Source: Xanthomonas hortorum (lineage in GTDB: Bacteria; Pseudomonadota; Gammaproteobacteria; Xanthomonadales; Xanthomonadaceae). From it: a stretch of DNA of 64,000 nt. The stretch covers positions 992,001 to 1,056,000 of the forward strand of contig NZ_CP101417.1 in NCBI RefSeq assembly GCF_024339125.1, given 5' to 3'. The translations under genes and the position numbers were made by a program. Shown here in pieces: positions 1 to 64,000 of the stretch. Position 1 is the stretch's first letter. Each line of letters begins with the position of its first letter. The notes under the pieces are model-generated. The model worked only from the letters and a program-made list of their open reading frames with translations. It did no database searches and had not been told where the DNA came from.

Positions 1-1907
1 CCGGCCAGCAGCAGCACCTGGTAGTAGCTCAGCCGGGTGAAGTCGCGTTCGCTGGCGCCGCTGACCTGGCCTGCCTTGGAGGGGTCGGCATAATCGAGCG
101 GGTAGGCGTACAGGATCGCCGGCACGCGCGTGCCTTCCTGATAGCCGGGCGGCGTGTACAGGGTGAACGACAGCTCCACGCCGTCCTTGCGCTTGTAGGT
201 CACCAGCCGCTTCTTGATCTGCCGCACCAGCGGGGTCGGATCCGGAAAGTGGGTGACCGGCGAGGCGGTCGAAGCAAGGACCGCCTCGCCCGTGGCCGCC
301 GTCGGCAGCGGCTGGCCCAGCGTGCGCAGATACACATTGGGCGGGTCGGTCAGCGACTGGTGCCAAGTCAACAGGCGCGACACATCGTCGCCGGCAAAAC
401 CGAAGAACAGCTCGTCCACATTGGCATCGCTGCGGAATAGCCGCTGGGTCTTGCCACTGGCCACCTCATAGCGATCCAGAAACGGCCGGTCGCCCGCCGG
501 CGAGGCGCCCTGCCCGCTCAGGAACAACGCACCACGCTCTTCGCGCAGCACGGCCTGGCCGTTGGCCAGCACACGCATCTCCGTCAGGCCAGGATCGGCG
601 TACAGGTCGTCGGTGGACAGGTCGAACAGCACACGTCCGGCAGTGCCGGGGCGGTCGGCATCCAGCAAGGTGGTACGCCGCCAGTGGCGGTTTTCGTCGT
701 ATTCGTCCAGCAGCGCTTGCCCACCTTCGGCAAACCACGACACGCCGGAATAACGCTGCTGCACGCGGGTGACTTCACGCGGTTTGGCGGTGAACGGTGC
801 AGCCAGCGTCATCAATTTGTCGCGCGCGGGCACATTGGTTTTCCAATCGCCACCATCCAGCGCTTCGGCCCAGACCAGCGTGGCCGGCTGGTTGGCGCGC
901 CAGGAATACGCACGCGGGCCAATCGACACACCTTGCACCGGCACCCGGTCGGCAACCGGCAGATCGGCCAACACGCGCTCGCTGCCATTGGCCAGATCCA
1001 ACACCGCCACAGCGTGAGCGAAACGTGCGTAGGTAGTGACGTAGGAGTACGGCTGCTTCAACCGTTGCACCAGCACGTGGCGGCCATCGGGCGCGCCATC
1101 CACGTTGCTGTAGACCGCAGGCGTACCGAGCTTGCGCTGGCTGCCGTTGGCCACATCCACCGTGAGCAGCTGGGAGGTGGCGTAGTAGGTAAACAAGGCC
1201 TCGTCTTCGGGGCTGGCGAGCGTATCGCGCGCTTCATAGGTGCTGCTTTCGCCCTTGCCCTGGATGGTTTCCTTGACCTCCGGGCCTGGCGGCACCGCGG
1301 CCTTGCGCGGGGCGGCGCCCAGGTCTTGCGGTACCGTCTTCAGCAGCAGGGTGTCGCTGCCGCCCAGCCACTGGATCTCGCCGCCCAGCACCGGGTTGAG
1401 TTGCACACCGTCGATCCTGCGCACGTTGCCAGTGGCCACTTCGCCCACCCACAGCTCGACGCGATCGGCCGCAGTGTTGTTGAAGGCGAAGCGGCGCCCG
1501 TCCGGCGACCATACCGGCGCTGCCGGACAGGCACCGGCCGGCAGGTTCACGGCGGTCTGCTTGCCGCTTGCAACATCCACCAGGCTGAAGCCCTGCAGGC
1601 AGGAACGAATGCCGTAACCGTTGGACATGTCGTGGCGGCTATGCGTGCGCGGCTCCACACGCACGCCGGCCAGCTTCAGATACGGCTCGGCCACGCGCGC
1701 GATCGGCGGGTACTGGGTGCGCTGCACCAGCAACAAGGTCTTGCCGGTGGGGTCCAACCGCGGCGACGGATTGAGCGGTGCGCGCAACACGCTCAACAAT
1801 GGCTCCGGTGGCTGCCGGTAACCGCCATCGGGCGTGCCGGCAACCGCAGACACCGGCAAAAGGCTGGCAAGCACCAGTAACCCGCTCCATCGGTACGCGG
1901 TGAGCAT
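1..1907 (-). CDS. S9 (prolyl oligopeptidase) family peptidase, secreted, 3' end outside window
   Basis: The gene runs off the left edge, so only the N-terminal 635 codons are visible. The protein opens with a signal peptide (MLTAYRWSGLLVLASLLPVS, cleavage near AVAG), so it is probably periplasmic. The visible part is mostly the beta-propeller that gates S9 peptidases, with WSPDGRRFAF-type blades. Near the edge the hydrolase domain begins (LYTPPGYQEG, then YPLDY and AGQVSG). The YP-x-DY and AGQV-x-G pattern resembles the glutamyl-endopeptidase (S9D) branch, which is an inference. The catalytic Ser, Asp and His lie outside the window and cannot be checked. The ATG at 1907 is chosen because the signal peptide starts there. 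Confidence 0.85.
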   Translation of the reverse strand, partial: MLTAYRWSGLLVLASLLPVSAVAGTPDGGYRQPPEPLLSVLRAPLNPSPRLDPTGKTLLLVQRTQYPPIARVAEPYLKLAGVRVEPRTHSRHDMSNGYGIRSCLQGFSLVDVASGKQTAVNLPAGACPAAPVWSPDGRRFAFNNTAADRVELWVGEVATGNVRRIDGVQLNPVLGGEIQWLGGSDTLLLKTVPQDLGAAPRKAAVPPGPEVKETIQGKGESSTYEARDTLASPEDEALFTYYATSQLLTVDVANGSQRKLGTPAVYSNVDGAPDGRHVLVQRLKQPYSYVTTYARFAHAVAVLDLANGSERVLADLPVADRVPVQGVSIGPRAYSWRANQPATLVWAEALDGGDWKTNVPARDKLMTLAAPFTAKPREVTRVQQRYSGVSWFAEGGQALLDEYDENRHWRRTTLLDADRPGTAGRVLFDLSTDDLYADPGLTEMRVLANGQAVLREERGALFLSGQGASPAGDRPFLDRYEVASGKTQRLFRSDANVDELFFGFAGDDVSRLLTWHQSLTDPPNVYLRTLGQPLPTAATGEAVLASTASPVTHFPDPTPLVRQIKKRLVTYKRKDGVELSFTLYTPPGYQEGTRVPAILYAYPLDYADPSKAGQVSGASERDFTRLSYYQVLLLA

Positions 1908-2021
1908 CTCGGTAGTTCTCCGGGGAATGATCACAGCAACCTAGCACGCCGACACAACGGCTCATATGCGCCCGAACGCAGCCCTGTCGCTGCGTCCGCA
2001 GGACGCGTGCAAACGACGCAG

Positions 2022-3080
2022 TTACGCCGATGCCTTGAACGTGCGCGACAGGAACTCGCCGATGTAGCGCGCAATCTCCGGCGCATGCGTTTCCAGCGCG
2101 AAGTGGCCCGCATCCAGCAGATGCACTTCGGCCTTCGGCAGATCCTTGCGATACGCCTGCGCGCCCGGCGGAATGAAGGCTGGATCGTGCTTGCCCCACA
2201 CCGCCAGCAACGGTGGCTGATGCTTGCGGAAATACGCGTGGAATCGCGGATAGGCGGCCACATTACTGCGGTAGTCCAGGATCAGATCGAGCTGGATCTC
2301 TTCGGCACCCGGGCGCGCCATGTACGCGATATCCAACGTGTAGCCATCGGGCGACAGCTTGCTCGGGTCGGCACCGGTGCCGTACTGCCAGTCACGGATG
2401 GTTTGCGGCGACAGCGACCCGCGGCAAGCCTGGCGATTGGCCGCAGTTGGCTCGCGCCAATACGTCTGCCAAGGCCCCCATTGGTCGCTGAAACCTTCCA
2501 GATACGCATTGCCATTTTGGCTGATGATGGCGCTCACCTTGTGCGGATTTGCCGCAGCCAATCGAAAACCGACCGGCGCACCGTAATCGAACACATACAT
2601 GCTGTAGCTGGCGAGTCCCAACGCCTCGGTGAAGCCTTCGATCACTTTGTAAAGGTTCTCAAACGTGTAATCGAACTGCCCGCGCGGCGGTGCCTTGGTA
2701 TTGCCGAAACCGGGTAAATCCGGCGCGATCAGGCGGTATCGATCTGCCAGCAGCGGCATCAGATCGCGAAACATATGGCTGGCACTGGGGAACCCGTGCA
2801 GCAGCAGCAACACCGGCGCATCTTTACGCCCGGCCTCGCGGTAGAACACCTCTACATCACCGACCTGTTGGGTGTGGAAAGTGACGCGGGATGTGTCGTC
2901 GATCGGCATAGTGGTCCCTTTGGTTGCAATTGCAGTATTGGAAAGTTCGGCAGCGCCGAGCGCGCCGGCGCCAAGTGCGTACGCGGTGCCTATGCACGAT
3001 GCCAGCAGCAGGGTGCGGCGGCTGATCCCTGTTGTGGCGTTGTCGGTAGTGGCTGCGATGAGCGCATCGGTATGCGCCAT
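2022..3080 (-). CDS. alpha/beta hydrolase of the epoxide hydrolase / dehalogenase type, probably Tat-exported
   Basis: This 352-residue protein has the alpha/beta hydrolase fold. Visible elements are the oxyanion-region HGFP (residues 95-98), the APDLPGFG turn, a nucleophile elbow VFDYGAP with aspartate 165 as nucleophile, and a C-terminal DAGHFALE that would supply the catalytic histidine near 326. An aspartate nucleophile is the hallmark of epoxide hydrolases and haloalkane dehalogenases rather than esterases. The N-terminus carries a twin-arginine (ISRRTLLLAS, residues 19-28) followed by a hydrophobic stretch, so export by the Tat pathway is likely. A second possible start (MPIDD, residue 58) would make a cytoplasmic form. 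The substrate is unknown. It is divergent from the LysR gene at 3285, which may control it. Confidence 0.8.
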   Translation of the reverse strand: MAHTDALIAATTDNATTGISRRTLLLASCIGTAYALGAGALGAAELSNTAIATKGTTMPIDDTSRVTFHTQQVGDVEVFYREAGRKDAPVLLLLHGFPSASHMFRDLMPLLADRYRLIAPDLPGFGNTKAPPRGQFDYTFENLYKVIEGFTEALGLASYSMYVFDYGAPVGFRLAAANPHKVSAIISQNGNAYLEGFSDQWGPWQTYWREPTAANRQACRGSLSPQTIRDWQYGTGADPSKLSPDGYTLDIAYMARPGAEEIQLDLILDYRSNVAAYPRFHAYFRKHQPPLLAVWGKHDPAFIPPGAQAYRKDLPKAEVHLLDAGHFALETHAPEIARYIGEFLSRTFKASA

Positions 3081-3284
3081 GGAAATTCCCAGATCGATGA
3101 CGTGGCGGCCATGCTAGGTACACAGGCAGCTGTCGAGAACCGCCAAGGGTGTCAATTCACCATTGCCGTTGCTGCAATGCTGCGCGCAGGTGCGCAGTGC
3201 GTGCGATCGCCAGTCATTGCGTGGGTCGCGTAGCGCGCATCGGCAGGCTGCTACCCTGCCGCCACCTCCGACCTTGGGACGCAC

Positions 3285-4193
3285 GTGGACCGCATCCAGG
3301 AAATGACACTGTTTGCCGCGCTTGCAGAGCAAACAAGCTTTGCCGGCGTTGCGCGGCGTCTTGGCATTTCCACCGCAACGGTCACCCGCACCATCGCGCA
3401 ACTGGAAAGCCGCCTGGGCGTGCTGCTGGTCGTGCGCACCACACGCAACATGCGGCTCACCGAAGCCGGGCAGCAGTACGCCATCGATTGCCGGCGCCTG
3501 CTTGCCGATTTGGACGACATCGAAAATAGAGCGGCCGGGTTGCATGCACTTCCCAGCGGCTTGCTGACAGTAACCGCGCCGCAAATGTTCGGCGCATTGC
3601 ATGTCACACCGCTATTGACGCGCTTTCTGAGTCAATACCCATCGATGACTGCGCGCACCATGCTGGTCGACCGCGTACTGCCGCTACTGGACGAAGGCAT
3701 CGATGTGGCGGTACGCATCGGCGTACTGCCCGACTCGTCGCTGACTGCCATCCCGGTCGGCAGCGTGCGTCGCATGGTCTGCGCCTCGCCCGGCTATCTG
3801 GCAGGGCACGGCACTGCGCAGCGGCCGGACGATTTATTGCAGCACGCCACCATCTCCACCGCATCTTCCGAGCGTCCTCCCAAATGGCCGTTCCGCATCG
3901 ATGGCCGTGAGCATCTGGTAGAGGTCGCCTCACGCCTCAATGTGACCTCGTTCAACGCCGCCATCATCGCCGCAGTGCAGGGCTGGGGACTGACGCAGGT
4001 GCCGTCTTACCAGATCCGCGAACACCTGCAGAGCGGCAAGCTCACGTGCATCCTCGACGCGTTCGAGATCGCACCAGAGCCGGTGCACGTGGTCTACGTG
4101 GAAGGACGCCGGGGCTCATCCAAGGTACGCACGTTTGTCGATTATTGCGTGGATGCCCTGCGGCAGGATCTGGGTTTTTACGCTGGCGTTTGA
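3285..4193 (+). CDS. LysR-family transcriptional regulator
   Basis: This 302-residue protein has the standard LysR layout: an N-terminal winged helix-turn-helix (residues 1-60, with LGISTATVTRTIAQLE as the HTH core) and a C-terminal periplasmic-binding-like effector domain. The start is a GTG at 3285; MTLFAALAEQ at residue 7 gives a nearby ATG alternative. It is transcribed divergently from the aspartate-nucleophile hydrolase at 2022-3080, the classic arrangement for a LysR regulator and its target. The regulated gene and the ligand are not identified by the sequence. Confidence 0.88.
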   Translation: MDRIQEMTLFAALAEQTSFAGVARRLGISTATVTRTIAQLESRLGVLLVVRTTRNMRLTEAGQQYAIDCRRLLADLDDIENRAAGLHALPSGLLTVTAPQMFGALHVTPLLTRFLSQYPSMTARTMLVDRVLPLLDEGIDVAVRIGVLPDSSLTAIPVGSVRRMVCASPGYLAGHGTAQRPDDLLQHATISTASSERPPKWPFRIDGREHLVEVASRLNVTSFNAAIIAAVQGWGLTQVPSYQIREHLQSGKLTCILDAFEIAPEPVHVVYVEGRRGSSKVRTFVDYCVDALRQDLGFYAGV

Positions 4194-4286
4194 GCTGATG
4201 ACTTGATCGAACCCTTGCTCTGGCGGCATAGCGTGGCGCGAGCTGCCTTCCATGCGATGAGCGCTGCATCGTGCAATCACCAGCAC

Positions 4287-5486
4287 TCAGGGCTGCAAAC
4301 GATCGCCCCGCCCTGCCACCAAGGACGATGCCAGCAGCAACACGCTTGCACCCACGAACGTGGCACCAATGGAGACATGATCCAGCAGGACACCGCCTGA
4401 CGCGCCGCCCAGCATGATGGAGAGCTGGATCGCGGCAACCATCAAGCCGCCACCACTTTCCGGTGCATCCTTGATGCAGCGGCTCAGCCAGGTGGACCAC
4501 GCCACCGGCATCGCCGCATTGAGCGTGCCCCAGGCGATCATCGCAATTGCCACAGCCCACACAACATGGCCGGCGAGCAGCATGCACATGGTCGCCACGC
4601 CCAGCGCGACCGGCAGCACCGTGAGCAGGGTGAACAAGCGCTTGGGCACCAGCGCGGTGGCGGCATAGGTCCCGACGAACCCGGCCAAACCCAAGCCAAG
4701 CAGCAACAACGACAGTTGCGACACATCGACCCGCGCAATGGTTTCCAGAAACGGGCGAAAGTAAGTGAATGCAGAGAACGCGCCGGCAAACCCGAGCATC
4801 ACCGCCAGCATGGCGCGCGCAACATAGCGACGCTTCAACAAGGTGACGATACCGCTCAGCGAAGTGGCACTTTGCGCTGGCATCGACGGCAGGCTGCGCC
4901 ACTGCCAGACGATGGTGAGCGCAACCAGCGGCAGCATGCCCCAAAACACACCGCGCCAGCCGATGGTCGCGCCCAGATAGCTGCCCAACGGCGCGGCGAA
5001 TGCGGCAGCGACCGCGTTACCGATAAATATGATGCCCAAGGCCTTTGGCACTGCGGGCTCGGGCATGATGCGCATCACCGTGGCGGTGGACAACGCCCAG
5101 AACCCACCGATGACGACACCGAGCAGCGCACGCGCGGCCATCAACATGCCGAAGCTGTGCGCGTTGGCGATCAACAACAGCGACACCAACATCGCCGTGG
5201 TCAGCGTGAGCAGCACATGACGCCGATTGAAGCGCGACGACAGCGGTGCGATCAGCAAGCTGGCGACCACGGCGAACAGGCCGGAGATCGAAATCGCCTG
5301 CCCGGCCATGCCAGCGCTTGCGTGCAGATCCGCAGCGATCGGCGTGAGCAGGCTCACCGGCATGAATTCGGAGGCGATCAACAACGCAACGCACAGCGAC
5401 ATCGAGCCGACTGCGCTCCAGGTCTGGCGTGTTGCTGCGGGTGCGGCACGGGATGGTGTGTCTGTGGCGAGCGAACTGGCTGGCAT
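4287..5486 (-). CDS. MFS transporter, DHA1 (AraJ/NepI-like) family
   Basis: This is a 399-residue inner-membrane protein with about twelve hydrophobic segments. After a short polar N-terminus, TM1 contains the LLIASEFMPVSLLTPIAADL pattern usual in the AraJ/NepI/sugar-efflux branch of DHA1 transporters. The cytoplasmic loop FNRRHVLLTLT after TM2 is the MFS signature loop. The reading frame stays open further upstream, but ATG 5486 (MPASSLATD) is preferred because upstream codons are arginine- and serine-rich and unlike a transporter N-terminus. The substrate cannot be told; drug, nucleoside or sugar efflux are all possible. It is convergent with the LysR gene ending at 4193. Confidence 0.85.
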   Translation of the reverse strand: MPASSLATDTPSRAAPAATRQTWSAVGSMSLCVALLIASEFMPVSLLTPIAADLHASAGMAGQAISISGLFAVVASLLIAPLSSRFNRRHVLLTLTTAMLVSLLLIANAHSFGMLMAARALLGVVIGGFWALSTATVMRIMPEPAVPKALGIIFIGNAVAAAFAAPLGSYLGATIGWRGVFWGMLPLVALTIVWQWRSLPSMPAQSATSLSGIVTLLKRRYVARAMLAVMLGFAGAFSAFTYFRPFLETIARVDVSQLSLLLLGLGLAGFVGTYAATALVPKRLFTLLTVLPVALGVATMCMLLAGHVVWAVAIAMIAWGTLNAAMPVAWSTWLSRCIKDAPESGGGLMVAAIQLSIMLGGASGGVLLDHVSIGATFVGASVLLLASSLVAGRGDRLQP

Positions 5487-5805
5487 GTGGGGGCCTTGCG
5501 CGAAGAGTGGATGCGGTAAGAACGCCACGCCGCAAGCGCGCGATGTAGCGCCGCTCGAGAGCGAACCTGGCGTTCGAGAGGGATGCGCTGCAGACAGCGA
5601 TGCGACGCATCGACATACCACTGCAGCGACGCACGACGGGCGCAATGCAGCAACGGATGCTGCGGCTCGGGCGTGCGCGTGTCTGGAGGTGCTGCAGCTT
5701 ACGCAGGTAGCGGGCGGCGATAAAGATGTCTGATCCGCACGGGCTTATGAAGCCCGCTCATCAACGGCGTGCTTGCATCGAACGCCTATCCAAGCCGCGC
5801 ATCCA
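5487..5805. other. 319-bp intergenic gap with one short hairpin
   Basis: No convincing gene is seen between the MFS gene and the 3' end of the LysR gene. The only clear structure is a perfect 7-bp stem with a 3-base loop at 5740-5756 (CGGGCTT / AAGCCCG). It lies just beyond the LysR stop codon but lacks a following T tract. Confidence 0.5.
5740..5756 (-). terminator. possible weak terminator hairpin after the LysR gene
   Basis: A perfect inverted repeat CGGGCTT-ATG-AAGCCCG lies 50 bases downstream of the LysR stop at 5806 on the minus strand. There is no T run after it, so intrinsic termination is uncertain. Confidence 0.3.
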
Positions 5806-6699
5806 TCAGCCTTTGTAGCGCAACGCATCGACCACCAGGTTGAACGCCGGCGAGGAATGCCGGCGACTGGGATAGAACGCGTGCAAGCCCGGCCAGGTGG
5901 GCGACCAATCCTTCATCACCCAGCGCAGGCGCCCGGCCTTGAGATGCGGACGCGCCAGATCTTCCTGCACGAACGCGATGCCGAAGCCGTCCACCGCTGC
6001 ATCCAATGCTTCGTAGGTGCCGTTGAAGGTCAGCTGGCCCTCCACGCGCACGATGACCTCGCGGCCGTCCTTTTCCAGTTCCCAGGCGTAGATGCCGCCG
6101 GCGGTTTTCATGCGCAGATTGATGCAGCTGTGCGCGGTGAGATCCTGCGGTGTCTTGGGGATGGGTCGGCGTGCGAGATAGGACGGTGCCGCGACGATCG
6201 CCATGCGCATGTCCGGCGCGATGCGCGCGGCAATCATGTCTTTTTCGACTTGGTCGCCCAGGCGCACGCCCAGGTCGTAGCGGTCGGCCACGATGTCGGT
6301 CAACCCGTTGTCGACCACGATCTCGACCTTGATGTCTGGGTACTGACGCAGCAGCTTGGACAACTTGGGCCACAGGATCGCGCGCGCGGCGTAGTCGGTG
6401 GCGGTGATGCGCACCGTGCCTGCGGGCGTGTCGCGCATTTCGCTGAGTGCAGACAGCGCCTCTTCGATTTCTGCAAAGCGCGGCGCCACCGTCTGGATCA
6501 GGCGCTCGCCGGCTTCGGTCGGCGCCACGCTGCGCGTGGTGCGGGTCAGTAACCGCAGCCCGAGGCTGGCTTCCAGCCCACGAATGGTGTGACTCAGCGC
6601 CGATTGCGAGACACCCAACTTGGCTGCAGCACGCGTGAAGCTGCCCTCGCGAACGATGGCGATCAGCGCCAGCAGGTCCTTGAAACTGTCGCGGGCCAT
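5806..6699 (-). CDS. LysR-family transcriptional regulator
   Basis: This is a 297-residue LysR protein. The helix-turn-helix lies in residues 1-60 (FTRAAAKLGVSQSALSHTIR) and the substrate-binding domain follows (VRITATDYAARAILWPKL). The family length of about 300 residues fits ATG 6699 (MARDSFKDLL). The frame stays open about 98 codons further upstream, but that extension reads through a family of intergenic repeats and is rejected. No divergent partner is adjacent, because the upstream 775 bp are repeats, so its target is unclear. The effector domain resembles the AaeR/DsdC-like group regulating small oxidoreductases, which is weak inference. Confidence 0.88.
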   Translation of the reverse strand: MARDSFKDLLALIAIVREGSFTRAAAKLGVSQSALSHTIRGLEASLGLRLLTRTTRSVAPTEAGERLIQTVAPRFAEIEEALSALSEMRDTPAGTVRITATDYAARAILWPKLSKLLRQYPDIKVEIVVDNGLTDIVADRYDLGVRLGDQVEKDMIAARIAPDMRMAIVAAPSYLARRPIPKTPQDLTAHSCINLRMKTAGGIYAWELEKDGREVIVRVEGQLTFNGTYEALDAAVDGFGIAFVQEDLARPHLKAGRLRWVMKDWSPTWPGLHAFYPSRRHSSPAFNLVVDALRYKG

Positions 6700-6767
6700 T
6701 GGTGAATCCGATTCATGGAATGTAGGCGACTGTAGCAGCCGTTCGGATGCGAGGCGGCGGCGCTTCT

Positions 6768-6885
6768 GCCCCTCTCCTTTTTTCGGCAGAAGGGTTGGGG
6801 TACGGGTACGGGTGCGGGTACTCAGTAGTCTCGATGCGGCCGTACCCTCATCCGCCCTTCGGCACCTTCTCGCGATGGGAGAAGG
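6768..6885. repeat. dispersed intergenic repeat, family I, copy A
   Basis: This copy begins with GCCCCTCTCC, has GGGTACGGG on the left and CCGTACCCTCATCCGCC on the right, and ends with CTTCTCGCGATGGGAGAAG, a hairpin. The same arrangement recurs at 7104-7214 and 19863-19990. This copy is the most diverged and has an expanded GGGTAC region. Confidence 0.85.
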
Positions 6886-7051
6886 ATCCTGCGGGGCGCC
6901 AAGGCACGGCTTGCGCGCCACTGGCGTGCGTGCATGTTGCGCCCGCGCCGCCAGCGCAGGCCTGGGCGCGGAACGAAGCAGTCGGTGATTCACTTCTGAA
7001 GGCGGGTGGCGACGCGTTTGTCATTGCAAGGCCTGACAGCTCTCTGCGGCG

Positions 7052-7093
7052 CACCCTCGTCCGCCCTGCGGTGCCTTCTTCCGTCAGGAGAGG
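7052..7093. repeat. fragment of family I intergenic repeat
   Basis: The stretch CACCCTCGTCCGCCCTGCGG followed by TGCCTTCTTCCGTCAGGAGA matches the right half of the family I repeat with changes. It looks like a decayed third element immediately before copy B. Confidence 0.6.
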
Positions 7094-7103
7094 TGATACC
7101 AAA

Positions 7104-7214
7104 GCCCCTCTCCTGCGGGAGAGGGCTTGGGGTGAGGGTACGGCCGCCCAGCATTCTCGACGCTGCCGTACCCTCATCCGCCCCTTCGGGGCACCTTCTC
7201 CCGATGGGAGAAGG
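7104..7214. repeat. dispersed intergenic repeat, family I, copy B
   Basis: The left hairpin is CCCCTCTCCTGCGGGAGAGG. Next come GGTGAGGGTACGG, a short spacer, CCGTACCCTCATCCGCCCC and a terminal CTTCTCCCGATGGGAGAAG hairpin. Copy C at 19863-19990 shares these blocks almost base for base but differs in the central spacer. Confidence 0.88.
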
Positions 7215-7474
7215 AAAAACCGCAGCCGCCACCGCCCGTCGCATTTTTTGCAACGCCTGACCCTAAAAAAACCGCTTTGGGGTGACGGGGGTGGTTCGTA
7301 TAGTCGATTGGACGGCTGCCGACTGCCGTGCACGCTCCTGTCGCCATTGCTGCAAGGGCGACCAACTGTCGGCGCGCCCCCTTTCCACGCCGCCTGCGGA
7401 GGTTCCATGCGTCAGCATCTTTCGCCTTGCGGTCCGCGCAGCGCCTGTGAAACAAAGTACCTGCACGGCGCCGC

Positions 7475-8749
7475 ATGCTGAGCGCTCCAATCACCGCAGC
7501 AACCGACCATTGCTCCGGCGCACGCGCGGTGGCGCGCTGCGATGCACTGGGCGTCGCACCGTACAGCGACACACCCGGCGGCCTGTTCCGCGCCTGGCTC
7601 AGCCCGGCGCATCGCGCGGCCACCGCGCAGGTGAGCGAGTGGATGCGCCAGGCCGGCATGCAGGTGCGACTGGACGCAGCGGCCAATCTGATCGGCCGCT
7701 ACGACGGCGCACATGCAGATGCGCCGGCACTGCTGATCGGCAGCCATCTGGACAGCGTGCGCGATGCCGGGCGCTACGACGGCCCGCTCGGCATCCTGCT
7801 TGGCATCGAATGCGTGGCCGCGCTGCATGCACAGGGTCGGCGCCTACCGTTTGCGATCGAAGTCATCGCCTTCGGCGACGAAGAAGGTTCGCGTTTCCCG
7901 GCATCGATGTTCTGCAGCCGCGCGGTGGCCGGCACATTGAATCCGGCCACACTGGCCGTGGTCGATGCCGACGGCGTCGAGGTGGCGGCGGCACTCACCA
8001 ACTGGGGCCTGGATATCGCAGCGATCGGCCACGCCGCACGCGCCCCGGGCAGCGTGCTGGCCTATCTGGAAACGCATATCGAACAAGGCCCGGTGCTGGA
8101 AGCCGAAGGCCTGCCGGTCGGCATCGTCACCGCCATCGCCGCGCAACGCCGCTTCGCCCTGCGCTTCGACGGCCGCGCCGGCCATGCCGGCACCACCACG
8201 ATGGGCTTGCGCCGCGACGCGTTGAGCGCAGCGGCCAACGCACTCCTGGCGATCGAGCGCATCGCCCGCGCCGGCAGCGACGATCTGGTCGCCACCGTCG
8301 GCAAACTGCAGGTCGCGCCCGGCGCCACCAACGTGGTGCCGGGCCGGGTGGACTGCACGCTGGACGTGCGCGCAGGCGACGATGCCAGCCGCGATGCGGC
8401 CGTGCTACAGATCGAACACGCACTCGCACAGATCAGCAAAGAACGCGGCATCGCCATCGCCATCGACCCGTTGCAAACCCTCGCCGCCAGCCCCTGTGCA
8501 CCGGCGTTGATCGCACGGCTCGAACACGCAGTCGCCGCGCAAGCCATCGCGCCGCGCCAACTGGTCTCCGGTGCTGGCCACGATGCGATGGTGATGGCCG
8601 CGCTGTGCCCCACCGCGATGCTGTTCGTGCGCTGCGCCGGCGGCATCAGCCATCATCCGGACGAACACGTCGCCCCGGCCGATGCCGAGGTTGCCTTGGC
8701 GGTCATGCGCCACTTCATCGAACACCTGGGAGATCCCCTTGTCACCTGA
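7475..8749 (+). CDS. allC: allantoate amidohydrolase (M20 family)
   Basis: This 424-residue enzyme belongs to the M20 amidohydrolase group that includes allantoate deiminase and N-carbamoyl-amino-acid hydrolases. The binuclear metal ligands are visible: H91 and D93 in GSHLDSV, D102 in RYDGPLG and the GDEEGSRF glutamates at 136-137. A dimerisation domain with GRAGHAGTT follows, and a late HHPDEH motif supplies another ligand. The context decides between family members: it is the first gene of a urate operon, so allantoate is the likely substrate, giving ureidoglycine, CO2 and ammonia. The ATG at 7475 has only a weak ribosome site. Its stop overlaps the next gene by 11 bases. Confidence 0.88.
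   Translation: MLSAPITAATDHCSGARAVARCDALGVAPYSDTPGGLFRAWLSPAHRAATAQVSEWMRQAGMQVRLDAAANLIGRYDGAHADAPALLIGSHLDSVRDAGRYDGPLGILLGIECVAALHAQGRRLPFAIEVIAFGDEEGSRFPASMFCSRAVAGTLNPATLAVVDADGVEVAAALTNWGLDIAAIGHAARAPGSVLAYLETHIEQGPVLEAEGLPVGIVTAIAAQRRFALRFDGRAGHAGTTTMGLRRDALSAAANALLAIERIARAGSDDLVATVGKLQVAPGATNVVPGRVDCTLDVRAGDDASRDAAVLQIEHALAQISKERGIAIAIDPLQTLAASPCAPALIARLEHAVAAQAIAPRQLVSGAGHDAMVMAALCPTAMLFVRCAGGISHHPDEHVAPADAEVALAVMRHFIEHLGDPLVT
8728..8732 (+). promoter_or_regulatory. ribosome binding site supporting a TTG start for the aminotransferase gene
   Basis: GGGAG lies six bases before TTG 8739 inside the end of allC. The first in-frame ATG after this (8802) would remove the conserved region before the GPGP motif, so the TTG start is preferred. 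Confidence 0.6.
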
Positions 8750-9995
8750 TCTGCGTCACCTGCACACCTTCGGCGAACTCGATCCCCCGCAGCGGCTGTT
8801 GATGGGCCCGGGCCCGGTCAACGCACATCCGCGCGTGCTGCGCGCGATGGCGGCCGATCTGCTCGGCCAGTTCGATCCGGAAATGACCACCTACATGAAC
8901 GAGGTGATGGCGCTGTACCGGCCGCTGTTCGGCACCGAGAATCGCTGGACGTTTCTGGTCGATGGCACTGCGCGCGCCGGTATCGAAGCGGCCTTGGTCT
9001 CGCTGGTCACCCCGGGTGACCGCGTGCTGGTCATCAACTTCGGGCGCTTCGGCCTGCTGCTCACCGAAATCCTGGGCCGGCTCGGCGCCGAGGTGCATAC
9101 GGTGGATGCGCCTTGGGGCGAGGTGGTGCCGCTGAGCGCGATTGCCGAAGCGATCGAGCGCGTGGCACCCAAGCTGGTGGCCACCGTGCACGGCGACACT
9201 TCCACCACGATGGCGCAGCCGCTCGACGGCCTCGGCACGCTGTGCCGCGCGGCCGGCGCGCTGAGTTACGTGGATGCCACCGCCACCATCGGCGGGATGG
9301 AGATCGCCAGCGATCGCTGGGATGTGGACGTGGTGACCGGCGGCTTACAGAAATGCCTGGGCGGGCCATCCGGCTCGGCACCGATCACCGTGTCCGAACG
9401 TGCGGCCGAGGCGATCTTCGCGCGCCGCCATGTCGAACGCGGCATCGTGCGCGACGACATCGTCAACGGCAGCGGGCCACGCATCGCCTCGAATTATTTC
9501 GATCTGGCGATGATCATGGATTACTGGTCCGACAAACGCCTCAACCACCACACCGAAGCCACCACCATGCTCTACGGCGCCCGCGAATGCGCGCGTGTGG
9601 CCCTGCAGGAAGGGTTGGATGCACGCTTCGCCCGCCATGCTGCGGCCGGGCGCGCGGTGAGTGCCGGCATCCGTGCATTGGGGCTGGAGGTGTTCGGCGA
9701 CGATGCGTACCGCATGACCAATGTTACCGGCGTGGTGATTCCGCCAGGCATCGACAGCGATGCGGTGCGTCGACGCATGCGCGAGGATTTCGAGATCGAG
9801 ATCGGCACCGCGTTCGGGCCGTTGCAAGGCGGGATCTGGCGCATCGGCGCGATGGGCTACAACGCGATGAAGCACAAGGTGTTGATCACCCTGGCCGCGC
9901 TGGAAGCCGTGTTGCGCGCCGAAGGCTATGCGTGCACACCAGGGCTGGCGGTGGAAGCCGCACTGGCGGCCTGGCATGCGGAGCCGCATGCATGA
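8739..9995 (+). CDS. pucG: ureidoglycine-glyoxylate aminotransferase (alanine-glyoxylate transaminase family)
   Basis: This 418-residue PLP enzyme is of fold type I, class V. It opens with MGPGPVNAHPRVLRAM, typical of alanine-glyoxylate / serine-pyruvate transaminases, and has the PLP lysine in GGLQKCLGGPSG (K205). The family includes PucG, which transfers the amino group of S-ureidoglycine to glyoxylate, giving oxalurate and glycine. The operon position, between allantoate amidohydrolase and allantoinase and with hpxZ nearby, supports that role over plain alanine-glyoxylate exchange. The start is read as TTG 8739 with GGGAG upstream. The 3' end overlaps the next ATG in an ATGA. Confidence 0.85.
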   Translation: MSPDLRHLHTFGELDPPQRLLMGPGPVNAHPRVLRAMAADLLGQFDPEMTTYMNEVMALYRPLFGTENRWTFLVDGTARAGIEAALVSLVTPGDRVLVINFGRFGLLLTEILGRLGAEVHTVDAPWGEVVPLSAIAEAIERVAPKLVATVHGDTSTTMAQPLDGLGTLCRAAGALSYVDATATIGGMEIASDRWDVDVVTGGLQKCLGGPSGSAPITVSERAAEAIFARRHVERGIVRDDIVNGSGPRIASNYFDLAMIMDYWSDKRLNHHTEATTMLYGARECARVALQEGLDARFARHAAAGRAVSAGIRALGLEVFGDDAYRMTNVTGVVIPPGIDSDAVRRRMREDFEIEIGTAFGPLQGGIWRIGAMGYNAMKHKVLITLAALEAVLRAEGYACTPGLAVEAALAAWHAEPHA

Positions 9996-10882
9996 GCACA
10001 GCGCGCGACCTGATCGGCTATGGCGCCACCCCGCCTGCGGCGCAGTGGCCCGGTGGCGCGCGCATCGCGGTGCAGTTCGTCATCAACTACGAAGAAGGCG
10101 CAGAGAACTGCGTGCTCAACGGCGATGCCGGCTCGGAAGCGTTTCTATCGGAAATGGTCGGCACGCAATCGCAGCATGGTACGCGCGCCATGGCGATGGA
10201 AAGCCTGTACGAATACGGCAGCCGCGCCGGCTTCTGGCGGCTGCATCGGCTGTTCACCGCGCGCAACGTGCCGGTGACCGTGTTCGGCGTGGCGCAGGCA
10301 TTGGCCTCCAATCCCGAGGCAGTGGCCGCGATGCAGGCAGCAGACTGGGAAATCGCCAGCCACGGCCTGCGCTGGATCGACTATCAACACGTGGATGAAG
10401 CCACCGAACGGGCGCATATCGCCGAGGCTATCGCCGTGCATACCCGCGTCACCGGCAGTCGCCCGCTGGGCTGGTATCAGGGCCGCACCAGCCCCAACAC
10501 TGCGCGCCTGGTCGCCGAAGAAGGCGGCTTTGTCTACGACGCCGACAGCTACGCCGACGATGTGCCGTACTACGCCCATCAACATGGCCGTGCGCAGTTG
10601 ATCGTGCCGTACACGCTGGATGCCAACGACATGAAGTTCGTCGCCTACAACGGCTTTGCCGATGGCGAGCCGTTCTTCCGCTATCTGCGCGACAGCTTCG
10701 AGCAACTACGCAGCGAAGGCGGGCGCATGCTGTCGATCGGCCTGCACGCGCGCATCGTCGGCAAGCCCGCACGCGCGGCCGCACTGGCGCGCTTTGTCGA
10801 TCACGTGCTGGCCAGCGGCGATGCGTGGGTGGCGCGCCGCATCGACATCGCACGCCACTGGCTGCAGGTAAACCCGGCATGA
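9992..10882 (+). CDS. puuE: allantoinase PuuE (polysaccharide-deacetylase fold)
   Basis: This 296-residue protein belongs to the NodB-like deacetylase fold and matches the metal-independent allantoinase PuuE rather than the amidohydrolase AllB. Visible family features are the VQFVINYEEGAENCVLNGD opening, EIASHGLRWIDYQ, WYQGRTSPNTARLV, YDADSYADDVPYY and the final SIGLHARIVGKPAR. It hydrolyses allantoin to allantoate. The length matches the family's roughly 300 residues. The ATG 9992 overlaps the previous TGA as ATGA, and its own TGA overlaps the hpxZ ATG in the same way, implying translational coupling. Confidence 0.92.
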   Translation: MSTARDLIGYGATPPAAQWPGGARIAVQFVINYEEGAENCVLNGDAGSEAFLSEMVGTQSQHGTRAMAMESLYEYGSRAGFWRLHRLFTARNVPVTVFGVAQALASNPEAVAAMQAADWEIASHGLRWIDYQHVDEATERAHIAEAIAVHTRVTGSRPLGWYQGRTSPNTARLVAEEGGFVYDADSYADDVPYYAHQHGRAQLIVPYTLDANDMKFVAYNGFADGEPFFRYLRDSFEQLRSEGGRMLSIGLHARIVGKPARAAALARFVDHVLASGDAWVARRIDIARHWLQVNPA

Positions 10883-11274
10883 GCATCCACGCCTCCGACG
10901 TCGATCTGCCCGAGGTGATCGCGCAAGTGACTGCCGCCTTCCATGCCTACGAGGATGCCTTGATGGGCGATGACATCGCCGCGATGGATGCGCTGTTTCA
11001 CGCCGCGCCAAGCACGGTGCGCTATGGCGTAGGCGAAGTGCTGTACGGCATCGAGGCGATCCGCGCGTTTCGCATCGGCCGCGGCGGTTCGCCGCAGCGC
11101 CGGCTCGCGCATGTGCAAGTGCACGGCTTCGGCCGCGATTTCGCCACCACGCATGCGGAATTCGTTCGCGACGGCAGCAGCGCGCGCGGCCGCCAGAGCC
11201 AGAGCTGGGTGCGCTTTGCCGATGGCTGGAAAGTGGTGGCCGCGCATGTCTCCCTGCAAGGCACGCACGCATGA
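10879..11274 (+). CDS. hpxZ: oxalurate catabolism protein HpxZ (DUF3225, SnoaL-like)
   Basis: This 131-residue protein has the small SnoaL/NTF2-like fold. The visible pattern AFHAYEDALMGDDIAAMDALF and the YGVGEVLYGIEAIRAFR stretch are typical of HpxZ. In Klebsiella the protein is linked to oxalurate use, though its biochemical role is not settled. Its presence fits a pathway in which the neighbouring aminotransferase makes oxalurate. No HpxW- or HpxX/Y-like partners are visible in the window. Both ends overlap neighbours in ATGA junctions. Confidence 0.85.
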   Translation: MSIHASDVDLPEVIAQVTAAFHAYEDALMGDDIAAMDALFHAAPSTVRYGVGEVLYGIEAIRAFRIGRGGSPQRRLAHVQVHGFGRDFATTHAEFVRDGSSARGRQSQSWVRFADGWKVVAAHVSLQGTHA

Positions 11275-11762
11275 GCGTGGTCGATGCCAACGCGCTGGAC
11301 AATGCCGCCTTCGTGGCGCGCTACCGCGAGTTGTTCGAGCACTCGCCGTGGGTGGTCGAACGCGCCGCACAGCGGCGCCCGTTCGACGATGTACATCGCG
11401 GGCTGATGCAGGTGGTGCTGGAAGCCTCGCAGGTGGATCAGATCGCCTTGATCCGCGCGCACCCGGAGCTGGCCGGCAAGGCCGCGATCGATCGCACACT
11501 CACGGCAGCATCGGCCGCCGAACAGGCCTCGGCCGGGCTGGATCGGCTCAGCGAAGCCGAGTTCAAGCGCTTCCATGCACTCAATCAGGCGTATCGCCAT
11601 CGTTTCGGATTTCCATTCGTGATCTGCGTGCGGCTGCACGACAAGGCCGGCATTTTTGCCGCGCTGGAACGGCGGCTGGACGCATCGCGCAGCGAAGAAA
11701 TTTCCACCGCCCTCGCCGAGATCGGCAAGATCGTTCACCTGCGCCTGGAGGCACTGCCATGA
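11271..11762 (+). CDS. uraD: 2-oxo-4-hydroxy-4-carboxy-5-ureidoimidazoline (OHCU) decarboxylase
   Basis: This 163-residue protein matches the all-helical OHCU decarboxylase family. The catalytic histidine is in RAHPELAGKAA (H64), followed by the ASAGLDRLSEAEFKRFHALN helix and the FGFPFVICVR motif. It converts OHCU into S-allantoin, the step after HIU hydrolase. It is coupled by ATGA overlaps to hpxZ upstream and hpyO downstream. Confidence 0.93.
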   Translation: MSVVDANALDNAAFVARYRELFEHSPWVVERAAQRRPFDDVHRGLMQVVLEASQVDQIALIRAHPELAGKAAIDRTLTAASAAEQASAGLDRLSEAEFKRFHALNQAYRHRFGFPFVICVRLHDKAGIFAALERRLDASRSEEISTALAEIGKIVHLRLEALP

Positions 11763-13180
11763 GCCTGGCCCAACTCGAACGCGAGCTCCACCACGATCTG
11801 CAACGCCTGGCCCACGGCGGCGACGCATGGACGCAGCCGCACGTGCATCCGGCCGGGCATGTGTATGACGTGGTGATTGTCGGCGCCGGCCAGAGCGGCC
11901 TGGGCGCGGCGTTCGCGCTGCAACGCGAGCGCGTGCACAACGTGCTGGTCATCGATGAAAACGCGGCCGGACAGGAAGGTCCGTGGGTGACCTACGCGCG
12001 CATGCAGACCTTGCGCACGCCCAAGCAGATCACCTCAATCGACCTGGGCGTGCCATCGCTGACCTTCCGCGCCTGGTGGGAGGCGCAACACGGCGTCGCC
12101 GGCTGGGACGCACTCGACAAGATTCCACGCGGCAGCTGGATGGATTATCTGCGCTGGTACCGCGCCGTGCTGCGCCTGCCGGTGCGTAACGCCACGCAAC
12201 TGGCGCGGGTGGAACCGGACGTGGCGCCTGGCATCCATCGCCTGCATCTGGCGATGGGCGCACCGCTGTTGACGCGCAAACTGATCCTGGCCACCGGCAT
12301 CCAGGGCGGCGGGCAATGGATGGTGCCGGAGTGGATCAGCCGCGCCCTGCCCGCGCAGCGCTATGCGCATACCTCCGGCCATATCGATTTCGCTGCACTG
12401 GCCGGCAAGCGGGTGGGCATTCTGGGCGGCGGCGCCTCCGCATTCGACAACGCCTGTTTCGCGCTGGATCAAGGCGTTGCCACTGCCGAAGTGTTCGTGC
12501 GCCGCAGCGAATTGCCGCGCATCAATCCGTTCCGCCACATGGAGCAGGCCGGCATCATTCCGCGCTTTCTGACGCTGCCCGATGCGGACAAGTACCGCAT
12601 GATGGCCAGCTTCTTCGCGCACAACCAGCCGCCGACCAACGACACCTTCCAGCGCGCCTGCGCGCATGCCGGCTTTGCGCTGCATCTGGGCGCGCCATGG
12701 CTGGAGGTGGCCGAGCGCGAAGGCGAGGTGGTGGTGCGCACACCGCAGGGCGAACATCGCTTCGATTTTCTGGCGGTGGCCACCGGCTTGGTCACCGACC
12801 CGCAGCTGCGCCCGGAACTGGCCGCGCTGTCCGGGCGCATCGCCTGCTGGGCCGACCGCTACCAGCCGCCGCCGGGCCAGGCCAATCCGGTACTGGATGC
12901 GCATCCCTACCTTGGGCCTGGCTTCGAACTGCTGCCGCGCACGCCCGAGGATGCGGCGTTGCTGCACGGGCTTTTCGCCTTCAACTATTCGGCGCTGATC
13001 AACCACGGCCCTTCGGCGGCGGCATTGTCCGGGCTCAAGGTCGCGCTACCGCGGCTGGCACGCGCGGTGGCCGATCAGCTGTTCCTGGACGATCGCCAGG
13101 CCATCGTCGACAGCTACCTGGCCTACGACCAGCCCGAATTCATCGGCCAATGGCCGCAACCGACCCAGGCGGTGGCATGA
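11759..13180 (+). CDS. hpyO: FAD-dependent urate hydroxylase, HpyO type
   Basis: This 473-residue flavoprotein has two dinucleotide folds: an FAD site VIVGAGQSGLG (residues 39-49) and an NAD(P)H site GILGGGASAFD near 220-230, the layout of FMO-like monooxygenases. HpyO of X. campestris was reported as a urate hydroxylase not homologous to HpxO, which has the para-hydroxybenzoate hydroxylase fold. The operon here lacks uricase and HpxO but has the next two enzymes (HIU hydrolase and OHCU decarboxylase), so this gene should supply urate to 5-hydroxyisourate. The true start is ATG 11759, overlapping the uraD stop; upstream in-frame codons lie inside uraD. Assignment rests on fold plus context. 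Confidence 0.85.
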   Translation: MSLAQLERELHHDLQRLAHGGDAWTQPHVHPAGHVYDVVIVGAGQSGLGAAFALQRERVHNVLVIDENAAGQEGPWVTYARMQTLRTPKQITSIDLGVPSLTFRAWWEAQHGVAGWDALDKIPRGSWMDYLRWYRAVLRLPVRNATQLARVEPDVAPGIHRLHLAMGAPLLTRKLILATGIQGGGQWMVPEWISRALPAQRYAHTSGHIDFAALAGKRVGILGGGASAFDNACFALDQGVATAEVFVRRSELPRINPFRHMEQAGIIPRFLTLPDADKYRMMASFFAHNQPPTNDTFQRACAHAGFALHLGAPWLEVAEREGEVVVRTPQGEHRFDFLAVATGLVTDPQLRPELAALSGRIACWADRYQPPPGQANPVLDAHPYLGPGFELLPRTPEDAALLHGLFAFNYSALINHGPSAAALSGLKVALPRLARAVADQLFLDDRQAIVDSYLAYDQPEFIGQWPQPTQAVA

Positions 13181-13509
13181 GCACGCTCTCTACGCATGTG
13201 CTGGATACCGCCAGCGGCCGCCCCGCCGCAGGTATCGCGTTGCGCCTGTTCGCTGGCGAGACGCTGCGCTTCGAGGGTGTCACCAATGCCGATGGGCGCT
13301 GCCCGGAACTGGCCGCGCTCACGCTGCAACCGGGCCGGTATCGGCTGGAATTCGAGGTAGCCGGGTATTGGCGCACAACCGGCGTAGCGTTGACCGACCC
13401 GCCGTTTCTGGAGCAGGTGCCGATCGCCTTCGGCATCGCCGACGAGGGCCACTACCACGTGCCGCTGCTGCTTTCGCCGTACGGGTATTCCACTTATCGC
13501 GGCAGCTGA
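13177..13509 (+). CDS. uraH: 5-hydroxyisourate hydrolase (transthyretin-like protein)
   Basis: This 110-residue protein is a full-length HIU hydrolase. The family signatures are present: STHVLDTASGRPA at the N-terminus with histidine 7, the GRYRLEF arginine region, FGIADEGHYHVPLLLSPYGY, and the invariant C-terminal YRGS. It opens the ring of 5-hydroxyisourate made by HpyO to give OHCU. It is the last gene of the urate operon and starts inside the hpyO stop in an ATGA overlap. Confidence 0.96.
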   Translation: MSTLSTHVLDTASGRPAAGIALRLFAGETLRFEGVTNADGRCPELAALTLQPGRYRLEFEVAGYWRTTGVALTDPPFLEQVPIAFGIADEGHYHVPLLLSPYGYSTYRGS

Positions 13510-13612
13510 GCGACTTCAGGTCCGCAACGGACAGGGTCGGCATATGCCGCGTTGCGCATCGGCCCCGTAGAATGACGCCTTTCCGGCGACAGGCCGGGGC
13601 CCCGGAATTGTC

Positions 13613-14086
13613 ATGATCCACAACGATGTACTGCGCAGCATCCGTTACATGCTCGACCTCAGCGACGACAAGGTGGTGGAAATCACCCACCTGGCCGACC
13701 CGGAGTTCGCGCTCGACAAGGCGCAGTTGCAGGCCTGGCTGAAGAAGGAAGACGAGCCCGGCTTCGAACCCTGCCCCGACGCGATGATGGCGCGCTTTCT
13801 CGATGGTCTGGTGCTGCGCTTCCGCGGCCGCGACGAGAGTCAGCCGGTGCGCCCGCTGGAGACCCGCGTCGGCAACAACCTGGTGTTGAAGAAGCTGCGG
13901 GTGGCCTTCGAGCTGAAGGACGTGGACATGCACGCCATCTTCGCCAGCGCCGGCTTCCCGTTGTCCAAGCCGGAGTTGTCTGCGCTGTTCCGCCAGCCCG
14001 GCCACAAGAATTTCCGCCCTTGCCTGGACCAGTTGCTGCGTGCCTTCCTCAAAGGCCTGACCGCCCGGATGCGCGAAGCGGGTTGA
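13613..14086 (+). CDS. DUF1456 (YehS-like) protein
   Basis: This 157-residue cytoplasmic protein contains two related halves. Each has a DVLRSIRYMLDLSDDKVVEI-type helix, seen again as LVLKKLRVAFELKDVDMHAI, and each ends in a FLDGL or FLKGL motif followed by RFRGR or ARMRE. This is the DUF1456 / YehS family, which has no known biochemical function. It has its own start (ATG 13613) about 100 bases after uraH and need not belong to the urate operon. Confidence 0.88.
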   Translation: MIHNDVLRSIRYMLDLSDDKVVEITHLADPEFALDKAQLQAWLKKEDEPGFEPCPDAMMARFLDGLVLRFRGRDESQPVRPLETRVGNNLVLKKLRVAFELKDVDMHAIFASAGFPLSKPELSALFRQPGHKNFRPCLDQLLRAFLKGLTARMREAG

Positions 14087-14142
14087 TGCCTGGGTGGTGA
14101 GATTGGCCTGGCCTGGCCGTCTGCCGCGTGTCACGAGCAACG

Positions 14143-14177
14143 GGTTGCCGGTTGCCGGTTGCCGGTTGCCGGTTGCC
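14143..14177. repeat. heptanucleotide tandem repeat (GGTTGCC)x5
   Basis: Five exact tandem copies of GGTTGCC are followed by a partial unit. Such arrays change copy number by slippage and can serve as strain markers. No coding role is evident. Confidence 0.95.
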
Positions 14178-14254
14178 GGTGCAGCTTGGAACTTTTCAAC
14201 GCGGTGCGGCTAGGTCAGTAGCAGAGCAGCTGATCTGCTGCTTGGCTGCAGGGC

Positions 14255-14330
14255 CCTTGCCCGCCCACCATCGCGGGACACGCCGCAAGTACGTCCATGT
14301 AGGCTCTTACGCGACGGTGGGCGGACAAGG
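14255..14330. repeat. inverted-repeat element, family II, copy 1 (internally deleted)
   Basis: The left arm CCTTGCCCGCCCACC and right arm GGTGGGCGGACAAGG bound this copy. Together with 23 bases upstream it matches copy 2 over 77 bases (14232-14308 against 14524-14600) with one mismatch. It lacks the central GCGGCATCCATGCCGC hairpin. Confidence 0.88.
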
Positions 14331-14546
14331 ACTCGTCGAAATGGTCGGTCTGCGTAGCTTTCAACAAAGCAACCGACTAATTCTCTGGTGCGGTGAGGGC
14401 ACCGTGCACTCGACCGACAAGGCTTTTTACCTGAGCTTCTGATTGCATCTAAACGGCGCTACGACTCAGTTCTAGTGTGTCGAAGTGATTGCTTAGCACG
14501 GATAGATCAGTTGCAGAGCGGATGATCTGCTGCTTGGCTGCAGGGC

Positions 14547-14648
14547 CCTTGCCCGCCCACCATCGCGGGACACGCCGCAAGTACGTCCGTGTAGGCTCTT
14601 CTGCGGCATCCATGCCGCATAAGGTCCCGCGACGGTGGGCGGGCAAGG
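14547..14648. repeat. inverted-repeat element, family II, copy 2 (full length)
   Basis: This is a 102-base palindromic unit: CCTTGCCCGCCCACC at one end, GGTGGGCGGGCAAGG at the other, CGCGGGAC / GTCCCGCG just inside, and a small GCGGCATCCATGCCGC hairpin within the interior. It has the shape of a non-autonomous MITE-like or REP-like intergenic element. Confidence 0.88.
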
Positions 14649-14817
14649 ACCAGGCGAGAGTGTCGGTATGCATAGTGCAAGCAATGCAGGACGTTCTTCT
14701 GATTGGCTAGCTATCGTGTCGTTCTGCGACCCGTACCAGCAAGCCCACGCACTTCCGAGACGCTCAGCTTTTTACCCGGCGACCGACCAACATTCTGGTG
14801 CGGTGTCCTCGCCGATT

Positions 14818-14884
14818 GCGGGACCGTGTGGCGGCATGGATGCCGCCACCGAGCCTCCACGGACGGATTCACGGCGTGTCCCGC
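14818..14884. repeat. inverted-repeat element, family II, copy 3 (inverted, diverged)
   Basis: Read on the minus strand this segment gives GCGGGACACGCCGTGAATCC, a GGAGGCTC block, GGCGGCATCCATGCCGCC and GGTCCCGC. That matches the core of copy 2 in the opposite orientation with scattered changes. Confidence 0.75.
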
Positions 14885-14978
14885 GAGCGGTGAGGGCACC
14901 GCGCCCTCGACGAACTCAGCTCTTGATTGCATCTAGACGGATATCGACTGCGCGCCGCGCTGTCCCAAACGTTGTGCT

Positions 14979-15017
14979 GCACCACTCTTGCACTCAACGT
15001 GAGTGCAAGAGTGGTGC
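14979..15017 (-). terminator. perfect 18-bp hairpin downstream of the chemoreceptor gene
   Basis: The arms GCACCACTCTTGCACTCA (14979-14996) and TGAGTGCAAGAGTGGTGC (15000-15017) are exact complements separated by a 3-base ACG loop. The hairpin lies 41 bases after the chemoreceptor stop codon on the minus strand. There is no T tract, so it may stabilise the mRNA 3' end or be a protein-binding palindrome rather than a classical terminator. Confidence 0.55.
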
Positions 15018-15057
15018 GTCAGTGCTTCGGCAAGCAGTGACACGGCGATCTGGAGCC

Positions 15058-17175
15058 TTACGCCGCAGCCGCCAACCGCGGCCGGCGTGCATCCAGGCGG
15101 AACACCGACACCGCCTCGCTCAGTTCCACCGCCTGCTCTTCCATCGCACGTGCTGCCGCTGAGGCTTCTTCCACCAGCGCGGCATTGCGCTGAGTGGTTT
15201 CGTCCATGTCGTTGACCGTGCGGGCGACCTGCTCGATGCCGGATGACTGCTCGCGCGACGCCGAAGAAATTTCCGCGATCAACGTGGTCACCTGCTGCAC
15301 CGATTGCACGATCTGCTGCATCGTCTGCCCGGCCTGATCCACGCGTGCGCTGCCGCGCTCCACGCTGGCCACCGAGGCCTCGATCAACTGCTTGACCTCC
15401 TTGGCGGCGCCAGCCGAGCGCTGCGCCAGCGCGCGCACTTCCGAAGCGACCACGGCGAAACCACGGCCCTGTTCGCCCGCACGTGCGGCTTCCACCGCTG
15501 CGTTCAACGCCAGGATATTGGTCTGGAACGCGATGCCGTCGATGACACTGATGATCTCGGCGATTTTCTTGGACGAAACTTCGATCTCGCCCATGGTGTC
15601 GACCACGCTGGCCACCATCTCGCCACCGCGGCCGGCGATCTCGGCGGCGGCTTGCGCACCGCGGCTGGCCTGCTGCGCGGTGTCCGAATTCTGCCGCACG
15701 GTGGAGGTGAGTTCTTCCATCGAAGCGGCGGTTTCTTCCAGATTGGCGGCCTGCTGTTCAGTGCGCTGCGCCAGATCGTTGTTGCCGGCGGCGATCTCTG
15801 CCGAGGCGGTGCGAATGGTCTGTGCGGCCACGGTGATATCGCCGACGATATCGGTCAGGCGCTGCACGGTGGCATTGGCATCGTCGCGCATGCGCGCGAA
15901 CACGCCCTGCTGGTTGCCGTGCATGCGTGCGGTCAGGTCGCCCTCGGCAATCGCCTTGAGCAGCTGCGACAACTCGGCCAGATTCTGGTCCACGTTCTGC
16001 ATCAAGCCATTGAGGCCGGTGACCATGCCGCGGAATTCGAACTGGTAGGCCTCGGCATTGCCGCGCGTGGCGAAGTCGCCCGCCGCAGCGGCTTCGACCA
16101 GGCCACGGATTTCGCCATTGATCGCTGCCAGATTGCGCTTGGTGGCGTCCATCGCTTCGGTGATCTGCGCTTTTTCGCCCGGCAAACGCGGCATATCCAC
16201 CGACATGTCGCCCACCGCGTAACGCTGCATCACCTGCAGCATGCTGCCGATCAATTCCACCTGCGCGCCGATCAAACCATTGGTGTCGTCGACCATGCGG
16301 CCGTAAGCACCCTGAAAGGCGTGCGCGTCCATGCGGTAACTCATCTGCCCGGCTTCGTGGCGCTGCGCCATGTCGGCCTGTGCGGTGGAGACGTCGGTCA
16401 GCGTGGTGACCACCTGCCCCATGGCCTGACCGAGCAAGCCGATTTCATCGCGATTGCTGACCACCGCGCGTGCCGACAGATCGCCGGCGGCCACCGAGCG
16501 TGCCGCACGTGCAACGGTTTCGATCGGGCGCACGATCGAGCGGCGGATCCACCAACCCAACACGACCACCAGACACAGCGCCGCAAACATCGTGGCCACC
16601 GCCGACAGCACCAGCTTGTGCTGCGCCGCCTGCGAACTGGCGAGCACGGCGGCATCGGCCAGGGTCTTGCTGCGCGTTACCAGCGCTTCCAGCGTCTGGC
16701 TGGGCGCACGGTCCATGCCCTTGACCAGTCGGTCGCCAACCTGGGTGTCGTAGCCGGCCTGCGCGAACTTGCCCAGCGCCGCTTCGTAATTGCTCTGCAA
16801 GGCCAGATGCGCCTTGGCGAAGTCCTGCGCCAGCGCGCGTGCCTGCGGGTCTTGGGTTGCCTTGATCAGCGCTTCGGTGCCTGCCTGTACCTTGGTGCCG
16901 TCCTTGCGGAAGGCGCTCAGGTGTTTGTCCAGCTGCGCCGGATCGCGGCCGCGGATCAGCACGTTCTTCCACTCCTGTACCTGCAAGCGGAAATCACGGC
17001 TGATCTCCTCGCTGCTGGAGGCCTGCGCCACTTCTGGCGGCACCTTGCCCGAGAGGCTCAGCCACGCCGTCCCCAAGCCGCCGAGCGCACACAGCAAGAT
17101 GACCGCCAGGCCAAGCGCAAGGGCGCCGAGCAGTTTGCTTTGCAGGCTGACGAACTTCGGGGTGGCAGCAGACAT
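15058..17175 (-). CDS. methyl-accepting chemotaxis protein
   Basis: This 705-residue chemoreceptor has a first membrane helix at residues 14-36, a short periplasmic four-helix-bundle-like domain, a second membrane helix near 190-212, and a HAMP domain with the conserved [21 protein letters not shown] long HAMP-like linker region follows ([35 protein letters not shown]). The cytoplasmic signalling hairpin is clear, with its tip in the [20 protein letters not shown] motif and [14 protein letters not shown]. No C-terminal pentapeptide for CheR/CheB docking is present. The start at ATG 17175 (MSAATPKFV) is chosen over upstream codons because the membrane helix follows directly. The ligand is unknown. 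Confidence 0.93.
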
Positions 17176-17358
17176 GGTGAATCCAGAGAGGGGATTACAC
17201 CGGTTATCGACACCCCTGCCCGGGTCTGAAGCAAGCCCGGCCTTCAAAATAGTCAGGTATGCCTTGGCAGAGACTTCGCCAATCGGCATTCCCTGACAGC
17301 CTTCACCCAGCAACCCGACCATCGCGCCGATTCGGGCCGCCCCGTATCCTTCCCGCGC

Positions 17359-19860
17359 ATGACCGACCCCGCGTTTCCGATCTCCCCGTTATTGCCGCAA
17401 ATCCGCAACAGCCTGGCGGCCCATCCGCGTCTGGTGCTGGAAGCCCCGCCCGGCGCCGGCAAGACCACCCAAGTGCCGCTGGCCTTGCTGGACGCGCCGT
17501 GGCTGGCCGGTCGCAAGATCGTGATGCTCGAACCGCGCCGCGTCGCCGCCCGTAGCGCGGCGATGTTCATGGCGCGCCAGCTCGGCGAGCCGGTCGGCGA
17601 GACCGTGGGCTACCGCATCCGCTTCGAGAACAAGACCTCACCGCGCACCCGCATCGAGGTGGTCACCGAGGGCATCCTGACCCGGTTGATCCAGGACGAC
17701 CCGATGCTGGAACACATCGGCGCACTGCTGTTCGACGAATTCCACGAACGCCATCTGGCCGGCGACCTCGGTCTGGCGCTGGCGCTGGATGTGCAGGCAC
17801 AGGTACGCGAGGACCTGCGCATCGTGGCGATGTCGGCCACGCTCGATGGCGAGCGCCTGGCCGGCTTTCTCGACGCACCGCGCCTGAGCAGCGCCGGGCG
17901 CAGTTTCCCGGTGGAGATCGCGCACTTTCCCGCGCGGCACGACGAAGCGCTGGAGCCGCAGACGCGGCGCGCGGTGGAACAGGCCTTGGCCACCCATCCT
18001 GGCGATGTGCTGGTGTTCCTGCCCGGCCAGCGCGAGATCGCGCGCGTGCACAGCGCGTTGCAAGAGGTGCTGGACCCGGCGGTGCAGGTGTTGCCGCTGC
18101 ATGGCGAACTGCCGGTCGAGGCGCAAAGCCAGGTACTGCAGCCCGACCCATCAGGGCGCCGGCGCGTGGTGCTGGCCACCAACGTGGCCGAGTCCTCGGT
18201 GACCCTGCCCGGCGTGCGCGTGGTGATCGACAGCGGGCTGGCGCGCGAGCCGCATTACGACCCCAACAGCGGCTTCTCGCGGCTGGACATCACCACTATT
18301 GCGCAAGCCTCGGCCGACCAACGTGCCGGCCGCGCCGGGCGTGTGGCCAGCGGTTGGGCATTCCGGCTGTGGCCGCAATCGCAACGGCTGGAACCGCAGC
18401 GGCGTGCCGAGATCACCCAGGTGGAACTGGCCGGCCTGGCACTGGAACTGGCCGCCTGGGGCAGCGCCGCGCTGCGTTTTGTCGATGCACCGCCCGCCGG
18501 CGCGCTCGCCGCCGCACACGAATTGCTGCAACGGCTGGGCGCACTCACCGACAGCGGCGGCATCACCACCGTGGGCCGGCGCATGCTCGCGCTGGGCACG
18601 CATCCACGTCTGGCCGCGATGCTGGCGCAGGCCGGCGATGCCCCGCGCGTAGCGCTGGCCTGCGACCTGGCCGCCTTGCTGGAAGCGCGCGACCCGCTGC
18701 GTCAGGGCGGCGATGGGCTGGCTGCCCGCTGGCGTGCGCTGGCCGCATTCCGCCAGGGCCGCAGTGGGCACGACGCGAACCGCGGCGCCCTGGCCGCGAT
18801 CGACAGCGCCGCCAAACAATGGCGACGCCGGCTGCGTTGCGACAGCGCACCGCCCGCCAGCGTGGAGGCGCATGCACTCGGCGATCTGCTCTCGCACGCC
18901 TTCCCCGACCGCATCGCTGCGCGCCATCCTGCCGACCCGCTGCGTTACCTGCTCGCCAACGGCCGCAGCGCGCGCCTGTTCGACCACAGCGACCTGCGCG
19001 GCGAACCCTGGCTGGTCGCCAGCGAATTGCGTTACGAAGCCAAGGACGCGCTGCTGCTGCGCGCCGCGCCGGTGGACGAAGGCTATCTGCGCCGCAGCGT
19101 GCCCGAGCGCTTCGTGCAGCAGGATCTGGTGCAGTGGGATGCGGACAAGCGCGCGTTGGTCGCGCGCCGGCAATCCAGCTTCGACCGCATCGTGCTCGAT
19201 AGCCGCCCGGCCGGCCGCGTCGATCCCGCCCAAGCCGCCAGCGCACTCACCGAGGCGGTGCGCCAACTGGGTCTGGATGCCCTGCCCTGGACCGACGGCC
19301 TGCGCCAATGGCGCGCACGCGTGCAGTCGCTGTGCGCCTGGATGCCGGAGCTTGCGTTGCCCGATCTCTCCGATGCAGCCCTGATGGCCACGCTGGAGAC
19401 CTGGCTGCGCCCGGCGTTCGTCGGCAAGACCCGGCTCGACGCACTCGACGAAAGCAGCCTGGGCGAAGCGCTCAAGGCCGCCTTGCCATGGGACCGCCGC
19501 CAGGCCATCGACCGCCACGCGCCCACCCGGATCAGCGTGCCCTCGGGCATGGAGCGGCAGATCAGCTACGCCGTCGATCACGCCGGGCAACCGTTGCCGC
19601 CGGTGCTGGCGGTCAAGCTGCAGGAACTGTTCGGCCTGGCCGAAACCCCGCGCATCGCCGACGGCCGCGTCCCATTGACCTTGCACCTGCTCTCACCAGG
19701 TGGGCGACCGTTGCAGGTCACACAGGATCTGAAAAGCTTCTGGGTGACGACGTATCCGGAGGTCAGGAAGGAGATGAAGGGGCGCTATCCCAGACACCCA
19801 TGGCCCGACGATCCGTGGACCGCCACCGCAACGCACAGAGCAAAACCGCGCGGCACGTAA
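17359..19860 (+). CDS. hrpB: ATP-dependent RNA helicase HrpB
   Basis: This 833-residue superfamily 2 helicase matches the bacterial HrpB group of DEAH-like helicases. Walker A is [18 protein letters not shown] (near residues 28-45), motif II is FDEFHERH, motif III is MSATLDG, and motif VI is QRAGRAGR. The C-terminal HrpB-specific part ends with the motifs [19 protein letters not shown] and [20 protein letters not shown]. Its cellular role is poorly defined; RNA metabolism is assumed. The name is unrelated to the type III secretion gene hrpB. The neighbouring chemoreceptor gene is divergent. Confidence 0.95.
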
Positions 19861-20164
19861 TAGCCCCTCTCCCGTCGGGAGAGGGGTTGGGGTGAGGGTA
19901 CGGGCGAAGCACTCGCGTTGCTCAACTGCACGCGGCTTCGCACGTACCCTCATCCGCCCCTTCGGGGCACCTTCTCCCGATGGGAGAAGGGAAGTGCCGC
20001 ACATGCCCATCAGATCTGTTTTTATCGCTACCTCAAACTCCCATGCACCGACACCCCGCAGCATTACTTAACCGCAACCCAAACAAGCTCCACCACCGCT
20101 AACACGGTCTATACGCACCAGCCCACACACTGCGGCCCACGTACTCAGAAAGGAAACGCCTCCA
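19861..20164. other. 304-bp intergenic gap, about half repeat
   Basis: Bases 19863-19990 are family I repeat copy C. The remaining 170 bases hold the upstream region of the small membrane-protein gene at 20165, with an AAGGAAA ribosome site near 20149. No other gene is seen. Confidence 0.7.
19863..19990. repeat. dispersed intergenic repeat, family I, copy C
   Basis: The copy starts with CCCCTCTCCCGTCGGGAGAG, continues GGTGAGGGTACGG, and after a spacer (with GCGAAGC / GCTTCGC arms) ends with CGTACCCTCATCCGCCCC and the CTTCTCCCGATGGGAGAAG hairpin. It begins three bases after the hrpB stop codon and may serve as its 3'-end structure. Confidence 0.88.
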
Positions 20165-20596
20165 ATGAGCAAGCTGACTGTGATCACCGAACGCGCCCTG
20201 GAGCGTGCCCTGGAACTGGCTGGCACTGCCGGCGACCACCTGCGTCACGCTGCGTCCGATGCGGGCGACAAGGCACGCAACGCGGGCAGCAGCCTGCGTC
20301 ATTTCAGCCCGGGTGCCAGCGAATGGCTCAAGACCGGCGCCGCGCTGGGTGCCGTGCGTACCGGCGGCAAGGTCGTCAGCAAGGCGGTCAAGCGCAACCC
20401 CGCCATCACCGTGGCAGCGGCCGTCGCCGGCCTCGGCCTGATCGGCTATGCGGTGTATCGCAAGCGCCAGCGTGATCAGCAGGTGCTAGGCGGCAACGTG
20501 CATCGTTTCGATCGCGAAAACGCCGGCAACGCCAGCGCACGTCGCGCGGCCTACCAGCGTCGCGGTGCAGTGACCCCGAGCGACGGCATCGAATAA
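20165..20596 (+). CDS. small conserved hypothetical protein with one membrane segment
   Basis: I do not recognise a family with certainty. The 143-residue protein has an amphipathic N-terminal half with several alanine-rich helices, a single hydrophobic segment PAITVAAAVAGLGLIGYAVY around residues 79-98, and a basic tail. The layout (soluble helical part, one membrane helix, KRQR stop-transfer) recalls small DUF883/ElaB-like membrane-anchored stress proteins, which is inference only. AAGGAAA lies about 10 bases before ATG 20165. A hairpin terminator follows the stop codon. Confidence 0.72.
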   Translation: MSKLTVITERALERALELAGTAGDHLRHAASDAGDKARNAGSSLRHFSPGASEWLKTGAALGAVRTGGKVVSKAVKRNPAITVAAAVAGLGLIGYAVYRKRQRDQQVLGGNVHRFDRENAGNASARRAAYQRRGAVTPSDGIE

Positions 20597-20617
20597 GCCA
20601 TCTCTTCAGGTAAATCA

Positions 20618-20650
20618 GACAATGCCACGGCCCTGCGCCGTGGCGTTGTC
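20618..20650 (+). terminator. hairpin terminator between convergent genes
   Basis: The arms GACAATGCCACGG and CCGTGGCGTTGTC form a 13-bp stem with one G-U pair and a 7-base loop, followed by GTTTGT. It lies 22 bases after the stop of the small membrane-protein gene and between it and the convergent rluE gene. Confidence 0.7.
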
Positions 20651-20686
20651 GTTTGTGGATCTGGATTCAACCGCATCCGCGACGAT

Positions 20687-21259
20687 TTAGCGCCGCGTTC
20701 TGCTTGGCCGCGCGTGATGGGTTTCATCCGCGCGCCACTGCCCAGGCGCCAGAGTGTCCAACGTCCAGTCACCAATCGCCACGCGGATCAGACGCAAGGT
20801 GGGTAGGCCAACCGACGCGGTCATGCGCCGCACCTGACGGTTACGGCCTTCGGTGATCTGCAGTTCCAGCCATGCGTCGGGCACGGTCTTGCGCACGCGT
20901 ACCGGCGGATCGCGCGGCCACACCTGCGGTGACGGATCGATGCTGCGTACCTTGGCCGGACGAGTGGGGCCGTCGTTGAGCACCACGCCATCGCGCAAGG
21001 CCTGCAACTGCGAAGGCGCAGGCGTACCTTCCACCTGCACCCAGTAGGTCTTGGGTTGTTTGTGGCGCGGGTCGGTCAAGCTATGCGCCAATGCGCCATC
21101 GTCGGTCAGGAGCAGCAAGCCTTCGCTGTCGTGATCCAGACGGCCTGCCGCATACACGTCGGCCGGCAAGCCGAATTCGGCCAGCGTGCGTTTGGGCGGC
21201 TGCGAGCGGTCGCTGAATTGCGACAGCACGCCATAAGGTTTATTCAACAACACCAACAT
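20687..21259 (-). CDS. rluE: 23S rRNA pseudouridine synthase RluE
   Basis: This 190-residue RsuA/RluE-type pseudouridine synthase starts directly with the catalytic domain (MLVLLNKPYGVLSQFSD) and lacks an S4 domain, as RluE does. The catalytic aspartate is D42 in AAGRLDHDSEGLLLLT. ITEGRNRQVRRMTASVGLPT is the second family signature. In E. coli RluE modifies U2457 of 23S rRNA; the same site is assumed here. Confidence 0.9.
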   Translation of the reverse strand: MLVLLNKPYGVLSQFSDRSQPPKRTLAEFGLPADVYAAGRLDHDSEGLLLLTDDGALAHSLTDPRHKQPKTYWVQVEGTPAPSQLQALRDGVVLNDGPTRPAKVRSIDPSPQVWPRDPPVRVRKTVPDAWLELQITEGRNRQVRRMTASVGLPTLRLIRVAIGDWTLDTLAPGQWRADETHHARPSRTRR

Positions 21260-21394
21260 GCCAATCCTGTTGCGTCAGAGCGATGCACAACGCCGGCAAG
21301 ACGCAATGTGCGTACGTGGCGTCATGCGTTGGTTGGCGGTGTGCAAACAGCTGCATGCCGAACGCGCACTGCGCGCCGGCATGCAGGCACTGCC

Positions 21395-22249
21395 TCACTG
21401 CTTGACGAACTTCAAGGTCATGCGGTCGCTCTCGCCGATCGCCTTGTACTTGGCATCGTCGGCCTTGTCGTGGCTGTTGCTCGGCGGCAACGTCCACACG
21501 CCACCGGCATAGTCCTTGGTGTCGCGCGGGTTGGCATTGACCTCGCTCTTGCCGGCCAGTTTGAAACCTGCCGCTTCGGCCATCGCAATCAACTGCGCCT
21601 GGCCCACGTAACCGCTCTTGTCGTCCGCCGGTACGTCGGTCTTGGCACGATGCTCCACCACGCCGAGTACGCCGCCGGGCTTGAGCACCTTGTAGAAGCC
21701 ACTGAACATCGCCTCGGCATTACCGGCCATGCGCCAGTTGTGCACGTTGCGGAAGGTCAGCACCAGGTCGGTCGAATTGTCCACGCCGAACGAGGGCGTC
21801 TTCGGCACGTACGACACGAACGCGGGCTTGCCATACACCTGCGGCTTGGCCTGGAACTTCTTTTCCAACTCGTCGCGCCCGCGCTGCGCGGAGTCGCGGC
21901 CACGGCCTTCCGGGACCGCCGCCGGGTCGACCACTGCTGCCACGTACTTGCCCTTCTCGCGCAGATACGGCGCCAGAATTTCCGAGTACCAGCCGCCGCC
22001 CGGTGTGATCTCGATAACGGTCTGGGTCGGCTTGATGCCGAAGAACGCCAGCGTCTGACCCGGATGGCGATACACGTCGCGCTGCACATACACACGGTCG
22101 CGCCAGTTGCCGTCGATGGCCGCCTGCAGCGCCGCATCGGGCGCCGGCAGGGTTGCGCTATCGGCCGGTTTGATTGCCATTGCCAGCGGCGCGCTCATCG
22201 CCACTGCCATCCCCACCACACATGCACACACCAGCTTGTTGCGGATCAT
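21395..22249 (-). CDS. exported class I SAM-dependent methyltransferase-like protein
   Basis: This is a 284-residue protein with a clear signal peptide (MIRNKLVCACVVGMAVAMSA, cleavage near AMA) followed by a Rossmann methyltransferase core. TVIEITPGGGWYSEIL is motif I, STDLVLTFRNVHNW lies in the motif II region, and VLKPGGVLGVVEHR is the motif III strand. Exported methyltransferase-like proteins of this kind are widespread in proteobacteria, but their substrate is not known and SAM availability in the periplasm is doubtful. The reading frame is open upstream to 22357. ATG 22249 is chosen because the signal peptide begins there, with an AAAGGG ribosome site. Confidence 0.8.
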   Translation of the reverse strand: MIRNKLVCACVVGMAVAMSAPLAMAIKPADSATLPAPDAALQAAIDGNWRDRVYVQRDVYRHPGQTLAFFGIKPTQTVIEITPGGGWYSEILAPYLREKGKYVAAVVDPAAVPEGRGRDSAQRGRDELEKKFQAKPQVYGKPAFVSYVPKTPSFGVDNSTDLVLTFRNVHNWRMAGNAEAMFSGFYKVLKPGGVLGVVEHRAKTDVPADDKSGYVGQAQLIAMAEAAGFKLAGKSEVNANPRDTKDYAGGVWTLPPSNSHDKADDAKYKAIGESDRMTLKFVKQ

Positions 22250-22471
22250 CACAGCGCCCTTTACGGGAAAAAGTAGCGCGAGCCTAGCATGCGATTTGGA
22301 GCCTGCCATGTGCAGGACTTCGCATGCTGCACTGCGCGCGACGCACCACATGTTCAAATTCTGTGAGGCATTGCGGCAGCTGGGCGGAACGCTGAATCCA
22401 CGTTGGTGTCACACGCAACGCCGGCGCGCATGACTATCCTGTTGGGCAGTTTGGAATCAGGAGCTTTCACC

Positions 22472-23443
22472 ATGACTCACTCCCGCGCGCTGGGCCGCTC
22501 CGGCCTGCAGATTCAACCGATCGTCTTCGGCGGCAATGTATTCGGCTGGAGCGCCGATGAAGCAACCTCGTTTGCGCTGCTCGATGCCTTCGTCGACGCC
22601 GGTTTCAATCTGATCGATACCGCCGATGCCTACTCCGGCTGGGTGCCTGGCAACCATGGCGGCGAATCGGAAACCATCATCGGGCGCTGGCTCGCGCGCA
22701 GTGGCAAGCGCGACAAAGTGTTGATCGCCACCAAGGTGGGCAAGTGGAGCGAGCATCCGGGCTTGTCGCCGGAAAACATCGTCGCAGCTGTGGAGGATTC
22801 GCTCACGCGTCTGCAGACCGATGTGATCGATCTATATCAGGCCCACGCAGACGACGAATCGGTTCCGCTGGAAGCCACGCTGGCCGCATTTGGCCGCTTG
22901 ATCGAACAAGGCAAGGTGCGCGCGATTGGCGCCTCCAACTACAGCGCCGCACGCCTGCGCGATGCACTGGATATTTCCGAGCAGTACACGTTGCCGCGCT
23001 ACGAAAGCCTGCAGCCGGAATACAATCTCTACGACCGCGTCGGTTACGAAGCCGAGCTGGAACCGCTGGTACGCGAGCGCGAGGTGGGTGTGATCAGTTA
23101 TTACTCGCTGGCCAGCGGCTTTCTCACCGGCAAGTACCGCAGTGCAGACGATGCCAGCAAGAGCAGCGCGCGCGGTGCGTCGGTGGTCAAGCAGTACGTC
23201 AATCCGCGTGGCTTGCGCATCCTGCAGGCGCTGGACGATCTGGCCGCCACGCACACCGCCACGCCCGCGCAGATCGCATTGGCCTGGTTGATCGCGCGGC
23301 CGGGCCTGAGCGCACCGATCGTCAGTGCCACCAGCGTGACCCAGCTACACGACGTACTGGCGGCAGCGCGCGTGTCGCTGAGCGCCGATCAGATTGCGCA
23401 GCTGGATAGCGCAAGCGCGCCGGATCCTTCCGAAGCTGCTTGA
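22472..23443 (+). CDS. aldo/keto reductase
   Basis: This 323-residue NADPH-dependent reductase has the (beta/alpha)8 fold. The catalytic tetrad is visible: D49 and Y54 in NLIDTADAYSG, a lysine in VLIATKVGKW, and a histidine in DLYQAHADDE. Late motifs GVISYYSLASGFLTGKYR and IARPGLSAPIVSATSVTQL are typical of the YajO/Tas branch of large AKRs. The start is ATG 22472 with CAGGAGC upstream. The physiological substrate is unknown. A second reductase and dkgB follow on the same strand but with gaps of about 110 and 75 bases. Confidence 0.88.
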   Translation: MTHSRALGRSGLQIQPIVFGGNVFGWSADEATSFALLDAFVDAGFNLIDTADAYSGWVPGNHGGESETIIGRWLARSGKRDKVLIATKVGKWSEHPGLSPENIVAAVEDSLTRLQTDVIDLYQAHADDESVPLEATLAAFGRLIEQGKVRAIGASNYSAARLRDALDISEQYTLPRYESLQPEYNLYDRVGYEAELEPLVREREVGVISYYSLASGFLTGKYRSADDASKSSARGASVVKQYVNPRGLRILQALDDLAATHTATPAQIALAWLIARPGLSAPIVSATSVTQLHDVLAAARVSLSADQIAQLDSASAPDPSEAA

Positions 23444-23555
23444 CGCTTCGCCTCTACAGCGCATGTAACCCATCGCACGCACTCCCTCGCGCAGCCGCCG
23501 TGCGGCTGTGCTCCCTCGACCGCGCACGCGTGGTCCTTTCCGCGAGGAATTCCGC

Positions 23556-24584
23556 ATGACATCGATCACCAACCGCCGCATCGTGCTGGCCTCACGCCCG
23601 CACGGCGAGCCAAGCGCCGACAACTTCCGCCTGGAAGAGGTCGCCTTGCCGCCCACCGGGCACGAACAGATTCTGGTGCGCAATCGCTTTCTCTCGCTGG
23701 ATCCGTACATGCGTGGACGCATGGACGAAGGCCCGTCCTACGCCGCACCGGTGGAGATCGACGCGGTGATGGAAGGCGGCACCGTGGGCGAAGTGCTCGA
23801 ATCGCATCATCCCGACTATCAACCCGGCGATCTGCTGGTGCTGCCGGGCGGATGGCAGACGCATAGCCTGTTCACCCCTGACGCGCCATTACGCAAGTTG
23901 CCCAAGGACGATGCCTTGCCGCTGAGCACCGCCCTCGGCGTATACGGCATGCCCGGCTTCACCGCCTACGCCGGTCTGCATGAAATCGGCAAGCCGCAGG
24001 CGGGCGAAACCCTGGTGGTTGCGGCGGCCAGCGGCCCGGTCGGCGCCACCGTGGCGCAGCTGGCACGCCTGCAAGGGTTGCGCGTGGTGGCCATTGCCGG
24101 CGGCGAAGAAAAGGTGCGTTACCTGCGCGAGACGTTGCGCGTGGATGTGGCACTGGACCACCGCGCCGACGACTTTGCCGAGCAGTTGCGCACCGCCACG
24201 CCGGACGGCATCGACATCTATTTCGAAAACGTCGGCGGCAAGGTGTTCGACGCGGTATTGCCGCAATTGAACGCGTTCGCACGCATCCCGGTGTGCGGCG
24301 TGATCGCCACCTACAACAGCCGTGGCCAGGCGCTGCCGGGGCCGGACCGTCTGCCGGAGTTCATGGGTCAGGTGCTGCGCAAACGACTGACCGTGCGCGG
24401 CTTCATCCAGCACGATTTCATTCGCCTGATGCCTGCCTTCCTGCGCGAAATGGGCCAGTGGCTGCGCGAAGACCAGATTCAGTATCGCGAACACCTGCTG
24501 CACGGCCTGGACAGCGCACCGCAAGGCCTGATCAGCCTGCTACGTGGCGAAAACTTCGGCAAGGCCGTCGTCGCGCTCGACTAA
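23556..24584 (+). CDS. NADP-dependent zinc-free alcohol dehydrogenase family oxidoreductase (CurA-like)
   Basis: This 342-residue medium-chain dehydrogenase lacks the zinc ligands and matches the leukotriene B4 12-hydroxydehydrogenase / CurA group, which reduces carbon-carbon double bonds of enones with NADPH. Visible features are FLSLDPYMRGRM near residue 43, MPGFTAYAGLHEIG, the nucleotide-binding AAASGPVGATVAQLARLQG, DIYFENVGGKVFDAVLPQLN, and RGFIQHDF. ATG 23556 (MTSITNRRI) is preferred over the upstream in-frame start because it aligns with the family N-terminus and follows GCGAGGAAT. Confidence 0.88.
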   Translation: MTSITNRRIVLASRPHGEPSADNFRLEEVALPPTGHEQILVRNRFLSLDPYMRGRMDEGPSYAAPVEIDAVMEGGTVGEVLESHHPDYQPGDLLVLPGGWQTHSLFTPDAPLRKLPKDDALPLSTALGVYGMPGFTAYAGLHEIGKPQAGETLVVAAASGPVGATVAQLARLQGLRVVAIAGGEEKVRYLRETLRVDVALDHRADDFAEQLRTATPDGIDIYFENVGGKVFDAVLPQLNAFARIPVCGVIATYNSRGQALPGPDRLPEFMGQVLRKRLTVRGFIQHDFIRLMPAFLREMGQWLREDQIQYREHLLHGLDSAPQGLISLLRGENFGKAVVALD

Positions 24585-24658
24585 ATAACTCACAGCGCCT
24601 CGCATACCCCCGCTTTTACGATTCCCCATTCCCTATTCCCGATTAACAAAGGAACACC

Positions 24659-25462
24659 ATGACAGTCCCCGCATTCGGCCTCGGCACCTTTCGTCTCAAG
24701 GACCAGATCGTCATCGACTCGGTGCGCAATGCACTGGAGTTGGGCTACCGCGCCGTCGATACAGCACAGATCTACGACAACGAAGAACAGGTCGGCCAGG
24801 CCATTGCCGCCTCCAACGTGCCGCGCGATCAGCTGTATCTGACCACCAAGATCTGGGTCGACAAGTTCGGCCGCGATGCCTTGCTGCCGAGCCTGCAGGA
24901 AAGCCTGCGCAAGCTCGGCACCGAGCATGTCGATCTCACCCTGATTCACTGGCCCTCGCCGAAAGATCAGGTGCCGATGCGCGAGTATCTGGAAGCGCTG
25001 GCGCAGGCAAAGCAGCAGGGCCTGACCCGCGCAATCGGTGTATCCAACTTCACCATCGCACTGATCAAGCAGGCCATCGAGATCCTGGGCGCCGACGCCA
25101 TCGCCACCAACCAGATCGAAGTGCATCCCTACCTGCAGAATCGCACCCTGATCGCGTTCCTGCGCGAGCAAGGCATCCATGTCACCTCGTATATGACGCT
25201 GGCGGTCGGCGAGGTGTTGAAGGATCCGGTGATTCAGGCGATTGCCGCGCGCCACGACGCCACTGCGGCACAGGTGACCTTGGCCTGGGCGTTGCAGCAG
25301 GGGTATTCGGTGATTCCGTCCTCGACCAAGCGCGAAAATCTTGCAAGCAATCTCAAGGCGCAGTCGTTGCAGCTGAGCGAGCAGGACATGCGCGAGATTG
25401 CCGCACTCGACCGCGGTCAGCGCCTGGCCAATCCGAAGGCGATTGCACCCGACTGGGATTGA
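24659..25462 (+). CDS. dkgB: 2,5-diketo-D-gluconate reductase B (aldo/keto reductase)
   Basis: This 267-residue AKR closely fits Dkg[17 protein letters not shown] opens the protein and [15 protein letters not shown] carries the catalytic Asp and Tyr (residues 34 and 39). LTTKIWV gives the lysine, LIHWPSP the histidine, and the C-terminal [15 protein letters not shown] is the NADPH-binding motif. The enzyme reduces 2-oxo aldehydes such as methylglyoxal and diketogluconate. An A/G-rich AAAGGAACACC site precedes the ATG. A T/C-rich GATTCCCCATTCCC tract lies just upstream. Confidence 0.92.
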
Positions 25463-25609
25463 GTTCTCGGTTTTTTCTCGTATCGGCATCGCCCGGTACG
25501 GGGCATAACCGCCGCGACGACCGCTCGTCGTCGCGTGCTGGTTGCACGTGACAGGCGCTGCTACGGTGCCAGCCACAGGGGGGTAAGTCTCGACAACGGA
25601 GTCCTACCC

Positions 25610-25912
25610 ATGCACACCGCATCCGTCTTGACCCGCCGCGTCGTCAACCTCGACGCAGAGATCGCCTATTGGCGCGATGTCCACGCCGAAGGCCATCTGG
25701 GCGGCTACGATTTTGCCGACTATGCCCGGCTGCTTAAGCTCGGCTACGACATTTATCTGGCTTACCCGCGCGCTACCGAGGCGCAGCTCTACCGCGTGTT
25801 GCAGGACGGCTTTTACCACTATCAACCGATGCTGTCGGTGCCCTGGGATGAGGCGCGCTGGATCGTGCGGCATGCCTGGCGGCATATGGAAGAGGCGGCC
25901 GTTCGGCACTGA
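25610..25912 (+). CDS. conserved hypothetical protein, 100 residues
   Basis: I do not recognise a named family. The protein is acidic to neutral and aromatic-rich (AYWRDVHAEGHLGGYDFADY, YDIYLAYPRATEAQLYRVLQ, WDEARWIVRHAWRHME) and is predicted to be cytoplasmic and helical. The ATG at 25610 follows an ACGGAG ribosome site at good spacing, which supports a real gene. It is convergent with the hypothetical gene at 25969. Confidence 0.68.
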   Translation: MHTASVLTRRVVNLDAEIAYWRDVHAEGHLGGYDFADYARLLKLGYDIYLAYPRATEAQLYRVLQDGFYHYQPMLSVPWDEARWIVRHAWRHMEEAAVRH

Positions 25913-25968
25913 AGCGGCGGCTCGAACAATTGCGCAGCCGCTCAGCCACGCAGTGCCGCAATAAACGC

Positions 25969-26385
25969 TTAGTTCAACTGCCCCATCGCCATCGCCTGGC
26001 GATCGATGCGATGTTTTTCGGCCAATGCCTGCATGCCTTGCAGGGTGGCAGCGATCAGGCTGGCATACCGCAGCCGCCATAAGTTGGCGCGGTCGTTGTC
26101 GTCGTGGGTGCTGCCCAGGCCGTCCAGCACCTGCGGCAGACGCCGATCGGCCAACGCCGAGGCAGCCAGATAGGGCTTTGCCGGAGCGATCACATCCACC
26201 GGTTCGCGCCAGTCGTTGGCCACCTGCCGGGCGATGCCGGCCAGATGCGAGAGCTGGTGCATGCCGATCAGCGTCTCGTGCAACATCTCGCGGCAAGCCC
26301 ATTGCCACAGCGCCACCTTTTCCGATGGATTCTGGGCGATCTCGGTCAGCGCCAGATCAACCTTTTCGATGCGTGAGTCGAGCAT
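25969..26385 (-). CDS. conserved hypothetical protein, 138 residues
   Basis: No family is recognised. The 138-residue protein looks entirely helical and cytoplasmic (LALTEIAQNPSEKVALWQWA, MHQLSHLAGIARQVANDW, LIAATLQGMQALAEKHRIDR). ATG 26385 is preferred over an upstream in-frame start because GGAG sits about six bases before it. No neighbouring gene suggests a function. Confidence 0.68.
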   Translation of the reverse strand: MLDSRIEKVDLALTEIAQNPSEKVALWQWACREMLHETLIGMHQLSHLAGIARQVANDWREPVDVIAPAKPYLAASALADRRLPQVLDGLGSTHDDNDRANLWRLRYASLIAATLQGMQALAEKHRIDRQAMAMGQLN

Positions 26386-26609
26386 TGCGGAGCTCCGATG
26401 CTGCTGTGCAACATAATTCACACCATACGCCGTGAGAGTCAAGTGAGCCAGCCGCTAAAAAGATGTCAGCGTGCAGGTGCTCGACCCGTTTCACGCTTTT
26501 GCAGTTGCCGTTTGTTCGGATAAAGGGGTGCGGCACCCTGACTTCCTGCCCATGGCGGTGCGCATCGCCACGCGTAATGCTGGGGTCCTCCGATTCCCAG
26601 GCCGCCGCC

Positions 26610-27419
26610 ATGCGCCCCACTGCCTTTCTCGCGCCGCTGTTACTGCTGGCGGCCTGTAGCGCGCAGGCCGAAACCGCCAAACCGCAGGTGTCTTCGCAGC
26701 AGTGCGAGGTCCGTACGTCCTACGACGTGCTGGCCGACAGCGGCGGCATCTGGCTACGGCGCAAACAGGGCGTGCCGCGCGAGATCTTTTTCCACGGTGG
26801 CGAGCTCAACGTGGATCGCCAACCGCAACCGGTCAGCGCTGCAGACGCGCAACGTCTGCGCGACATCGAGTACGGCGCCCGCACGCTGATGCCGGCAGTG
26901 ACCGACATCGCCCGGTCGGTGGTCGACATCACCTTCGATGCGCTGGCCGGCGTGGTGCAGATGCTCACCGGCAGCACGCGCCAGGAGCGCAAGGTGGAGC
27001 GGCTGCGCGTCACCGCACTTGCGCAGGTCGATACCACCCTGGGGCGCGGGCGCTGGGAGCAGGAGCCGTTCGACGAACACTTCGAAGCCAATGTCGAACA
27101 GGCCGCAGAAGAGTTGGCCGGCGGCCTAACCCACAGCGTGATGTGGACGGTGATGACCGGACGCACCGCGCAGCTGGAGCGCCGCGGGGAGCAATTGGAC
27201 GCGCGGATGGAACAACAGATGCAGGCACGCAGCGAAGCGCTGGAGGCGCAAGCGCACACCTTATGCACACAGGTAGAAGCGTTGTACGCGGTGCAACAGG
27301 CACTGGACTATCGCTTTCAAGGCGAGCGCTTGCAGATGCTGGAGCTCAAGACGCATCAGCAAAACGAGCAAGACGATGCGCCGGCTTCCAACAGCGTGGT
27401 GGTGACGGCTGCGCACTGA
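26610..27419 (+). CDS. DUF2884 (YggN-like) lipoprotein
   Basis: This 269-residue envelope protein has a lipoprotein signal peptide ending in LLLLAACSAQA, with C16 as the lipidation site. The mature part resembles DUF2884/YggN: the YDVLADSGGIWLRR and FFHGGELNVD strands, a central amphipathic stretch, and a long C-terminal coiled-coil-like helix (RRGEQLDARMEQQMQARSEA). Function is unknown. The frame is open upstream, but ATG 26610 places the signal peptide at the N-terminus. The gene is tail to tail with the hydrolase at 27429, nine bases apart. Confidence 0.8.
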   Translation: MRPTAFLAPLLLLAACSAQAETAKPQVSSQQCEVRTSYDVLADSGGIWLRRKQGVPREIFFHGGELNVDRQPQPVSAADAQRLRDIEYGARTLMPAVTDIARSVVDITFDALAGVVQMLTGSTRQERKVERLRVTALAQVDTTLGRGRWEQEPFDEHFEANVEQAAEELAGGLTHSVMWTVMTGRTAQLERRGEQLDARMEQQMQARSEALEAQAHTLCTQVEALYAVQQALDYRFQGERLQMLELKTHQQNEQDDAPASNSVVVTAAH

Positions 27420-27428
27420 GAGCGCGTA

Positions 27429-28130
27429 TCAGGCCAGCAGCCATTCCCGCAGCGCATCCGATACCGCCTGCGGCTGCTCCAATGGCGAAAGATGGCCACA
27501 CGCAGGCACTTGCACCAACTGCGCCTGCACGGCGAGCGCAGCCATTTCCTCGTGCAACGCAGGCGGGGTGATCGCATCGTCCTGGCCGCACAGCACCAGC
27601 AGCGGACCGGTGTAAGCGCGTAGCAACGCGCGACCATCTTCCCGCTCCAGCCGGTTCTGGCGCACGAAGACCTCCACCCCGAGGCGCTGGGTCATGCCGC
27701 GCACGTGTTCCAGCAAGGCCTCGTCCTGCCAGCGCGATGGATGCACGTAGTGCCGCATCAGCCGTTCGCCGAATCCAAGAAACGTTTTTCCGCCACGCAC
27801 GCTCGCTTCCTGCGCGCGCCGTTGCGCAACACGCTCGGGCGAATCGGCACGTGCGGAGGTATCAAGCAAGGCCAGGCGCTCCACACGCTCGGGCGCGATG
27901 CGCAGGATGTCCTGCGCCACATAGCCGCCCAACGAGAAACCGGCCAATGCAAACCGCGGCGGCATCTGCGCCAGCACCTGCGTCGCCAGCGCGCGCATGT
28001 TCTCGCCCTGGGTGATGTCGCCGACCACGCACTCGGCAACGTCGGCCAATGCCACGCGCTGCGCCTGCCACAGCTGCGCATCGTTGAGCAGGCCCGGCAG
28101 CAGCAACAAGGTGGGACGCGGCGCGCTCAT
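27429..28130 (-). CDS. alpha/beta hydrolase
   Basis: This 233-residue compact alpha/beta hydrolase opens with TLLLLPGLLNDAQLW (oxyanion region), has the nucleophile elbow AGFSLGGYVAQ, an aspartate in VLCGQDDAITPP, and a histidine in ACGHLSPLEQP. The fold and short lid fit esterase or thioesterase-like enzymes such as BioH relatives. No biotin genes are nearby and the substrate is unknown. It lies downstream of ohr on the same strand but separated by a palindromic hairpin. Confidence 0.82.
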   Translation of the reverse strand: MSAPRPTLLLLPGLLNDAQLWQAQRVALADVAECVVGDITQGENMRALATQVLAQMPPRFALAGFSLGGYVAQDILRIAPERVERLALLDTSARADSPERVAQRRAQEASVRGGKTFLGFGERLMRHYVHPSRWQDEALLEHVRGMTQRLGVEVFVRQNRLEREDGRALLRAYTGPLLVLCGQDDAITPPALHEEMAALAVQAQLVQVPACGHLSPLEQPQAVSDALREWLLA

Positions 28131-28225
28131 GCGCAGAAGATTCCGGTCGGCGCCGGCGAAACAAGCACTGTCATCGCCGTAGTGTGCCGCGCGACTGCGG
28201 GCATCGCCAGCACGTCCAAACGAGC

Positions 28226-28251
28226 GCGGCCCGACGCATGCGCCGGGCCGC
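28226..28251 (-). terminator. palindromic hairpin after ohr
   Basis: GCGGCCCG (28226-28233) and CGGGCCGC (28244-28251) are exact complements around ACGCATGCGC, itself nearly palindromic. It lies 47 bases beyond the ohr stop on the minus strand and separates ohr from the next hydrolase gene. No strong T tract follows. Confidence 0.5.
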
Positions 28252-28298
28252 TTCTGACACTGCTACGCGATGTGCGCGGCAGCACTGGCGTGGATCAA

Positions 28299-28727
28299 TC
28301 AGGCCAGGGTCAGGGTGACGTCGATGTTGCCGCGCGTGGCATTGGAGTAGGGGCAGACCTGGTGGGCCTTGTCGACCAGCGCCTGCAGTTCGGCCTTGTC
28401 CATGCCCGGCACCGCGATGCGCAGCTCCACCGCAATACCGAAGCCACCCGGAATCTGGCCGATGCCGACGCTGCTGTCGATGCTCACTTCGCCCGGCAGC
28501 TTGAGCTTGTCCTGACCTGCAACGGCCTTCATCGCGCCGATGAAGCAGGCCGCATAACCGGCAGCGAACAGCTGCTCCGGGTTGGTGCCGTCGCCGCCAG
28601 CGCCGCCCAGCTCGCGCGGGGTGGACAGCTTGGCGTCCAGCGCCTTGTCCGAGGATACGGCGCGGCCTTCGCGGCCGCCGGTTGCGGTGGCGTGGGCGGT
28701 GTAGAGGATCTTTTCAGGTGAGGCCAT
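28299..28727 (-). CDS. ohr: organic hydroperoxide resistance protein
   Basis: This 142-residue thiol peroxidase of the Ohr/OsmC family has both catalytic cysteines in place: C61 in [13 protein letters not shown] and C125 in [13 protein letters not shown]. The N-terminal [17 protein letters not shown] is the Ohr signature. Ohr reduces organic and fatty-acid hydroperoxides using lipoylated partners. GGAG precedes ATG 28727. It follows ohrR on the same strand after 106 bases, matching the ohrR-ohr operon characterised in X. campestris. Confidence 0.97.
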
Positions 28728-28833
28728 GGTGGTTCTCCAGAGTGAGCGCTCGCGGCGCAGGATGTAGTTGAATCGTTGACGATTGAATCGCGTGCGACAT
28801 GTAAATCAAGAACGTAGGCACGGGTGGATCGAC

Positions 28834-29295
28834 TCACGCCGCTCCGAGGCTGGAGCGTAGCTTTTCCAGTTCCTGCTTGAGTTGACGCAGTTCGTCCAAC
28901 GAACACGCCGACGCACAGAACACCTGCTCCGGCACCGCGCCCGCCTTGCTGCGCAAGGCGCGACCGGCGTCGGTCAGCCCGATGATCACCTGACGCTCGT
29001 CGCTGACGGCGCGCGTGCGCGTCACCAGGCCAGCGGCCTGCAAGCGCTTGAGCAGCGGCGTCAGCGTGGCCGAGTCCAGGTACAGGCGCTCGCCGATCTC
29101 CGACACGCTGCGCCCGTCGGTCTCCCACAGCACCAGCATCACCAGGTACTGCGGATAGGTCAGGTCCAGCGCCTTCAGCAGTCCGCGGTAGAGCTTGTGC
29201 ATCGCCAGGTTGGCCGAATACAGCGCAAAGCACAGCTGGTTGTCGAGCTGCAGCAGCGCGTTGGTCCGGGCGGTAGTGGCTGTGGCGGTGTCCAT
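28834..29295 (-). CDS. ohrR: MarR-family organic peroxide sensor-repressor OhrR
   Basis: This 153-residue winged-helix regulator has the redox residues described for X. campestris OhrR at the same numbers: the peroxidatic C22 ([12 protein letters not shown]), its partners Y36 and Y47, and the resolving C127 with C131 near the C-terminus (FCASAC). This makes it a two-Cys-type OhrR that forms an intersubunit disulfide on oxidation and releases DNA. The winged helix is the [20 protein letters not shown] region. It is expected to repress itself and ohr through the palindromes just upstream of its start. Confidence 0.97.
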
Positions 29296-29298
29296 GGC

Positions 29299-29329
29299 TG
29301 CAATTTACATAGTGCACTATTTAATTGCA
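29299..29329 (-). promoter_or_regulatory. probable OhrR operator in the ohrR promoter
   Basis: A 31-base AT-rich stretch starts four bases upstream of ohrR. It is flanked by TGCAATT and AATTGCA, and holds the perfect palindrome TAGTGCACTA (29310-29319) inside. AT-rich dyads of this kind next to the promoter are where OhrR binds in Xanthomonas. Confidence 0.6.
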
Positions 29330-29407
29330 AGCTATATTTTGAACGGAGCTAGCTCTCCAAGGGAAGTGGCTGCAATACGCTCGCATGCAACCGCACTGCG
29401 CAGCGAC

Positions 29408-30088
29408 TCAGGTGAACTGGATAAAGAAATGCCCCGCCGCATCGCCTTCGCCCAGTTTCCTGGCACGCTGGTCTGCAAACAGATAGCCGGTGCCATCACC
29501 GAAGATGCCGTCATAGTCGGGATCTATCCGGCGCAGCTCCGACTCGACGAACTGGGCAAGGAAGTAATAGCGTTGATTCGTATGGATTGGGTCCTGCAAC
29601 CAGCACGGTCGGCCGAGTTGTTTGCTCATCCCTGCGCCGTTGTCCTCATCTTCCAGCTCTTCGGCCGTGTCGACGTCATCGAACGGCTGCAGACCAACGC
29701 AGTGACGCCCGAGCAACAGCGCACTGTCACCGACGCACACCTCCTGTGTCGCATGTCGATGCAGCAGCACCTTGCTATGCCCCAGCGCAGTCTTGTCGCA
29801 TTCGCTTTGCTGATTGACGGCGAGCCTGCGTAGCGACGAGCGGTTGTATCCATCTCCCGACCGTTCAACAGATGCAAAGACAGTCATCGCCATGTCGTCG
29901 GGCAGATAGGGAGTCGGCAAAAACAACGCGGTGAGCATGACGATGGGCAGCATCGGCTGACCAGTCGATGGGTCCGTTGGCCATAGCGCTACATCGTCCA
30001 GCCATGCACCGCCGCCAAACTGGCCCAGGCCGCAGTCCGAATCGCTGACAACAATCCTGTGGAATCCGGGGCCAGGACGCGTCTGCAT
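29408..30088 (-). CDS. hypothetical protein, possibly DUF1963 (YwqG)-like
   Basis: This 226-residue soluble protein has features that recall the DUF1963/YwqG family: a proline-rich LP-x-x-M-LTALFLPTPYLP early strand, a WLQDPIHTNQRYYFLAQFVE motif, FGDGTGYLF and a terminal GHFFIQFT. The match is from memory and not certain. Its ATG lies one base after the zapE stop, so the two are probably cotranscribed. Base composition (TCATCC-rich, lower GC) differs somewhat from its neighbours. No function can be assigned. Confidence 0.62.
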   Translation of the reverse strand: MQTRPGPGFHRIVVSDSDCGLGQFGGGAWLDDVALWPTDPSTGQPMLPIVMLTALFLPTPYLPDDMAMTVFASVERSGDGYNRSSLRRLAVNQQSECDKTALGHSKVLLHRHATQEVCVGDSALLLGRHCVGLQPFDDVDTAEELEDEDNGAGMSKQLGRPCWLQDPIHTNQRYYFLAQFVESELRRIDPDYDGIFGDGTGYLFADQRARKLGEGDAAGHFFIQFT

Positions 30089-30089
30089 G

Positions 30090-31184
30090 TTATGCCCGAT
30101 GCGCAGTGGCCAGATATTCGGCGCTCTGCATCTCGATCAAACGCGAGGCGGTGCGCTCGAAGGCGCCGGCCAGGCGCTGGCCGCTGTACAACGCCGGCGG
30201 GGCGTCCTGCGCGGTGCAAACCAGATTGACGTGGCGGTCGTACAGCTCGTCGATCAGATTGACGAAACGGCGCGCCGCGTCCTCGTTCATGCGGTCGAAA
30301 TGCGGAATGCCACCCAGCAGCACCGTGGTGAATTCGCGCGCGATCTCGATGTAGTCGCCCGGGCCGCGCGGGCCTTCGCACAGCGCAGCAAAGTCGAACC
30401 AGGCGATGCTTTTGCCGCGTGCGCGCACCGCGATCTTGCGCGCTTCGATTTCGATATTGCCGCCACGTGCCTCGGCATTTCCGCTCAATTCGCTCCAGCG
30501 CTGGCTGAGCCACTCATCGGCCTTCGCATCCAGCGGCGCGCGGTACACCGGCGAACGCGTCAATGCGCGCATGCGGTAATCCTCGGTGCCTTCGGCATAC
30601 AGCTCGACGCAGAACTTCTGCAGCAAGCCGATCGCCGGCATGAAGCTGTCGCGCTGCAAGCCATTGGCGTAGAGGTTTTCCGGCGCGGTATTGGAGGTGG
30701 TCACCAGGGTCACACCTTCGGCGAACAAACGTTCCAGCAAGCGCGCCAGCAACATCGCATCGCCGATGTCGGTGACGAAGAATTCGTCCAGCACCAGCAC
30801 GCGCAGATTCTCGCGCCACTGCTGGGCGATCTTGGCCAACGGGTCGCTTTGCCCGGCATGCTCGCGCAATTGCTCGTGCACGCCGCGCATGAACCTATGG
30901 AAATGCGTGCGATATTTCTGCTTGATCGGTAGGCCGTCGTAGAACAGGTCGACCAGGAAGGTCTTGCCGCGCCCCACCCCACCCCAGAAATACAAGCCGC
31001 GCACCGGCTCGGGCTTTTTCCAGAAGGCCGACAGCCGGTCCAGCCAGCCATCCTGCGCGCTGTCCACCAAGGCCTCGTGGATACGGTCCAGCTCCGCCAA
31101 CGCCGCCTGCTGCGCTGGATCGGCGCGCCAGTCGCCGCGTTGTACGCCGGCGGCGTAGCGCTGCGACGGGGTCATCTCAGTCAT
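30090..31184 (-). CDS. zapE: cell division ATPase ZapE (AFG1-like)
   Basis: This 364-residue P-loop ATPase of the ZapE/AFG1 family has Walker A GGVGRGKTFLVDLFYD (residues 68-83) followed by the conserved FHRFM. Walker B is VLVLDEFFVTDIGDAMLL, TLVTTSNTAPENLYANGLQR is the sensor region, and RRFVNLIDELYDRHVNLVCTA lies at the C-terminus. In E. coli ZapE associates with FtsZ rings under low oxygen or heat. A DUF1963-like gene follows one base downstream. Confidence 0.94.
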   Translation of the reverse strand: MTEMTPSQRYAAGVQRGDWRADPAQQAALAELDRIHEALVDSAQDGWLDRLSAFWKKPEPVRGLYFWGGVGRGKTFLVDLFYDGLPIKQKYRTHFHRFMRGVHEQLREHAGQSDPLAKIAQQWRENLRVLVLDEFFVTDIGDAMLLARLLERLFAEGVTLVTTSNTAPENLYANGLQRDSFMPAIGLLQKFCVELYAEGTEDYRMRALTRSPVYRAPLDAKADEWLSQRWSELSGNAEARGGNIEIEARKIAVRARGKSIAWFDFAALCEGPRGPGDYIEIAREFTTVLLGGIPHFDRMNEDAARRFVNLIDELYDRHVNLVCTAQDAPPALYSGQRLAGAFERTASRLIEMQSAEYLATAHRA

Positions 31185-31268
31185 CGTGTTCTCCGCGGGC
31201 CGGCTGCTGCCAAGCCCGCTTAACGGCGCATCGCAGAGCGATACGCCTATGCGTGGGCCATGCCGCGG

Positions 31269-31931
31269 TCAGACTGCGGCCGGCAACCAGCGCCGGACAC
31301 CATGCTGGATCGCACCGCGCAGGTCGATCAATTTGCGGTGGAAGAAGTGGCTGGTGTCGGGCATGCGCACCAGCTCGGGTTGCTGCTCCAACGTGTCCAG
31401 CCAGTCGTAGACCGCCTGCGGGTCGACGATTTCATCGGCATCGCCCTGAATCACCAACCAGTGCGCAGGCGGCTGCATGTCGCTGAAATCCCAGCGCCCG
31501 GCCGGCGGCGCGATCGAGATCAACACCTGCGGTTCGAGCGAGCCCGCAGCGCGCAACGACACGTAGGCGCCAAAGCTGAAACCGGCCAGCCACAGCGTGT
31601 CGCCCGGGCGTTGACTGCGCACCCACGCGGCAACCGCGCGCAGATCGTCCTGCTCGCCGTCGCCATGATCGAAGCTGCCGGCCGAGCTGCCGACACTGCG
31701 GAAATTGAAGCGCACCACGGTGATGCCCAGCTCGCGCAACGCGCGCGCGGCCATGGTGACGACCTTGTTGTGCATGCTGCCGCCCTCGGTGGAGAGCGGA
31801 TGGCAGACGATGGCGGTGACCGGTTGCACAGCGACGTCCGGCTCGGGCAGATCGACCGCGATATCGAGCGGGCCGACCGGCCCCTCCAACGTCAACGCAG
31901 CCGATTCGGTGGGGAATGGGAGATTGGACAT
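31269..31931 (-). CDS. alpha/beta hydrolase (YpfH/AFG-linked CocE-NonD type)
   Basis: This 220-residue hydrolase matches the small family of proteobacterial dienelactone-hydrolase-like proteins with VCHPLSTEGGSMHNKVVTMA near the N-terminus, RFNFRSVGSSAGSFDHG, the nucleophile elbow AGFSFGAYVSLRAA, an aspartate in IQGDADEIVDP, and a histidine in DTSHFFHRKL. The substrate is unknown. The long in-frame extension upstream of ATG 31931 reads antisense through the neighbouring transporter gene and is rejected. It lies upstream of zapE on the same strand after an 84-base gap. Confidence 0.85.
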   Translation of the reverse strand: MSNLPFPTESAALTLEGPVGPLDIAVDLPEPDVAVQPVTAIVCHPLSTEGGSMHNKVVTMAARALRELGITVVRFNFRSVGSSAGSFDHGDGEQDDLRAVAAWVRSQRPGDTLWLAGFSFGAYVSLRAAGSLEPQVLISIAPPAGRWDFSDMQPPAHWLVIQGDADEIVDPQAVYDWLDTLEQQPELVRMPDTSHFFHRKLIDLRGAIQHGVRRWLPAAV

Positions 31932-31997
31932 GCCCTCATAATAGCCGTCCCGCCGGCCGCGTTCATCGCCCTGCCTGCACACTTCGTTGCGTTGCCT

Positions 31998-32870
31998 ATG
32001 TATTTCCTGCTGTTTGCCGTTGTCTGCAGTGTCCTGGTGTCGGTGCTTCTCAAGTTGGTGCCGCGCTATCGCCTGGATGCTGCCCAGACCATCACCTGGA
32101 ACTACGCCACCGCTGCCGTCCTGGCGTGGCTGTTGCTGGATCCTGCGTTGGACACGCTGCATGCGCCGTCCACACCGTGGGCAGCATTGCTGGCGCTTTC
32201 GGTTGCGCTGCCGTCGATCTTCATGGTGCTGGCGCGCGCCGTGACCACCGCCGGCATCGTGCGTACCGAGATGGCACAACGTTTGTCGTTGCTGCTGTCG
32301 TTGGCGGCGGCTTTCACCCTGTTCGGCGAGCCGTTCAACGGATGGAAGCTGACTGGACTGGGCATGGGCCTGCTGGCCATCGTATGCATCGTGCAACGCG
32401 CAGATCCGCGCGACCGCGCTGCGCCAGCTCCCTCGGCTGCGTGGCTGTGGCTACTGGGTGTGTGGATGGGCTTTGCACTGATCGATCTGTTGCTCAAGAC
32501 CATCGCGCAGGCCGGTACGTCGTCGCTGACCTCGCTGACGCTGTGCTTCGCCATCGCCTTCGTCCTGATGTCGCTGCTGCAGGGGCTGCGCTGGACACGC
32601 GGTGTGCGGATGGACGGCCGCAACGTCGTGGCCGGCGTGCTGCTGGGCATGCTCAATTTCGGCAACATCTTTTGCTATGTGCGCGCCCATCAAGCATTGC
32701 CGCACAGCCCCGCTACGGTCTTTGCGAGCATGAACATCGGCGTGGTCGTCCTTGGCGTGCTGGTGGGCGCGCTCGGGTTCAAGGAGCCTCTCGGTACACG
32801 CGTACGCGTGGGTCTGCTGCTGGCGGTCCCGGCGATCGCCGCCATCGCATGGGGCATGTACACCGCTTGA
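31998..32870 (+). CDS. EamA/DMT-superfamily transporter
   Basis: This 290-residue integral membrane protein has about ten hydrophobic helices in two repeats, as in drug/metabolite transporters. The two halves start with MYFLLFAVVCSVLVSVLLKL and WLWLLGVWMGFALIDLLLKT. Each half ends in an EPFNGWK or KEPLGTRV turn typical of EamA domains. The substrate is unknown. The ATG at 31998 puts the first helix at the N-terminus. The gene is divergent from the hydrolase at 31269. Confidence 0.85.
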   Translation: MYFLLFAVVCSVLVSVLLKLVPRYRLDAAQTITWNYATAAVLAWLLLDPALDTLHAPSTPWAALLALSVALPSIFMVLARAVTTAGIVRTEMAQRLSLLLSLAAAFTLFGEPFNGWKLTGLGMGLLAIVCIVQRADPRDRAAPAPSAAWLWLLGVWMGFALIDLLLKTIAQAGTSSLTSLTLCFAIAFVLMSLLQGLRWTRGVRMDGRNVVAGVLLGMLNFGNIFCYVRAHQALPHSPATVFASMNIGVVVLGVLVGALGFKEPLGTRVRVGLLLAVPAIAAIAWGMYTA

Positions 32871-32882
32871 AAACATCAGCCG

Positions 32883-32943
32883 TTCGGTTAGTGGGCCGTT
32901 TGTTCGCAGCGTACCGGGTTCGGTAAAACAAGCTCGATACCGT
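32883..32943 (+). promoter_or_regulatory. PIP box and -10 box of a HrpX-regulated promoter
   Basis: TTCGG (32883-32887), exactly 15 bases, then TTCGC (32903-32907) fit the TTCGB-N15-TTCGB consensus bound by HrpX. A TACCGT hexamer (32938-32943), matching YANNNT, follows after exactly 30 bases. The next start codon is ATG 32985. The spacing is the diagnostic architecture for type III effector promoters in Xanthomonas. Confidence 0.88.
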
Positions 32944-32984
32944 AGCGACCACACACAGGGCTTGTCGTCCGGTTGGAGTGGGTC

Positions 32985-33749
32985 ATGCGGCTGAATCCCT
33001 GGTTGAAAGAACGGCAGGCAACGAGCGCTGCCGCAGATGCAACCGGTGCCTCCGGCTCAGGCACGTCACGGCTGTTTGCCCAACCGCGCAGGCTGCCTGC
33101 GTCAGCTGGCGGCGTAAATTTGCGGCATGCGGCTGCCGCACGACAGGAGCAAGCACCTGCCTGCGCGCTTCAACGGACGCAGCAACAGGCAGCGCAGGCC
33201 TGGTTTCCATCATCGCCGTGCTTGGCTGGTGTTGCGTCCCACGCATCACCGCCAGGCGATGCACGATTGCCGCGCGCTGGAATGCGGTCGCTGTTGCAAG
33301 GCATGAACCGCCGTCTGATACAACTCAACACGCAATACCACGCCATTACCACGCGCTTGTTTCTTGAGGAGCGCCAGGCAATGCCGCAGGAACAACGCGT
33401 GCTCGATCAACGCAATCGTCTATTGGCACGGCGCAATCAGGTACGCGACAGTCAATTGGAGTTTCTGCTGCAGGCACTTGCACCGTTGGAGCAAGTGGAT
33501 GCCCCGACCACGACAGCCGACCAGCTGACGAATACGCATAACGATGCGATACAGCGCGCTCACGTGCGATCGCTGGCACTGCACGCGATGGCTCACTCAA
33601 CCTGCCTGGCCGAGGTCTTCAGGCATGCCGAAGTGCAGCTGGATGGCTTGCAGGAAAGCGCTGCGCCGTGCGAGCGGATCCTGAAACTGCAACGGCTCAT
33701 GCAGCGCTACCGCACCCTGGCGGCTACGACTGTCGGCTCCGATAAATGA
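32985..33749 (+). CDS. candidate type III effector, small XopR-like paralogue
   Basis: This 254-residue protein has no enzyme motif that I recognise. The N-terminal 95 residues are polar, low in complexity and rich in Ala, Ser, Gln and Arg, as in type III secretion signals. Residues 98-250 form a helical module that is clearly related to the module at residues 236-385 of the next protein. Shared landmarks are LN-x-x-Y-x-x-I, LF-x-E-x-R, QR-x-x-LLA-x-RN-x-VRDS, LL-x-ALAP, and a final LQRLMQRYRTL against LKRMMQGYQNM. A PIP box and -10 box precede it and GGAG lies six bases before ATG 32985. Secretion is inferred, not shown. Its cysteines and diverged second half suggest relaxed selection or a new role. 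Confidence 0.72.
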   Translation: MRLNPWLKERQATSAAADATGASGSGTSRLFAQPRRLPASAGGVNLRHAAAARQEQAPACALQRTQQQAAQAWFPSSPCLAGVASHASPPGDARLPRAGMRSLLQGMNRRLIQLNTQYHAITTRLFLEERQAMPQEQRVLDQRNRLLARRNQVRDSQLEFLLQALAPLEQVDAPTTTADQLTNTHNDAIQRAHVRSLALHAMAHSTCLAEVFRHAEVQLDGLQESAAPCERILKLQRLMQRYRTLAATTVGSDK

Positions 33750-33889
33750 CCTGAAGGAAGTCTGCCAACAGCGGAAGCAAGGCGACGGACATGCATGACC
33801 ACGTTGTTGGATAGCTTGATGCCGAGCGGAGGGCGGCACCTGCAAGCACGGCGATCGCCTGCGGCGTGCACATCGATTTAGAGTGACAT

Positions 33890-33950
33890 TTCGGCTTGCG
33901 CGACGCCGGTTCGCAGCCCGCATCACGCCATCGGAGGCGGTCGCTACTGT
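33890..33950 (+). promoter_or_regulatory. PIP box and -10 box of the xopR-like gene
   Basis: TTCGG (33890-33894), 15 bases, TTCGC (33910-33914), then after exactly 30 bases TACTGT (33945-33950). The half-sites and both spacings are the same as in the promoter at 32883, although the spacer sequences differ. ATG 33979 follows. Confidence 0.9.
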
Positions 33951-33978
33951 GGGCACATACGACCGACAGGAGTTCGTC

Positions 33979-35706
33979 ATGCGCCTGAAACTGTTTTCGA
34001 GCAGCCGCAGTCAGATCGCTCCAGAACCGCTCAGCCCCGCCTCGACCACTACTACAAAGAACCTTGAGACGACCACGCAGCATCTGCTGTCTCAAGGGCA
34101 CAAGCGCAGCAAACCGCAGGGCACGGCGAAAACGTCTACCCAAGCCCTTCTTGCGTCCGCGCGCAAATCATTCGAGTCCTTGCGCAAGCAGCTGCCGTCA
34201 ATGCACATGAATTCCTCAGCGCTACGGCCAACGCGCACCTCAGCTGCGCCCAGGCCTTACGTGACGCAGGTGGCCACGCCAGCTCGCCCACCGCAAAGGC
34301 ATGGCGCGCAGCCCGTTGTCGATGCACACCGGCAGCAGCCTGCTCCACAGGCCACCGGGCCGGCGCGCGTCAAAGGGCCCGAACCACAGCGGACTGCCCC
34401 GATACCGCGGCCAGCTCCGATCAGGCAGGCACCTATCCCGATAGTTTCTCCGCCACTGGCGACATCGCCGGTCATGCCCGGACCCGGGCATGTGCAGCAG
34501 GCACAGCAGCGGCAACCTCGCACCGAACACGGATTGCAAGGACCCATTTCCAACGCAAGGCATCGCGAAACCCCGCAGCAGCCGAAGCCGCGACACAACG
34601 CGGGGAGTGCGCGATCTGTGCCGCCTGCAGTAGAGCCAGCGTCGTCGACAGTGGCCTCTCCGCGCGCGCACATGGAACGGCAACCCTCGCTACGCCGCTT
34701 GACTCAGGATTTTGCGGAGATCAACAAACGCTACAACGAGATCAGCAAACAGCTGTTTGTTGAGGATCGCGATGCAACGCCAGCAGAAGAGCAGGTGATA
34801 GAGCAGCGTTATGCGCTGCTCGCCAAGCGCAATGAAGTCCGCGACAGCGAGCTCAATGCACTGTTGGCCGCACTCGCACCGATGCAAGACATCTCTGCAC
34901 CACACGCCACGACCGGCGCGATACCGCAGTTTGCCAGGGAACATAATCAGCGCGAGTTGAAATCGCTTGAGAAAGAACTCCAGTTTGTTGACCAAGAGGT
35001 GCTGAAAAAATATTACACGCGCGCAGCGCGGCGCCTAGACAGTCTGGAGGAAAGCGGCGCACCGCCTGCTAAGATGCGCCAACTGAAGCGCATGATGCAG
35101 GGTTACCAGAACATGCTTGCCCTGAAGGAAGCGGGGAAAGTGCAACTGGCATCTTCCAACAACGTGCGCCCTGATAAGAGGCAGCATCCGCAGCATACCG
35201 TGCCAACACCACAGCTCGTACCGGTCGCACCCACACTATCGCAAGGCCGCGTTCCTCAGCTCGAAACATTATTGGCCGCGCTCGCACCAGTTGAAGACAT
35301 TCCTGCACCGAAACCCATCACTCTTCCCTTCAACAGCGCCAATTCATGGGTCAAAGACAACGCAGTCGCGGTGAACTTCAACAGCGCCAAGTTATGGGAG
35401 TTCATCAATAAAAACATCGATGGAGATATGTTAAAGAAGAATTATGCGCTCGCCGAGCGGTACCTGGAGTCCCTTGAAGAAGGCGCCATGCCCTCCCCCG
35501 GGATAGCGCGTCTTCGACGCATGATGCAGGGCTACAAGAATCTGGTTTCTCTGAAGAATATCACCGAGCAAACAGACAACCATCTGCATAAAATTGGAGC
35601 GCCGCGACAGATGTCATTGATGCCAACCACAGCGCAAGAGCGTAAGCGGTCCTACGACATAGAACGTAACGATCATCAAGAGGCAATCGACAATGGTTAT
35701 TTGTGA
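33979..35706 (+). CDS. xopR: type III effector, probably XopR
   Basis: This is a 575-residue protein under a PIP box. It has a polar N-terminal secretion-like region (MRLKLFSSSRSQIAPEPLSP), a long proline- and glutamine-rich stretch to about residue 230 that looks intrinsically disordered, and two helical modules. Module A spans about 236-385 and module B about 425-527. Both contain LL-x-ALAP-x-x-x-I-x-AP, a SLEE-x-G or SLEEGAM turn and RMMQGY. XopR of X. campestris is a disordered, PIP-regulated effector acting on host actin. Counting genes from the XC_0249-like gene in this window reaches this gene at the position of XC_0268, the xopR locus as I remember it. AGGAG precedes ATG 33979. The name is inference from locus and architecture. 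Confidence 0.75.
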   Translation: MRLKLFSSSRSQIAPEPLSPASTTTTKNLETTTQHLLSQGHKRSKPQGTAKTSTQALLASARKSFESLRKQLPSMHMNSSALRPTRTSAAPRPYVTQVATPARPPQRHGAQPVVDAHRQQPAPQATGPARVKGPEPQRTAPIPRPAPIRQAPIPIVSPPLATSPVMPGPGHVQQAQQRQPRTEHGLQGPISNARHRETPQQPKPRHNAGSARSVPPAVEPASSTVASPRAHMERQPSLRRLTQDFAEINKRYNEISKQLFVEDRDATPAEEQVIEQRYALLAKRNEVRDSELNALLAALAPMQDISAPHATTGAIPQFAREHNQRELKSLEKELQFVDQEVLKKYYTRAARRLDSLEESGAPPAKMRQLKRMMQGYQNMLALKEAGKVQLASSNNVRPDKRQHPQHTVPTPQLVPVAPTLSQGRVPQLETLLAALAPVEDIPAPKPITLPFNSANSWVKDNAVAVNFNSAKLWEFINKNIDGDMLKKNYALAERYLESLEEGAMPSPGIARLRRMMQGYKNLVSLKNITEQTDNHLHKIGAPRQMSLMPTTAQERKRSYDIERNDHQEAIDNGYL

Positions 35707-35874
35707 GAGTCGAAACTCGGCACGCCCCTGCAGCCACGCGGTCAGCGCAGATGCCGCCAGCAATAGGCGCCCATGTGGTTTGCATCCTGCACGCCACGAA
35801 AGGTTTTGCACAGCGTGTAGCCGATGACATACGGTCTGCCGGCGGGCTGACTTTGGCAGTATGACCAAGTCGCT

Positions 35875-37200
35875 TCAACGCTCCCAATGCGGAAACGGAT
35901 CATCCAGCAGCTGCCATTGCGCCGGGCCCTGGCGCAGTTCGTGATCGCTGAGCAGGCACGCGTCCAGCGCAGCGCGCGTGCCCGGCGCATCCATGTCCAC
36001 GCCGATCACCGCCAGCTCCTGGCGGCGGTCGCCCCATAGCGGATGCCATAGCCGCTGCATCGCGGCGTATTCGCGGGCATCGCCTACTTCGTGCAATTGC
36101 GGCAAGGGCGCAGTCCAGCAGTCGGCCTGCTGACGTTGCCAGCCGATGTCGGTGTACGGCAGCGGAGTGATGCTGGTCTGCAGCGGCTCGCCGATCGCGT
36201 GTGCATCCACGCGATGGCGTGCGGCAAACCAGAAGCCAGCGGCGTTGGTTTGGGTGGCACCGCCCACGCTGGACAACTCGCCCACCCAATCCATCCGGCT
36301 GGCCAGCCAGAAAAAGCCCTTGCTGCGAATCACCTGCGGCAGACCGCTTTGCACCATGCGCGCGAAGCGCTGCGGATGGAAAGGCCGGCGCGCGCGGTAC
36401 ACGAAACTGCTGATGCCGTATTCCTCGGTCTCCGGCGTGTGCTGGCCGCGCAGTTCCTGCATCCAGCCCGGCGCCAGTTGCGCGCGGGTGAAATCGAAGC
36501 GCCCGGTGTCGAGCAAGGTACGCAGCGGCACCTCGCCATGCGTGGCGTCCACAATCGCCGCCTCGCGATTGAGCGCACGCAATACCGCGCGCAGCCGCAT
36601 CAGTTGCTGCGCATCGATACGGTCGCATTTGCTGATCACCAGCACATCGGCGAACTCCACCTGTTCGCCCAGCAACTGCACCAGCCCGCGCGTATCGTCC
36701 GGGCCGGCTTGCTGGCCAAGTTCGGCCAGCGTGGCGGCCGAGCCGAAATCCTGCAGAAAGCGGCTGCCGTCCACCACCGTCACCATGGTGTCGAGCCGCG
36801 CGATATCCGACAGGCTGAAGCCATCGGCATCGCGCACCGCGAAGGTGGCCGCCACCGGCATCGGCTCGGCGATGCCGGTCGATTCGATCAACAGATAGTC
36901 GTAGCGCTTCTGCTCGGCCAGCCGCCGCACTTCCTGCAACAGGTCGTCGCGCAGCGTGCAGCAGATGCAGCCATTGCTGAATTCCACCAGCGTCTCTTCG
37001 GTGCGTCGCAAGGCCGCGCCGCCGTCGCGCACCAGCTGCGCGTCGATGTTGACCTCGCTCATGTCGTTGACGATCACCGCCACGCGCAGGCCGTCGCGGT
37101 TATGCAGGATGCGGTTGAGCAAGGTGGTCTTGCCGGCACCGAGGAAGCCGGACAGCACGGTGACGGGAAGACGTGAATCGCGCTTGGGGGACAGGGACAT
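35875..37200 (-). CDS. CobW/COG0523-family GTPase, probable zinc metallochaperone
   Basis: This 441-residue protein belongs to the G3E/COG0523 GTPases. Walker A is SGFLGAGKTTLLNR (residues 17-30), the metal-binding GCICC lies at 77-81 (C78, C80, C81), IESTGIAEPMPVA is next, and the base-recognition SKCD motif follows. The C-terminal CobW_C domain is long, as in the zinc-responsive ZigA/YciC/ZNG1 group. A Zur-like palindrome lies just upstream, which supports a role in low-zinc survival by delivering zinc to client enzymes. ATG 37200 puts the P-loop at the family position; the open frame upstream is rejected. It is divergent from a MerC-domain gene. Confidence 0.88.
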   Translation of the reverse strand: MSLSPKRDSRLPVTVLSGFLGAGKTTLLNRILHNRDGLRVAVIVNDMSEVNIDAQLVRDGGAALRRTEETLVEFSNGCICCTLRDDLLQEVRRLAEQKRYDYLLIESTGIAEPMPVAATFAVRDADGFSLSDIARLDTMVTVVDGSRFLQDFGSAATLAELGQQAGPDDTRGLVQLLGEQVEFADVLVISKCDRIDAQQLMRLRAVLRALNREAAIVDATHGEVPLRTLLDTGRFDFTRAQLAPGWMQELRGQHTPETEEYGISSFVYRARRPFHPQRFARMVQSGLPQVIRSKGFFWLASRMDWVGELSSVGGATQTNAAGFWFAARHRVDAHAIGEPLQTSITPLPYTDIGWQRQQADCWTAPLPQLHEVGDAREYAAMQRLWHPLWGDRRQELAVIGVDMDAPGTRAALDACLLSDHELRQGPAQWQLLDDPFPHWER

Positions 37201-37221
37201 CCTGAGAGCCTGGCTGGAGTG

Positions 37222-37242
37222 AAGTGTTACTATATAACACTT
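37222..37242. promoter_or_regulatory. Zur-like operator shared by the GTPase and MerC genes
   Basis: AAGTGTTA-CTATA-TAACACTT is a perfect 8-5-8 inverted repeat in the 61-base gap between two divergent genes. Zur boxes in Xanthomonas and other gammaproteobacteria are AT-rich dyads of the GTTATA-N-TATAAC type, and COG0523 GTPases are standard Zur targets. Assignment to Zur is inference. Confidence 0.7.
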
Positions 37243-37261
37243 ACTCGACAGGACATGCTCC

Positions 37262-37648
37262 ATGCGCGTTACCGCTTCTGTGCTGGATCGCTCGGCCATC
37301 GCGCTGTCCAGCCTGTGTCTGCTGCACTGTCTGGCCCTGCCGCTGCTGGCCGCCGCACTCCCGCTGCTAGGCGCCTGGAGCCGGGCCGAATGGGTGCATG
37401 TGGTGTTCGCCACCGCCGCCGTGCCGCTCAGCGGCTACGCGCTGTGGAGCAGCCATCGCCGACACGCACTGCCCGCGCCGGTGTGGGCATTGGCAGCATT
37501 CGGACTGGCCGGCCTGGTGCTCGGCGCAAGCGGGGTGGCCGGCGGCACGCTGGAAACCCCGATCACGGTGACCGGCAGCATGCTGCTGGCCAGCACGCAT
37601 CTGGTCAATCTGCGGCTACGTCGCCGCGCGGGGCATTGCGCGAGCTAG
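37262..37648 (+). CDS. MerC-domain membrane protein
   Basis: This 128-residue inner-membrane protein has four hydrophobic helices. The first contains the cysteine pair of MerC proteins (SLCLLHCLALPLLAAALPLL, C19 and C23), which in mercury systems binds and passes metal. No mer operon is present. The shared palindrome with a zinc-type GTPase suggests a role in zinc rather than mercury handling; homologues next to COG0523 genes are common in this group. The protein ends with RRRAGHCAS. Confidence 0.82.
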   Translation: MRVTASVLDRSAIALSSLCLLHCLALPLLAAALPLLGAWSRAEWVHVVFATAAVPLSGYALWSSHRRHALPAPVWALAAFGLAGLVLGASGVAGGTLETPITVTGSMLLASTHLVNLRLRRRAGHCAS

Positions 37649-37772
37649 GTGCAAGCCCCGCGCGCGCTCGCGGCCTGCTTTTTTCCATGGCAGCGCAGCA
37701 GCGCGCGAAAACACGTTGCAGACAGCACGTATCGCGCACGCGCCTGCATCGGGATTCGAACGCCAGCTTGCG

Positions 37773-39491
37773 CTACAGCGAAAAGCCCAGCAGCACCGGG
37801 TCGTGGTCGGAACTGCGCCACGGACCGGCCAGGTTGCGCTTGGCGTAGCCGGCATCGTCCATGACATCGGCGTTGATATGCCATTCCACCGCGCCGCGCA
37901 GCTGCTTGGCCATCGCCGGGCTTAGCAAGGCGTGGTCCAGCCGGCCGCTCATACCATCGTAGACGTAGCTGTAAGGCTGCTTCACTCCGGCCACCGCGAA
38001 CGCATCCTGCCAGCCGCTGGCGCGCAGGCTGCGCATCGGGCTCTCCATGGCGTAGGCGTTGAAGTCGCCCAGCAGCACGGCAAGTTTGGTCTGCGCGCCG
38101 GTGGGGTCGGTCTGCAGCCACTGGTGCAGGCGCTTGGCCGACTCGGTGCGGGTGGCGTTCCAGCAAGCCTGGCCGTCGCGCTGGTCGACATCGGCGCCGC
38201 TGGCGGTGCCGCACCCCTTGGACTTGAAGTGGTTGGCAACCACCACGAAGGTCGCGCCGCGGGTGCTGCGAAACGCCTGCGCCAACGGCACACGGCTGTG
38301 GCTGTCGAACGGCCCGCCGGTCAAAGTGGCCGGCTTGCCGACCGGGGTGACCTGGGTGCTGCGATAGACGATGCCAACCCGGATCGCGTCATCACCCGGG
38401 CCGCTGCCGGTGTCGACGAACTGCCAGTCCTTGTCATTGCCGGCAGCGTTGAGCGCAGCCACCAGTTGCGCCACTGCGGCATCGGCGCCGTTGCCGTCGT
38501 TTTCCAGCTCCATCAACGCGGCTACGTCGGCGCGCAACGGCACGATGGTGGACACCAGCTTGGCCAGCTGCGCCTGGAACTGCTCATGCGTGCGCGCACC
38601 GCGCTTGGTCGGAAACCCGCCGCCTCGGCCATTGCCGTTGAAGAAGTTCTCTAGGTTGAACGAGGCAATGCGCAGATCGCCGCCGACCTGCGGCGCTACC
38701 GCAGTCGGCATCGCCGGCAGCGTCAGCGGATTCAGCACCTGGATGCGGTAGTTGCCGTCGTAGCGCTGGTCGACGATGCCATCCACCGACTTGAGCAGGC
38801 TGCCGGTGCGCAACACCGCATCTGCCGGCAGATAGGCCACCGTCTTGGGGCTGCGGCCATTGCGTGCATCGTCCAGCAGCACCCGGCGGCGTGTGTTCTC
38901 CGCCTCCAGCTGCGTGAAAGCCGCAGTGCCGGTCGCGGCCACTTCGCTCGGCTGCCACAAGCGCCCACCGAAGGCGGCGACCAGCTCGCCATAAGTCTCC
39001 AGGCGATCGCTGCCGTTGAGCGTCAACGCAGCAATGCGCACATGCTCGCCTTCGAGCGCTTCCCAGTTGGCCGGCGGCCCGCTGAGCATACGCACCGGTA
39101 CCGGCTGGCCGCTGGCGAGCCGCTCGATGCTGCTGGCATCCACCGTGGTCAGGCTCGCCTCGCCGCCTGCCGACACTTCGCGCACCGTGCCGATGACGCG
39201 CACGCGATCACCCACTGCCACCTCGGCATCGCCGGTGCCGGTGACGAACAGGCCGTGCGAGCGCCGCGGCTCAAACCCGGGCTGCTGCACGAACAGGCCG
39301 GCAAGGCCGATGCGGGTATCGGCAGTGACGATACCTTCGACCTCCACCACGCGGCCGTCGTAAGGGCTACGCGTGTCTTCGCCCTGCACATCGGCAATCG
39401 ACAGACGTTGCGGCGCGCCATCGGCGGCACTGCCCAGCAGCGGAGCCAGCAGACCGATCACACCGAGCACAACAAGCGAGCAACGCGACAT
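37773..39491 (-). CDS. ExeM/NucH-family extracellular endonuclease
   Basis: This 572-residue secreted nuclease has a signal peptide (MSRCSLVVLGVIGLLAPLLG), then an OB-fold-like domain (TRSPYDGRVVEVEGIVTAD), and a C-terminal endonuclease/exonuclease/phosphatase domain. The catalytic motifs are IASFNLENFF, AALMELENDG, VVVANHFKSKG, VLLGDFNAY and the terminal SSDHDPVLLGF. Relatives degrade extracellular DNA. The start could be GTG 39497, but ATG 39491 has the better spacing (seven bases) from GGAG and is used here. Confidence 0.9.
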   Translation of the reverse strand: MSRCSLVVLGVIGLLAPLLGSAADGAPQRLSIADVQGEDTRSPYDGRVVEVEGIVTADTRIGLAGLFVQQPGFEPRRSHGLFVTGTGDAEVAVGDRVRVIGTVREVSAGGEASLTTVDASSIERLASGQPVPVRMLSGPPANWEALEGEHVRIAALTLNGSDRLETYGELVAAFGGRLWQPSEVAATGTAAFTQLEAENTRRRVLLDDARNGRSPKTVAYLPADAVLRTGSLLKSVDGIVDQRYDGNYRIQVLNPLTLPAMPTAVAPQVGGDLRIASFNLENFFNGNGRGGGFPTKRGARTHEQFQAQLAKLVSTIVPLRADVAALMELENDGNGADAAVAQLVAALNAAGNDKDWQFVDTGSGPGDDAIRVGIVYRSTQVTPVGKPATLTGGPFDSHSRVPLAQAFRSTRGATFVVVANHFKSKGCGTASGADVDQRDGQACWNATRTESAKRLHQWLQTDPTGAQTKLAVLLGDFNAYAMESPMRSLRASGWQDAFAVAGVKQPYSYVYDGMSGRLDHALLSPAMAKQLRGAVEWHINADVMDDAGYAKRNLAGPWRSSDHDPVLLGFSL

Positions 39492-39526
39492 CGACACACT
39501 CCAAAAAGACGTAGACCAAAATGCAA

Positions 39527-39547
39527 GCGCCGCCCGGAAGGCGGCGC
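39527..39547 (-). terminator. terminator hairpin after the cytochrome c gene
   Basis: GCGCCGCC and GGCGGCGC form a perfect 8-bp stem with a CGGAA loop. On the minus strand the stem is followed by TTGCATTTTGG. It lies between the cytochrome c stop and the start of the nuclease gene. Confidence 0.65.
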
Positions 39548-39630
39548 ATGAGCGGCTGAGCGTTGCAACAGGCTAACAAACCGCTGCGAACTGCGACCAG
39601 ATGGTGCGTGGAGGCGCTTGTTTGAGGCGC

Positions 39631-40149
39631 CTACTTTAGATTGCCCAGCATCCAATCGACCGTGGCACGGACCTGTTCTTCGGTCAGCGCCGGGTTGCCG
39701 CCTTTGGCCGGCATGATGCCGCCGTCCGGGCCGGTGTAGCCCTCGATCGCGTGCTTGTACAAGGTGTCCTTGCCCTGGGCGATGCGCGCGTCCCAATGCG
39801 AGTGATCCAGCGTCGGCGCCTTGCCTACGCCGGTGGTATGGCAGGCGGTGCACAGATTGTCGAAGATGGTCTTGCCGTCGGTGCTGCCGCCATAGGCGGA
39901 CTGCGAGGAGGCCTTGGCCAGTGCTGCTGCCTGAGCCGCCGCTTGTGCGGACGCGCCGGTGGTGCCGGCATACACCGCACCGGCCGGGGCGATGCGTTGC
40001 TGCACGCGTTTGGCCGCAGTGGGCGAGACTTCGTCGGGAATGGCGCGTTGCAAATAGGCTGCCAGGGCGATCAGGCCCAGGGTGATCACTACCAGTAGTC
40101 CGATCACCATCGAGAATTTTTTCAGGAACTCGAGGTCGTAATTCCGCAC
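39631..40149 (-). CDS. membrane-anchored c-type cytochrome (cytochrome c5 family)
   Basis: This 172-residue protein has one N-terminal membrane helix (FSMVIGLLVVITLGLIALAA, residues 12-31), an Ala/Gln-rich linker, and a single-haem cytochrome c domain. The haem motif is CTACHT (C100, C103, H104) and the distal ligand is probably M146 in GGIMPAKGG. It is likely an electron carrier of the respiratory chain facing the periplasm. The start is read as GTG 40149 because the membrane anchor follows directly and GGGGTGAG lies upstream; no ATG fits. Confidence 0.88.
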   Translation of the reverse strand: MRNYDLEFLKKFSMVIGLLVVITLGLIALAAYLQRAIPDEVSPTAAKRVQQRIAPAGAVYAGTTGASAQAAAQAAALAKASSQSAYGGSTDGKTIFDNLCTACHTTGVGKAPTLDHSHWDARIAQGKDTLYKHAIEGYTGPDGGIMPAKGGNPALTEEQVRATVDWMLGNLK

Positions 40150-40520
40150 GCGCTCACCCCTGGCTGTTGGTCGAAGACCTCTGCTAGCGCCGGAGTATAG
40201 AGCACAGTTCGCGCCAGTCTGGCCACTGTGCATGACAGTTATCGCCGCGATGCGTCCTGCAGCTTGGCGGGCTGTACGTCTTGTGCGCAGGCACCTGGCG
40301 TGCCGCCGGCAAATTGCCGCGATGCCGCATGACGGGGCCGCTTGGCACTACCCCCTCCGCGGCCGAACCCGCTTGCCCGCGTGATGACCAGGCGCTGGTC
40401 GAACCCCGCAGGTGCCGGATGGCGCGTTGGTCTCGTTTCGTGGAATTGCGTATCATTCCCATCAACCCACGGTGACGCGGTTCTCGCCTCGCCTGGTCCC
40501 GCTTACGAGGAGTCGCCGCG
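40150..40520. other. 371-bp divergent intergenic region
   Basis: The gap lies between the cytochrome c and DUF4198 genes. It holds a Fur-like site at 40444-40463 and a ribosome site (GAGGAG) before ATG 40521. No gene, repeat or RNA was recognised in the rest. Confidence 0.5.
40444..40463 (+). promoter_or_regulatory. possible Fur box upstream of the iron-uptake cluster
   Basis: AATTGCGTATCATTCCCATC resembles Fur sites of the form AATGAxAATxATTxxCAT, with the TATCATTCCCAT half best conserved. It lies about 57 bases before ATG 40521. The genes behind it belong to families usually seen with TonB siderophore receptors. Confidence 0.45.
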
Positions 40521-41165
40521 ATGAAGTCCTTTCTGCTGTCCTGCCTGGCCTTGGCCAGCATCAGTCTGTCTGCCCAGGCCCATGAAATCTGGATCGAGCG
40601 CGACGGCAGCGGCCCGGTGCGGATCTTCTTCGGCGAGCCGGCGCAGGAAACACTCGACCACGGCGAAGACGAGATCAAGCGCGTGGTCAAGCCGACCGTG
40701 TTCGGCACGGCCGGCAAGGCCGGTGCGTTGCAGCGCGGCAGCGAGTTCCTCAGCGCGCCGCTGTCCGGCACCGGCGATGCCTGGCTGAGCGACGACAGCG
40801 TATTCGAGCCGTGGAAGGGCGAAGCCGGCGGTTTCGAGACGGTGAGCTACTACGCCCGCGCCGGCCGCGCCACGCCCTCGGCCAAGCTCGATTTCGAACT
40901 GGTGCCCACTGCCGCCAACAGCAACACGCTGACCGTGCTCTATCGCAACAAGCCGCTGCCCAAGGTCGAGGTGACGGTGATCGACCCGCAGAAGTGGCAG
41001 AAGACGCTGACCTCCGATGCCAAGGGCCAGGTGACCTTGCCCAAGCTGCGCGCCGGCCGCCACATCCTGGTCGCCACCAACAAGGAGCCGGTGAAGCGCG
41101 AGATCGCCGGCAAGCAGGTGGCGATGATCCACCACATCAGCACGTTGACCTTCCTGGCCGAGTAA
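40521..41165 (+). CDS. DUF4198 periplasmic protein
   Basis: This 214-residue secreted protein has the signal peptide MKSFLLSCLALASISLSAQA, with the mature protein starting HEIWIE. The mature domain is beta-rich and ends with a carboxypeptidase-regulatory-like module (VTVIDPQKWQKTLTSDAKGQ, TLPKLRAGRHILVATNKE). DUF4198 proteins accompany metal-uptake genes. It heads a four-gene cluster that includes a PepSY protein and small membrane proteins. The role is probably periplasmic metal or siderophore handling, by context only. Confidence 0.82.
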   Translation: MKSFLLSCLALASISLSAQAHEIWIERDGSGPVRIFFGEPAQETLDHGEDEIKRVVKPTVFGTAGKAGALQRGSEFLSAPLSGTGDAWLSDDSVFEPWKGEAGGFETVSYYARAGRATPSAKLDFELVPTAANSNTLTVLYRNKPLPKVEVTVIDPQKWQKTLTSDAKGQVTLPKLRAGRHILVATNKEPVKREIAGKQVAMIHHISTLTFLAE

Positions 41166-41190
41166 GTCGGCCGCACATGCAGCACAGCTG

Positions 41191-41502
41191 ATGTCTACCG
41201 CACCGCCCCTGTCGCTTCCCTGGTTCAGGCGCCCCTGGCTGGGCGTGCTTGCGCGCACGCTGGCCGCGATCTTTGGCGGCTATGCATTGGCCAGCGCCAC
41301 CAATCTGTTGCTGGCGCTGGTGTTGCCGATGCCGCCCAGCGAAGCGGTGCTGACCAGCATGCTGGTCGGCATCGTGGTGTGCGCGTGCGCGCCGCTATGG
41401 GCCTTTGCCACTGCCAGCGTGTGGCGGGCGTGGGCCGGCATCGCGGTGCCGGCGGCGCTGATGTTCGCGCTGGCCGCATGGCTGCAACGGAGCGTGGCAT
41501 GA
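41191..41502 (+). CDS. DUF3649 small membrane protein
   Basis: This 103-residue protein has three hydrophobic helices and matches the DUF3649 pattern (LARTLAAIFGGYALASATNL, CACAPLWAFATASVWRAW). Such proteins occur almost only in iron-uptake clusters beside PepSY and DUF3325 proteins. Its stop overlaps the PepSY start in an ATGA, so translation is coupled. Confidence 0.8.
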   Translation: MSTAPPLSLPWFRRPWLGVLARTLAAIFGGYALASATNLLLALVLPMPPSEAVLTSMLVGIVVCACAPLWAFATASVWRAWAGIAVPAALMFALAAWLQRSVA

Positions 41503-43115
41503 AGCAGGGATTCCGCCAGTCGATGGCGTGGCTGCACACCTGGACCGGCCTGCTGGTCGGCTGGGTGTTGCTGCTGATCTTCATGGGCGGCACGGCGAGT
41601 TATTACCGCGACGAAATCAGCCGCTGGATGCGCCCGGAACTGCCCACCACCACGGTGAGCAACGCGACCGCGCTGCGCAGCGCCGAACAGTATCTGCAAG
41701 CGCATGCGGCCGATGCGCAGAGCTGGAACATCACCTTGCCTGACACGCGCAATCCGGTGGTGAGCATGTACTGGCAAAATCCTGCGCCAGCCGATGGCAA
41801 ACCCGCCAGCCGCCGCGAGATGTATGGCAACGCCATCATCGACCCGGCCACCAGCAAGGAGATCGCCGCACGCGACACGCTGGGCGGCGACTTCTTCTAT
41901 CGGCTGCATTTCGATCTGCATTATCTGCCGGTGCTGTGGTCGCGCTATATCGTGGGTTTCTGCGCGATGTTCATGCTGGTGGCGATCATCAGCGGGGTGA
42001 TCACGCACAAGAAGATCTTCAAGGATTTCTTCACCTTTCGCCCGGGTAAGGGCCTGCGCTCGTGGCTGGATTTCCACAATGTCAGCGCGGTGACCGCGTT
42101 GCCGTACCACGCGATGATCACCTACACCGGCATCGTGACCTTGATGTTCATGTACCTGCCGTGGGGCATCAAGGCGCAGTACCCCGACAACGAAATGCGT
42201 TTCTACGAAGAATCCGCCAACCGGGTTGCCGATACGCGCAAAGCATCGGGCACACCGGCGCGCATGCTGCCGCTGGAACAGTTCGTGGCGCGTGCGCGCA
42301 GCGACTGGCGCGGTGGCGAGATCGGCAACGTGGCGGTGTCGCTTCCCAACGATGCGCATGCCGCGGTCGGCGTGACTCAGGTGGCCGGCAGTCTCTCGAC
42401 CGATGCGCCGTCCATTCTGTTCGATGCGATCAACGGCCAGAGCCTGCAGCGTAGCGGCGCGCCAGGCGGTGCCAGCCAGACGCGCGGCACGATGGTGGGC
42501 CTGCATATCGCCCACTTTGCCGGGCCATGGATGCGCGCACTGTTCTTTGGCTCTGGGTTGCTCGGTTGTTTGATGGTGGCCAGCGGTGTGGTGATGTGGG
42601 CGGTGAAAGAACGCCCCAAACATCTCAAAGCCGGGCGCATCGGCTTCGGGCTGCGTCTGGTGGATGCGCTCAACATCGGCACGGTCGCCGGCTTGCCGAT
42701 CGCCTTTGCCAGTTTCTTCTGGGCCAACCGATTGCTACCGGTGACGCTGGAAGCGCGCGCAGCGATGGAGGCCAATCTGTTTTTCGCCGCCTGGGCCACC
42801 GCATTGCTGGCCGCGTTCGTCTGGCCACGGCGCGCGATGTGGAGTTGGCAGTTGTATCTGGGCGCGGCGTTGTTTGCGCTGGTGCCGGTGGTCAACGCGA
42901 TCACCACCGATGTGCATCTGGGCGTGACGTTACCGGCCGGGCAATGGGGGCTGGCCGGTGTCGATCTGGTGTGCCTGTTCCTTGGCATGTGTCTGGGGAT
43001 CGCAGGTTGGCGTTTGCAGCATTGGAAGGCCCCGCAATCGGCATCTGCGCGACGCGCGCGCGCCACTGCGCCTGCGCCTGCTCAGAACAGCGTGCCGATG
43101 CAGGAAAGCGCATGA
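41499..43115 (+). CDS. PepSY-associated membrane protein, putative siderophore/iron reductase
   Basis: This 538-residue inner-membrane protein belongs to the PepSY-TM family. The first helix is LHTWTGLLVGWVLLLIFMGG, a periplasmic domain follows, then YRLHFDLHYLP and further helices with conserved histidines (FHNVSAVTALPYHAMITYTG, VGLHIAHFAGPWMRALFF). Relatives such as FoxB and PiuB-like proteins help reduce or release iron from siderophores at the inner membrane. It overlaps its neighbours on both sides by ATGA. Confidence 0.85.
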   Translation: MKQGFRQSMAWLHTWTGLLVGWVLLLIFMGGTASYYRDEISRWMRPELPTTTVSNATALRSAEQYLQAHAADAQSWNITLPDTRNPVVSMYWQNPAPADGKPASRREMYGNAIIDPATSKEIAARDTLGGDFFYRLHFDLHYLPVLWSRYIVGFCAMFMLVAIISGVITHKKIFKDFFTFRPGKGLRSWLDFHNVSAVTALPYHAMITYTGIVTLMFMYLPWGIKAQYPDNEMRFYEESANRVADTRKASGTPARMLPLEQFVARARSDWRGGEIGNVAVSLPNDAHAAVGVTQVAGSLSTDAPSILFDAINGQSLQRSGAPGGASQTRGTMVGLHIAHFAGPWMRALFFGSGLLGCLMVASGVVMWAVKERPKHLKAGRIGFGLRLVDALNIGTVAGLPIAFASFFWANRLLPVTLEARAAMEANLFFAAWATALLAAFVWPRRAMWSWQLYLGAALFALVPVVNAITTDVHLGVTLPAGQWGLAGVDLVCLFLGMCLGIAGWRLQHWKAPQSASARRARATAPAPAQNSVPMQESA

Positions 43116-43447
43116 ATGTATTGCTCTTGCTGGCACTGAATTTTTCGGGATTCGCTGCGTTATGCCTGGCGATGGACAAGCATCAGCAGGACGTGCGTGG
43201 CCGCATGCTGGGCGCTGCGCGCTCGCGGCAATTGCGGGCGCTGGGTTGGCTGCTGTTGCTGCTCACCTTTGGCCTGGCGGTGCACGCGCAGGGCTGGGGC
43301 ATCGGTTCGGTGTTGTGGATTGGTACCTTGACCGGTGCTGCGGCGTTGCTGTCGCTGTGGTTGCTGCCGTATCGGCGTGGATTGATTCTGCCGACGGCAG
43401 TGGCCGCGCCGGTGCTGGCCGGTGTGGTGCAGCTGTTGGTTGGTTGA
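43112..43447 (+). CDS. DUF3325 small membrane protein
   Basis: This 111-residue protein has three or four hydrophobic segments (MNVLLLLALNFSGFAALCLA, RALGWLLLLLTFGLAVHAQG, GLILPTAVAAPVLAGVVQLL) and the DUF3325 signature MDKHQQDVRGR after the first helix. It closes the iron cluster, with its ATG overlapping the PepSY stop. It is convergent with the RES toxin gene. Confidence 0.8.
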   Translation: MNVLLLLALNFSGFAALCLAMDKHQQDVRGRMLGAARSRQLRALGWLLLLLTFGLAVHAQGWGIGSVLWIGTLTGAAALLSLWLLPYRRGLILPTAVAAPVLAGVVQLLVG

Positions 43448-43486
43448 AAATTCGAGCGTGGCGTCATGCATCGCGCGCGCAAGCCG

Positions 43487-44014
43487 TTACACCACAACCG
43501 ACGGATCGCCCCAACTCCGCCCGTCGCGCGGCAGGCGGCCGTCGTCGAGCACATGTAGCACTTGCTCAGGCTGCAATATGTCCAGGAACAGCACCACATT
43601 GATGCCCTCCGGCAGCGCCATGCTGGGAAAGATCACGCCCGGAATCCCTGCCTCGCGCAGCATGTCGCCGAGCACCCAGCTCACCGGTTCGATCTTGTTG
43701 ACCAAGGCCTTGCGCCAGTCCTCGATCCAATCGGCCCAGAGCGGATCCCAGCTTGCATCGAGCAAGCGCAGATCGGCCAGCGCGGGCAGATCGGCGGCGT
43801 AACTGACCAACGTAAACGGCGGTAGAAACGGCGCGGCCTGCGCGTATTCGGCGGCAGCGGTTTCCAGTTGCTGCGAGAGATACAAGGCGGGTTGACCGAA
43901 ACGATTGAAGCGCCCACCCGAGCGCGCGGCACCGGCGCCGCTCAGCGGTTCGGCGGCCCAGCGCGGGGTGAAGGCGCGATACAGCGTGCAGTGCGCCGGG
44001 GCGCTCAGCTTCAA
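43487..44014 (-). CDS. RES-domain toxin (putative NAD+-degrading)
   Basis: This 175-residue protein has the RES core: LYRAFTPRWAAEPLSGAGA, the GGRFNRFG motif with R35, ALYLSQQLETAAAEYAQ with E56, and a late FPSMALPEGINVVLF. RES toxins related to MbcT and Res deplete NAD+. The start overlaps the stop of the Xre-type antitoxin gene upstream, the usual antitoxin-first order. The toxin is full length, so the module may be active. Confidence 0.88.
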   Translation of the reverse strand: MKLSAPAHCTLYRAFTPRWAAEPLSGAGAARSGGRFNRFGQPALYLSQQLETAAAEYAQAAPFLPPFTLVSYAADLPALADLRLLDASWDPLWADWIEDWRKALVNKIEPVSWVLGDMLREAGIPGVIFPSMALPEGINVVLFLDILQPEQVLHVLDDGRLPRDGRSWGDPSVVV

Positions 44015-44385
44015 CCGGCAGCCCCGGCTTCAACGGTGCGCAGATAGGTCAATGCATCGTCGGTGCGGCCCTGTTTGACCACCTCCAGCAAGGTGGCGAA
44101 TTCGAATGCGGGGATCGGGGTGTTCTTGAGGTGGAACACCACCTGACGTTCGTCCGGCTGGACTTGCGCCATCGCCACCAGCAAGCGCGACAGGTTGCGC
44201 AGCAGGTCCTGCACGCGCGGGCTTTCCGGGTGCACGCGCAGGCTGTTGCGATGCACGCCGGCCAGTTCGGCCAGCTCCTGTTGCGACAGATCCAGCAAAC
44301 CGGCCATCGCAGAGGGCGACAGGATGGTGCGATCCGGCACGCGCAGGCGTTCGGTCAGGGCCAGGGGATTGAGGACGGCGACCAT
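44011..44385 (-). CDS. Xre/MbcA/ParS-type antitoxin of the RES pair
   Basis: This 124-residue protein combines a helix-turn-helix (LLDLSQQELAELAGVHRNSL) with a C-terminal toxin-binding domain (FHLKNTPIPAFEFATLLEVV, DDALTYLRTVEAG), as in Xre/MbcA/ParS antitoxins. It overlaps the RES toxin start by four bases. ATG 44385 (MVAVLNPLAL) is used; the frame is open further upstream, but that region reads antisense into other coding sequence. Autoregulation through the upstream region is expected. Confidence 0.85.
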   Translation of the reverse strand: MVAVLNPLALTERLRVPDRTILSPSAMAGLLDLSQQELAELAGVHRNSLRVHPESPRVQDLLRNLSRLLVAMAQVQPDERQVVFHLKNTPIPAFEFATLLEVVKQGRTDDALTYLRTVEAGAAG

Positions 44386-44470
44386 CGCGCGACTCCAGCA
44401 AGGGATTTGCACAGTATACGCACAGTCAGGTGCATCAATGAAGCACAGCTGGTGTGTGGTCAGTGCACTG

Positions 44471-45091
44471 TCAGCTGGCCGGCTGCCGCGCACCCACCGC
44501 GCGCAAGCAGAAGCCGCAGATCGCTTCGACCAGTTGCTCGCCCTGTTGCGGGTCGCCGCGGCTGGGGGCAACCGGGCCCACCAAGGCCTCGGTAAAGGCG
44601 CCGACGATGCAGGCCGCCGCTGCGTCCAGCGATTGCTGCGGGAACTCGCCTGCGGCCACGCCTTCGGCGAGCAACTGGCGGAACACCTCGCCAAACAGGC
44701 GCCGGCCGCGGATGCGCTCGGCATCCACTTCGCTTTCCACCGGCTCGGCGATGAACGCGTAGGCCAACGCAGGGCCGGCCAGCGCACGCCGCACAAAGGT
44801 GGCAATGGCGTTACGCAGGCGCTCGGCGGCACTGGCCTGGGTGGTGGCGATGGTACGCAGGATGGTCATCTCGCGCTGCACGGCTTCGTTGAGAACTTCC
44901 ACGAAAAGCTCGGCTTTCGAAGGGAAATGTCGGTAAATCTGCCCGGTCGAGACGCTGGCTGCGGCGGCGACGGCGGTCACCGGCGCATTGCGGTAGCCGC
45001 CTTCGGCGATCAGGGCGCGGGCTGCGTGCAGGATGCGTTCGCGGTTGCCGGCCAGGCGTTCTTCCATCAGGGCGGAGCGTCGATAAGCCAT
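44471..45091 (-). CDS. TetR-family transcriptional regulator
   Basis: This 206-residue regulator has an N-terminal TetR helix-turn-helix (RILHAARALIAEGGYRNAPV, VSTGQIYRHFPSKAELFVEV) and a ligand domain with a C-terminal helix IVGAFTEALVGP. It is divergent from the leucine catabolic cluster beginning at 45220 and therefore probably represses it. A 13-base palindrome lies between the two genes. The ligand may be an acyl-CoA of the pathway, by analogy with other TetR regulators of acyl-CoA dehydrogenases. Confidence 0.88.
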   Translation of the reverse strand: MAYRRSALMEERLAGNRERILHAARALIAEGGYRNAPVTAVAAAASVSTGQIYRHFPSKAELFVEVLNEAVQREMTILRTIATTQASAAERLRNAIATFVRRALAGPALAYAFIAEPVESEVDAERIRGRRLFGEVFRQLLAEGVAAGEFPQQSLDAAAACIVGAFTEALVGPVAPSRGDPQQGEQLVEAICGFCLRAVGARQPAS

Positions 45092-45105
45092 GGTGTGATT
45101 CTGGG

Positions 45106-45118
45106 TTCAATAGTTGAA
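45106..45118. promoter_or_regulatory. candidate TetR operator
   Basis: TTCAA-TAG-TTGAA is a perfect 5-3-5 dyad in the gap between the TetR gene and the acyl-CoA dehydrogenase gene. A further TGAATTTTAGTTCA overlaps its right side. These are the only clear dyads in the gap. Confidence 0.5.
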
Positions 45119-45219
45119 TTTTAGTTCACTTTTTCACTGCGGACCGCTAGGCTGCGCACAAACGCCGTGCGGCCTGCCCGCTCCCACCCGGCACACCCCG
45201 ATCCTTGCGGAGTCGCTCC

Positions 45220-46383
45220 ATGCACGTGCCGTCCTTGAACTTCGCGCTTGGCGAAGAAATCGATCTGCTGCGCGAAAGCGTGGCGGCCTTTGCCAGCCAC
45301 CATATTGCCCCGCTCGCGGCCGCTGCCGATCAGGACAATGTTTTCCCCGCGCAGCTGTGGCGTCTGTTCGGCGAGCAGGGCCTGCTCGGGTTGACCGTGG
45401 AAGAAGACTACGGCGGCAGCGGCATGGGCTATCTGGCGCATGTAGTGGCGATGGAAGAAATTTCGCGGGCCGGCGGCGCGATCGGGCTGTCCTACGGCGC
45501 GCACTCCAACCTGTGCCTCAACCAGCTGCGCAAGAACGCCACGCCCGAGCAGAAGCAGCGCTACCTGCCCAAGCTGTGCACCGGCGAGCACGTCGGCGCG
45601 CTGGCGATGAGCGAGGCCGGCTCCGGCTCGGACGTGGTGTCGATGAAGCTGCGTGCCGACGCGCGCGGCGACCGCTTCGTGCTCAACGGCAACAAGATGT
45701 GGATCACCAACGGCCCGGACGCCGATGTGCTGGTGGTGTACGCCAAGACCGATCCGGCCGCCGGTGCACGCGGCATCACCGCCTTCATCGTCGAAAAGGG
45801 CATGCCTGGCTTTTCGACCGCGCAAAAACTCGACAAGCTCGGCATGCGCGGCTCCAACACCTGCGAATTGGTGTTCACAGATTGCGAAGTGCCGGCCGAG
45901 AACGTGCTGGGCACCCTCAACGGCGGCGTGCGCGTGCTGATGTCCGGATTGGATTTCGAACGTGTGGTGTTGGCCGGTGGCCCGTTGGGATTGATGGCCG
46001 CTGCGATGGACGTGGTGCTGCCCTACGTGCACGAGCGCAAGCAGTTCGGCGAGCCGATCGGTACCTTCCAGTTGATGCAGGCCAAGCTGGCCGATATGTA
46101 CGTCGGGCTCAACGCCTGCCGCGCGTACGTGTATGCAGTGGCGCGCGCCTGCGATGCCGGGCAGACCACGCGCCAGGACGCGGCCGGCGCGATTCTCTAC
46201 GCGGCTGAAAAAGCGACCTGGCTCACCGGCCAGGCGATCCAGGTATTGGGCGGCAACGGCTACATCAACGACTATCCCACCGGGCGCCTGTGGCGCGATG
46301 CCAAGCTGTATGAAATCGGTGCAGGCACTTCGGAGATCCGACGCATGTTGATCGGCCGCGAGTTGTTCGAACGCACCGCCTGA
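45220..46383 (+). CDS. liuA: isovaleryl-CoA dehydrogenase
   Basis: This 387-residue acyl-CoA dehydrogenase oxidises isovaleryl-CoA to 3-methylcrotonyl-CoA in leucine breakdown. Visible signatures are [53 protein letters not shown] and the C-terminal [14 protein letters not shown] with [17 protein letters not shown]. The catalytic glutamate is at the isovaleryl-type position in [12 protein letters not shown] (E247). The following carboxylase subunits confirm the pathway. GCGGAG precedes ATG 45220. Confidence 0.94.
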
Positions 46384-46393
46384 CGGAGCCATC

Positions 46394-48004
46394 ATGAGCG
46401 TGATCACCAGCCAGCTGCAGATCAGTAGCGAGAGCTTCCAACACAACGCTGCCGCACTGCGCGCAGTGATCGAGGATCTGCGCAGCACGCTGGCGCAGAC
46501 TGCGCTAGGCGGCAGCGAAGCCGCGCGCGCCAAGCACACCGCCCGCGGCAAATTGCTGGTGCGCGAGCGCATCGATGCTTTGCTGGATCCGGGCAGCGCC
46601 TTGCTGGAAATCGCGCCGCTGGCCGCGCACGGCATGTACGACGATCAAGTGCCCTGCGCTGGCGTGGTGGCCGGCATCGGGCGTGTGTCCGGGGTGGAAT
46701 GCGTGATCGTGGCCAACGATGCCACCGTCAAGGGCGGCACCTACTACCCGATGACGGTGAAGAAGCATCTGCGTGCGCAGGAAATCGCGCAGCAGAACCG
46801 CTTGCCGTGCATCTATCTGGTCGACTCCGGCGGTGCATTTTTGCCGCTGCAGGACGAAGTGTTTCCCGACCGCGATCACTTCGGGCGCATCTTCTACAAC
46901 CAGGCCAATCTGTCGGCCAACGGCATCCCGCAGATCGCCTGCGTGATGGGCTCCTGCACTGCCGGCGGTGCCTACGTGCCGGCGATGAGCGATGAGACGG
47001 TGATCGTGCGCGAGCAAGGCACGATCTTTCTCGGCGGCCCACCGCTGGTCAAGGCGGCCACCGGCGAAGAGGTCAGTGCCGAAGAACTTGGCGGTGCGGA
47101 CGTGCATACGCGCATCTCCGGTGTGGCCGATCACTTTGCCGACAACGATCTGCAGGCCCTGGCGCGCGTGCGCGCCATCATCGCGCAACTCAATTGGCGC
47201 AAGCCGGCAGCAACATTGGCACTGCGTGCGCCGCCGCCGCCGCGCTACGCCGCCGACGAACTGTACGGCGTGATTCCCGCCGATACGCGCAAGCCCTTCG
47301 ATGTGCGCGAGGTGATCGCCCGTATCGTCGACGACTCGCAGCTGGACGAATTCAAGCCACGTTACGGCAGCACCCTGGTCACCGGCTTTGCGCATCTGCA
47401 TGGTTACCCGGTCGGCATCATCGCCAACAACGGCATCCTGTTTTCCGAGTCGGCGCTCAAGGGCGCGCACTTCATCGAGTTGTGCACGCAGCGCGGCATT
47501 CCGCTGGTGTTTTTGCAGAACATCACCGGCTTTATGGTCGGGCGCAAATACGAGCACGGCGGCATTGCCAAAGACGGCGCAAAGCTGGTGATGGCGGTGG
47601 CCTGCGCCAAGGTGCCCAAGTTCACCGTGGTGATCGGCGGCTCGTTCGGTGCCGGCAATTACGGCATGTGCGGCCGGGCGTACTCGCCAAACTTCCTGTG
47701 GATGTGGCCGAATGCACGTATTGGCGTGATGGGCGGCGAGCAGGCCGCCAGCGTGCTGGCCACGGTCCGCCGCGACGGGATCGAGGCCAAGGGTGGGGCC
47801 TGGTCGGGTGAAGAAGAAGAGACGTTCAAGGCGCCGATCCGGGCACAGTTCGAGCAGCAGGGACATCCGTATTACGCCAGTGCGCGGTTGTGGGACGACG
47901 GCATCATCGACCCGGCCGATACCCGTCGTGTGCTTGGGCTGGGCTTGTCGGCTGCGTTGAATGCACCGATCGAAACGACACGCTTCGGCGTGTTCCGGAT
48001 GTGA
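46394..48004 (+). CDS. liuB: methylcrotonyl-CoA carboxylase, beta (carboxyltransferase) subunit
   Basis: This 536-residue carboxyltransferase subunit has the N-terminal part ([40 protein letters not shown]) and the C-terminal part ([40 protein letters not shown]) of the MCC/PCC beta family. The NITGF and AxGG oxyanion motifs are present. It transfers CO2 from biotin to 3-methylcrotonyl-CoA. It starts eight bases after the previous stop, in the same operon. Confidence 0.94.
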
Positions 48005-48070
48005 GGCGGTAAACAAATCGTTTTTTCATCGCAGTCCCCGCCGCCATGGCGACGTGCAGAGAACTTCGTC

Positions 48071-50098
48071 ATGAACCAGCGCGAATCCAACGCCGCAGCA
48101 ACACAGCCCTACTTCGACAAGATCCTGATCGCCAATCGCGGCGAGATCGCGTGCCGGGTCATCGACACCTGTCGCAAGCTCGGCATCGCGACGGTGGCGG
48201 TGTATTCGGATGCCGATCGCGATGCGCGGCATGTACGCCTGGCCGATGAAGCGATCCATATCGGTCCGGCACCGGCGCAGCAGAGTTATTTGCGCGGCGA
48301 GGTCATTCTTGATGCCGCACGCGCAAGCGGCGCGCAGGCGATCCATCCGGGTTATGGCTTTCTTTCGGAAAATGCGGCGTTTGCCGATGCCTGCGCGCAG
48401 GCCGGCATCGTGTTTATCGGCCCACCCGCAGCAGCGATTCGCGCGATGGGCGACAAGAGTGCGGCCAAGGCGCTGATGCAACGCGCCGGCGTGCCGTTGA
48501 CGCCGGGCTACCACGGCGACGAACAGGCGCCGGCCTTCCTGCGCGCGCAGGCCGATGCGATCGGCTATCCCGTCTTGATCAAGGCTAGTGCCGGCGGCGG
48601 TGGCAAGGGCATGCGCCGCGTGGATGCCAGCGCTGCCTTCGAAGAGGCCTTGGCCAGCTGCCAGCGCGAGGCGCAATCGGCGTTCGGCAATGCGCAGGTG
48701 CTGGTGGAAAAGTATGTTGAACGACCACGGCATATCGAGATCCAGGTGTTCGGCGATACGCAGGGCGAGGTGGTGTATCTGTTCGAACGCGACTGCTCGG
48801 TGCAGCGCCGCCATCAAAAGGTGCTGGAAGAAGCGCCCGCCCCCGGCATGAGCGAACACCGCCGCGCAGCGATGGGCAAGGCCGCCGTGGACGCCGCACG
48901 CGCAGTGGGCTACGTCGGTGCAGGTACGGTGGAGTTCATTGCAGGCCCGGATGGCGATTTCTATTTCATGGAAATGAACACCCGGCTGCAGGTCGAGCAC
49001 CCGGTGACCGAGTTGATCACCGGTACCGATCTGGTCGAGTGGCAGCTGCGTGTGGCTGCCGGCGAGCCGTTGCCGCAGCGTCAGCACGAATTGCGCATCC
49101 ACGGACATGCGCTGGAAGCGCGCCTGTATGCAGAGGATGCCGAGCGCGGCTTTCTGCCCTCGACCGGCACGCTGCGGCAGCTGCAGCTGCCTGCGCCCAG
49201 TGCGCATGTGCGCATCGACGCGGGCGTGGAGCAAGGCGACACCATCAGCCCGTATTACGACCCGATGATCGCCAAGCTGATCGTGTGGGATGTCGATCGC
49301 CCTGCCGCGCTTGCACGCATGCGTCAAGCGCTTGCGCAGTGCCACGCGGTCGGTGTCACCACCAATAGTGCATTTCTGTCGCGCCTGATCGGTACCAAGG
49401 CGTTTACCTCGGCCGATCTGGACACCGCATTGATCGAACGCGAGCATGCGGCCCTGTTTCCGCAAGCGCATGCGCCAGACAGTGCGTGGTGGTGCCTGGC
49501 TGCCGTGTTGATGGCCGAGGCGGTGCCGAACGCCACGCCCGATCCCGCCGACCCGTTCTCGCCGTGGGGAAACACCGATGGATGGCGTATCGGCGCGCAT
49601 GCGGCCCAGGCCATCACGCTGGAGGCCGCAGGCGAGCGGCGCCAGCTAGGCGTGCGTCGGCTGGCCGATGGTTGGCAGGTTACTTCCCTGGGCAACACGC
49701 ACGCCCTGCGCTACCAAACGCAGGACACCGCGCTACGCGTGGAGATGGATGGACGGCAATGGCGCGCACAGGTGCTGCGCGACGGCAGCACGCTGACCCT
49801 GATCGGCGCTGAAGACCGTGCGGTCTTCCGCCACCACGACGCATTGGTCGAGGCAGATCAACCCGCGCATGAAACCGGCGGCCTGACCGCACCGATGCCG
49901 GGCCGCATCGTGTCGCTGGTCGCCGCGGTCGGCCAGCCAGTCACACGTGGGCAAGCCCTGATGGTGCTCGAAGCGATGAAGATGGAGCACACCCTGCACG
50001 CGCCCGGCGATGGCACCGTGCAGGCGTATCTGGTCGCAGAAGGCGATCTGGTCGCCGATGGTGTTGCGCTAGTGGAATTCGTGTCCGCGTCTGCGTAG
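48071..50098 (+). CDS. liuD: methylcrotonyl-CoA carboxylase, alpha (biotin carboxylase) subunit
   Basis: This 675-residue subunit contains a biotin carboxylase domain (ILIANRGEIACRVIDTCRKL at the start, HPGYGFLSENAAFA, the glycine-rich KASAGGGGKGMR, and EMNTRLQVEHPVTE), a linker domain and a C-terminal biotinyl domain with the biotin lysine K637 in EAMKMEH. Together with the beta subunit it makes 3-methylglutaconyl-CoA. The usual enoyl-CoA hydratase gene between the two subunits (liuC) is not present here. Confidence 0.94.
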   Translation: MNQRESNAAATQPYFDKILIANRGEIACRVIDTCRKLGIATVAVYSDADRDARHVRLADEAIHIGPAPAQQSYLRGEVILDAARASGAQAIHPGYGFLSENAAFADACAQAGIVFIGPPAAAIRAMGDKSAAKALMQRAGVPLTPGYHGDEQAPAFLRAQADAIGYPVLIKASAGGGGKGMRRVDASAAFEEALASCQREAQSAFGNAQVLVEKYVERPRHIEIQVFGDTQGEVVYLFERDCSVQRRHQKVLEEAPAPGMSEHRRAAMGKAAVDAARAVGYVGAGTVEFIAGPDGDFYFMEMNTRLQVEHPVTELITGTDLVEWQLRVAAGEPLPQRQHELRIHGHALEARLYAEDAERGFLPSTGTLRQLQLPAPSAHVRIDAGVEQGDTISPYYDPMIAKLIVWDVDRPAALARMRQALAQCHAVGVTTNSAFLSRLIGTKAFTSADLDTALIEREHAALFPQAHAPDSAWWCLAAVLMAEAVPNATPDPADPFSPWGNTDGWRIGAHAAQAITLEAAGERRQLGVRRLADGWQVTSLGNTHALRYQTQDTALRVEMDGRQWRAQVLRDGSTLTLIGAEDRAVFRHHDALVEADQPAHETGGLTAPMPGRIVSLVAAVGQPVTRGQALMVLEAMKMEHTLHAPGDGTVQAYLVAEGDLVADGVALVEFVSASA

Positions 50099-50201
50099 CG
50101 CCGCACCAAAGGGTGACCAACGGCACGCTCGTGCGCGCGGGCATTGCGCCTAGCGTTGTGGAAAGCGGCCGGCGTGGCCGTCACTCTCACCGGAGGCTTT
50201 C

Positions 50202-52286
50202 ATGCAACGCCTGCTTCTTGTTTCCAGCATCGTGCTGGCGCTGGCTGCCTGCAGCGACAAAACTGCGTCCACGAGCGATCAGGCCGCACCGCCCGCAGCA
50301 ACCGCGACAGCGCCGGCAGCACCCCCGGAACTGATCACCCGCGATGCGCTGTTCGGCAATCCCGAGCGCGCCAACGTGACCATCAGCCCGGACGGCAAGT
50401 ACCTCAGCTGGGTGGCACCGCTGGAGGGCGTGCTCAATGTCTGGGTCGCGCCGGTGGATGCGCCGGATCAGGCGCGTGCGATCACCAAGGACACCGCCCG
50501 CGGCATCCGCAATTATTTCTGGACGTATCAACCCAATACGCTGCTGTATCTGCGCGATGACGGCGGCGATGAAGACTTCCATCTGTTCTCGGTCAATCTG
50601 ACCGATGGCAGCAGCAAGGACCTCACACCGTTCAAGAAGACCACGGCCGAGATGTACCGCGTCAGCGCGCAGCATCCCGAATCGATCATGGTGGGCATGA
50701 ACGACCGCGACGCCAAGTGGCACGATCTGTACCGGGTCGACCTGGCCTCGGGCAAGCGCACGCTGGTGCAGAAGAACACCGACAGTCTGGAAAGCTATCT
50801 GCTCGACGGCGACTACCGACTGCGCTACGCCACCCGCGCCACCGACGATGCCGGCAGAGAACTGCTGGTGCCCGACGGCAAGGCATGGAAGAGCGTGGAC
50901 CGTATCCCGTTCGAAGATGTCACCAACACCGCGCCCGAGGGGCTTACCGACGACGGCAAGACGCTGTACATGCAGGATTCGCGCAACCGCGACACCTCGG
51001 CGCTGTATGCGATCGACACCGCCAGCAATGCACGCACGCTGCTGTTCGAAAACCCGCGCGCCGATGTCGGCGCCACCTTGAACGACCCCAGAACCGGCGT
51101 GGTGCAGGCGGTGTCCACCGACTACCTGCGCGAAGAGTGGAAGGCCTTGGATACCGGCATCGCCGCCGATCTGCAGAAACTCAAATCACTTGGCGCAGGC
51201 GATGCCAGCATCGCATCACGCACGCTCGATGACCGCACCTGGATCGTGGCGTATTCGGCAGCAGAAACACCGCTTACCTACTACCGCTACGATCGCGCCG
51301 ATGGCGGCAAGCTGACCAAGCTGTTCTCCGCCCGGCCTGCGCTGGATGGCAAGCCGCTGGTGCCGATGTGGCCACAGGAACTGACCTCGCGCGACGGCCT
51401 CAAGCTGGTCAGCTATCTCACCCTGCCCGCCGAGGCCGACGCCAACCACGACGGCAAGGCGGATAAACCGGTGCCGCTGGTGCTGTTCGTGCATGGCGGC
51501 CCGTGGGCGCGCGATAGCTACGGCTACGGGCCTTACGAGCAATGGTTGGCCAATCGCGGCTATGCGGTGCTGGCGGTCAATTTCCGCGGCTCCACCGGCT
51601 TCGGCAAGGCGTTCACCAACGCCGGCAACGGCGAGTGGGGCGGCAAGATGCACGACGACCTGCTCGACGCGGTGCAGTGGGCAGTCAAACAGGGCGTGAC
51701 CACCCCCAACGAGGTCGCCATCATGGGCGGCAGCTACGGCGGCTATGCCACGCTGGCCGGCATGACTTTCACCCCGGACGCGTTCAAGTGCGGCGTGGAC
51801 ATCGTCGGCCCGGCCAACCTCAACACCTTGCTCGCCACCATCCCGCCGTACTGGGCCAGCTTCTACAAGCAGGCGACCAAGCGCATGGGCGACCCGGCCA
51901 CCGCCGCCGGCAGGCAATGGCTGACCGATCGCTCACCGCTCACGCATGTCGACAAGATCAGCAAGCCGCTGCTGATCGGCCAGGGCGCCAACGACCCGCG
52001 CGTCAAGCAGGCCGAGAGCGACCAGATCGTCAACGCGATGAAGGCCAAGAACATTCCGGTCACCTACGTGCTGTTCCCGGACGAAGGCCACGGCTTCCGG
52101 CGCCCGGAAAACAGCAAGGCCTTCAACGCGGTGACCGAGGGTTTCCTGGGCCAATGCCTGGGCGGCCGCGTGCAACCCATCGGCGAAGATCTGACCGGCT
52201 CCAGCATCACCGTCCCGGAAGGCGCCGACAAGGTGCAAGGCTTGAGCGATGCGTTGAAGACGCATACGCAGGCGATTCGGCGGTAA
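50202..52286 (+). CDS. S9-family dipeptidyl aminopeptidase / prolyl oligopeptidase, lipoprotein
   Basis: This 694-residue peptidase has a lipoprotein signal (MQRLLLVSSIVLALAACSDK, C17), an Ala/Pro-rich tether, an N-terminal beta-propeller, and a C-terminal alpha/beta hydrolase domain. The catalytic triad is visible: S511 in IMGGSYGGYATLAG, D598 in GANDPRVKQAESD and H630 in DEGHGFRRPEN. GHGFRRPEN is typical of the S9C acylaminoacyl/dipeptidyl group. CGGAGG precedes ATG 50202. It converges on the SagB-like gene, with a hairpin between. A role in processing the nearby precursor peptide is possible but not shown. Confidence 0.9.
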   Translation: MQRLLLVSSIVLALAACSDKTASTSDQAAPPAATATAPAAPPELITRDALFGNPERANVTISPDGKYLSWVAPLEGVLNVWVAPVDAPDQARAITKDTARGIRNYFWTYQPNTLLYLRDDGGDEDFHLFSVNLTDGSSKDLTPFKKTTAEMYRVSAQHPESIMVGMNDRDAKWHDLYRVDLASGKRTLVQKNTDSLESYLLDGDYRLRYATRATDDAGRELLVPDGKAWKSVDRIPFEDVTNTAPEGLTDDGKTLYMQDSRNRDTSALYAIDTASNARTLLFENPRADVGATLNDPRTGVVQAVSTDYLREEWKALDTGIAADLQKLKSLGAGDASIASRTLDDRTWIVAYSAAETPLTYYRYDRADGGKLTKLFSARPALDGKPLVPMWPQELTSRDGLKLVSYLTLPAEADANHDGKADKPVPLVLFVHGGPWARDSYGYGPYEQWLANRGYAVLAVNFRGSTGFGKAFTNAGNGEWGGKMHDDLLDAVQWAVKQGVTTPNEVAIMGGSYGGYATLAGMTFTPDAFKCGVDIVGPANLNTLLATIPPYWASFYKQATKRMGDPATAAGRQWLTDRSPLTHVDKISKPLLIGQGANDPRVKQAESDQIVNAMKAKNIPVTYVLFPDEGHGFRRPENSKAFNAVTEGFLGQCLGGRVQPIGEDLTGSSITVPEGADKVQGLSDALKTHTQAIRR

Positions 52287-52331
52287 TCGGCCAAAGGGGT
52301 CGATCGCTTCCCAGTGATGGCACCTGCTATT

Positions 52332-52355
52332 GCGCTCGCCTGCAAAGGCGAGCGC
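52332..52355. terminator. bidirectional hairpin between convergent genes
   Basis: GCGCTCGCC and GGCGAGCGC form a perfect 9-bp stem with a TGCAAA loop. It lies 45 bases after the S9 peptidase stop and about 100 bases after the SagB-like gene's end on the other strand. T tracts are weak on both sides. Confidence 0.55.
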
Positions 52356-52380
52356 TGACGCGTGCACCTCCGGCGTTCGA

Positions 52381-52408
52381 AGCACGCAGCACGCAGCACG
52401 CAGCACGC
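52381..52408. repeat. heptanucleotide tandem repeat (AGCACGC)x4
   Basis: Four exact tandem copies of AGCACGC follow CGTTCGA in the gap between convergent genes. It is a likely variable-number repeat with no coding effect. Confidence 0.93.
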
Positions 52409-52459
52409 ATAAAATCGCCTCAACGCACGATAGATGTGTCGAGGCCCGATGCTTGCTCG

Positions 52460-53668
52460 CTACTGTTGCCCGATCTCTCTGGAAGCCTCTCGATCAAGAC
52501 CGATCGACCACACTGCGCCGCCACGATCCAGCTCGGTATTTTTCATTTCCTCGGCACGCCAACCGAAGCCGCAGATGGCCAACGGGCCATCCTGCAGGCC
52601 ATCCAGGCCTAGCGCGTGTTCGATATCCACCTCGTTGATTGCCGAGGTGACAAACGCCCCTAGCCCCAAATCGGTCGCGCTCAGATAGAGGGTCTGTGCA
52701 ATATGGCCCACGTCCAGAATCATTGCGCGGTAAGCCTTGGCATGGTTCCGATATTTCCAGAAGCTGCGTAAAAACCGCGGCGCCAGAATCAACAGCACCG
52801 GCGCATCGGCAAACCAGTGCTGCCCCGACACTGCCTTGCGTGCGAATTCCGCGAGCGGCTGTGCAGGCGATGGCAAGGGGTGCAATGCATGGTCGAGCGG
52901 GCGGTAGTGATACAGGCCACTTGCCATGCCCTCGACCCGCTGTACCAGCAGATAGGTTTCGGTGGGATGCAGGCTGCCTCCCGATGGCACTGGCTTCTTC
53001 AAGAATGCGGTATCGTGCCCCACCTCGATCCGCGCGCTCGCCATGACGCTGCGTTCGAGCATCTGGGCCAATAATTCGCTTGATAGCGGGCGCTGCGTAT
53101 CGAAATTGCGGCAGGTCACGCGCCGCGCCAGCAGTTGATCGAACGTACCCGGCGTTGCGCGCGGCAACGCTATTCGGGCTTCGGCGCCTTCCTCGCCACG
53201 GCTAACAACCTCTGCCGGCGGCGCACCCAGGCGCTCCACCATGCCTTCTGCAGTCGTCAGACCTTGCGCCTCCATCGTCGCCACGCTGTCCTCGCCTTTC
53301 CAACGCGCGAAGCGGTGCCACAACGCAGCCAATGGCCACCAGCGCTGCTGCTGCACCCGCTCGTCATTGTGGCGATGCGCTGCATGCTCCGGTTGATCGC
53401 TGATCACAAGCCCCTGCTCGATCAATCCATCGAGCCAGGCCGGTGGTGGCTGCATCTGATCGATTGACCGCCAGCGCGTTGGGCTCAACTCACCCAACCA
53501 CTCGCGCTCGGCTGTGCCGACCTCCACTTCTGCATCGAGATGCGGCGCCAGTGCCAGCCATCGTGCGCGACGACGCAGCCCATCGCCGCCGGCAAGCAAG
53601 TGAGCAAGATCGAACACCGCATCGTTGCGAAGTTCGAAGAACAGCGTGGCACAGCGACGGATCTGCAT
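52460..53668 (-). CDS. SagB-like dehydrogenase of a putative peptide-modification system
   Basis: This 402-residue protein has a poorly conserved N-terminal half and a C-terminal flavin nitroreductase domain of the SagB type. Visible are RRVTCRNFDTQRPLS (FMN phosphate region), VPSGGSLHPTETYLLVQ (the SagB signature region), LYHYRPLDHALHPLP, and ILDVGHIAQTLYLSATDLGL. SagB enzymes oxidise azolines to azoles in modified peptides. TIGRFAMs define a putative peptide maturation dehydrogenase in Xanthomonas and relatives that travels with a nitrile-hydratase-leader-like peptide and a cyclase; both are the next genes here. No YcaO cyclodehydratase is present, so the chemistry is open. It is divergent from the precursor gene across 93 bases. 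Confidence 0.85.
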   Translation of the reverse strand: MQIRRCATLFFELRNDAVFDLAHLLAGGDGLRRRARWLALAPHLDAEVEVGTAEREWLGELSPTRWRSIDQMQPPPAWLDGLIEQGLVISDQPEHAAHRHNDERVQQQRWWPLAALWHRFARWKGEDSVATMEAQGLTTAEGMVERLGAPPAEVVSRGEEGAEARIALPRATPGTFDQLLARRVTCRNFDTQRPLSSELLAQMLERSVMASARIEVGHDTAFLKKPVPSGGSLHPTETYLLVQRVEGMASGLYHYRPLDHALHPLPSPAQPLAEFARKAVSGQHWFADAPVLLILAPRFLRSFWKYRNHAKAYRAMILDVGHIAQTLYLSATDLGLGAFVTSAINEVDIEHALGLDGLQDGPLAICGFGWRAEEMKNTELDRGGAVWSIGLDREASREIGQQ

Positions 53669-53761
53669 AGGAACATCTCAAGGACGCATGAGCATGGTCG
53701 ATATTGTGTCAGCTCTCCTGTCACACCACGCACCACACACCCTCATTCCGCAGGCAAGACC
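53669..53761. promoter_or_regulatory. 93-bp divergent promoter region of the dehydrogenase and precursor genes
   Basis: The gap between two oppositely oriented starts must hold both promoters. It contains TCGATATTGTGTCAGC and CACCACGCACCACACACC. No strong dyad or -35/-10 pair was recognised. The precursor's ribosome site is a weak AGGCAAG. Confidence 0.5.
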
Positions 53762-54100
53762 ATGACCGACTCAGCCGATAACGCACATCCTCCGCTGGAT
53801 GCATCCATTGCCGACAAGCTGCTGGAGCTGCTGTCCAGCGACGACGACTTCCGCGAATGCTTTCAATCTAATCCGGCTCAAGCGCTTGCCCGGATTGGCG
53901 CGGCCGGTGCGAACGCCGACGACCGCGTGCCCAGCATGGGAGAGCCATACTTCTGCATGACCACCAATCAGCTCGCCTCGAAGGAAGAGATCGCGCTGGC
54001 CCGCACCGAGTTGCATAGCTACCTGACCCAGAACGCCAATCACACCGTGATCTTTGCCTTCGAATCGGAGAGCATCCGTTCTACCCTGGTGCGCAGATAA
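53762..54100 (+). CDS. NHLP-related precursor peptide of the putative modification system
   Basis: This is a 112-residue small protein. Residues 12-46 match the nitrile-hydratase-like leader pattern: a helix LDASIADKLLELLSSDDDFR, a conserved F-x-x-NP-x-x-AL (FQSNPAQAL, 34-42) and a glycine turn. Residues 57-66 (PSMGEPYFCM) and a polar helix follow. The tail HTVIFAFESESIRSTLVRR would be the core candidate. There are two cysteines (C33, C65) and no Gly-Gly cleavage site where NHLP leaders often end. It resembles the TIGRFAMs putative modified-peptide family paired with this dehydrogenase and cyclase. Its last 61 bases overlap the 3' end of the cyclase gene on the opposite strand. ATG 53762 is the only good start. 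Confidence 0.82.
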   Translation: MTDSADNAHPPLDASIADKLLELLSSDDDFRECFQSNPAQALARIGAAGANADDRVPSMGEPYFCMTTNQLASKEEIALARTELHSYLTQNANHTVIFAFESESIRSTLVRR

Positions 54101-56691
54101 GCGGGCAGACGCGACACAGGCCACGCACGTACAAATGCCTGCGCCTGTTCGCGTGCCTCGTGGGTGCGGCCGAGTGCATGCAACGACTCGGCCATCCAGA
54201 GCTGTGCCAGCCGCGCATCGGCCACATTGAGCGGCTGCAGCGTTTGTGACGCGTTCGCCTCGATGTAAGCGCGACCTCGGCGCAGGGATAGCCAACGTGC
54301 TTGTTGCAGCGCTTCGGCATGTCGTCCGCTGTCACTCAGCAGCGCATACAGCGCAACGCGGGTCTGGAAGAGCGTGTCGTCACCGACTGGCAGGTGCGCA
54401 ATAGCCGCCGCGCGGTCGCCCGTCAGCGCAAGATGTTGGGCTTCGACAATCGCGCGAAGGTCGGCAAGTACCGGCGTTTCATGTACCAGTGCCGGCTTGA
54501 TCGCCTCAAGCGCGCGCGCAGTCAGACTATCGTCGCCGCTACGTTGTGCGTGGCTGGCCACGATCAAGACCATCGCTGCATTGTCCTGCTGGTTCGCCAT
54601 CGCCAACCTGTCGTCGGTTACTGCTGATGTCAACCGATCGAACGTCGGCTTCAGCTTGGTTGGGGTGGCCGGATCGGTTAGGGCGTCCGTCGTCAACGCA
54701 ATGACCAGGAACTGCCGATAAAGGAAATCGTCGGCCTGCTTGCTACGCGTCAGAGCTTGCGCAATGGAAGCGCGCGCAGCCATCCAGTCGGCCTGATCGA
54801 TCGCAATACTGGTGCGGTCGATCAACGGCACCACATCGTCGTTGACATAGCCGCTCCTCACGATCGTATCGAGCGCTTGCTGTGCTTCGGCGTAGCGATT
54901 CAGTGACGCCAACGCGCTGGCCCGCCGCCGTAGCGGACCGGCGCGATCAACGTCATCAGGGACAAAATACTTTAATGCGGCCTCGGCTTTTCCCTGAGCC
55001 AGCAAAATGCGTCCAACCCGATCCGTGGCGATCGCACGTAGCGGATCCTGCGGAACATCGGCTGCCTGCGCATAGGGAAGCGCCTCGGCAAAACGATTGG
55101 CAACGAATAGATGCCAGGAGGCATTGGCGGTTCCAGCGAAGTTGTCCGGATACAGCGATGCGAGGGTTCGCCACAGCGGCAACGCTTTCTCGGGCGCACG
55201 CAACTCGGCCGCCCAGGCATCCAGATAGAGCTGGTCACGCTCCGGCAAACGCTGGCGGAAACGGATCGCTTGATCCAGATACGGCAGCGCGCCATCGCGG
55301 TTGGAGATGGCGACCTTGATGCGTGCTGCGCCCAGATAGGCCAAGGCAAATTCCGGGTCGATGCCAACCGCGCGCTCGAAGAGTTCCATGCCTTGGCTCC
55401 ACTGGCCTTTCACCGTGGCGTCGACACCGAGGGCATAGGCACGCAATGCATCCAGGCTTGAGGTTGTGACGGCGGGCAATGGCACCGAATGCTTGTCGAT
55501 CGAAGCGACAACTTCGCCAAGTCCCTGCCTCAACTTACGGGTGACCTGATCTACGGACGACAGCGCGGACGGTAAGCCATCGCCTTGCACAAACTCCGAG
55601 TACACCGTGGTCTGCGTGCGTGGATCCACCAACTCCACACTGAAGCGGAGCTTGCCCCCAATCTCGGCCACAGTCGGCAGAATGACTGCACTGGCGCCAT
55701 CGCGCATGGCCACTTCCGAGGCGATGGCACGATCGACGACAACGCTGTCCGGATCGCGTTTCATCCGGGTCATTGTGTCGCGCACTTTCATATCGCTCAG
55801 GACATTGACGTAGCGCGACTGCTCCAGGCTGATACGTAGCGCCTGCTCCAGCGAACTGTCGAGCAGCGTATTGCCCGTCAGATTGCGCAAGTCGCCCACC
55901 ACCACCCAGCCGCGTTCGGCGAAAGCGATCGCGGGCTCGGCGCGAGTGAAAAACCACACCGACACACAGACAGTGACGACCAACAACGTTTCTGCCAACA
56001 GCGCTGCCGGCCGGCGCCATAACGGAATATCCCGCCATGCCTTGGGCGAATGCCTGGGCGCGCGCAGCGGCGTGACATCGATCTCGCCGACCTCGTAAAT
56101 CTCCATTGGCGTAGGCACGCCCTTGAAGCGCCAGCGACCGTGGGATTTCCACAACAGTCGCTCAGCATGCGTGCCCAGTTCGCGCGCAGCACGATGCGTC
56201 AGCGACTCGGCCACCGCCGAGATCAGGATCTGCCCGGGCCGTGCCATCGACATCAGGCGGGCGGCGGTGGGCTTGGCCAGGCCTTCCACTTCCAGCGGTT
56301 TGGCGCCGATGCTCACCGCTTCGTCGCTGTTGCGCCAAGTCAGCACTTCGCCCACGTGCAGACCCTGGCGCGCGCATAGCGTCAGCGCGCGGGCATCGCC
56401 CATCGCCTTGAGTCCACGTGCGTAATCCAGTGCGAAGCCCAGGCCATCGATGGGGCGATCGAACAGCAGCAACAGCCCGTCCGAGCGGTCGATCAGACGG
56501 CCGCGCCATTGCTGCTGCAGTTTGACCACCAGACGGTCATGCTCGCGGAACAATGCGGCGGCGGCGTTGTCACCGATACGTTCGACCAGTGCGGTGGAAT
56601 CGCATAGATCGGTCAACAGCAAGGTGCGCAGACGCGGCGCCTGGATCGCTTCCGACGACGCATCCTTGCGTGCGTGGGTGCGCGTGCTCAT
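54040..56691 (-). CDS. class III nucleotide cyclase with membrane helix and TPR-like domain (cGMP synthase homologue)
   Basis: This 883-residue protein opens with a class III cyclase homology domain: LLLTDLCDSTALVERIG with metal-binding D28, RSDGLLLLFDRPIDGL with D71, and the SIGAKPLEVEGLAKPTAARL loop. A single membrane helix (LLAETLLVVTVCVSVWFF, about 230-250) follows. A periplasmic part has a FlgO-like segment (VVVGDLRNLTGNTLLDSSLE) and a long TPR-type repeat region. X. campestris XC_0250 is the described guanylate cyclase of this build, next to XC_0249 as here. TIGRFAMs call it a peptide-modification-system cyclase. It ends inside the precursor gene on the other strand and starts three bases after the GGDEF gene stop. 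Confidence 0.85.
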   Translation of the reverse strand: MSTRTHARKDASSEAIQAPRLRTLLLTDLCDSTALVERIGDNAAAALFREHDRLVVKLQQQWRGRLIDRSDGLLLLFDRPIDGLGFALDYARGLKAMGDARALTLCARQGLHVGEVLTWRNSDEAVSIGAKPLEVEGLAKPTAARLMSMARPGQILISAVAESLTHRAARELGTHAERLLWKSHGRWRFKGVPTPMEIYEVGEIDVTPLRAPRHSPKAWRDIPLWRRPAALLAETLLVVTVCVSVWFFTRAEPAIAFAERGWVVVGDLRNLTGNTLLDSSLEQALRISLEQSRYVNVLSDMKVRDTMTRMKRDPDSVVVDRAIASEVAMRDGASAVILPTVAEIGGKLRFSVELVDPRTQTTVYSEFVQGDGLPSALSSVDQVTRKLRQGLGEVVASIDKHSVPLPAVTTSSLDALRAYALGVDATVKGQWSQGMELFERAVGIDPEFALAYLGAARIKVAISNRDGALPYLDQAIRFRQRLPERDQLYLDAWAAELRAPEKALPLWRTLASLYPDNFAGTANASWHLFVANRFAEALPYAQAADVPQDPLRAIATDRVGRILLAQGKAEAALKYFVPDDVDRAGPLRRRASALASLNRYAEAQQALDTIVRSGYVNDDVVPLIDRTSIAIDQADWMAARASIAQALTRSKQADDFLYRQFLVIALTTDALTDPATPTKLKPTFDRLTSAVTDDRLAMANQQDNAAMVLIVASHAQRSGDDSLTARALEAIKPALVHETPVLADLRAIVEAQHLALTGDRAAAIAHLPVGDDTLFQTRVALYALLSDSGRHAEALQQARWLSLRRGRAYIEANASQTLQPLNVADARLAQLWMAESLHALGRTHEAREQAQAFVRAWPVSRLPAYLRTRVERMLSDSKAKITV

Positions 56692-56694
56692 TGC

Positions 56695-57771
56695 TCAGTG
56701 ATTGCCAGAGGCGAGCGTGTTACCCGATACCAGCGTACTGCCCGGCGCAGGTGCTTCGTGCATGCACAACACGTTACCGCCCTGGCGCTTGGCCTGGTAC
56801 AACGCGCTATCGGCCAGCGTGTACCAGTCGTTCCATGCCGCATCCGCATCGATCATGCACAGGCCAAGACTGACCGAGCAGCCTTGCTCGCTCTGGTTGT
56901 TTCCCAGGCGTGCTTCTACTGCGCGCACGATGCATTCGCCGATGTGGTGCATCAGTTCCCGCGTGCCTTGCGCGACCAGCACGCAGAATTCGTCGCCGCC
57001 CAGCCGGCAGGCCAGATCGCCATCGGCGATCACCGAGCGCAGTGCATGGGCAACGTTCTGCAGCACACGGTCACCGGCCAGATGACCGAATTCGTCATTG
57101 ATGCGCTTGAAACGGTCGCAATCGATCAGGATCAGGCCTACACCGGGCACCGCGCCGGAACGCCGACATTCCTGCAGATGCAGCGCCAGACCGCGGCGGT
57201 TGTGCAGGCCGGTGAGCTCGTCGGTGCGACTCAACTCTTCGGTGTGGTTGAGTTTGTGCGAGGTGACATAGAGATTGTCCAGCGCCGCTTCCAGATCGTG
57301 GTTGCGACGGCGCAGCTGACGGATCAGCAACTGCTCGTTGTTGACCACACGCACGATGGAGCGGCGCAGAAAATGCGCCACCATCGACGGGTCGTGATCG
57401 ACCAGGCGCTGAAAATCGTCGTGGGCCAGTTCGATCAAACGGCTGTCGGTGGAGGCACTGGCGCCGGCACTGCGTGCGTGGTCGCCGATCAGCAAGCCAA
57501 GTTCGCCGAAGAATTCGCCCGGGCCCAGATGCTTGAGCATCAGGTCCTCGCCAAAATCCAGATCGATCTGGCCGCTGACAACGATGAACATCTGCGTGCC
57601 CACGGCACCACGCTCGAACAGCGCCTGGCCCGCCGCCAACTCGCGCGCACGGCCGAAGCGGGCGAAAAACGCCAGCTCTTCGGCAGTCATCAGCGCATGC
57701 AGCCCGTCGGACAACGTTTTGGCAACGCCTCCAGTCGGTTCGACCGCGCCTGCGGTGTTGTGGCAAGTCAT
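56695..57771 (-). CDS. cyclic-nucleotide-binding GGDEF diguanylate cyclase
   Basis: This 358-residue protein has an N-terminal cNMP-binding domain (about 25-145), with the phosphate-binding cassette FFGELGLLIGDHARSAGAS at 87-105. A coiled linker (NEQLLIRQLRRRNHDLEAAL) leads to a C-terminal GGDEF domain with intact active site LGGDEF (258-262). It should make c-di-GMP in response to a bound cyclic nucleotide. The X. campestris homologue XC_0249 was reported to bind cGMP and to affect virulence and biofilm. No RxxD inhibitory site is seen at the usual place before GGDEF. The cyclase gene follows after three bases, so signal maker and receiver are cotranscribed. Confidence 0.92.
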   Translation of the reverse strand: MTCHNTAGAVEPTGGVAKTLSDGLHALMTAEELAFFARFGRARELAAGQALFERGAVGTQMFIVVSGQIDLDFGEDLMLKHLGPGEFFGELGLLIGDHARSAGASASTDSRLIELAHDDFQRLVDHDPSMVAHFLRRSIVRVVNNEQLLIRQLRRRNHDLEAALDNLYVTSHKLNHTEELSRTDELTGLHNRRGLALHLQECRRSGAVPGVGLILIDCDRFKRINDEFGHLAGDRVLQNVAHALRSVIADGDLACRLGGDEFCVLVAQGTRELMHHIGECIVRAVEARLGNNQSEQGCSVSLGLCMIDADAAWNDWYTLADSALYQAKRQGGNVLCMHEAPAPGSTLVSGNTLASGNH

Positions 57772-57893
57772 CCAGATTCCCTTAGGCTGGCCTACAACGT
57801 TAGCCCATGGACAAATCCTACAGGACCCCTTTGTTCAGCACCAGGTCACACTATTTCTCACAGATGAAGAGACGGAATGACGGGTGTGAGGTG

Positions 57894-57923
57894 AAAAAAA
57901 GGGGCCCGGTTTCCCGAGCCCTC
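57894..57923 (-). terminator. intrinsic terminator after aceA
   Basis: On the minus strand an imperfect GC-rich hairpin (GGGCTCGGG / CCGGGCCC, loop AAA) is followed directly by seven T residues (A7 at 57894-57900 on the plus strand). It lies about 100 bases beyond the aceA stop. Confidence 0.7.
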
Positions 57924-57961
57924 TTCCTCCCGAGCTGCACCTGGCAGCTTGCTGCATGCTA

Positions 57962-58028
57962 AGAGCGGCTAACAAAAACTACTGCGCGGCCGCCAGGCAA
58001 GCGCTCGCCACGTTTTGTTAGCCGCTCT
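57962..58028. repeat. 67-bp inverted-repeat element abutting the aceA stop codon
   Basis: Perfect 16-base arms AGAGCGGCTAACAAAA (57962-57977) and TTTTGTTAGCCGCTCT (58013-58028) flank a 35-base GC-rich middle. Its right end supplies part of the aceA stop codon. A second AGCCGCTCT lies directly next to it at 58030-58038 inside aceA. The shape suggests a small non-autonomous element; the AGAGCGGCTAACAAAA arm is familiar from Xanthomonas intergenic regions. Confidence 0.85.
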
Positions 58029-59322
58029 AAGCCGCTCTCTCACTATGAAACTGCTCTTCCTCGGTCGACCCACGCAGCGCGGTGGTGGACGACTGCCCCT
58101 GCTGAATCGCCTGCGTCACCGCGTCGAAGTACCCGGTGCCCACCTCGCGCTGATGCTTGACTGCGGTAAAGCCCATGTCCGCCGCTGCGAACTCGGCCTG
58201 CTGCAGCTCGACGAAGGCGCTCATCTGGCGGCGTGCGTAACCATGGGCCAGGTTGAACATGCCGTAGTTCAAGGCGTGGAAGCCGGCCAGGGTGATGAAC
58301 TGGAATTTATAGCCGTAGCTCGCCAGCTCGGTCTGGAATCTGGCGATGGTGGCGTCGTCCAGTTGCTTCTTCCAGTTGAAGCTCGGCGAGCAGTTGTAGG
58401 CCAGTAATTTGCCGGGGAACTTGGCATGGATGGCTTGGGCGAAGGCGCGCGCGAATTCCAGATCCGGCTTGCCGGTCTCGCACCAGATCAGATCCGCATA
58501 CGGTGCATAGGCCAGCCCACGGCTGATCGCCTGATCCAGCCCGTTGCGGGTCTTGAAGAAGCCTTCGACCGTGCGCTGCCCGGTGGTGAACGGCTGATCG
58601 TTGGCATCCACATCGCTGGTGATCAGATCGGCCGCTTCGGCATCGGTGCGTGCGATCAATAGGGTGGGCACGCCCAGCACATCGGCCGCCAGACGCGCGG
58701 CATTCAACTTTTCGATCGCCTCACGCGTAGGCACCAGCACCTTGCCGCCCATGTGGCCGCACTTTTTCACCGACGCCAGTTGATCCTCGAAATGTACGCC
58801 GGCGGCGCCGGCTTCGATCATCGCCTTCATCAGCTCGAAGGCGTTGAGCACGCCGCCGAAGCCGGCTTCGGCATCGGCCACGATGGGCTGCAGGAAGTCG
58901 ATGTCATCGTTGCCTTCGGCGTGGTGCAATTGATCCGCACGCAGCAGCGTGTTGTTGATGCGCTTGACCACCGCCGGTACCGAATCGGCCGGATACAGCG
59001 ATTGGTCCGGGTACATCTGCCCGGCCAGGTTGGCATCGGCGGCGACCTGCCAACCTGACAGGTAAATCGCCTTCAAACCGGCCTTGACCTGCTGCATCGC
59101 CTGATTGCCGGTCAACGCGCCCAGCGCATTGACGAACGGCGTGACGTGCAATGAATTCCACAACTTATCCGCGCCCAATCGTGCCAGCGAATGCTCGACA
59201 TGCACGGTGCCGCGCAGGCGCACCACATCGGCTGCGGTGTAGTTGCGGGTGATGCCGGTCCAGCGCGGGTTGATGGCCCAGTCCTGCTGGATCTGTTCGG
59301 CGGTCTGCAGTGTGTTGCTCAT
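58027..59322 (-). CDS. aceA: isocitrate lyase
   Basis: This 431-residue enzyme splits isocitrate to glyoxylate and succinate. The ICL signature KKCGHMGGK carries the catalytic cysteine C188. Other family motifs are [48 protein letters not shown] and [10 protein letters not shown]. The C-terminus is STEEEQF as usual, followed by an unusual HSERAA tail that reads into an inverted-repeat element. AGGAG precedes ATG 59322. It lies downstream of aceB, forming an aceBA operon, and has an intrinsic terminator. Confidence 0.96.
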
Positions 59323-59514
59323 GGTGCGTTCTCCTGACAGGGATACGGCGGATGCAACGAGGAAGGAATGGCGAGGTGTGCTGTGCGCGGGGCATGGCAT
59401 GGCCGTCGTTGCGCATGGGCGCAATCGGGCGGTGTGCGGTGTTGACGTAGTGCGTTGCGTTGATGGGTTGCAGCGACAGCACGCGTGCTGTGGCCTGTCG
59501 CTGCAGTGGATAGA

Positions 59515-61131
59515 TCAATCGATCAATCGGTAGGCCGGCACGGTGAGGAAGTCGGCCAGTTCATCGGCGCGGCTGAGTGTTTCCAGTAAGGCAATGGCGT
59601 CGTCGATGCGCGCAGCGCCAGGCAGTGCGTTGGTCGCGCCCAGGCGTGCCGGCAGCGCCCGCAACGCGGTCTGCAATAACTGCTGATCGATGGCAGTGCC
59701 GTCGTCCAGATGCTGGCCGTGATGCAGCCACTGCCATAGCTGCGCGCGGCTGATTTCTGCAGTGGCGGCGTCTTCCATCAGGTTGTGGATCGGCACGCAG
59801 CCATTGCCGTCCAGCCAGGCGGCCAGGTAACGCACGCACACTTCCACATTGCCTTCGAACCCTGCGCGAGTGACGTTGCCCGGCGAGGGGGCGATCAACA
59901 TGTCGCGCGTCACCTGCACATCGTTGCGCAAGACGTGATGCTGATGCGCGGTGGGCATGTGCTCGTCGAACAATTTCATCGCCACCGGAATCAAGGCCGG
60001 GTGCGCCACCCAGGTGCCATCGTGGCCTGCGGTGACTTCGCGCAGCTTGTCGGCGCGCACGCGGGCCATCGCCTGCTCGTTGGCGGCTTCGTCGTGATTG
60101 ATCGGAATCTGCGCGGCCATGCCGCCCATCGCATGCGCGCCGCGGCGATGGCAGGTCTTGATCAACAGTTCCGAATACGCCTTCAAAAACGGCTGGGTCA
60201 TGGTGACCTGACCACGCTCGGGCAGTACGCGGTCGCGATGCGCACGGAAGGTTTTCAGATACGAAAAGATGTAATCCCAGCGCCCGCAATTGAGCCCGAC
60301 GATGCGATCGCGCAGCGCGTGCAGAATCTCGTCCATCTCGAACACCGCCGGCAGCGTTTCGATCAGCACGGTCACCTTGATCTGCCCATGCGGCAGGCCG
60401 AGCATCGCTTCGATATGCGCCAGCGCGGTTTCCCACAGTGCAGCTTCTTCCATGCTTTGCAGCTTGGGCAGATACAGATACGGGCCGCGGTCTTTGGCCA
60501 GCAGCGCGCGGCCGTTGTGGTAGGCGAACAGGGCGGCATCGAACAGGCCGCCAGCCAGCGGCTGGCCATCGATGAGCACGTGCTTCTCGTCCAGATGCCA
60601 GCCGCGCGGGCGCACGATCAACACCGCACGTTCGGCTTCCGGCCGCAATGCGTAATGCTTGCCGTTGGGCGCATCGAAGCTGAGGTCGCCGCGCACCGCA
60701 GCGGCCAGCGTGCGTTGCCCGGACAGCAGGTTGCGCCAGGTCGGCGCGGTGGAATCCTCGAAGTCGGCCATGAACACCTTGGCGCCGGAGTTCAGCGCGT
60801 TGATGACCATCTTCGGATCGGTGGGGCCGGTGATCTCGACGCGGCGGTCCTGCAGCGCCGCTGGCAGTGCGGCCACGCGCCAGTCGCCGGCGCGGATCGC
60901 GCGGGTGTCGGGGCGGAAGTCCGGCAACTGGCCGGCATCGAACTCGGCCTGGCGCACCCGCCGCTGGGCGAGGCGCTGCTGGCGGCCGGGTTCGATCGCG
61001 CGGTGCAGCGACACCAGCAACGCCAACGCGGCGGCTGGCAGGAGTTCTGCCTGGCCAGCCACCTGCGTGGTCAGCGACAGACCGGGAGTGGCGCGTTCGG
61101 TGGAGCGTGAAGCGAAAGCGGTGGCAGACAT
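59515..61131 (-). CDS. aceB: malate synthase A
   Basis: This 538-residue enzyme condenses glyoxylate with acetyl-CoA. Motifs seen are GPTDPKMVINALNSGAKVFM, ADFEDSTAPTWRNLL, IETLPAVFEMDEILHALRDR, GLNCGRWDYIFSYLKTF, and the catalytic-region GHDGTWVAHPALIP. The length is standard for type A. ATG 61131 is preferred over the upstream codons because it precedes the family N-terminus. It is divergent from a LysR-type gene, which probably regulates it, and is followed by aceA. Confidence 0.96.
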   Translation of the reverse strand: MSATAFASRSTERATPGLSLTTQVAGQAELLPAAALALLVSLHRAIEPGRQQRLAQRRVRQAEFDAGQLPDFRPDTRAIRAGDWRVAALPAALQDRRVEITGPTDPKMVINALNSGAKVFMADFEDSTAPTWRNLLSGQRTLAAAVRGDLSFDAPNGKHYALRPEAERAVLIVRPRGWHLDEKHVLIDGQPLAGGLFDAALFAYHNGRALLAKDRGPYLYLPKLQSMEEAALWETALAHIEAMLGLPHGQIKVTVLIETLPAVFEMDEILHALRDRIVGLNCGRWDYIFSYLKTFRAHRDRVLPERGQVTMTQPFLKAYSELLIKTCHRRGAHAMGGMAAQIPINHDEAANEQAMARVRADKLREVTAGHDGTWVAHPALIPVAMKLFDEHMPTAHQHHVLRNDVQVTRDMLIAPSPGNVTRAGFEGNVEVCVRYLAAWLDGNGCVPIHNLMEDAATAEISRAQLWQWLHHGQHLDDGTAIDQQLLQTALRALPARLGATNALPGAARIDDAIALLETLSRADELADFLTVPAYRLID

Positions 61132-61186
61132 GGCGTAAGTCCTTTGCATCCGGACTTGCACCGTGCGCCGCCAGCAACTATTTGAC

Positions 61187-61208
61187 AAAGCAGTTTTATC
61201 AATGCTTT
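61187..61208. promoter_or_regulatory. candidate LysR operator between aceB and its divergent regulator
   Basis: AAAGCA-(10 bases)-TGCTTT is a dyad in the 117-base AT-rich divergent region. Its interior TTTTATCAATG and the following AATAAGCTGATCTTAT give further T-N11-A type sites. LysR proteins bind such dyads upstream of the divergent target. Confidence 0.5.
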
Positions 61209-61248
61209 AAATAAGCTGATCTTATACTTGATTGTCGTACGCACTCAA

Positions 61249-62205
61249 ATGGCGCCAACCCCTCGATTTTCCTACAAATCCGACCGGCTCAAGCCGCTGC
61301 GTGCGTTCTGCCAGACGATTAGATTAGGCTCGGTCTCACGGGCGGCTGAGGCGCTCTACGTCAGCCAGCCGGCGGTGACGCTGCAATTGCAGGCGCTGGA
61401 ACGCGACCTGGGCGTGGCCTTGTTCGAGCGCTCCGGGCGCCGGATGACACCCAGCCGCGAGGGCCAGCTGCTCTACAACATGGCACTGCCGCTGGTGGAA
61501 AGCCTGGACGGCCTGGAGGCGAGCTTTCGCGAAAAGGTGCGCGGGCTGGATGCCGGCGAGCTCAATATCGCCGCCAACAGCTCCACCATCCTGTACCTGC
61601 TGCCGCGCATCGTGGCGAACTTTCGCGCGCGCCATCCGGACGTGCGGCTGACCCTGCACAACGCCATCAGCGCCGACGGCACCGACCTGCTGCGCGAGGA
61701 TGCGGTGGACCTGGCCGTCGGCTCGATGCTGGACGTGCCGGCCGACCTCAACTACGCGCCGGTGTATCGTTTCGAACAGTTGTTGATCACCCCGCCCGAT
61801 CACCCGCTGGCCGGCAAGCCCACCGTCACGTTGCAGGATCTGTCGCCGTATCCGCTGATCCTGCCGCCGCGCCGGCAGGTGACCTATCGATTGGTCGATC
61901 TGATCTTCCAACAGGCACGCGTGCCCTACACCGTGGCCTTGGAAGTGGGTGGTTGGGAGGTGATCAAGCAATACGTGGCGATGGGCATGGGCATTTCCAT
62001 CGTCACCGCGATCTGCGTCACCGACGCCGACCGCGACAAACTCGCCACACGCTCGCTTAAGGACTATTTCCCTACCCGCAGCTATGGCGTGGTGGTGCGC
62101 AAAGGCAAATATCTCTCGCCGCAGGCGCGCGCGTTTATCGAGCTGATCCAGCCGGATCTTTTCACGCCGCGCGGGTATGACGAAAGTGGCGATTCGGAGC
62201 GGTGA
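61249..62205 (+). CDS. LysR-family regulator (CysB-like), probable regulator of aceBA
   Basis: This 318-residue protein has a typical LysR HTH (SVSRAAEALYVSQPAVTLQL) and a CysB-like effector domain (ELNIAANSSTILYLLPRIVA, FEQLLITPPDHPLAGK, YPLILPPRRQVTYRLVD). It is encoded divergently from aceB. The divergent position suggests it controls the glyoxylate bypass, which is inference. The start is uncertain: TTG 61228 or ATG 61249. The ATG is taken because the upstream seven codons (MIVVRTQ) look like promoter sequence. No clear ribosome site is visible for either. Confidence 0.86.
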   Translation: MAPTPRFSYKSDRLKPLRAFCQTIRLGSVSRAAEALYVSQPAVTLQLQALERDLGVALFERSGRRMTPSREGQLLYNMALPLVESLDGLEASFREKVRGLDAGELNIAANSSTILYLLPRIVANFRARHPDVRLTLHNAISADGTDLLREDAVDLAVGSMLDVPADLNYAPVYRFEQLLITPPDHPLAGKPTVTLQDLSPYPLILPPRRQVTYRLVDLIFQQARVPYTVALEVGGWEVIKQYVAMGMGISIVTAICVTDADRDKLATRSLKDYFPTRSYGVVVRKGKYLSPQARAFIELIQPDLFTPRGYDESGDSER

Positions 62206-62593
62206 GCGTCTTCTGCCTGCTGCATGCGTATAAGTTCGACTCGTCGGACGTTGCGACAAGCACTGCGCATGAGTTCGGCATGCGCCCTACGTGGGCGATG
62301 TCTTGCACGGCAGGCACGTCGCCGCTTCAAAGCGCAGCGTGATCAAGGCCTGCAAGCGCCACAAGGCGGCGTAGGCGAGCGGCTAACGTAGGCAGCAAGA
62401 ACCACTCCGCATCACGCAGAATTCCTGTCGGCTCGACGCCATTGCACTGCGGTTATCGTCATAGACTGGGCCGATGCTGTGGGTACCACCACATGTCATC
62501 AACAGCTGCTCGGTCCGGGGGAACGACTGAGCTTACGCACAGCACACCCGCACTGCGGGGCGAGCCGACTCAACCGATGCAAAGGCTGACGCA
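62206..62593. other. 388-bp intergenic region
   Basis: The gap between the LysR gene and the antiporter gene contains no supported gene, known repeat or clear hairpin. ACCACATGTCATCAACAGCT near 62489-62508 and the bases up to 62593 would carry the antiporter promoter. Confidence 0.45.
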
Positions 62594-63856
62594 ATGAATC
62601 CGACCACGTTGTTGCTGGTGCAGTTGGCGGTGATCCTGGGCGCGGCGCGTGCGTGCGGCGCGCTGTTGCAACGCGTCGGGCAGCCGCCGGTGATCGGCGA
62701 AATGGCGGCTGGGCTGTTGCTGGGGCCGATCGCATTCGGCGCGTGGTTGCCGGAACTGCACAGCGTGTTGTTCGCCTCCAACAGTTTGCCGCCGTTGTCC
62801 GGCTTGGCCAACATCGGCGTGGTGCTTTTCATGTTCATCGTGGGCGTGGAGCTGCGCGCGCCGGAAGGCACCAAAGCGCAGGTGCGTGCATCGATCCTGG
62901 TGGGCTTGTCGGGCATCGTGCTGCCGTTGTTGCTCGGCCTGGCCGCGGCACCGTGGTTGTTTGCGCACTTTGCACCGCAGGGCATCGGCTTCTGGCCGTT
63001 CGCGTTGTTCATCGCCGCAGCGATGTCGGTCACCGCGTTTCCGGTGTTGGCGCGCATCCTCAAGGACCGCAATCTGACCCGCACGCCTGCGGGCCGGTTG
63101 GCGCTGGGCGCGGCGGTGATCGACGATGCTACGGTGTGGATCTTCCTGGCGATCGTGCTCACGCTGACCGGCGGCAACACGCATGGCGGTGTCGGCTTCA
63201 CCGCCGCCGGTGCGCTGGGGTTGATTGCAGTGGTTTTCGGCCTGTTGAAGCCCGCTTACGCGCGCCTGCTGCGGCCGCGTGTGAGCGATGGGCGCTATGC
63301 GCCAACGGCGTTGGTGTGGGTGTTGATCGGTTTGCTGGCCTGCGCCGCAGTGGCTGAATGGATCGGCCTGCATGCGATCTTCGGCGCGTTCCTGTTCGGC
63401 ATTTGCGTGCCGCGCGAAGACCGCTTGCTGGAACACCTGGCTGGGCGCATAGAGCCATTGGCGATCACCTTGCTGATGCCGGTGCTGTTTGCGGTCGCCG
63501 GCCAGGCCACCAGCCCGGGCGTCTTCGTGGGCGCCGGCATCGCCGGCTTTGCGCTGGTGGTCGGCGTGGCGGTGACCGGCAAGCTGGTCGGCTGCACCTT
63601 GGGCGCGCGCCTGAGCGGCCAGGATTGGCGCGACAGCCTGACCGTGGGCTCGCTGATGAACGCGCGCGGCCTGATGGAGCTGGTGGTAATCAAGATCGGC
63701 CTGGACAGCGGCATGATCGGGCCGGACCTCTTTACGCTGCTATTCGGCATGACCCTGGTGACCACGGTGATGACCTCGCCGATGGTGGCCTGGTTGCAAC
63801 GTGGCCGGCGCGCGGCCGATGCCAATGGGTTGGGTGCGGGTAACTCAACGCATTGA
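62594..63856 (+). CDS. cation:proton antiporter, CPA2 family
   Basis: This 420-residue membrane protein has about twelve helices and the CPA2 (KefB/GerN-like) pattern: GQPPVIGEMAAGLLLGPIAF in helix 2, LANIGVVLFMFIVGVEL, the ion-site AAVIDDATVWIFL with the paired aspartates, and HAIFGAFLFGICVPRE. NARGLMELVVIKIGLDSG lies near the end. No C-terminal RCK/TrkA-N domain follows, so it is a transport-only form. It probably exchanges Na+ or K+ for protons. The start is ATG 62594, following CAAAGGCTGACGCA. Confidence 0.9.
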   Translation: MNPTTLLLVQLAVILGAARACGALLQRVGQPPVIGEMAAGLLLGPIAFGAWLPELHSVLFASNSLPPLSGLANIGVVLFMFIVGVELRAPEGTKAQVRASILVGLSGIVLPLLLGLAAAPWLFAHFAPQGIGFWPFALFIAAAMSVTAFPVLARILKDRNLTRTPAGRLALGAAVIDDATVWIFLAIVLTLTGGNTHGGVGFTAAGALGLIAVVFGLLKPAYARLLRPRVSDGRYAPTALVWVLIGLLACAAVAEWIGLHAIFGAFLFGICVPREDRLLEHLAGRIEPLAITLLMPVLFAVAGQATSPGVFVGAGIAGFALVVGVAVTGKLVGCTLGARLSGQDWRDSLTVGSLMNARGLMELVVIKIGLDSGMIGPDLFTLLFGMTLVTTVMTSPMVAWLQRGRRAADANGLGAGNSTH

Positions 63857-64000
63857 CGCTGCAGCGCTGGCAGACTGCGTGTGGCGCCGGTCGCCGCGTT
63901 GCGTACTTCCGTATTGGCATTGCGTGTCGAATGCATGCGATTGGCAATGTGCATTCTCAACGCTGCAGTAGCTGAGCAGCACCGCATCCACTTCTTTACA
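63857..64000. other. right edge, no gene seen
   Basis: The final 144 bases after the antiporter stop hold no supported coding sequence. CTGCAGCG at 63862-63869 and its complement CGCTGCAG at 63961-63968 are the only paired blocks noted. Confidence 0.4.

Follow-up and report, generated by a model that had tools for sequence, protein, structure and literature searches.

The locus described here, which lies in a 64,000-nucleotide stretch of the Xanthomonas hortorum genome (the window), is probably an allelic cassette, with the TPR half of a guanylate cyclase, a precursor peptide and a dehydrogenase exchanged as a unit, and it most likely encodes a private peptide signal and its receptor. Because the sensor part of the cyclase is swapped as one block with the peptide and the oxidase-like gene, the peptide, which is likely modified, is probably a private signal controlling cyclic GMP. 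The pattern is the genetic signature of an allelic signal–receptor locus, whose components here are a RiPP-type peptide and a receptor-like guanylate cyclase. Searches of open-access papers yielded no description of a peptide–cyclase link or of the allelic block. The four open reading frames on which a preliminary description of this DNA was based were all confirmed and are listed below with the parts into which they were divided.

52460..53668, minus strand: SagB/ThcOx-like dehydrogenase, predicted to modify the peptide (NCBIfam TIGR04511, 575 bits, cut-off 240)
53762..54100, plus strand: NHLP-related RiPP precursor, 112 aa (NCBIfam TIGR04509, 115.4 bits, cut-off 34)
54040..56691, minus strand: receptor-like class III guanylate cyclase, relative of XC_0250 (NCBIfam TIGR04510, 1179 bits, cut-off 400)
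56695..57771, minus strand: cNMP-binding GGDEF diguanylate cyclase, relative of XC_0249 (Pfam cNMP_binding and GGDEF)
56047..56691, minus strand: constant catalytic domain, cyclase residues 1-215, predicted cytoplasmic (90.6% mean identity, 378 Xanthomonas pairs)
55948..56004, minus strand: single predicted transmembrane helix, cyclase residues 230-248, N-terminus predicted inside (flanking charge)
54040..55884, minus strand: hypervariable C-terminal sensor, cyclase from about residue 270 to the end, predicted periplasmic (identity and AlphaFold)
54040..54100, unstranded: tail-to-tail overlap of the cyclase and peptide genes, 61 bases (ORF coordinates)
52287..55884, unstranded: exchange cassette of about 3.6 kb comprising the sensor half, the peptide and the dehydrogenase (placed by homology)

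The peptide gene lies on the opposite strand, divergent from the dehydrogenase gene and tail-to-tail with the cyclase gene, and the cyclase and peptide genes overlap in 62 of 120 modules. The cyclase, peptide, dehydrogenase and cNMP-GGDEF genes are real and make up one system. Among 348 genomes of the order, the peptide, the cyclase and the dehydrogenase each exceeded the curated cut-off in 101, and all three did so in 99 of the 103 genomes having any of them. Additionally, a cNMP-GGDEF gene adjoins the cyclase in the window and in 94 of 101 genomes. This co-occurrence and this adjacency are the reasons for treating the four genes as one system rather than a chance assembly. They also bear out the preliminary proposal that the TIGRFAM peptide-modification trio and the XC_0250/XC_0249 cGMP pair belong together. 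Retention of the cyclase and GGDEF genes without the peptide and dehydrogenase, which would have spoken against that proposal had it prevailed in most lineages, was seen in only 1 of 101 genomes (G278), and this genome counts against the signal reading. In the fetched loci, 120 of the 124 cyclases scoring above 800 bits have a downstream peptide gene, convergent in all 120; the four others (L106, at a contig end, L118, L161 and L169) and partial cyclases below 800 bits lie outside these 120 modules. L161, excluded from the convergence count, carries five peptides upstream of its cyclase, and both Asp positions of that cyclase were present by eye. Four loci hold two cyclase–peptide–dehydrogenase units that share one GGDEF gene. 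In a phylum sample, 5 of 249 genomes exceeded the cut-off, all of the same order, with one sub-cut-off match elsewhere; peptide matches below 30 bits were dropped, and the peptide search of genome contigs covered five close relatives.

As judged from its sequence, the cyclase is a chimera in which one membrane helix joins a constant catalytic half to a hypervariable TPR half with a predicted periplasmic location. At E 0.1, the Pfam model for class III cyclases gave no match to the window cyclase; the cyclase fold was detected through TIGR04510, PDB sequence matches and a structure model, and the fold of the catalytic domain resembles that of the Ma1120 and Rv1900c cyclases. Across 28 Xanthomonas loci, the catalytic half, the GGDEF gene and the flanking genes have mean identities of 85–95%, and within Xanthomonas the TPR2 segment has a mean identity of 38.2% and a median of 20%. 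The sensor consists of an alpha/beta segment followed by a TPR superhelix (AlphaFold mean pLDDT 87, pTM 0.63). One transmembrane helix with the N-terminus inside was predicted in 120/120 modules. The mean charge is +3.1 before the helix and about 0 after it, and the former exceeds the latter in 120/120. A second hydrophobic stretch (mean 1.6 or more) occurs in 11 of the 120 cyclases; each falls by position inside the catalytic or TPR part, and these stretches are read as soluble core.

The TPR halves of 28 of the 29 Xanthomonas loci (the broken L187 was left out) fall into six types, and the peptide cores sort into the same six in 28/28. Dehydrogenase types agree with sensor types save for two exceptions among the 28 loci: type F merges with C at a 60% cut, and the L190 gene is truncated. 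The dehydrogenase of L065 is split, and its larger piece alone entered the identities; in both L065 and L190 the cyclase and peptide look intact, which counts against the proposed function. Among distant relatives, in the 111 of 120 modules complete enough for distance tests, the share of cases in which the sensor's best partner also ranked within the top 5% was 74% for the peptide core, 77% for the dehydrogenase, 55% for the alpha/beta segment and 29% for the catalytic half of the same protein. After removal of the catalytic and GGDEF distances, the sensor–peptide correlation was modest (partial r 0.31; at most 0.13 in 300 permutations). The residual nearest-partner test was weak, with a top 5% rank in 23% and an identical partner in 2/111, and counts against the proposal. 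Within types, mean dS was 0.87–1.75 in the cassette segments versus 0.46–0.57 in the catalytic and GGDEF parts, which suggests that the alleles are old. Within-type dN/dS counts, which excluded pairs whose dS was saturated or very low, gave no sign of positive selection, and this counts against the proposal.

Six Xanthomonas pairs of different type, none including the window, revealed the same DNA replacement block, which extends from just past the cyclase membrane helix to just past the dehydrogenase. In these pairs, including L092/L128 and L066/L189, alignment at 84–97% continues up to cyclase codon about 270–300, is then lost, and resumes at 88–99% from the end of the next gene; in three of the six, a single stretch of about 200 bp within the dehydrogenase still aligns at 68%, and pieces up to 150 bp are unlisted in these alignments. 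A same-type pair aligned continuously through the block. For L092/L128, identity is 97.9% in the flanking genes, 100% in the catalytic domain, 16% in TPR2 and 9% in the peptide core. A similar replacement-block pattern was observed in a second genus; three pairs in a third genus, of no assigned type, aligned straight through, which counts against the proposal. On a flanking-gene tree of 27 of the 28 loci (L065 being without flanks), types required 10 changes, with a minimum of 5 and a shuffled mean of 12.1, and a count as low as that observed arose in 14/200 shuffles. Types also differ within species in 2/4 same-species protein pairs, with species names as given by the sources; in a Lysobacter enzymogenes protein pair, the catalytic part is 100% and TPR2 32% identical. 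Furthermore, Xanthomonas types recur in other genera. The neighbouring S9 peptidase was considered as a cassette part and rejected, as it lies outside the block and the sequence fetched for many loci did not show it.

The peptide comprises a leader-like half (residues 1-47) and a type-specific remainder (residues 48-112). Its whole-length within-type dN/dS of 0.10–0.14 indicates a real gene under purifying selection. No column in its C-terminal half is invariant among 129 aligned peptides, the highest being a Lys at 87%. The dehydrogenase has a ThcOx/McbC azoline-oxidase (nitroreductase) fold, with a Lys-Tyr pair aligned with that of ThcOx; in a check for an RRE winged helix, its N-terminal part aligned only within whole-chain matches. 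The nitroreductase fold is common to ThcOx, McbC and BmdC, but here the N-terminal part is loosely matched and the genome has no detected YcaO cyclodehydratase. In line with the preliminary description, which saw no YcaO, PF02624 gave 0 matches in the window's genome, so that no YcaO partner for the dehydrogenase was found there, and the same search was positive in 5/14 control genomes. Its statement that there is no dedicated exporter also holds for the exchanged block, which contains no exporter gene. The window's genome carries three C39-peptidase genes elsewhere, whose open frames of 734-748 codons match ABC exporters in length. A C39 match, short stand-alone frames included, was present in 45/53 peptide-carrying versus 13/27 peptide-lacking genomes of the family, the test covering 53 of the family's 77 carriers. 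Because 8 of these 53 carriers lack any C39 match, a C39 exporter is not required as the peptide's carrier. Plasmid relatives of the dehydrogenase share 27–32% identity (best 20 of 219 records) and were set aside; one of the two best regions belongs to an operon that also contains AMP-binding and phosphopantetheinyl-transferase genes, and the other is unannotated. The preliminary interpretation therefore stands in part. Its single system is upheld, and its idea of the peptide as a candidate signal for cGMP synthesis gains support, in that peptide and sensor types are locked together and the catalytic domain is not. New modification chemistry finds no clear support: the dehydrogenase has the azoline-oxidase fold, but no YcaO was found in the window's genome.

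In X. campestris, guanylate cyclase and cGMP-stimulated diguanylate cyclase activities have been reported for XC_0250/XC_0249, and the link to biofilm and virulence comes from the same study (An et al. 2013, PMC3770947). The window holds the same kind of adjacent cyclase and cNMP-GGDEF pair. Proteins labelled X. campestris share 84% identity with the window cyclase over its full length and have 886 residues, the length given for XC_0250 (PMC3770947). The five residues reported to bind cGMP in XC_0249 (PMC3770947), F73, E90, H98, N145 and E146, are kept at the same positions in the window GGDEF protein; among 99 relatives, E146 is kept in 99 and N145 in 68. The nearest solved chain to the window GGDEF protein is 5h5o (E 1.8e-76). 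PMC3770947 does not state the trigger of cGMP synthesis in Xanthomonas, and it terms the XC_0250 TPR domain uncharacterised, where our analysis points to a hypervariable, predicted periplasmic sensor; its main text does not contain the words peptide, membrane, periplasm, dehydrogenase or allel-. The locus supplies a candidate ligand, maturation enzyme and receptor domain, all within 3.6 kb, and it predicts specificity classes. We infer modification and export of the peptide and its binding by the sensor. The dehydrogenase is predicted to dock on the peptide leader and oxidise the type-specific C-terminal part, after which the product would reach the periplasm or the outside. There, the predicted periplasmic TPR domain of a same-type cyclase may bind it and alter cyclase activity across the membrane. 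By analogy with X. campestris (An et al. 2013), the catalytic domain would then make cGMP for the cNMP domain of the linked GGDEF protein, which in its cGMP-bound form would raise c-di-GMP synthesis and thereby act on biofilm and gene expression.

Joint exchange of the sensor, peptide and dehydrogenase is partly expected from linkage alone, because they are neighbours; a recombination tract tends to take genes together when they touch or overlap, as these do. The sensor half might accordingly track an external ligand, with the peptide and dehydrogenase carried along and having no action on it, and the modest partial correlation and weak residual partner test would suit this account. We nevertheless consider it improbable: over a comparable distance the sensor shows closer coupling with the dehydrogenase (77%) than with its own alpha/beta segment (55%) or with the catalytic domain (29%), and the cyclase, peptide and dehydrogenase co-occur, are lost and duplicated together, and often share foreign-genus partners. 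That the peptide stays cytoplasmic and controls the cyclase or the GGDEF protein within the cell would agree with its NHLP-related, leader-like N-terminal half and with a cassette lacking an exporter gene. However, when a type B locus is compared with one of type D, identity is 100% in the catalytic domain and 99% in the GGDEF protein, and only the predicted periplasmic part follows peptide type, which makes internal regulation quite improbable.

Allelic cassettes and displaced old sensors invite comparison with toxin/immunity loci. The peptide could be a weapon of the bacteriocin kind, with the sensor as the matching detector or immunity factor; the locus would then sort kin from non-kin rather than count cells. 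In L101 and L103, transmembrane-sensor genes of another type, which have no cyclase, lie downstream of the dehydrogenase, and L154 and L161 contain peptide arrays, all of which would fit. Yet neither a separate immunity gene nor an exporter gene occurs in the cassette, the sensor forms one protein with a cyclase output, and each cyclase is accompanied by a single peptide in the great majority of loci, which renders a weapon unlikely. PqqA is the peptide precursor of PQQ, and a nitroreductase-family, oxidase-like enzyme adjoining a short peptide recalls such a pathway, in which the sensor would read the level of a small redox cofactor. A cofactor precursor should conserve its core, but here the median core identity is 26% within one genus, and this explanation appears highly improbable.

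A private signal and receptor, the reading we prefer, has counterparts in allelic peptide pheromone loci, namely agr in Staphylococcus, ComQXPA in Bacillus and the Com pherotypes of Streptococcus. Common to these and to the present locus are a constant output, a hypervariable sensor, peptide and processing enzyme that are exchanged together, and types shared across species. The genetic features of agr and ComQXPA were found here: a constant output with a variable sensor, matched types, and types that cross the species tree and vary within species. Those loci are Gram-positive and rely mostly on histidine kinases, whereas here a guanylate cyclase with a predicted periplasmic TPR sensor occurs in Gammaproteobacteria. 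Natriuretic peptide receptors, which are eukaryotic single-pass receptor guanylyl cyclases with a peptide-sensing outer domain, share with the window cyclase the single membrane pass and, as inferred here, the peptide-sensing outer domain; the architectures are unrelated, as the window cyclase has its catalytic domain N-terminal and its TPR sensor C-terminal.

We lean towards a still broader proposal, that the locus may embody a Gram-negative self/non-self language in which every strain produces one out of many ribosomal peptides, oxidises it with its own dehydrogenase and reads it through a matching receptor guanylate cyclase. That cyclase would be a bacterial equivalent of the animal receptor guanylate cyclases for peptide hormones. 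Selection would keep the types polymorphic; they would be swapped among plant pathogens, Lysobacter and environmental relatives as cassettes of 3.6 kb and would determine when biofilm behaviour is switched on by cGMP and c-di-GMP. If the signal–receptor reading of the locus is right, it would provide a new receptor class, the peptide-gated guanylate cyclase, with a natural set of matched signal–receptor pairs. It would also account for the presence of a cyclase in a curated peptide modification family. The window proteins belong, well above cut-off, to TIGR04509/04510/04511 ('putative peptide modification system'), and the family names place the cyclase in the modification system, whereas the evidence here favours a receptor and output.

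A class III cyclase beside a cNMP-domain effector is also reminiscent of Pycsar; the window effector, in contrast, is a GGDEF enzyme. A Pycsar or defence identity was rejected, with no PADLOC match for the cyclase (E 0.01), the peptide or the dehydrogenase. The cNMP domain of the GGDEF protein gave four weak PADLOC matches, to Pycsar effectors and PycC.

The four open reading frames of the preliminary description were all confirmed at their positions, and their family matches are as follows.

52460-53668, minus strand: dehydrogenase, TIGR04511 (575 bits, far over the curated cut-off), head to head with the peptide gene
53762-54100, plus strand: peptide, TIGR04509 (115 bits, far over the curated cut-off)
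54040-56691, minus strand: cyclase, TIGR04510 (1179 bits, far over the curated cut-off)
56695-57771, minus strand: cNMP-GGDEF protein, with cNMP and GGDEF family matches

The window gene order is GGDEF, cyclase, peptide and dehydrogenase, with the cyclase and peptide genes tail to tail and 61 bases common to both. The genome belongs to Xanthomonas, and the named proteins nearest to those of the locus come from X. hortorum. Among 120 modules (a cyclase above 800 bits with a downstream peptide gene), the peptide was convergent with the cyclase in every one, and the two genes overlapped in 62. Eight loci (L115, L119, L127, L128, L156-L158 and L160) form a sub-kind with peptide and dehydrogenase on the same strand, in which the C-terminal end of the peptide is mostly short and hydrophobic.

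The co-occurrence check proposed earlier was run on 348 genomes of the order. Cyclase, peptide and dehydrogenase each exceeded the cut-off in 101 genomes, and all three were present in 99 of the 103 genomes having any one. The exceptions were G278 (cyclase without peptide or dehydrogenase), G277 (peptide under the cut-off), G261 (cyclase interrupted by the end of a contig) and G292 (remnants only). At E <= 1e-40, the GGDEF protein was detected in 106 genomes, comprising G261, 100 of the 101 cyclase genomes (all except G091) and five genomes without a cyclase over the cut-off (G106, G111, G256, G233 and G030); its gene adjoined the cyclase in 94 of the 101. Given these co-occurrence and adjacency counts, cyclase, peptide and dehydrogenase constitute a tight unit, and the GGDEF effector is a close yet looser partner. 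Of 249 genomes sampled across the phylum, five had a peptide match over the cut-off, every one from the same order.

Four genomes carried tandem pairs of whole units with a single GGDEF gene, and the paired units were far apart in sequence (TPR2, a segment of the TPR half of the cyclase, 16-26% identity; peptide core, the type-specific part, 5-22%). In G091 (L161:4774-11053), five near-identical tandem peptides lie upstream of the dehydrogenase and cyclase. This cyclase is strongly diverged in its N-terminal domain, with a TIGR04510 match that begins at position 126, and the search at E <= 1e-40 gave no GGDEF partner for it. The array of G237 (L154:1052-17932) holds nine or ten peptide genes, distributed over both strands, together with four dehydrogenase genes, a piece of a fifth and a second cyclase that is truncated. 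Decaying Xanthomonas copies were also observed: a ~13 kb insertion splits the dehydrogenase of L065, the GGDEF gene of L187 is intact with cyclase, peptide and dehydrogenase all broken, L190 has a truncated dehydrogenase, and L167 of X. populi retains only remnants.

The system has constant and variable parts. Across 28 of the 29 Xanthomonas loci examined (one broken locus was left out), the GGDEF protein, the catalytic domain and five flanking genes had mean pairwise identities of 89.6%, 90.6% and 85-95%, respectively. Means were 51.7% and 38.2% (median of the latter 20%) in the two segments of the TPR half, 41.5% (median 26%) in the peptide core and 60% in the catalytic part of the dehydrogenase. 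Clustering at 60% identity yielded six types of sensor, the hypervariable C-terminal half of the cyclase (A, n=15; B, n=6; C, n=4; D, E and F, n=1 each), and the peptide core fell into the identical six. Dehydrogenase types agreed, except that F joins C and one gene is truncated. The contrast was repeated in three other genera, with mean identities of 69-93% (catalytic), 26-37% (TPR2) and 30-33% (peptide core).

DNA alignments of near relatives locate the edges of this variation. In six pairs of different type, alignment holds at 84-97% from the genes upstream until cyclase codon ~270-300 (window numbering) and returns where the gene that follows the dehydrogenase ends, with a ~200 bp scrap at 68% within the dehydrogenase in three; alignment of a same-type Xanthomonas pair was unbroken. 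A second genus showed a like gap in three pairs, with left edges at codons ~300-390 and, for L061/L095, a return inside the dehydrogenase; a same-type pair in that genus and three pairs in a third genus (types not assigned) aligned throughout. The clearest case is L092 versus L128, with flanks at 97.9%, the catalytic domain at 100% and GGDEF at 99%, against 16% for TPR2 and 9% for the peptide core. Mapped onto a 27-taxon tree built from four flanking genes, the types take 10 changes (minimum 5, shuffled mean 12.1), and 10 or fewer were reached in 14 of 200 shuffles. Type differs in two of four protein pairs assigned by their sources to one species, namely Lysobacter enzymogenes (TPR2 32%, catalytic 100% identity) and X. 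translucens versus its pv. poae (31% and 96%); the X. sacchari and X. campestris pairs are each of one type.

Coupling between sensor and peptide was assessed by a nearest-partner test on 111 modules, with distant relatives defined by catalytic and GGDEF identities below 85%. The sensor's closest distant relative ranked in the top 5% for the dehydrogenase catalytic part in 77% and the peptide core in 74%, compared with 55% for its own alpha/beta segment, 37% for the GGDEF protein and 29% for the catalytic domain encoded by the same gene. Sensor and peptide had the same best partner in 41 of 111 modules, and in at most 4 across 100 permutations. The window's sensor, peptide and dehydrogenase are all nearest to one foreign-genus locus, L082, even though the window's catalytic domain shares 94% identity with other Xanthomonas types. 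Other best partners include L115/L119/L127 for type D and L104 for type C. Two results count against coupling: after removal of catalytic and GGDEF distances the partial correlation is a modest 0.31 (at most 0.13 in 300 permutations), and the residual nearest-partner test is weak (top 5% in 23%, identical partner in 2 of 111).

Comparisons within types A, B and C gave dN/dS values of 0.10-0.14 over the full peptide, rising to at most 0.19 in the second half, and of 0.11-0.14 over TPR2; both are therefore real proteins under constraint. Synonymous divergence between members of a type averaged 0.87-1.75 in cassette segments versus 0.46-0.57 in the GGDEF gene and the catalytic domain, as expected for alleles older than the genomes carrying them. 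Such alleles could have persisted through balancing selection or arrived by repeated import.

The cyclase is a receptor-like chimera. Its N-terminal domain matches the class III cyclases Ma1120 and Rv1900c in sequence and fold, and D28, D41, D71 and R145 of the catalytic domain (window 56047-56691) are invariant in 102 sequences; An et al. (2013, PMC3770947) assign metal binding to D41 and D71 and place L157/A161 at the transition-state positions. Aligned with Ma1120, D28 coincides with the first-metal motif, as read by eye. One hydrophobic helix follows the catalytic domain, starting at 211-281 in 120 modules; second-best hydrophobic stretches (median 1.25) lie inside folded domains. Mean net charge is +3.1 before the helix and ~0 after it, and is higher before in 120/120 modules, so by the positive-inside rule the part after the helix is predicted to be periplasmic. 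This part was modeled as an alpha/beta segment and a TPR superhelix (mean pLDDT 87); domain orientation is uncertain because pTM is 0.63.

The X. campestris cyclase converts GTP to cGMP, bound cGMP makes XC_0249 produce more c-di-GMP, and both proteins affect biofilm and virulence (PMC3770947); a word search of that paper's main text returned nothing on peptide, membrane or dehydrogenase. The allele studied was probably type A, since same-length proteins named X. campestris share 84% full-length identity with the window cyclase. Because the sensor follows peptide type and the catalytic domain and GGDEF protein do not, a peptide acting on the system should work via the sensor, so that its effect would have to cross the inner membrane. 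The dehydrogenase would oxidise the peptide, the product would be exported by some route, and the cognate TPR sensor would read it. The dehydrogenase shares the fold and Lys-Tyr pair of azoline oxidases, but YcaO was not found in the window's genome. No invariant position was found in the C-terminal half of the aligned peptides. Dehydrogenase relatives at 54-60% identity are recorded under the names Streptomyces, Kitasatospora and Kribbella (proteins P0138, P0144, P0157, P0162, P0170, P0181, P0192 and P0216).

The names of all protein families involved and studies of the cGMP half are already known; among open-access papers, none was found on a peptide-cyclase link or an allelic block. The locus resembles allelic pheromone loci in its genetics; to belong with them it would also have to show secretion and type-specific action. 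There is a real chance that the system represents a new, putative receptor class. Two loci (L101:10094-11902 and L103:10131-11927) carry a membrane-anchored sensor that lacks a cyclase domain, directly after the dehydrogenase; besides each other, their nearest relatives are the sensors of loci L109 and L080 (47-50%), so each may be a displaced older allele. In G073 (L170:2486-4372), the same kind of sensor stands behind an apparent Ser/Thr protein kinase domain, recognized by eye, and is 58% identical to that of cyclase L159 in the same genome; such sensors could act as movable receptor modules.
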